Source: a virus. Taken from it: a stretch of 21,126 bases of DNA. Shown piece after piece: positions 1 through 21,126 of this stretch. The notes beneath the pieces were generated by a model, which worked only from the letters and a program-made list of their open reading frames with translations, was not told the DNA's origin and searched no databases. Made by a program: the position numbers and the translations under genes. Positions within the stretch are counted from its first letter, which is position 1; each line of letters starts with the position of its first letter. The stretch is taken from IMG/VR virus record IMGVR_UViG_3300037674_000102, positions 1-21,126 of that record; one strand, 5' to 3'.

Positions 1-2
1 AA

Positions 3-1280
3 ATATGGCGAGATAATACAGATGGAGATTTAAGATTTGGGGAAGAATTAGCTGGTACTGATACTACTAGAGTTACATTTGAATCAGGTGGAAAAGTTGG
101 TATAGGAACTACGAGTCCTGATGCTAGATTAGACATAGAAGGAATGGCAGCAGGAGAACAAGCATTATTAATCACAACTCCAAGAAATGATGCTCTTTCA
201 AATGGTCTTGCACGAATTAATATAACTGATCCTAATTGTCCATTTCACGGGTTACAGATTGATCATGCTGGAACAGGGAGTGCTCTTTATGTTAATGGAA
301 CAATAACAATTCCTAATTATGAGTCTGGTGGTGGACAAGGTACTGCAGGTACTATATCCCATAAAACCAACAACTATATGTATATAACAGGTGGAACTGA
401 AGCATTGATATTGGGTGGTGCAACTTCATCCGAAAGTGGTCGTGGGACAATCAAAATTCCTGAAGGCAATAATGATATGGACTTTAATATATCTGGTTTA
501 ACTAGATTTAAGGTTAGATATGATTATGTAGATGTTGGTGGTACTACTGTAGATTATGGAAGATTAAATATAAAATCATCGGGTGCTTCACACATTAGAA
601 TGTGGGACGCAGGTTCAGGTAATACAATTCAACTACATACTCATAGCGTTAATCTAAGAATGGTTGATGTGCCTAATAACGACCCTTGTATTCAGTTTGA
701 AGCTGATGGAGATATTGATATTGATGGTTCGTACTTAACAGGTGGTTTTGACTATGCTGAGTATTTTGAATCAACAGATGGAACAGCTATACCAGTAGGT
801 ACAACTGTTGTTCTGGTAAATGAAAAAGTAAGAGCTGCTACAGGTAGCGAACAACCTTTAGGAGTAGTTAGACCGGGTTCAGATGGTACTTCTGTAGTTG
901 GTGGTTCGGCAGGACTAAGATGGACAGGTAAATATTTAAAAGATGATTATGATGGCTACCTATACGACACAGTAGACTATTGGGTATTCCAAATTGATGG
1001 AGAAGATAAACAATGTTGGTCTGATAGAGTTCCAGATGGTTGGGTAGTTCCTTCTGAAAAGAGAGTTACCCCAATGCAGAGAAAGAGACTCAATCCTGAT
1101 TTTGTAGAAAACCTAGACTCTGATGGCGAACAAATATATGCAAACAGAGAATCAAGAGATGAATGGAACTGTATTGGACTACTCGGACAAGTACCAATAA
1201 CAAAAGGACAAGCTACCAATACTAATTGGACAAAATTAAAAGACAGAAGTGAAACAGTAGAATTGTGGTTTATAAAATAA
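3..1280 (+). CDS. Tail fibre/appendage protein with C-terminal Peptidase_G2-type autoproteolytic domain (5' end outside window)
   Basis: The reading frame is open from the first bases, so the gene begins upstream; the first internal ATG (144) is not a credible start because residues encoded before it contain the typical fibre motif VGIGTTSPDARLDI (about nt 93-137). The middle is a Gly/Asn/Thr-rich, beta-structured fibre shaft. From about nt 750 the sequence DYAEYFE begins a domain that resembles the Peptidase_G2 (IMC) autoproteolytic chaperone known from phage neck-appendage proteins: a hydrophobic core (VGTTVVLV), a PLGVV motif, then NPDFVENL, an R-x-x-R-x-EW-type segment (RESRDEWNCIGLLGQV) and a short end. 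Such domains assist trimerisation and are then released by self-cleavage. Probable role: receptor-binding or appendage fibre. Family assignment is from motif recall, not a search. Confidence 0.75.
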   Translation: MWRDNTDGDLRFGEELAGTDTTRVTFESGGKVGIGTTSPDARLDIEGMAAGEQALLITTPRNDALSNGLARINITDPNCPFHGLQIDHAGTGSALYVNGTITIPNYESGGGQGTAGTISHKTNNYMYITGGTEALILGGATSSESGRGTIKIPEGNNDMDFNISGLTRFKVRYDYVDVGGTTVDYGRLNIKSSGASHIRMWDAGSGNTIQLHTHSVNLRMVDVPNNDPCIQFEADGDIDIDGSYLTGGFDYAEYFESTDGTAIPVGTTVVLVNEKVRAATGSEQPLGVVRPGSDGTSVVGGSAGLRWTGKYLKDDYDGYLYDTVDYWVFQIDGEDKQCWSDRVPDGWVVPSEKRVTPMQRKRLNPDFVENLDSDGEQIYANRESRDEWNCIGLLGQVPITKGQATNTNWTKLKDRSETVELWFIK

Positions 1281-1281
1281 G

Positions 1282-1319
1282 AAGAATAACAACAACATTG
1301 GAAGGATAACATGACAACA
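1282..1319 (+). repeat. Direct repeat, copy 1 (left of fibre gene 2)
   Basis: This stretch matches 3686-3720 apart from one 3-nt insertion and two substitutions. It includes the triplets for R-I-T-T-T-L-E-G-stop in a frame not used by either neighbour, so it looks like a relic of an S74-type fibre C-terminus lying after the stop of the preceding gene. The GGAAGG inside it (1300-1305) serves as ribosome-binding site of the next gene. Confidence 0.8.
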
Positions 1320-3710
1320 CAAGCAAGAGAATTAGCAAAATTAGTATCAAACGCAGGTGATTTGAGTTTTATAGATGATGTTACATTAAAATCAGATTCA
1401 GCAGTATTAAACTTTGGAGCTGATTCAGATGTATCACTTACTCATGTAGCTGACACAGCTTTACTATTAAACTCAACAAGACGATTACAATTCGGAGACT
1501 CAGGTACATACATCAATCAAAGTGCTGACGGAGTTCTCAATTTAACTTCTGATACAGAAGTAGAAATCAATGCTACAACAGTAGACATCAATGCTAATGT
1601 TGACATTTCAGGAAACTTAGTTTTAGGTGGTAATATTACCATTGGTGACGCAGATTCAGATGATATATCATTTGGTGGTGAATTAACTTCACACATTATA
1701 CCAAATGCAGATAACACATACGATTTAGGTTCTTCAACAAAAGAATGGAGAAATGCATACTTTGACGGAACAGTAACTTCTGATGCATTTGCAGGACCAT
1801 TAACAGGAGATGTTACGGGTAATGTATCAGGTACAGCAGCCACAGTAACAACGGCTGCACAGTCTAACATTACAAGCCTAGGAACTTTAACAACTTTAAC
1901 AGTTGATAATGTTATAGTCAACGGAACTACAATAGGTCATACATCAGATACAGATTTATTAACTCTTACAAGTGGTGTACTGACAGTAGCTGGGGAATTA
2001 GATGCTACAACTTTAGATATTTCAGGAGATGCAGATATAGACGGAACTTTAGAAACAGATAATTTAACAGTCGGTGGTGCACAAGGTTCTGACGGACAAG
2101 TACTAACTTCAACAGGAAGTGGAGTAGCTTGGGAAGATGCAGGTGGTGGTGCAGTTTCAGCTATTAATAATGCAACAGCAAATGAATTAGTAACAATCGG
2201 AAGTACAACTACTGAACTAGATGCAGAAACCAAATTAGTTTTTGATGGAGAATTTCTTGGTGTAGCTGTAACACCTGAAGCTAATTGGGCAAACGATGCT
2301 AATGGTATTCAATTTGCTGGTTTAGGAGGACTGTGGGGTAAATCAAATCAGGCAGCAAGTTCAGCAGTAAATTTAACCTATAATGTTTATGACCATTCAT
2401 CAACAGGTCAAGCATATATAGTTACAGACGAAGCAAGTATGTATCAGCAAGATGATGGTAACCATTTCTTTTACACTGCAGCTTCAGGTAGTGCTGATGC
2501 TGCTATAAGTTGGAGTACAGCTAAACTGGCTATTAAGCAGACTGGTGCTGTTGGTATAAATATTACGAGTCCAGATTACAAATTACAAGTAAACGGTACT
2601 GGTACTACTATGAATGATGGAACTGGTGCATGCATTATGGTAAATAGTCTAGACAACTCAACTTCAATGATAATGTTAGGTTGTGCAGCTGATCCAAATG
2701 CTGGAGGCATTGGATATAGCAGATCAGCCAGTAGAATGTGGTTGACTGCAGGTGGTGGTTCAGAAAATAATAGCTCAGCAGCTTTTTGTTTAAATGGTGC
2801 CGGACAGGTTGGTATAGGTAAAATTCCAGAGACTGAATGGGATAGTGCATGGAAAGTACTACAAGTAGGTGCTGGTGCTATGGCTGCTACAACAGATTAT
2901 AGTCAAATGTCTTGGTCTCAAAATGGTAAAGCTAGAGGAGCTTCTTCAAATAGTAGCTGGGAACGAATTGAAACTGGAGCTGCTACACAATATGTCCATG
3001 ATGCTGGAAGTCATTATTTTAAACGCGCAGCATCAGCTAATGCAGATGTAGCAATTTCTTGGCAAGAACAAGTTAATATTAAGTCTAATGGAATATTTGA
3101 AGTAATAGGTAAAGATGGTGGTGAAACACACCAATTCCAATTTCATAATAATGGTGCTGGAGATGGAACAAGTACAAACTGCTCTCTTTCAGTCCAAGGT
3201 GGAAACACTTTAATTCAACTAATGGCTTGGTCATCTCTTGGCTGCAGAATTGGAAGCAGAGGTGGTGGTTGGAGTGGAACTGCAACTGATGTTTACCATA
3301 CTGCAGCTGATGCTACATACTTGGTAGGAAAATCAAATGGAACTGCATATCTAGCTAATGGTTCTACCGCAGTAACATCAGATCAAAGATTAAAGAAAAA
3401 TATAACAAACATGGCTGACGGACAACTAGCAAAAATAAATGCTCTTACAGTAAGAAACTTTGAATGGAAAGATGCTAGAAAAACAGGAGCTCAAACAGGA
3501 TTAATAGCACAAGAAGTTGAAAGTGTAATATCTGATGCAATAGAGGAAACAGCCATTGCACCTGATGACAATGATACTTCTAGAGATTTTGACGGAGATG
3601 TAAAAATAGTAAAATATGGTGATGTTCAAATGAGATTATTAAAAGCAGTACAAGAACTTTCAGCTGATTTAGATGCAGCTAAAGCAAGAATAACAACATT
3701 GGAAGGATAA
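1311..3710 (+). CDS. Tail fibre protein with C-terminal S74 intramolecular chaperone
   Basis: A 799-residue fibre. The N-terminal 200 residues are rich in short beta repeats (SLTHVADTALLLN, LQFGDSGTYINQSADG, VDINANVDISGNL) of a type common in marine phage fibres. A unit of about 100 residues occurs twice (roughly residues 313-415 and 499-600; compare FYTAASGSADAAISW with FKRAASANADVAISW). The end is a peptidase S74 chaperone: SDQRLKKNI at residues 690-698 carries the predicted Ser690/Lys695 pair, followed by LTVRNFEWKD, GLIAQEVE and a C-terminal coiled coil (MRLLKAVQELSADLDAAKARI). By family knowledge this domain guides trimer folding and is cut off just before the Ser. ATG 1311 follows GGAAGG with good spacing. 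Probable host-recognition fibre. Confidence 0.9.
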   Translation: MTTQARELAKLVSNAGDLSFIDDVTLKSDSAVLNFGADSDVSLTHVADTALLLNSTRRLQFGDSGTYINQSADGVLNLTSDTEVEINATTVDINANVDISGNLVLGGNITIGDADSDDISFGGELTSHIIPNADNTYDLGSSTKEWRNAYFDGTVTSDAFAGPLTGDVTGNVSGTAATVTTAAQSNITSLGTLTTLTVDNVIVNGTTIGHTSDTDLLTLTSGVLTVAGELDATTLDISGDADIDGTLETDNLTVGGAQGSDGQVLTSTGSGVAWEDAGGGAVSAINNATANELVTIGSTTTELDAETKLVFDGEFLGVAVTPEANWANDANGIQFAGLGGLWGKSNQAASSAVNLTYNVYDHSSTGQAYIVTDEASMYQQDDGNHFFYTAASGSADAAISWSTAKLAIKQTGAVGINITSPDYKLQVNGTGTTMNDGTGACIMVNSLDNSTSMIMLGCAADPNAGGIGYSRSASRMWLTAGGGSENNSSAAFCLNGAGQVGIGKIPETEWDSAWKVLQVGAGAMAATTDYSQMSWSQNGKARGASSNSSWERIETGAATQYVHDAGSHYFKRAASANADVAISWQEQVNIKSNGIFEVIGKDGGETHQFQFHNNGAGDGTSTNCSLSVQGGNTLIQLMAWSSLGCRIGSRGGGWSGTATDVYHTAADATYLVGKSNGTAYLANGSTAVTSDQRLKKNITNMADGQLAKINALTVRNFEWKDARKTGAQTGLIAQEVESVISDAIEETAIAPDDNDTSRDFDGDVKIVKYGDVQMRLLKAVQELSADLDAAKARITTLEG

Positions 3711-3720
3711 TATGGCAACA
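3686..3720 (+). repeat. Direct repeat, copy 2 (right of fibre gene 2)
   Basis: This copy codes for the last residues of the S74 fibre (R-I-T-T-L-E-G-stop), carries the GGAAGG ribosome-binding site of gp14 (3701-3706) and includes the gp14 start codon. With copy 1 at 1282-1319 it brackets the fibre gene precisely. Confidence 0.8.
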
Positions 3721-4851
3721 AATGTACACTTTAGTCAACAAGTACAAACAGAACAAAATCTTGTAGAAGATTTAGTTGTTGAGTCCTTACGCATGTATGG
3801 ACATAATTGTTATTATCTACCCAGAAAAATAGTAAATGAAGATACAATACTTGGAGATGCCGCTAACTCTAGTTTTGAAGATGCATATGAAGTAGAAATG
3901 TATCTTGAAAATATTGAAGGTTTTGAAGGTGAAGGTGATCTGTATTCTAAATTCGGAGTAGAAATTAGAGATACTGCTACTTTTGTTATATCAAGAAGAA
4001 GTTGGGAACGATTTGTTTCATTAGATGTCAACCTTGCTACAGGATTGAGACCTAATGAAGGTGATCTTATCTATTTTCCATTATCAAAAAGTTTATTTGA
4101 GATAAAATTTGTAGAACACGAAAATCCATTTTATCAAATGAATAAATTATTTGTCTTTAAAATGACTTGTGATTTATTTGAATACTCTGGTGAGAAATTT
4201 GATACAGAAGTTCCGGCTCTTGATACTGATTTAGAATTGGCACAAGCTCAATCAATAGAATTTACATTGAATGATAATAGTGATATGAGAGCATTTGTAC
4301 AAGGTGAAACTATTTCACAACTTTTAACATCATCAATAATCGCTACAGGTGTTGTTTCATCATGGAGTGAAGGAACAAATAAATTAACAATATCTTCAAT
4401 TAAGACAACAGACACAGGTGATCCAGCTACTTATACAAGTTTTATGACAACTGATGTAACTGAAGGACATATAGAAATGGAGGCTACTTCGGAAGGAGAT
4501 AGAATAATTTTCCAAGGAACAGGACAAGAAGGATACCTTATTGATTTTGAATCAGGAACAGCTGGAATAGAATTCCCTTCAATGATAACAGATGGTACAA
4601 CAGGTACAGATAATATAGCTCAAGAAACAGATGCAACAGCATTCTTATTGGAGTCAGGGACAAGTTCAGATTCATCATCTTTTGATACACTTATTCTTGA
4701 AGATAGTTTGATATCAAGACGAAGTATTGTTTCAATAGCTGCTGAAGAAACTCTACCATCAGATCCGGGAGCATTTAATCTTGATTTAGAAACAGATGCA
4801 GATGGAATCATAGATTTTTCTGAAGGTAATCCATTTGGAGAGGCTACATAA
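3712..4851 (+). CDS. 14: Neck protein, T4 gp14 homologue
   Basis: The first 170-190 residues match T4 gp14 as I recall it: a variable start, then DLVVESLRMYGHNCYYLPR (T4: VAESIQMRGVECYYVPR), a segment with YLENIEGFEG, RPNEGDLIYFPLSKSLFEI and ENPFYQ, then FEYSGE. Gp14 sits with gp13 at the head-tail connector, sealing the filled head and providing the tail attachment site. At 379 residues it is about 120 longer than T4 gp14 (256). The extra part, about residues 190-330, is Ser/Thr/Gly-rich and probably beta-structured (FVQGETISQLLTSS, then SSWSEGTNKLTISS). The start follows GGAAGG, and the stop overlaps the gp15 start by one base (TAATG). No gp13 is present upstream within the window. Confidence 0.9.
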   Translation: MATNVHFSQQVQTEQNLVEDLVVESLRMYGHNCYYLPRKIVNEDTILGDAANSSFEDAYEVEMYLENIEGFEGEGDLYSKFGVEIRDTATFVISRRSWERFVSLDVNLATGLRPNEGDLIYFPLSKSLFEIKFVEHENPFYQMNKLFVFKMTCDLFEYSGEKFDTEVPALDTDLELAQAQSIEFTLNDNSDMRAFVQGETISQLLTSSIIATGVVSSWSEGTNKLTISSIKTTDTGDPATYTSFMTTDVTEGHIEMEATSEGDRIIFQGTGQEGYLIDFESGTAGIEFPSMITDGTTGTDNIAQETDATAFLLESGTSSDSSSFDTLILEDSLISRRSIVSIAAEETLPSDPGAFNLDLETDADGIIDFSEGNPFGEAT

Positions 4852-5663
4852 TGTTTGGAGAACATTTTTATCACGAAACAATTAAACGAAGTGTATCAGT
4901 TTTTGGTACATTGTTTAATAATATTAATATTAAGAGAGCCGATGGTACTCTTATTAAAGTTCCATTAGCATATGGGCCTAGAGCTAAATGGATAGCAAGA
5001 TTACAACAATCAGCTGATTTATCTCTAACAAGAACTGCTATTTCACTTCCTAGAATGGGATTTGAATTATCTTCAATAGAGTATGATTCTACTAGAAAAT
5101 TAACTAAAAGAACTCAATTAAAGAAAGCAATACCTAGTAATCCAAATAATATGCAATACCAATACGCTCCTGCTCCATACAATTTAGGATTTGATTTGAG
5201 TGTATTAGTAAAAAATACAGATGATGGATTACAGATTATAGAACAGATAATGCCTTACTTCACACCTGATTATACAGTAACAATTAATACAGTACCAGAT
5301 ATGGCTGATAAAAGAGATATTCCTATAACATTAACAAGTGTATCTCAAACTGATGAATACGAAGGTGATTTTACAACAAGACAAGTATTAAGATATGATT
5401 TATCTTTTGTTATGAAAAATTACATCTATGGTCCTGTTAGAGATTCAGATATTATTAGAACAGTTAAAACTAGAACTTATATAGAACAAGGTGCCGGTGA
5501 AATAACAAATACTGATACAGCAGGTAAAGTTGTTGAACAAATAGTTATGCCAAACCCTAGTGATGCAGATCCAGATGGTACATATACATATAATGAAACA
5601 ACAGATTTCTTTGAACAACCTACAGTTACTTATTCAGACGATAAATCCAGCGATCCTAAATAG
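4851..5663 (+). CDS. 15: Tail completion and sheath stabilizer protein, T4 gp15 homologue
   Basis: A 270-residue protein, close to T4 gp15 (272). It opens with MFGEHFYHETIKRSVSVFGTLF, matching the T4 MFGYFYNSSFRRY.TLMGDLF pattern. Further shared landmarks are IKR near residue 28, VPLAYGP, LPRMGFEL, QYQYAPAPYNLGFDLSV, IIEQIMPYFTPDYT, KRDIPITLTSV and FVMKNYIYGPV. Gp15 forms a ring at the head-proximal end of the finished tail, holds the last sheath and tube subunits and joins the tail to gp13/gp14. The ATG overlaps the gp14 stop and follows GGAGAGG (4837-4843), so translation is probably coupled. The last 50 residues are acidic and polar. Confidence 0.93.
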   Translation: MFGEHFYHETIKRSVSVFGTLFNNINIKRADGTLIKVPLAYGPRAKWIARLQQSADLSLTRTAISLPRMGFELSSIEYDSTRKLTKRTQLKKAIPSNPNNMQYQYAPAPYNLGFDLSVLVKNTDDGLQIIEQIMPYFTPDYTVTINTVPDMADKRDIPITLTSVSQTDEYEGDFTTRQVLRYDLSFVMKNYIYGPVRDSDIIRTVKTRTYIEQGAGEITNTDTAGKVVEQIVMPNPSDADPDGTYTYNETTDFFEQPTVTYSDDKSSDPK

Positions 5664-5664
5664 T

Positions 5665-5672
5665 CATAAATA
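5665..5672 (+). promoter_or_regulatory. Late promoter octamer CATAAATA before terminase
   Basis: CATAAATACTT fits the T4/cyanophage late consensus (NATAAATA, T4 TATAAATACTATT). It lies in the 15-nt gap between gp15 and gp16, six bases before the gp16 ATG. With the usual distance to the start site the mRNA would begin about at the ATG. No Shine-Dalgarno sequence is visible. Confidence 0.6.
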
Positions 5673-5678
5673 CTTATT

Positions 5679-6092
5679 ATGAGTAAAGTCGATCAAAAAT
5701 TAAATGAACTTCTTGATATTCAAGGAGAAATTGTTGAAGTAGAAAAAAATCTTCCTACTTTATCTAAAAGTAACCATTCTAAAACGGAAGAACAAACTTC
5801 CGACTACAAGTATAGTCGGGAAGTGTTTTACGGTCTTGTAGAACGCGGTCAGGACGCAATAGAGGGCATTCTAGACATCGCTAGAGAGTCAGAACACCCT
5901 AGAGTATATGAAGTAGCAGGACAACTAATCAAAACAGTAGGTGAAACAACTGAAAAATTAATTGACTTACAAGCTAAAATGAAAGAACTGGATCATGATG
6001 ATTCTGGTCCTAAAAAAGTACAAAATCAATTATTTGTTGGTTCATCAACAGAATTACAAAGACTATTAAAAGACCATGGCGCATCAAAATAA
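5679..6092 (+). CDS. 16: Terminase small subunit, T4 gp16 homologue
   Basis: A 137-residue protein (T4 gp16 is 164) placed directly before the large terminase, as in T4. The central region is helical, with EVFYGLVERGQDAIEGILDIARESEHPRVYEV... matching the T4 pattern of a helix followed by AKNADSPRHMEVF. The C-terminus contains QLFVGSSTELQRLL, equivalent to T4 ATVFMGSPTELMDEI. Gp16 oligomers regulate gp17 ATPase and nuclease activity and help to recognise concatemeric DNA. The last 17 bases overlap the gp17 start. The ATG lacks a ribosome-binding site and lies six bases after a late promoter octamer. Confidence 0.88.
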   Translation: MSKVDQKLNELLDIQGEIVEVEKNLPTLSKSNHSKTEEQTSDYKYSREVFYGLVERGQDAIEGILDIARESEHPRVYEVAGQLIKTVGETTEKLIDLQAKMKELDHDDSGPKKVQNQLFVGSSTELQRLLKDHGASK

Positions 6093-7668
6093 AGGCTATC
6101 TCGGAAACATAAATGTTAAAAGAGCTGGTGTTGAATCTGAGTGGACAGAAGAACAAATACTAGAATACAAGAAATGTATGGGAAGTCCTATACATTTTAT
6201 AGAGAATTATGTAAAAATCATATCTCTTGATGAAGGATTAGTACCTTTTAAACTTTATGGTTATCAAGAAGAACTAGTAGAACACTTTGACGAGAATCGT
6301 TTTAGTGTTGTTTTAGCGTGTAGACAATCAGGTAAATCAATTACAACTTGTGCGTTTCTTCTTTGGTATTTACTATTTCAACCAGAACAAACTATAGCTA
6401 TATTAGCAAACAAAGGTTCTATAGCAAGAGAAATGTTGGCCAGAATAACTACAATGTTAGAACATATACCCTTTTTCTTACAACCAGGTACAAAAGTATT
6501 GAACAGAGGGTCAATAGAGTTTGAAAATGATAGTAGAATAATTGCATCAGCTACTGGAGCTAACTCAATTCGTGGGTTATCAGTAAACTTATTGTATCTT
6601 GATGAGTTTGCATTTGTAGAAAATGCAGAACAGTTTTATACATCAACATATCCTGTTATTACATCAGGTGGAAAATCTAAAGTTATCATAACATCTACAG
6701 CTAATGGTATAGGTAATATGTATCATAAATTATATGAAGGAGCTGTACAAGAAAAAAACGAATACAAAGATTTTAGAGTTAATTGGTATGATGTTCCTGG
6801 TAGAGATGAAGAATGGAAGGCTACAACAATAGCTAATACTTCTGAATTACAATTTGAACAAGAATTTGGTAATTCATTTTTAGGTACAGGTAATACTCTA
6901 ATTAGTGCGAATACATTACTTGGATTACAACATCATGCGCCTATATGGTCTAAACAAAATGTATATCTATATGAACAACCCAAAAATGGACACGATTATG
7001 TAATGACTGTAGATACAGCTAAGGGACGAGGACAAGATTATTCAACATTTAGTATATTCGATTTATCAGAAAAACCATTTAGACAAGTAGGCATTTATAG
7101 AGATAATATGATCTCTCCATTACTATTCCCTGATATTATTCATAGATTCGCTAAAATGTATAATGAAGCATTAGTTGTTATAGAGAACAATGATCAAGGA
7201 CAGATAGTATGCAATCAACTCTTTTATGATATAGAATATGAGAATGTATTCACCACATCTTCTGTTAAATCATCAGGAATTGGCGTTACAATGACTAAAA
7301 AGACTAAACAGATAGGGTGTTCTACATTAAAAGAGTTAATGGAAGAAAACAAATTACAAGTAATAGACAAATTTACAATAAACGAACTAGTAACCTTTGT
7401 ATCAAAAGGTTCGTCATGGGAAGCTGATGGTGGTAATCATGATGATTTAGTTATGAATTTAGTGCTATTTGCATGGTTTATAACAACACCATTCTTTCAG
7501 AGTTTAACAGATTTAGAATTGAAAAAGATGTTATATGATGAACAACAACAAATGATAGAAGATGAATTAACACCAGCTGGTATGTTTAATGCCAATTCAG
7601 ATGAACCTGAGGTTTATATAGAAGGTGGAGATGTTTGGACTGTTGTTGAAGGTACGAAAGTTTACTAA
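6076..7668 (+). CDS. 17: Terminase large subunit (packaging ATPase/nuclease), T4 gp17 homologue
   Basis: A 530-residue two-domain packaging motor (T4 gp17 is 610). ATPase domain: Walker A RQSGKS at residues 83-88, Walker B LLYLDE at 172-177 (D176, catalytic E177), and coupling motif TSTAN at 206-210. RNase H-like nuclease: D313 in TVDTAKGRGQD, E370 in VVIEN and the D456/D457 pair in GNHDDLVM, corresponding to the acidic triad of T4 gp17. It lacks part of the T4 N-terminal and C-terminal extensions. The protein docks on the portal, pumps DNA into the prohead and cuts the concatemer at headful. It overlaps gp16 by 17 nt, so translational coupling is likely; a Shine-Dalgarno sequence is weak or absent. 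All key residues are present, so it should be active. Confidence 0.97.
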   Translation: MAHQNKGYLGNINVKRAGVESEWTEEQILEYKKCMGSPIHFIENYVKIISLDEGLVPFKLYGYQEELVEHFDENRFSVVLACRQSGKSITTCAFLLWYLLFQPEQTIAILANKGSIAREMLARITTMLEHIPFFLQPGTKVLNRGSIEFENDSRIIASATGANSIRGLSVNLLYLDEFAFVENAEQFYTSTYPVITSGGKSKVIITSTANGIGNMYHKLYEGAVQEKNEYKDFRVNWYDVPGRDEEWKATTIANTSELQFEQEFGNSFLGTGNTLISANTLLGLQHHAPIWSKQNVYLYEQPKNGHDYVMTVDTAKGRGQDYSTFSIFDLSEKPFRQVGIYRDNMISPLLFPDIIHRFAKMYNEALVVIENNDQGQIVCNQLFYDIEYENVFTTSSVKSSGIGVTMTKKTKQIGCSTLKELMEENKLQVIDKFTINELVTFVSKGSSWEADGGNHDDLVMNLVLFAWFITTPFFQSLTDLELKKMLYDEQQQMIEDELTPAGMFNANSDEPEVYIEGGDVWTVVEGTKVY

Positions 7669-7670
7669 AT

Positions 7671-7678
7671 TATAAATA
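7671..7678 (+). promoter_or_regulatory. Late promoter octamer TATAAATA for sheath/tube
   Basis: TATAAATACTA, a close match to the T4 late consensus TATAAATACTATT, lies just after the gp17 stop. It would produce a leader of about 75 nt with an AGGAGA ribosome-binding site (7747-7752) before gp18. Confidence 0.75.
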
Positions 7679-7720
7679 CTAGTTAATGATAGAATTAATC
7701 TATCAGACTTTAAAATTTAT

Positions 7721-7740
7721 TTTATATTTCGAAATATAAA
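7721..7740 (+). repeat. 20-nt perfect palindrome in the gp18 leader
   Basis: TTTATATTTCGAAATATAAA is identical to its reverse complement. In RNA it can form an eight-pair A/U stem with a UCGA loop between the late promoter and the gp18 ribosome-binding site. There is no U-run after it, so it is not a typical terminator; a leader-stabilising hairpin is possible. Confidence 0.6.
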
Positions 7741-7759
7741 TTTAATAGGAGATAAAATT

Positions 7760-9772
7760 ATGGCATTTCAAGTTTCGCCAGGAGTACTGGTTCAAGAAAT
7801 AGATGCTACTAATGTTATACCTGCGGTTTCAAGTTCGACAGGAGCATATGTAGGACACTTTGGCTGGGGACCAGTCGAAGAGGTTCGTACTGTTACTTCT
7901 GGAAAAGGACTTGTAGACTTGTTTGGGGAACCAGATTCTACTGATATAATGGCTGAGCATTTTTACCCAGCTGCTATGTTTTTAGACTATGGTATAGATT
8001 TAAAAGTAGTTAGACCAGCAACCACAAATATGGTTAATGCAACAACAACTTCTGGACAAAGTTTATTAATAAAAAACTTGTCACATTATAGAGCGAACTA
8101 TAATGACGGTTCAGCGGCTGTTGGTGAATATGGTGCTAGACACGCAGGAGCTTTAGGCAATAGCTTAAAGATTAACTCTTGTGGTGGAACAGCAGCTTAT
8201 GCAGCAACCACTGTGACAACAACTAATGGAACTTCAGCTATAGGTGGTACTTCAATCGAAGTAACTCTAGGTGAGAAATTCATAGTTGGAGATATTATTA
8301 CGGCTATTGGTTCTGATGTTGTTAGATACAAAGTATCTGCAATTACTTTTGATTCGGGTTCAACAGGCGCCGCAACGGTTACCATTGCACAAGAAGATGA
8401 CTCTACTCAAGGATTAGGAGCTGCTGTAGCCAGTGGTGCTAATATATCCAGAGAGTGGGAATTTGCAAGACAATTTAATGGTGCACCTGGAACTTCAAGC
8501 TATACAGCTGGAAGATCAACAGCAGGTGTTACTGATGAATTGCATATTGTAGTCATTGATGAAGATGGTCTTATATCAGGAACTCCTGGAACTATTCTTG
8601 AAAAATTCGAGAATGTTTCAAAAGCTTCTGATGCAAAAGACGATTTTGGTGCAACTAACTATTATGTTACAGTTATTGAAAACACCAGTGAATACATTTA
8701 CTGGTTAGATCATAGTTCTACCTGGACTTCAGCTGGTTCAGCTGCTTTGGGTGTTACTTTTGGTACTGGAACTTTACCTGAATTCCGTTCATTTACGAAT
8801 GGTAATGATGGTAGACAACCAACTACTGGTCAAAGAATAACCGCATGGGATACATACTTTGGTAGTGCTGATAATCAAGATATTTCTTTGATGATATCAG
8901 GAAGCCCCCAATCCGATGACGGATCGGGCAATGCAGTTGTAACGAGAGCCGAAGCAACTTCATATTACAATCAATTAATGAACATCGCTCAAGACAGAAA
9001 AGATTGCGTCGTATTCTTTTCACCAATTAGGTCTGATGTTGTAGATACTGGAACTTCCGGTGCTACTAATGTCAAGGCTACAGGCGATACATTAAATAGT
9101 TCATCATATGCTATCATGGATAGTACATGGTTATACATTTACGACAGGTACAATGATAGATATATCTATGTACCAGCTAATGGCGCAATGGCTGGAATTT
9201 GTGCTAGAACCGATTATTCACATGACAGTTGGTATTCACCAGCTGGATTAAATCGTGGTCAGATTTTCGGTGTAACTAAATTGGCGTTCAATCCAACAAA
9301 GGCAGATAGAGATACACTTTATAGGTCTAGAATTAACCCAATCGTTACATTTCCAGGACAAGGTACAATGTTATTCGGAGATAAAACTCTAGTTGCTAAT
9401 GACTCAAGTGCATTCAGTAGAATTAATGTTCGTAGATTGTTTATTACTTTAGAGAAAGCTATTTCTACAGCAGCTAAAAATCAGTTGTTTGAATTTAACG
9501 ATTCATTCACAAGAGCTAATTTCAGAGCAGCAGTAGAGCCTTTCTTGAGACAAGTACAAGGTCGTAGAGGAATTTATGACTTTAAAGTTATTTGTGACGA
9601 ATCAAATAACTCTGCAGGAGTAGTCGATGCACAACAATTCGTAGCTAGTATCTTTGTGAAACCAGCTCGAAGTATCAACTATATAACTTTAACATTTGTC
9701 GCTAGTCGATCAGGAGTAGATTTCAATGAAGTTTACGGTGCACCTGGTTTAGCAGCTAGTGAATCAGCATAA
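7760..9772 (+). CDS. 18: Contractile tail sheath protein, T4 gp18 homologue
   Basis: A 670-residue protein, near the T4 gp18 length of 659. The N-terminus (SPGVLVQEID, GAYVGHFGWGPVEEV, VDLFGEP, AMFLDYGIDLKVVRPA) and the last 250 residues (VPANGAMAGICARTDYSHDSWYSPAGLNRGQI, SRINVRRLF, FTRANFRAAVEPFL, VICDESNNS, FVKPARSINYITLTFVA) match T4 gp18 closely, while the middle is divergent as expected for the surface-exposed protrusion domains. Gp18 polymerises around the gp19 tube and contracts to drive infection. The start is supported by AGGAGA eight bases upstream. The stop codon lies inside the next late promoter octamer. Confidence 0.96.
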   Translation: MAFQVSPGVLVQEIDATNVIPAVSSSTGAYVGHFGWGPVEEVRTVTSGKGLVDLFGEPDSTDIMAEHFYPAAMFLDYGIDLKVVRPATTNMVNATTTSGQSLLIKNLSHYRANYNDGSAAVGEYGARHAGALGNSLKINSCGGTAAYAATTVTTTNGTSAIGGTSIEVTLGEKFIVGDIITAIGSDVVRYKVSAITFDSGSTGAATVTIAQEDDSTQGLGAAVASGANISREWEFARQFNGAPGTSSYTAGRSTAGVTDELHIVVIDEDGLISGTPGTILEKFENVSKASDAKDDFGATNYYVTVIENTSEYIYWLDHSSTWTSAGSAALGVTFGTGTLPEFRSFTNGNDGRQPTTGQRITAWDTYFGSADNQDISLMISGSPQSDDGSGNAVVTRAEATSYYNQLMNIAQDRKDCVVFFSPIRSDVVDTGTSGATNVKATGDTLNSSSYAIMDSTWLYIYDRYNDRYIYVPANGAMAGICARTDYSHDSWYSPAGLNRGQIFGVTKLAFNPTKADRDTLYRSRINPIVTFPGQGTMLFGDKTLVANDSSAFSRINVRRLFITLEKAISTAAKNQLFEFNDSFTRANFRAAVEPFLRQVQGRRGIYDFKVICDESNNSAGVVDAQQFVASIFVKPARSINYITLTFVASRSGVDFNEVYGAPGLAASESA

Positions 9773-9775
9773 ATA
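9768..9775 (+). promoter_or_regulatory. Late promoter octamer CATAAATA overlapping the gp18 stop codon
   Basis: CATAAATACTATA agrees with the extended T4 late consensus and contains the gp18 TAA. The AGGAGG of gp19 begins at 9780, so a start site at the usual distance would place this ribosome-binding site at the very 5' end of the mRNA. Confidence 0.65.
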
Positions 9776-9793
9776 CTATAGGAGGAATTTAAA

Positions 9794-10291
9794 ATGGCAA
9801 CAATAAACGAATTTAAAGCAAATCTTATAGGTGCTGGTCCAAGAGCTAACAGATTTAAGGTTTTTATACCAAGACTTCCTGGTGGACAGGAATTTCTAGT
9901 CAATACAAGTTCTTTACCCGGACAAACAATAACACCAACACCTATAACTTATCAAGGTATGACTGTTAATTTGGCTGGTGATAGAACTTTTGATAACTGG
10001 GTTACTGGTGTCTATAATGACAATGACTTTTCTATTAGAACAGCTGTTGAAGCATGGATGTCAGAAATTGTTCCAACAGATGCAAGTAATGGTACTATCG
10101 GTTATGAATACATGGCTGATAGAGCAACTGTATCACAATTGGATAGAGCAGATAATATTATAGCCACTTATGAGTTTTTTAATATGTGGCCAACAGCTCT
10201 AGGAGCCATTACTTTAGATAGTGGTGGTGCTGATGCTGTTGAAACTTTTGATATTACTTGGTCTTATTCACACTTTGAAAGAAGCAAATAA
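9794..10291 (+). CDS. 19: Tail tube protein, T4 gp19 homologue
   Basis: A 165-residue protein (T4 gp19 is 163). Shared landmarks are RANRFKVFIPRLPG near the start, a TSSLPGQTI segment, VNLAGDRTFDNW with VYND (T4 INVAGDRTFDDWTVTVMND), and the C-terminal FFNMWPTALGAITLD followed by ETFDITWSYSHFE. Gp19 hexamer rings stack into the inner tube through which DNA leaves the virion. The gene follows gp18 with a strong AGGAGG (9780-9785) eight bases before the ATG. A divergent paralogue is encoded at 18125-18685. Confidence 0.95.
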   Translation: MATINEFKANLIGAGPRANRFKVFIPRLPGGQEFLVNTSSLPGQTITPTPITYQGMTVNLAGDRTFDNWVTGVYNDNDFSIRTAVEAWMSEIVPTDASNGTIGYEYMADRATVSQLDRADNIIATYEFFNMWPTALGAITLDSGGADAVETFDITWSYSHFERSK

Positions 10292-10307
10292 CTTCTTTTA
10301 GAGGGAG

Positions 10308-10315
10308 TATAAATA
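10308..10315 (+). promoter_or_regulatory. Late promoter octamer TATAAATA before portal
   Basis: TATAAATATATAAT lies six bases before the gp20 ATG. A purine-rich GAGGGAG (10301-10307) is just upstream of the octamer, 14 nt from the ATG: too far for optimal ribosome binding, and lost from any transcript started here. Confidence 0.6.
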
Positions 10316-10321
10316 TATAAT

Positions 10322-11857
10322 ATGGACTTATTTGGATACGAGATTAAACGGAAGAAGGGCGAAACGAAAGCACAAAGTTTCGTCCCACCTTCTAATGATG
10401 GATCAGTCATTGAGATTGGTACAGAACAGGGAATGGGTGGCTTTGCAGCTACCGGTGGAGTCATTGGTCAGTATGTTGACATGGAAGGCGGAATCAAGAA
10501 TGAAGCCGACCTAGTAGCAAGATACAGAACAATGGCACTAGTTCCAGAATGTGATAGTGCTATTGAAGATATCATAAACGAGTCTTTAGCAGCTAATGAT
10601 TTAGATTCTCCAGTATCTATCAACCTAGATAGAGTTGAAAAGATACCAGAGGGTACTAAAAAGAAAGTTCGTGAAGAATTTGAAGAAGTACTTACATTAT
10701 TAGGATTCCGGGATTTATCCCATGACATATACAGAAAATGGTATGTTGATGGAAGGCTTTATTATCATAAAATGGTTGATAAGAAAGCTCCGAAGAAAGG
10801 AATTCAAGGTCTACGCCCTATTGACCCACAGAAGATCAGAAAGATCAGAGAGGTCAAAAAAGAAAAAGACGAGAAAACAGGCGTTGAAATAGTTGAAGAT
10901 ATATTAGAATATTATATTTACAACGATGCAGGATTTGATAAGTCAGGTAATAATACTGGCCAGACTGTTAGAATCCATAATGATGCTGTAACTCATGTAA
11001 CTTCCGGGTTACTTGATTACAATAAAACAGTAGTAGTTGGTTATTTACACAAGGCTTTAAAACCTGTGAATCAACTAAGAATGTTAGAAGATGCACTTGT
11101 TATCTATAGGATATCAAGAGCACCTGAAAGAAGAATCTTCTACATTGATGTAGGTAACTTACCTAAAGCGAGAGCTGAACAGTATTTGAAAGAAGTTCAG
11201 ACTAATTATCGTAATAAGTTAGTGTATAACGCTGACACAGGTGAAGTTAAAGATGACAGAAGGCATATGAATATGCTGGAAGATTTTTGGTTACCTAGAC
11301 GAGAAGGTGGAAGAGGAACCCAGATTGAAACACTACCAGGTGGAACCAATCTAGGTGAAATTGAAGATATTTTATATTTTCAAAAGAAATTGTACAAGTC
11401 TCTTAATGTACCAATTTCTAGATTAGAGACAGAAACAGCGTTCGCTATTGGTAGAGCGACTGAGATTTCAAGAGATGAGGTCAAGTTTTCACGATTTGTT
11501 GATAGACTTAGACTAAAATTCTCTAGATTATTTGATGATATTTTAAGAACTCAACTGTTATTAAAGAATGTTATAACAGAAGATGATTGGAAACACATGA
11601 AAGAGTATGTTTCATACGATTTCCAAAAAGACAATCATTTTACAGAACTTAAAGAAGCGGAGATATTGAGAGAAAGAATCAATACTCTAGAACAAATGGA
11701 TCAATTTGTAGGCAAATATTATTCAGAAGAATGGATAAGAAAGAATGTTCTTAGACAATCTGAAACAGAAATCAAGTCTATTGACAAAGAGATTAAATCT
11801 CAAGGTGCGGTCGGACTTGGACCTGATGATGATATGCCAGATCCAGCAGAATGGTAA
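10322..11857 (+). CDS. 20: Portal protein, T4 gp20 homologue
   Basis: A 511-residue protein (T4 gp20 is 524). It carries SFVPPSNDGSVIEI near the start, then LVARYRTMALVPECDSAIEDIINE, GRLYYHKMVD, LRPIDPQKIRKIREV, RISRAPERRIFYIDVGNLPKARAEQYL, NKLVYNADTGEVKDDRRHMNMLEDFWLPRREGGRGTQIETLPGG and LNVPISRLE, all hallmarks of T4-type portals. Twelve copies form the unique vertex that initiates the prohead, docks the terminase and later joins the neck. The late octamer is only six bases from the ATG. The end is acidic (GPDDDMPDPAEW). Confidence 0.96.
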   Translation: MDLFGYEIKRKKGETKAQSFVPPSNDGSVIEIGTEQGMGGFAATGGVIGQYVDMEGGIKNEADLVARYRTMALVPECDSAIEDIINESLAANDLDSPVSINLDRVEKIPEGTKKKVREEFEEVLTLLGFRDLSHDIYRKWYVDGRLYYHKMVDKKAPKKGIQGLRPIDPQKIRKIREVKKEKDEKTGVEIVEDILEYYIYNDAGFDKSGNNTGQTVRIHNDAVTHVTSGLLDYNKTVVVGYLHKALKPVNQLRMLEDALVIYRISRAPERRIFYIDVGNLPKARAEQYLKEVQTNYRNKLVYNADTGEVKDDRRHMNMLEDFWLPRREGGRGTQIETLPGGTNLGEIEDILYFQKKLYKSLNVPISRLETETAFAIGRATEISRDEVKFSRFVDRLRLKFSRLFDDILRTQLLLKNVITEDDWKHMKEYVSYDFQKDNHFTELKEAEILRERINTLEQMDQFVGKYYSEEWIRKNVLRQSETEIKSIDKEIKSQGAVGLGPDDDMPDPAEW

Positions 11858-11869
11858 GAGGAATAAATT

Positions 11870-12049
11870 ATGGTAGATAAAAATAAAGCAAGAGAGTTTG
11901 TTGACCAAGTATCCGGTGGTGATAATATCGCTGCAGGTGAAACTTTTAAAGGTTTAATGAAAGACAAACAACTTGATGCAATTGATTTGAAAAGAGTTGA
12001 AACACAAATTGATTGGTTAAATAGCCAAGAAAAAAAATCAGAGGGATAA
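11870..12049 (+). CDS. Small prohead core protein, T4 gp67-like
   Basis: A 59-residue, probably all-helical, charged protein (MVDKNKAREFVDQVSGGDNI...) lying between portal and protease, where T4 has gene 67. The sequence GGDNIAAGETFKGLMKDKQLDAIDLKRVE resembles short prohead-core proteins of marine T4-like phages (a pattern of a G/N turn, a helix, then a D-K...A.dlkR-E helix). It has a good AGAGGAA ribosome-binding site (11857-11863) seven bases upstream, 12 nt after the gp20 stop, and is followed by one base and the next start. Inferred role: scaffold core component. Identification rests on position and pattern, and T4 gp67 itself is much more acidic. Confidence 0.7.
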   Translation: MVDKNKAREFVDQVSGGDNIAAGETFKGLMKDKQLDAIDLKRVETQIDWLNSQEKKSEG

Positions 12050-12050
12050 A

Positions 12051-12479
12051 ATGGACTACTCACGGAGTTGGACTCAACCTGGACAAGGATACGATTTAAA
12101 AGAAAGGGTTAATATGAACCTGAAACCCGACAATCCTAAAGATAAAGTAGGTGATGCGGTGAATCGAAGAACAGAGTATTCGCATATCTATGTATCTGGA
12201 CTTCCTACAGCCGATATGAAAAGTTTAGTAAAAGAATTTGGAAGCATTGTAGATACAAAATGGTTAAAGAAAGATGTTTGGGGTACTGTTGGTAAAAATA
12301 GAAATGATGTAGTTATAAAAGGTAGAGAAGTTCATATTACTAATGGAAAATTAGGACATCTTGGTGGTTCACAAGCTGATGTAGCAATGGTTCAAAAACA
12401 AATTGCGAGATGGATAGAATCCGGAATGGATAAAGGTCTATCTATTAAAATCGGTTCAGTATTACATTCACAGAGATAA
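12051..12479 (+). CDS. Unknown protein in head-assembly cluster; possible encapsidated internal protein A
   Basis: A 142-residue basic protein that I do not recognise. Residues 6-14 read SWTQPGQGY, a motif shared with the N-terminus of the next gene (SWTTPGQGY). It is followed by L16-K17-E18, which fits the (L/I)-x-E cleavage pattern of the T4 gp21 protease, so residues 1-18 could be a removable capsid-targeting peptide. The rest (about 124 residues) has alternating strands and helices, with DVVIKGREVHITNGKLG and DVAMVQKQIARWIE. A GAGGG (12041-12045) lies six bases before the ATG. Its place between gp67-like and gp21 suggests a core or internal head protein. The gene is real by spacing and ribosome-binding site; the function is inference. 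Confidence 0.75.
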   Translation: MDYSRSWTQPGQGYDLKERVNMNLKPDNPKDKVGDAVNRRTEYSHIYVSGLPTADMKSLVKEFGSIVDTKWLKKDVWGTVGKNRNDVVIKGREVHITNGKLGHLGGSQADVAMVQKQIARWIESGMDKGLSIKIGSVLHSQR

Positions 12480-12490
12480 ACAGAGATAAA
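12471..12490 (+). repeat. 10-bp tandem duplication at a gene junction
   Basis: CAGAGATAAA occurs twice head to tail. The first copy holds the stop codon of the upstream gene (12477-12479). The second supplies the purine-rich leader before the ATG at 12494, and holds a second in-phase-independent TAA. Confidence 0.85.
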
Positions 12491-12493
12491 GAT

Positions 12494-12877
12494 ATGAGTT
12501 GGACAACACCAGGACAAGGTTATTTAAAAATGTGGAACGAAGCAGGTGACTTACAAGAAGCTGTAACTATTGAATGGGCTCAAACTAATAATGATAATCC
12601 ACAAAGATTTGAAACAGAATATAAAGCTCAAAAAATCACTTTAGAATGGTTTAAGGGCAATTCTATGAAGAAAGGTGGTACAATGCATATTAAGGGTAAT
12701 GGAGCACCAGCAAAAGAAGTTGCGCAACTAGTAGCTAAACATTTCGCAGGTCAAAGAATTATTACACTTAATGGTAGAGTTTTTTCTACGAAAGTAGCAG
12801 GTTTCAATGACAGATCACCTGACGATTATACAACATATCGACCAGGTTGGAAAAAGAATTGGACATTCACAGCATGA
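12494..12877 (+). CDS. Unknown protein in head-assembly cluster; possible encapsidated internal protein B
   Basis: A 127-residue protein that I do not recognise. It starts MSWTTPGQGY, like residues 6-14 of the preceding protein, and has L20-Q21-E22 followed by Ala, a good fit to the gp21 cleavage pattern; the mature form would be about 105 residues. The body shows GGTMHIKGNGAPAKEVAQLVAKHFAGQRIITLNGRVF, which can be loosely aligned with the REVHITNGKL...VQKQIARWIE...LSIKIGSVL part of its neighbour, so the two may be old tandem duplicates. The stop overlaps the next ATG (ATGA). Probably a head-interior protein; the similarity is by eye only. Confidence 0.75.
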   Translation: MSWTTPGQGYLKMWNEAGDLQEAVTIEWAQTNNDNPQRFETEYKAQKITLEWFKGNSMKKGGTMHIKGNGAPAKEVAQLVAKHFAGQRIITLNGRVFSTKVAGFNDRSPDDYTTYRPGWKKNWTFTA

Positions 12878-13479
12878 AGTCATTTAAAGAACTAAGAACA
12901 CAGTTAGATGAAATTAATTTCAAAGTTGATGCTAAGAAATTAGAGCTTAAAAGAATTAAGATTAAAAATACAGAAGTATTTTATCATGCTGAAAAGAAAG
13001 GTTCTAAAAAAATTAGAGTTTGGGTTAAGCCTAAATCGTCTAAAGAACCAGAAGAACTTGGTGTTTTTAAAGATATGAGAACTGCAGAAGCGTCTGCAAC
13101 ACAATTTGTTAAACTTATGGGTGAAGATATTGAAGAAGGTCTTAATGTTCGTAAAAAAATCATTGAACAGTCGAAAATAGATGATATGATTAAAGAGGTT
13201 AATTTCTTAGGTGAAAAAAGAGATTTTCCACAAGCACAAATAGATCAAATAGCACAATTAACTGATAGAAATCAACATAACGATTCAGTTAAGATGTTGG
13301 CTCAAATGCTAGGAAGAAAGCCAGAAGCTAAAATAATGGATCATATAGCAGCAATTCATAAGATTGAAGGGCATATGTACCCAAGTTTGATAACATATCG
13401 AACAGATGTAATGAAAAAACTATTGAAACTAGCAGACAGAATGTTTAACAATGCCAAAGAAATAAACAAGGCATTTTAA
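12874..13479 (+). CDS. Unknown helical protein before gp21 (T4 gp68 position); possible prohead core/internal protein
   Basis: I place the start at the ATG that overlaps the upstream stop (ATGA) rather than at a TTG 27 bases earlier; the product has 201 residues. It begins MKSFKELRTQLDE. This resembles T4 capsid-targeting peptides such as MKTYQEFIAE in the internal proteins, and L11-D12-E13 is a possible gp21 cut site. A basic beta-rich part follows (KRIKIKNTEVFYHAEKKG, IRVWVKPKS), then long helices to the end (DDMIKEV..., LLKLADRMFNNAKEINKAF). T4 has the core gene 68 at this position, but I cannot show homology. Function unknown; a role inside the prohead is inferred from location and N-terminus. 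Confidence 0.75.
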   Translation: MKSFKELRTQLDEINFKVDAKKLELKRIKIKNTEVFYHAEKKGSKKIRVWVKPKSSKEPEELGVFKDMRTAEASATQFVKLMGEDIEEGLNVRKKIIEQSKIDDMIKEVNFLGEKRDFPQAQIDQIAQLTDRNQHNDSVKMLAQMLGRKPEAKIMDHIAAIHKIEGHMYPSLITYRTDVMKKLLKLADRMFNNAKEINKAF

Positions 13480-13491
13480 AGGGAAAGACAA

Positions 13492-14154
13492 ATGAAACTA
13501 ATATCAGAACAATGGTGTGATAATATAGATTACCTAATAGAACAAGACCCTAAAACAGGTAAAGAATCTGTTTTTATTGAAGGTATTATGTTACAAACCG
13601 AAGTAAAAAACAAAAACGGTCGCATATATCCAAAAGAGATAATGCAAAAAGAAGTTAAAAGATATACTAAAGAGTATATTAACGAAAAAAGGGCCTATGG
13701 AGAGCTAGGGCATCCAGAAGGACCAACTATTAATTTAGAAAGAACATCTCATTTAATACAATCATTAAAAGAGGACGGCAATAATTTTGTCGGAAAAGCA
13801 AAGATTTTATCTACCCCTATGGGAGAAATAGTCAAAGGCCTTCTATCAGATGGCGCGAGACTAGGAGTATCTAGTAGAGGTATGGGTTCACTAAAAGCAT
13901 CCAATGAAAAAGGTGGTGTGCAGCTGGTGCAATCAGATTTTCAGTTAGCAACAGCGGCTGATATCGTAGCAGATCCTTCTGCTCCTGACGCGTTCGTAAA
14001 CGGCGTAATGGAAGGAGTTGAGTGGATTTGGGATAATGGAGTGATCAAAGCTCGAAAAATAGAAGAATGGAAACATGATATATTAAGAGCTAAGACACAT
14101 AAACTTCAAGAAGTCAAATTACAAGCGTTTTCTGACTTTCTTGAAAATTTATAA
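13492..14154 (+). CDS. 21: Prohead maturation protease, T4 gp21 homologue
   Basis: A 220-residue protein (T4 gp21 is 212). The serine-protease core shows KNGRIYPKEIM, then GELGHPEGPTINLERTSHLI with the predicted catalytic H74, LGVSSRGMGSL with the nucleophile S127 or S128, and DFQLATAADIVADPSAPDAFV with an acidic residue near 157-161 as a candidate third member. By family knowledge gp21 sits in the prohead core, activates itself, and cleaves core and shell proteins after (L/I)-x-E before degrading itself. The ATG follows AAAGGGAAAG. It stands directly before its main substrates gp22 and gp23, as in T4. Confidence 0.95.
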   Translation: MKLISEQWCDNIDYLIEQDPKTGKESVFIEGIMLQTEVKNKNGRIYPKEIMQKEVKRYTKEYINEKRAYGELGHPEGPTINLERTSHLIQSLKEDGNNFVGKAKILSTPMGEIVKGLLSDGARLGVSSRGMGSLKASNEKGGVQLVQSDFQLATAADIVADPSAPDAFVNGVMEGVEWIWDNGVIKARKIEEWKHDILRAKTHKLQEVKLQAFSDFLENL

Positions 14155-14157
14155 TAT

Positions 14158-14165
14158 TATAAATA
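14158..14165 (+). promoter_or_regulatory. Late promoter octamer TATAAATA for scaffold and capsid genes
   Basis: TATAAATAACAAT lies three bases after the gp21 stop. It would give a leader of about 45 nt ending in GGAGAG before gp22 and probably also serves gp23, since transcription can continue to the terminator at 17065. Confidence 0.65.
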
Positions 14166-14175
14166 ACAATAGAGA

Positions 14176-14193
14176 ATAAATTAATTAATTTAT
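14176..14193 (+). repeat. 18-nt A/T palindrome in the gp22 leader
   Basis: ATAAATTAATTAATTTAT equals its reverse complement. It lies between the late octamer and the gp22 ribosome-binding site, in the same relative place as the palindrome in the gp18 leader. A/T palindromes arise easily in AT-rich DNA, so function is uncertain. Confidence 0.45.
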
Positions 14194-14214
14194 AATTTAA
14201 TGGAGAGTATTCTA

Positions 14215-15657
14215 ATGTCAAGCTTAGAAAACACTATAGAGGCAGTCATAACAGAAGGCAAATCTGGCGAGTCCAAGGAAATTCAACACGAAGTTCCTGG
14301 AAAAGGCGGATCTGCACCTGCGGCTAAATCTAAAACAGACCCTGACGCTGAAAAACATGCATCAGACGCTGCAGCAAAAGCTGGAGATGCCACTAAACCG
14401 GCACCGAAAACTAATGCAGCGACTAAAGCAGAAAAAGGCGAAGAGGCTGATGACGGTGTAACAAAAGTAGATAAGACATCTATACCTAATCAAGAAGAAG
14501 CAGAATCTGATTCTGAAGCTCCTCAATTAGATGAGATGTCAAAGTCTGAATTGTTAAAACAAGCCGTAGCGTCCATGAAAGAAATGGACCTTAAAGCACT
14601 TAAAGCAGCACACGCTGGTTTGAGTGAAGCAGACGAAGATGATGGCGACGAAGAAAAATCAGAGTCACTAAGTCGAAACGCACTTATTAGAGGTGTTGTA
14701 GAATCTCTTAAAGATAAATCTGTAAAAGAAGTCCAAGACTTTATTGGTTCACTATCAGAAGAAGAAGTATCAGAAGATGCTGATGATGAAGATAGAGATG
14801 AAGATAAAGGCGAAGGTAAAAATATTCAGAAGAAAACAACTCCTGTTGAGTCTAAAAAAGAAACAGACGAAATGGAAGATGAAGAAGAAGAAGTCAAGAA
14901 AGAAAACTATGAAGTCGATATGACTGATGACATAGAAGCTCTTGTCGCTGATGAAGATTTATCGGAAGATTTCAAATCTAAAGCTAAGACTATTTTTGAA
15001 GCAGCCGTTGCAAGCAAAGTTAAAGAGAAAGTTTCTGAGGTTGAAACCCAATTCGAAGAAACCACTAAAGAAGCGATTGAAGAAATCAAAGAAGATTTGA
15101 CAGAAAAAGTCGATTCTTATCTTAACTATGTAGCAGAAAGCTGGGTATCAGAAAATGAACTAGCGATCGAGCGTGGTTTAAAAACCGAGCTCACAGAAGA
15201 TTTCATAAACGGTTTGAAAAAACTGTTTGAGGAACATTATGTTGAAGTTCCAGAAGAAAAGTTTGATGTAGTTGAAGAACTAGCCAACAGACTTGACGAG
15301 AACGAAGATAAATTGAATAGTGAAGTTGCCGAAAACATCAAGCTATCTCAAGATATCGAGGAACTAAAGCGTGAAAGAATTATTAGCGAAGCGTCTAACG
15401 ACCTAGCTGATAGTGAACAAGAGAAGTTAAAAGAATTAACCGAAGATGTTGACTATGAAAATGAAGAAAGTTTCGTAGAGAAAGTTTCTACATTGAAAGA
15501 AGCATATTTTAAAGGTGAAAAACTTGAAGCTGTCTCTGATGAAAGTAATGTGGCTTCAGCCGATGCCAATTTCGGTTCTCAGGAAGAAACTCCTGTAGAT
15601 CCAGGCATGGCTAAATATACTGCCGCAATTAATAAATTTGCTAAATTAGATAATTAA
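14215..15657 (+). CDS. 22: Major prohead scaffold protein, T4 gp22 homologue (long form)
   Basis: The chosen ATG lies seven bases after GGAGAG (14202-14207); an in-frame ATG at 14200 overlaps that site and is less likely. The 480-residue product is far longer than T4 gp22 (269). Residues 1-14 (ending V-I-T-E, then Gly) fit a removable targeting peptide. Residues 15-110 are a low-complexity Ala/Lys/Asp/Glu stretch, and a very acidic middle has LSEAD and LSEEE sites. The C-terminal 200 residues are coiled-coil and match gp22: AIERGLKTELTEDFINGLKKLFEEHYVEVPEEKFDVVEEL. Gp22 forms the core around which gp23 assembles and is then cut to peptides by gp21. The size difference lies in the N-terminal half. 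Confidence 0.9.
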   Translation: MSSLENTIEAVITEGKSGESKEIQHEVPGKGGSAPAAKSKTDPDAEKHASDAAAKAGDATKPAPKTNAATKAEKGEEADDGVTKVDKTSIPNQEEAESDSEAPQLDEMSKSELLKQAVASMKEMDLKALKAAHAGLSEADEDDGDEEKSESLSRNALIRGVVESLKDKSVKEVQDFIGSLSEEEVSEDADDEDRDEDKGEGKNIQKKTTPVESKKETDEMEDEEEEVKKENYEVDMTDDIEALVADEDLSEDFKSKAKTIFEAAVASKVKEKVSEVETQFEETTKEAIEEIKEDLTEKVDSYLNYVAESWVSENELAIERGLKTELTEDFINGLKKLFEEHYVEVPEEKFDVVEELANRLDENEDKLNSEVAENIKLSQDIEELKRERIISEASNDLADSEQEKLKELTEDVDYENEESFVEKVSTLKEAYFKGEKLEAVSDESNVASADANFGSQEETPVDPGMAKYTAAINKFAKLDN

Positions 15658-15686
15658 TTTAGTAATTTAAACGGGGAAATAAACAA

Positions 15687-17042
15687 ATGTTTATGTCAGA
15701 AAACCTTCAAGAAAAGTGGAAGCCAGTACTTGAGCATCCCGATCTTCCAAAGATCGAAGATAGCTACAAGAGAGCTGTTACTTCTGTAATTCTTGAAAAC
15801 CAAGAACGCGCAATTAGCGAAGAAAGAGGTGCTTTAAACGAAGCATTTGGTGACGGTCAAGGAACTGTTGCAGGTGATCCAGGTGGATTCTCTGCTACGG
15901 CTGCTAACTGGGATCCAATTCTTATCTCATTAGTTCGTAGAGCAATGCCAAACTTGGTAGCATATGATATTTGTGGTGTACAACCAATGACTGGACCTAC
16001 AGGTCTTATCTTCGCGATGAAGGCAAGATATGTAGATGACAGTTCAGCAGTCGCAAGAACAGAAGCTCTGTTCAACGAAGCTGATACTGACTTCTCTGGT
16101 TCTGGTACTCACGCAGGAACTGATCCATTTGCATCAGGTTCTGCAAACACCGCAATTCAAACAGGCTACACAACAGGTGCTGGTGATACTACTGCTACTG
16201 CAGAGAAAGATTCATCTATCGCTGAAATGTCGTTCACGATTGAAAAAGCTACAGTTACCGCGAAAAGCAGAGCGCTTAAAGCTGAGTATACTATAGAACT
16301 TGCGCAAGACCTTAAAGCGATTCATGGCCTTGATGCTGAAACTGAACTTGCTAACATCCTATCTGGTGAAATCCTAGCGGAAATCAACAGAGAAGTTGTA
16401 AGAACAGTTAATGATCAAGCTAAGATCGAAGGTGTTGCCTCAGAAAGTAACCTAACTGGTACTTCTGTAAACGGACAATTTAACCTAGATGTTGATTCAT
16501 CAGGTAGATGGTCAGTTGAAAAATTCAAAGGTCTTATGTACCACATTGAAAGAAATGCTAATGTTATAGCACGACAAACAAGAAGAGGTAAAGGTAACTT
16601 TATCCTATGTTCTAGTGATGTAGCGTCTGCACTTGCAATGGCTGGTGTACTAGACTATGCTCCAGCATTATCAACTAATTTATCAGTTGATGACACTGGA
16701 AACACTTTTGCTGGTGTCTTAAATGGCAGCATGAAAGTGTATATCGACCCATATTACGCGAGTGCGTCTACAAGACCTACTGGTGTAACAGCTGGTGAAG
16801 GCTATGTAACAGTTGGATACAGAGGATCAAATCCGTTTGATGCTGGTGTGTTCTATTGTCCATATGTCCCACTACAAATGGTGAGAGCAGTTGGTGAAAA
16901 CACTTTCCAACCGAAAGTGGCTTTCAAAACTAGATACGGAATGGTAAGTAATCCATATGTTGGCTCAACGCCTGCTAATGGTTTAGCTGCGACAAGCACT
17001 AACTCTTACTACAGAAGTTTCGAAGTTTTAAACTTACTGTAA
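15687..17042 (+). CDS. 23: Major capsid protein, T4 gp23 homologue
   Basis: A 451-residue precursor (T4 gp23 is 521). It opens with LQEKWKPVLE (T4 LLNKWKPLLE), has ILENQE near residue 35, and a probable gp21 site L50-N51-E52 followed by Ala, matching the T4 cut at LTE-A; the mature protein would have about 399 residues. Next come SLVRRAMPNLVAYDICGVQPMTGPTG, AKSRALKAEYTIELAQDLKAIHGLDAETEL, EINREVVRTV, IARQTRRGKGNFILCSSDV and FQPKVAFKTRYGMVSNPY, all typical HK97-fold gp23 signatures. The shortening is mainly in the insertion region. GGGGAA is eight bases before the ATG. Codons ending in C (aac, atc, ttc) are visibly more frequent than in neighbours, consistent with very high expression. A strong terminator follows. 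Confidence 0.97.
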   Translation: MFMSENLQEKWKPVLEHPDLPKIEDSYKRAVTSVILENQERAISEERGALNEAFGDGQGTVAGDPGGFSATAANWDPILISLVRRAMPNLVAYDICGVQPMTGPTGLIFAMKARYVDDSSAVARTEALFNEADTDFSGSGTHAGTDPFASGSANTAIQTGYTTGAGDTTATAEKDSSIAEMSFTIEKATVTAKSRALKAEYTIELAQDLKAIHGLDAETELANILSGEILAEINREVVRTVNDQAKIEGVASESNLTGTSVNGQFNLDVDSSGRWSVEKFKGLMYHIERNANVIARQTRRGKGNFILCSSDVASALAMAGVLDYAPALSTNLSVDDTGNTFAGVLNGSMKVYIDPYYASASTRPTGVTAGEGYVTVGYRGSNPFDAGVFYCPYVPLQMVRAVGENTFQPKVAFKTRYGMVSNPYVGSTPANGLAATSTNSYYRSFEVLNLL

Positions 17043-17064
17043 AATCTAAATCATAACTGATTTC

Positions 17065-17091
17065 AAAGAGCCCCTCGGGGCTCTTTTTTTT
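17065..17091 (+). terminator. Intrinsic terminator after gp23
   Basis: AAAGAGCCC pairs with GGGCTCTTT around a CTCG loop, and eight T follow (17084-17091). This is a textbook Rho-independent terminator 22 nt after the capsid stop codon. Confidence 0.92.
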
Positions 17092-17093
17092 GT

Positions 17094-17101
17094 TATAAAT
17101 A
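17094..17101 (+). promoter_or_regulatory. Late promoter octamer TATAAATA after the gp23 terminator
   Basis: TATAAATATAAG starts two bases after the T-run of the terminator. It gives the downstream small gene a leader of about 50 nt, A/C-rich and without obvious structure (17129-17144), ending in AGGAGG. Confidence 0.65.
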
Positions 17102-17155
17102 TAAGTAGAGAAGTCAAAAGGACAACTCATACACACATACACACAGGAGGATATC

Positions 17156-17371
17156 ATGTCCGATAACAAATCAGGGTTCGAAATCAGAGCCGATTTACTA
17201 AATCAAGCACAAGGTCTTTTGGAAGGAAACTACCAAAGAGAAGTTGATGCTATATTCATGCATAACGATAATTTCCCTAACGATAAAAAAGCTTTGCCGT
17301 TAAGAGAGATTGTTGGTGATGATGTTATTACAGTTGCTAGACAACTTAATGAATTTGTCAACGAAAAGTAA
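17156..17371 (+). CDS. Small conserved T4-like phage protein of unknown function
   Basis: A 71-residue acidic protein starting MSDNKSGFEIRADLLNQAQGLLEGNYQ. The opening S-x-F/Y-EIR-x-DLL-x-A pattern is one I recall from short hypothetical proteins of many T4-like phages, but no function is known to me. Predicted structure is two or three helices with no membrane segment. It has a very strong ribosome-binding site (AGGAGG at 17145-17150, five bases from the ATG), its own late promoter and its own terminator, so it forms a single-gene, probably abundant, late unit. Confidence 0.85.
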   Translation: MSDNKSGFEIRADLLNQAQGLLEGNYQREVDAIFMHNDNFPNDKKALPLREIVGDDVITVARQLNEFVNEK

Positions 17372-17382
17372 ATTTTCAAAAG

Positions 17383-17410
17383 GAGAGAGGGTGTATACCC
17401 TCTCTTTGTT
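17383..17410 (+). terminator. Intrinsic terminator between small gene and iscU
   Basis: AGAGAGGGT (17384-17392) pairs perfectly with ACCCTCTCT (17397-17405) around a GTAT loop, with one more G-T pair outside. It is followed by TTTGTT, a short but acceptable U-tract. The last T is also the first base of the next late octamer. Confidence 0.8.
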
Positions 17411-17417
17411 ATAAATA
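17410..17417 (+). promoter_or_regulatory. Late promoter octamer TATAAATA for iscU
   Basis: TATAAATACTAAT matches the extended T4 late consensus. It touches the terminator upstream and stands five bases before the iscU ATG, with no Shine-Dalgarno sequence between them. Confidence 0.7.
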
Positions 17418-17422
17418 CTAAT

Positions 17423-17821
17423 ATGGCATACAGTAAAGAAGTAGTAGAGAGATTTGAAAGTGTTCTCAAAAATCCAGAAAAACATTCAGTTGGAAGATTT
17501 GATCCTAATGACCCTAATGTGGTATCAGGGATGGTAGGAGCTCCATCATGTGGAGATGTGATGAAATTGGATATGAAATTGGACATAGACGGATTGATAG
17601 AAGATGTTAAATTTAAAACTTATGGTTGTGGGTCTGCTATTGCAAGTTCTAGTTTGTTTGTTGATATGCTTAAAGGCAGAACAATAGAAGAAGCAAGACA
17701 GATTAAAGACAAAGATATTGCAGAAATTTTAGATTTACCACCTATTAAATTACATTGTTCAGTTTTAGCAGAAGAAGCTATTACTAAAGCAATTGAAGAT
17801 TGGGATATAAAACATAAATAG
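17423..17821 (+). CDS. iscU: IscU-type Fe-S cluster assembly scaffold protein
   Basis: A complete 132-residue IscU, close to bacterial IscU in length and sequence. It has MAYSKEVVERF, SGMVGAPSCGDVMKL, FKTYGCGSAIASSSL, IKDKDIAEILDLPPIKLHCSVLAEEAI. The three cluster-ligand cysteines are present (C43, C69, C112), as are D45 (E. coli Asp39 equivalent), H111, and the LPPIK motif (105-109) that in E. coli, as LPPVK, is bound by HscA. About six residues are inserted near positions 13-20 compared with E. coli IscU. IscU receives sulfur from IscS and iron, builds a [2Fe-2S] cluster and hands it on. No iscS, hscA or fdx is nearby, so it would have to work with host partners. It lies in its own unit between a terminator and late promoters, in an AT-rich context like its neighbours. 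A phage auxiliary gene; the identification is secure from motifs. Confidence 0.95.
   Translation: MAYSKEVVERFESVLKNPEKHSVGRFDPNDPNVVSGMVGAPSCGDVMKLDMKLDIDGLIEDVKFKTYGCGSAIASSSLFVDMLKGRTIEEARQIKDKDIAEILDLPPIKLHCSVLAEEAITKAIEDWDIKHK
17813..17820 (+). promoter_or_regulatory. Late promoter octamer CATAAATA at the end of iscU
   Basis: CATAAATAGTAAT overlaps the iscU stop codon and stands five bases before the ATG of the small gene at 17826, the same octamer-to-ATG distance as at iscU. Confidence 0.5.
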
Positions 17822-17825
17822 TAAT

Positions 17826-18005
17826 ATGAAAGAAAAAAAGTTCAAATTAATAAATACTTTTGATAGTTTTTGTTCAAGAATGTGGCTAGACTATGAAGAT
17901 GAACATATAACAAATCCAAATAGGTTAAATTTTGAAGAATATAAAGAAAGATGGCACGATTGGTTATTAGAAAAATGGCAAAACAGAGATTATAATAATG
18001 AATAA
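17826..18005 (+). CDS. Small Trp/acidic-rich protein, unknown
   Basis: A 59-residue ORF (MKEKKFKLINTFDSFCSRMW...) that continues the + strand series without a gap: five bases after a late octamer and overlapping the next small gene by 8 nt. It is rich in Trp, Asp and Glu (WLDYEDEH, YKERWHDWLLEKWQNRDY) and looks helical, with no membrane segment. No ribosome-binding site is seen. I do not recognise the family. The regular spacing argues for a real gene; short length keeps confidence moderate. Confidence 0.55.
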   Translation: MKEKKFKLINTFDSFCSRMWLDYEDEHITNPNRLNFEEYKERWHDWLLEKWQNRDYNNE

Positions 18006-18138
18006 TGAAGAACTGTATGTAGAATCTGAAACACAAGATCATGAATATCAAGGTTGGTTTTATCATTACCCAACTAAAAAATTTTATAGATGGAATGACC
18101 TACCATGGGGAATAGAGGAAGAAGATGGCGACAGCTAA
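17998..18138 (+). CDS. Very small aromatic-rich protein, unknown
   Basis: A 46-residue ORF starting MNNEELYVESETQDHEYQ, followed by an aromatic stretch GWFYHYPTKKFYRWNDLPWG and an acidic end. It overlaps the preceding small gene by 8 nt and the following tube-like gene by 14 nt, so it fills the interval exactly. No clear ribosome-binding site is visible, so translation would depend on coupling. Family unknown. An antisense frame of 74 codons across this region is less likely because it has no promoter or ribosome-binding site. Confidence 0.5.
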   Translation: MNNEELYVESETQDHEYQGWFYHYPTKKFYRWNDLPWGIEEEDGDS

Positions 18139-18685
18139 TTGGCAATCAGACCAACCAACAAATTTAAACTATTTGTCTCCAATTAATTTTGATTTAATAA
18201 TATCGAAATTACCAAAGACAAGATATTTTTGTACAGGTGTAAATATACCTTCAATTAATTTTAGTGAAGCTTTAATGGATACTAAGTTAGCAATTCAATC
18301 AACATTACCTGGTGATAAAATAACTTTTGACCCATTAACAGTAAAATTTGTTGTAGATGAAGATATGAAAAATTATCAAGAAATCTTTGATTGGATTATG
18401 GCATTAGGACCAGGTATTGACCCAGCAGATTTTAGAGCACTAACAGGCCAAACTGGAACAGGAATTTCATTAGCAACGAAAGGTGATAATCTAGAAATGT
18501 ATTCAGATGCAACTCTTATGATTAATACATCATCTAATAATGCTAATATAGAAATCAATTTTGTTGATTGTTTTCCGACAAGTTTGGGTGCTATTGATTT
18601 TACAACTGATACATCGGATGTAGCATATGCACAATGTGATTTAACTTTGAGATACACTTATTACACAATAAAACCCAGTAGTTAA
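18125..18685 (+). CDS. Second tail-tube-fold protein (gp19-like paralogue)
   Basis: A 186-residue protein. The segment FDLIISKLPKTRYFCTGVNIPSI and the C-terminal FPTSLGAIDFTTDTSDVAYAQCDLTLRYTYY align with FKVFIPRLPGGQEF...TSSLPG and WPTALGAITLDSGGADAVETFDITWSYSHF of the gp19 in this window, which supports a common tube fold. It carries an extra loop around residues 100-125. Candidates are a tube-terminating, tube-initiating or baseplate-hub ring subunit. In cyanophages the position between gp23 and uvsY is, as I recall, where gp3 (tail terminator) is annotated, so it may fill that role; this is inference. It has an AGAGGA ribosome-binding site (18114-18119). Confidence 0.75.
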   Translation: MATANWQSDQPTNLNYLSPINFDLIISKLPKTRYFCTGVNIPSINFSEALMDTKLAIQSTLPGDKITFDPLTVKFVVDEDMKNYQEIFDWIMALGPGIDPADFRALTGQTGTGISLATKGDNLEMYSDATLMINTSSNNANIEINFVDCFPTSLGAIDFTTDTSDVAYAQCDLTLRYTYYTIKPSS

Positions 18686-18713
18686 TTGACTTTTCAGCGA
18701 AAGCTGTTATAAT
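18686..18713 (+). promoter_or_regulatory. Host sigma70-like promoter before uvsY
   Basis: TTGACT (18686-18691), a 16-base spacer and TATAAT (18708-18713) make a near-consensus vegetative promoter, the only such element I noticed. The spacer holds CAGC-GAAA-GCTG (18695-18706), a four-pair stem with a GNRA loop. The uvsY ATG begins eight bases after the -10 box. Confidence 0.6.
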
Positions 18714-18720
18714 ATATAGT

Positions 18721-19173
18721 ATGAATAATAAAAATTTAACTGAAATCCAGGAGATGTGGAAAAAGGATTGTCTAATTGATGACATAGAATTAGATGCTTC
18801 TTCACTAAATGTTCCTAAACTACACGCAAAGTATAGTGAAATTCTTTCTAATCAAAAACTAATTCAAATACGATACGAAAGTAAATTAAAAGTTTTACAA
18901 AAAGACAAATGGCTTTGGTATACAGGTAAATTAAGTCAAGACGAAATACAACAAAAGAATTGGGATTATGACCCATTTAATGGCCTTACGATACTGAAAT
19001 CAGATTATGATAAATTTTTTGGTGCAGATAAGGATATCCAACAAGCAATCGAAAAAATGGAATATTGTAAAATAGTGGTTGAATACTTACAAGATATAGT
19101 ATCTCAACTCACATGGAGACATCAAACAATAAAGAATATTATAGAATGGCGAAAGTTTATGGCAGGCTCGTAA
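18721..19173 (+). CDS. uvsY: Recombination mediator, T4 UvsY homologue
   Basis: A 150-residue protein (T4 UvsY is 137). The opening LTEIQEMWKKDCLIDDIELDASSLNVPKLHAKY follows the T4 pattern LEDLQEELKKDVFIDSTKLQ..., with the conserved LWYTGKLS (T4 LDYYSGR), a central LKSDYDKFFGADKDIQ and a C-terminal helix ending RHQTIKNIIEWRKFMAGS (T4 ...IKHIQDMRAFEAGK). UvsY loads the UvsX recombinase onto single-stranded DNA covered by gp32. It overlaps uvsW and is preceded by a sigma70-like promoter whose start site would coincide with the ATG; there is no ribosome-binding site. The match is at the level of conserved pattern, and the synteny with uvsW is strong support. Confidence 0.9.
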   Translation: MNNKNLTEIQEMWKKDCLIDDIELDASSLNVPKLHAKYSEILSNQKLIQIRYESKLKVLQKDKWLWYTGKLSQDEIQQKNWDYDPFNGLTILKSDYDKFFGADKDIQQAIEKMEYCKIVVEYLQDIVSQLTWRHQTIKNIIEWRKFMAGS

Positions 19174-20624
19174 TAGATAAACTAGACGAAGTTTATTTAT
19201 CAGTTTCAACAGAAGATTCAATACGAAAGGAATTATCAGAATTTTTTAAATTCAAAGTTCCTGGTGCCGAATTTATACCTGCAGTTCGAAAACGATTTTG
19301 GGACGGTTATATCAGACTGTTTCATCTTAATAAAAATCAAATCTACCTGGGACTATACCCATATCTCAAAGAATTTTGTGAAGAACGAAATTATGAGATA
19401 GAAGGGTATGAGCCTGAAACAGATATTTTTACAATAGAACGATATGAAGAAATAGTTAAAGATATTCCTTTAGAACTTAGAGATTACCAGAAAGAAGCTG
19501 TAGCTTACGCAGCACATAATCAAAAATGTATATTAGTATCTCCAACAGCTTCTGGAAAATCATTAATGATATACAGTCTTATACGATATAACTTTCTTAA
19601 AAAGAACGGAAAAGCTCTTATTATTGTTCCTACAACATCATTAGTAGAACAAATGACTAAAGACTTTAAAGATTATGGTTTCAAAGGTAATGTAGCTAAA
19701 CTGTATGGTGGTAATAAAGATTATGATAATGCACCAATAGTTATAACAACTTGGCAGACAATGATGCGAATGCCTGTGAGTTTTGGAAATCAATTTGGAA
19801 TGGTAGTTGGTGATGAAGCTCATTTATTTCAAGCTAAATCTCTTACAAAAATTATGGAATCATTAACAGAAGTTAAATATAAGATCGGAACTACAGGTAC
19901 ATTACAAGACACACAAACACATAAACTTCAATTAGAAGGTATGTTTGGACCAGCTTATTTTGTTACAACATCAAAAGAACTCATGGATGAAGGTACATTA
20001 GCTCAACTAGATATCAAAGCATTAGTATTAGCATATTGTGATGAAGAAAGAAAACTAGTTAGTAAAATGACTTATCAAGAAGAAATGGATTGGATAGTTA
20101 GAAACCCGAAAAGAAATAATTTTATAAAGAATTTAGTTAATGGGTTAGATGGTAATACACTAGTATTATTTCAATTTGTAGAAAAACATGGTAGACCATT
20201 GTATAGTTCTTTTTCTGAATTGTTTGCTAATGATTCAACTAAAAGAAAATGTTTCTTTGTCTTTGGTGGAACTGATGCATTAGATAGAGAAAAGGTCAGA
20301 GAAATTGTTGAGAAAGAAAACAATGCAGTGATAGTAGCTAGCTTCGGAACCTTCTCAACAGGAATTAATATTAAAAGATTACATAACATTGTATTCGCTT
20401 CTCCAAGTAAGAGTAGAATACGAAATTTACAATCAATAGGCAGGGGTCTTAGAAAGACAGATGATAAAGAAAATATAGTGTTATATGATATAGCTGATGA
20501 TTTATCATGGAAGAAAAATACTAATTATACACTAAATCACTTCTCCGATCGTATAAATATCTATAGTACAGAGAGTTTTAATTACGAAATTCATTCAGTA
20601 AGGATCCCAAAATGCCATACATAG
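19146..20624 (+). CDS. uvsW: Recombination/branch-migration helicase, T4 UvsW homologue
   Basis: I choose ATG 19146 (MAKVYGRLVIDKLDEVYL), which lines up with the T4 start; an ATG at 19113 would add 11 residues. The 492-residue product (T4 UvsW has 503) has the N-terminal substrate-binding domain (ELSEFFKFKVPG, RKRFWDGYIRLF), then an SF2 helicase core: LRDYQKEAV, motif I SPTASGKS (132-139), IIVPTTSL, ITTWQT, motif II DEAH (223-226), IGTTGTL, GTFSTGINIK and motif VI QSIGRGLR (429-436). UvsW unwinds R-loops and moves branched DNA, switching replication from origin to recombination mode. It overlaps uvsY by 28 nt and the next gene by 13 nt. Ribosome-binding sites at both possible starts are weak, so coupling is likely. 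Confidence 0.93.
   Translation: MAKVYGRLVIDKLDEVYLSVSTEDSIRKELSEFFKFKVPGAEFIPAVRKRFWDGYIRLFHLNKNQIYLGLYPYLKEFCEERNYEIEGYEPETDIFTIERYEEIVKDIPLELRDYQKEAVAYAAHNQKCILVSPTASGKSLMIYSLIRYNFLKKNGKALIIVPTTSLVEQMTKDFKDYGFKGNVAKLYGGNKDYDNAPIVITTWQTMMRMPVSFGNQFGMVVGDEAHLFQAKSLTKIMESLTEVKYKIGTTGTLQDTQTHKLQLEGMFGPAYFVTTSKELMDEGTLAQLDIKALVLAYCDEERKLVSKMTYQEEMDWIVRNPKRNNFIKNLVNGLDGNTLVLFQFVEKHGRPLYSSFSELFANDSTKRKCFFVFGGTDALDREKVREIVEKENNAVIVASFGTFSTGINIKRLHNIVFASPSKSRIRNLQSIGRGLRKTDDKENIVLYDIADDLSWKKNTNYTLNHFSDRINIYSTESFNYEIHSVRIPKCHT
20552..20559 (+). promoter_or_regulatory. Possible late promoter octamer inside the uvsW 3' end
   Basis: TATAAATATCTAT lies within uvsW codons, 52 bases before the next ATG. 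It fits the octamer used between genes elsewhere here and could drive the Sm-like gene and what follows. Being coding sequence (encoding I-N-I-Y), it may be chance. Confidence 0.4.
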
Positions 20625-21112
20625 ACGATAATACAAAATACGAATTTGTAAAATTTAAAGATGGGAAAGAAGTGTTTGCAATGGTAAGAGAAGCTAATGG
20701 TGATTTGGAACTTCATTTCCCTATGAATATTAACTTAGCTCCAGCAATGACTGGTGGAGTTCTTGTAAATTTAGGCCCTTATATTCCATTCACAACAGAA
20801 GATAGTATTAGAGTAGAAAAGACAGCGGTTCTTTTTAGAACAAGTATTAATAAGAAATTTATAGATTTTTATGACGAAGCTTGTACAGCTTGGCTAAACA
20901 TAAGAGATAATGATAAAATTGATATCAAATCAAGTAGACAAGTATTTGAAGAATCAAAGCATCTAATGGATGAATTTATGAGAAGAAAGTTTGATCAAAG
21001 AGATATGAATTTTCGTGATGAACTAGATGAGGTATTAGAAGAATATGAGGAACAAAAGTATCTAGAAAAGGGTCAAGATGATGGTCCAGGACCAGATGAT
21101 ACGATACATTAA
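20612..21112 (+). CDS. Sm-like (LSm/Hfq-fold) protein of marine T4-like phages, probable
   Basis: A 166-residue protein that overlaps the uvsW end by 13 nt and has a TAAGGAT ribosome-binding site six bases upstream. The first 85 residues resemble a phage Sm-like domain: YEFVKFKDGKEVFAMVREANGDLELHFPMNI, a loop, VLVNLGPYIPFTTEDSIRVEKTAVLFRTSINKKFIDFYDEAC. This is the pattern of a short helix, five bent strands and a following helix known for Sm-like proteins of putative cyanophage origin. The rest is a charged helix and a strongly acidic tail (EVLEEYEEQKYLEKGQDD...). Sm rings bind RNA; whether this one does is unknown. Fold assignment is by eye. Confidence 0.6.
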   Translation: MPYIDDNTKYEFVKFKDGKEVFAMVREANGDLELHFPMNINLAPAMTGGVLVNLGPYIPFTTEDSIRVEKTAVLFRTSINKKFIDFYDEACTAWLNIRDNDKIDIKSSRQVFEESKHLMDEFMRRKFDQRDMNFRDELDEVLEEYEEQKYLEKGQDDGPGPDDTIH

Positions 21113-21126
21113 TAGTATATATTCTT

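Follow-up and report, generated by a model that had tools for sequence, protein, structure and literature searches.

The window, by which we mean the whole stretch of 21,126 bases analysed here, is a fragment of a marine T4-like phage. Its head genes, together with the features of the two proteins under study (A and B), are arranged as follows:

10322..11857, plus strand: gp20 portal protein (phrog_213, E = 3e-203)
11870..12049, plus strand: 59-residue open reading frame at the position of T4 gene 67, directly 3' of gp20, kept across the phage group, without the SWT leader
12051..12479, plus strand: protein A
12051..12104, plus strand: leader of A (putative propeptide), residues 1-18, MDYSRSWTQPGQGYDLKE
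12066-12092, plus strand: motif of A, SWTQPGQGY, with the predicted cut after E18
12105..12479, plus strand: mature body of A, 124 residues, pI about 9.9
12494..12877, plus strand: protein B
12494..12559, plus strand: leader of B (putative propeptide), residues 1-22, MSWTTPGQGYLKMWNEAGDLQE
12497-12523, plus strand: motif of B, SWTTPGQGY, with the predicted cut after E22, before A23
12560..12877, plus strand: mature body of B, 105 residues, pI about 9.9, low-confidence model
12874..13479, plus strand: gene C, between B and gp21, its ATG overlapping the stop of B
13492..14154, plus strand: gp21 prohead protease (phrog_207, E = 3e-76; Pfam Peptidase_S77, E = 2e-36), the presumed processing enzyme of the leaders
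14200..15657, plus strand: gp22 scaffold (phrog_237, E = 1e-81; Pfam T4_CASP), presumably the core on which the leaders dock
15687..17042, plus strand: gp23 major capsid protein (phrog_138, E = 6e-152)

Both proteins open with a short leader around the motif SWTxPGQGY, laid out as MDYSR-SWTQPGQGY-D-LKE18 in A and, with the start MSWTTPGQGYLKMWNEAGDLQEA, as M-SWTTPGQGY-LKMWNEAGD-LQE22-A in B. An earlier note on this DNA had read SWTQPGQGY followed by LKE (E18) in A and SWTTPGQGY followed by LQE-A (E22) in B; when the open reading frames were checked, its coordinates and residue numbers proved right. Its statement that the motif lies two genes before gp21 applies to B and not to A, which is three genes away because gene C lies between B and gp21. 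The motif occurs twice in the window, in A and B only, where 100 shuffles gave an expectation of none. At the DNA level the two copies differ by four synonymous third-position changes and the one variable (x) codon; it is thus the peptide that is kept and not the DNA. The predicted mature proteins begin with RVNMNLKPDNPK (A, from residue 19) and AVTIEWAQTNNDNPQR (B, from residue 23), and the uncut full N-terminus reads SWTQPGQGYDLK...

In the predicted structure of A (mean pLDDT 70), residues 1-18 all have a pLDDT below 50 and the unstructured part ends exactly at E18. A beta-alpha-beta-beta-alpha-beta (ferredoxin-like) core follows from residue 43. Matches in the fold search were merely of a general ferredoxin-like or RRM-like type, spread over many ferredoxin-like folds with a top VIA Z of 6.4, and Foldseek gave no match at E ≤ 0.001; the predicted fold is of a common type and tells no function. 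The body of A has no match in Pfam, PHROG or INPHARED either. The fold matches of B (Z ≤ 4.2) were not used because its model is too poor (mean pLDDT 50).

Just 3' of gp23 the window encodes an IscU/NifU-like iron-sulfur scaffold protein (17423-17821; Pfam NifU_N, E = 5e-37), and contig L104 has a match near its own gp23 too. Also after gp23 lies a second tail-tube-like gene (18125-18685), whose counterpart is a gp19 match in L058 and L076 and an annotated tail tube in Mosig.

Distribution and genomic loci of the leader

The earlier note had proposed searching this genome and its relatives for an N-terminal SWTxPGQGY. Using a DNA pattern that did not require a start codon, we obtained 29 exact matches on 21 contigs among 2.9 million viral contigs; the motif is strictly N-terminal there, all 29 copies lying directly behind a start codon, and all belong to one group of marine T4-like phages. 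A control search of 257 Gb of bacterial and archaeal DNA gave 13 exact matches, none at a protein start and none in a convincing gene. For the variant ending in F, 43 matches were found, 35 of them at protein starts in the same phage group (one 9 residues behind the Met) and eight scattered elsewhere as chance matches. The spacing from start to motif ranges from 1 to 10 residues. Codon positions 1 and 2 of W, T, P, G and G are invariant while the third bases vary (for example CCA/CCT/CCC/CCG, GGA/GGT/GGG), which indicates that selection acts on the peptide.

Every contig that carries the leader is metagenomic and belongs to this one phage group. The leader was not found in cultured phages by a short-peptide search, which has little power; a tblastn search of INPHARED was negative for A and B as well as for the leader peptide and the EKMGLP body described below, and in the cultured relatives Mosig, P-SSM4 and Melnitz-3 the gp20-gp21 interval contains other proteins, without the leader.

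Every copy of the leader lies either in the gp20-gp21 interval or in a second locus. Among gp21 types at least 80% identical to that of the window and with a complete gp20-gp21 interval, 30 of 36 have the leader and 15 have two; none of the 24 gp21 types below 80% identity with a complete interval has one. The former figure is biased upward, as some loci were fetched by the motif, whereas the latter is not. In several phages two or three motif genes stand in tandem. In the second locus, leader copies, among them homologues of B (L037, L050 and L191), lie upstream of a 151-residue protein and a 197-residue phrog_11617 protein, a few genes from proteins of 131-137 residues with MKSFKSYIKE, MKSFKTYINE or MKSFRTFVKE, which are capsid-targeting sequences (CTS) of the T4 type. 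The second cargo locus of L050 also encodes a DUF6267 protein (2132-3331), found in 466 phage records, mostly of cyanophages, whose first residues, MEFLTEA, resemble a targeting propeptide of very small size.

Bodies, cleavage-type sites and leader exchange

The search of 131 loci yielded 48 leader proteins, reduced by one false match to 47 distinct sequences, with predicted leaders of 13-23 residues. Two matches were rejected as leaders: MCWTLPGEG of L046, a pattern match that does not stand in frame and comes from a GC-rich contig, and p6_L026, which is a lipoprotein. After removal of the first 30 residues, the 47 proteins fall by single linkage into 13 body families that show no detectable resemblance to each other; in one of these, the A bodies are united with a smaller body type solely by two 20-residue matches (E about 7e-4). 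In most families the mature bodies are basic, with a pI of 9-10; some members of two families are close to neutral or acidic. No recognisable domain was found in A, B, C or the others in comparisons with Pfam, PHROGs and PADLOC; weak PADLOC matches to Csn2, PbeC and PD-Lambda-5_A (E = 0.001-0.01) were set aside as probable chance matches.

The bodies of A and B belong to different families. They had been thought distantly related, as after tandem duplication, and a profile comparison of the mature parts had been suggested; BLAST gives E = 0.13 over 16 residues, and the profile comparison returned an hhalign probability of 0.3%. Since no relationship between the bodies can be detected, their tandem duplication is not supported; a more likely event is that the leader was copied from one neighbour to another.

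T4 gp21 cuts after L/I-x-E (PMC9026906). In 45 of the 47 leaders, the 12 residues after PG contain a site of the form [LIVFM]xE, compared with 6% of same-length windows inside the bodies; for the strict form [LI]xE the figures are 37 of 47 and 4%, and the family-weighted frequency of the site within 14 residues is 96%. A few leaders have F, V or M instead of L or I at P3. In gp23 of the same group, which also has M or V there, the T4 propeptide boundary is conserved as [LIMV]xE|[AG] (the predicted cut in the window is ALNE|AFGDG), and this explains the tolerance at the first site position. Some leaders contain two candidate sites. In close homologues of B the leader changes but the LxE|A[VIL] step after it does not, and in relatives of A the body begins after LKE, LEE, IKE, FKE or ITE.

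The natural exchange of leaders, as read from the aligned sequences, is the most telling evidence. A body of 68-70 residues (EKMGLPTMAIKPIMKDIEKLMKKHDAYVS..., the EKMGLP body) occurs with either a T4-type or an SWT leader. It starts as MKTFNQYITE|EKMGLP in L023 and L171, and as MSWTRPGQGYTLQDSISE|EKMGLP, MSWTTPGDGFFKETSISE|EKMGIP or MKSWTTPAQGYLIE|EKMGLP, of the form MSWTxPGQGY…ISE|E, in L027, L032, L035, L047 and L079. T4 IPII and IPIII start with MKTYQEFIAE|A (read from AF158101), and the residues that matter in the T4 CTS are the aromatics at 4 and 7, I at 8 and E at 10 (PMC9026906); MKTFNQYITE matches this IPIII pattern at all four positions. In L023 and L171, SWT and T4-type leaders are found on neighbouring genes. 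A third leader is present in L190, a more distant contig, where the B body starts with MGNYWQELKE, and NYWQELKE follows a GTG start on the small LMD body; the shared peptide is written in different codons on two unrelated bodies that elsewhere carry SWT. These genes lie at 2944-3282 and 4175-4444, the second having GGAAG upstream of its GTG.

The strict T4-CTS pattern M..[aromatic]..[aromatic][I/L].E (residues 4, 7, 8 and 10), applied to all start positions of all loci, matched 13 N-termini. They are those of T4 IPII and IPIII, of the exchanged EKMGLP body and of second-locus proteins from this group, from L190 and from the OM43 phage Melnitz-3, among them a 429-residue protein with the nucleotidyltransferase signature FGRFNPPTVGH. 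No SWT protein is among the 13, so that the SWT leader lies outside the T4 sequence pattern, yet takes its place.

Nucleotidyltransferase-like proteins (FGRFNPPT.GH) with a T4-type CTS (MKKFSKFLTE|G) or a similar start are encoded in L201 (389-1675, minus strand) and L194 (13619-15571), and are candidates for enzymes packaged in the head. The N-terminus of gene C in the window, MKSFKELRTQLDE, is likewise T4 CTS-like and ends in LDE. Its homologues (L023, L027, L030, L066 and L079) keep the N-terminal ~110 residues, starting with MK[ST]FxxLRxxLDE, and differ in C-terminal modules that are exchangeable among relatives. One such module also occurs in a 382-residue SWT protein of L036, and another is the body of a separate SWT protein.

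Interpretation and relation to known systems

We interpret SWTxPGQG(Y/F) as the core of an N-terminal leader which a protease can remove and which brings small, mostly basic cargo into the prohead, and put the probability of this reading at about 0.86. Position, modularity, the cleavage-type site, leader exchange and genomic context could be demonstrated by sequence comparison; packaging, docking and cleavage are inferred. Weighing against it are the leaders with two candidate sites, the few with F, V or M at P3, the near neutral or acidic members of two body families, and the restriction of all carriers to metagenomic contigs from a single group. The earlier suggestion of a new capsid-targeting signal with a gp21-type site is supported, resting on the strict N-terminal position, the at least 13 unrelated bodies and the enrichment of the site, and further on the lack of predicted structure in the leader of A up to E18 and the exchange with T4-type and other leaders.

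The motif might instead be an uncleaved N-terminal assembly tag that fixes proteins to a part of the head or neck such as the portal or the vertex, with (L/I)xE being incidental. The leader genes do adjoin gp20 and lie near head genes, but an incidental site is hard to reconcile with its presence in 45 of 47 leaders against 6% of control windows, its E is the very point where bodies with different leaders start to align, and the T4-type leader that SWT replaces is known to be cleaved (PMC9026906), so that we regard such a tag as improbable. Nor is a selected signal needed if the shared N-terminus merely reflects common ancestry through tandem duplication and later divergence, as the adjacency of A and B and the tandem motif genes of several phages could suggest; the leader may well spread by copying of a neighbour's 5' end. 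Common ancestry is nevertheless very unlikely as the explanation, given bodies without any detectable relationship, at least 13 body families sharing the leader, the same body occurring with other leaders, and a peptide that stays fixed despite synonymous divergence, which points to selection on the leader itself. Hardly credible at all is a DNA or RNA feature of gene starts, either a recombination site or a translational control element, that encodes the peptide by chance: a place at the 5' end of genes, where the region is variable and recombines, would suit it, but third codon positions are free where the first and second are invariant (W, T, P, G and G), and the distance from start to motif varies between 1 and 10 residues.

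For the protease-removable leader, we propose that it would dock, unfolded, on a component of the prohead core during core assembly, be it the gp22 scaffold, the gp67-like protein or another, and that the shell would then close around the core. Cleavage by gp21 after hydrophobic-x-Glu at the end of the leader would free the mature body within the head; there it may stay with the DNA and could be ejected along with it. SWT and T4-type leaders would do the same job side by side in the same genomes. Docking on the core and removal by gp21 are inferred from T4 (PMC3012670; PMC9026906). T4 IPI and Alt make it plausible, by analogy, that the cargo is injected and acts on the host; this remains speculative and is not shown. 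A possible though tentative extension, to which we give somewhat less than even odds, is that the T4-type CTS and SWTxPGQG(Y/F) are parallel labels for different docking sites on the prohead core which set copy number, place or time of loading for each cargo, and that exchange of leaders and bodies between the two cargo loci yields a fast-changing set of injected proteins for interaction with the host.

The closest known counterpart is the CTS of the T4 internal proteins (IPI, IPII and IPIII), likewise a short N-terminal propeptide common to unrelated, mostly basic small proteins (T4 internal proteins are called basic in PMC9026906), which ends in a gp21-type (L/I)xE; in the phage group studied here, a leader of the T4 type exchanges with the SWT leader on the same body at the cut. 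In T4 the CTS is enough by itself to bring foreign proteins into the head (PMC9026906; PMC3012670). The T4 internal-protein propeptides measure 10-19 residues, the predicted SWT leaders 13-23. The T4 signal reads MKT[YF]xxF(I)xE, and its residues 4 and 7 matter for targeting, whereas the SWT leader has the core SWTxPGQG[YF] with Trp, Pro and Gly and a variable distance to the cut. We therefore conclude that the SWT leader is functionally like the T4 CTS and different in sequence, the function being inferred. The N-terminal packaging signal of P1 DarB is related in behaviour (PMC9024508) but belongs to another phage group, and Dar N-termini have neither a shared consensus nor a T4-type core. 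Propeptides of inner head proteins in SPN3US and phiKZ are removed by a gp21-related protease and have an inferred targeting role (PMC5694885); they are, however, mostly over 100 residues long, without a shared short motif of the SWT kind. T4 gp67 and gp68, which are core proteins, occupy the same interval between genes 20 and 21, but their N-termini lack the SWT leader.

The motif was not found in any paper searched, and only a T4 review in that literature mentions capsid targeting together with cyanophages. A capsid-targeting propeptide as such is already known from T4; what appears to be new is the SWT sequence, together with its occurrence on 13 body families and the way it trades places with T4-type leaders. 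Of the ways in which proteins are loaded into phage heads, the T4 CTS has been studied best, and it is put to use in protein delivery; the literature that could be searched describes no further leader in T4-like phages with a sequence unlike it. The SWT leader is a possible second targeting tag of this kind. With it, at least 13 unknown families of proteins can be flagged as likely cargo of the head. It also offers a sequence-based way to find injected proteins in marine T4-like phages and, through defined semi-tryptic termini, makes the detection of leader proteins in virions directly testable. Its natural replacement at the protease site shows how cargo sets evolve.
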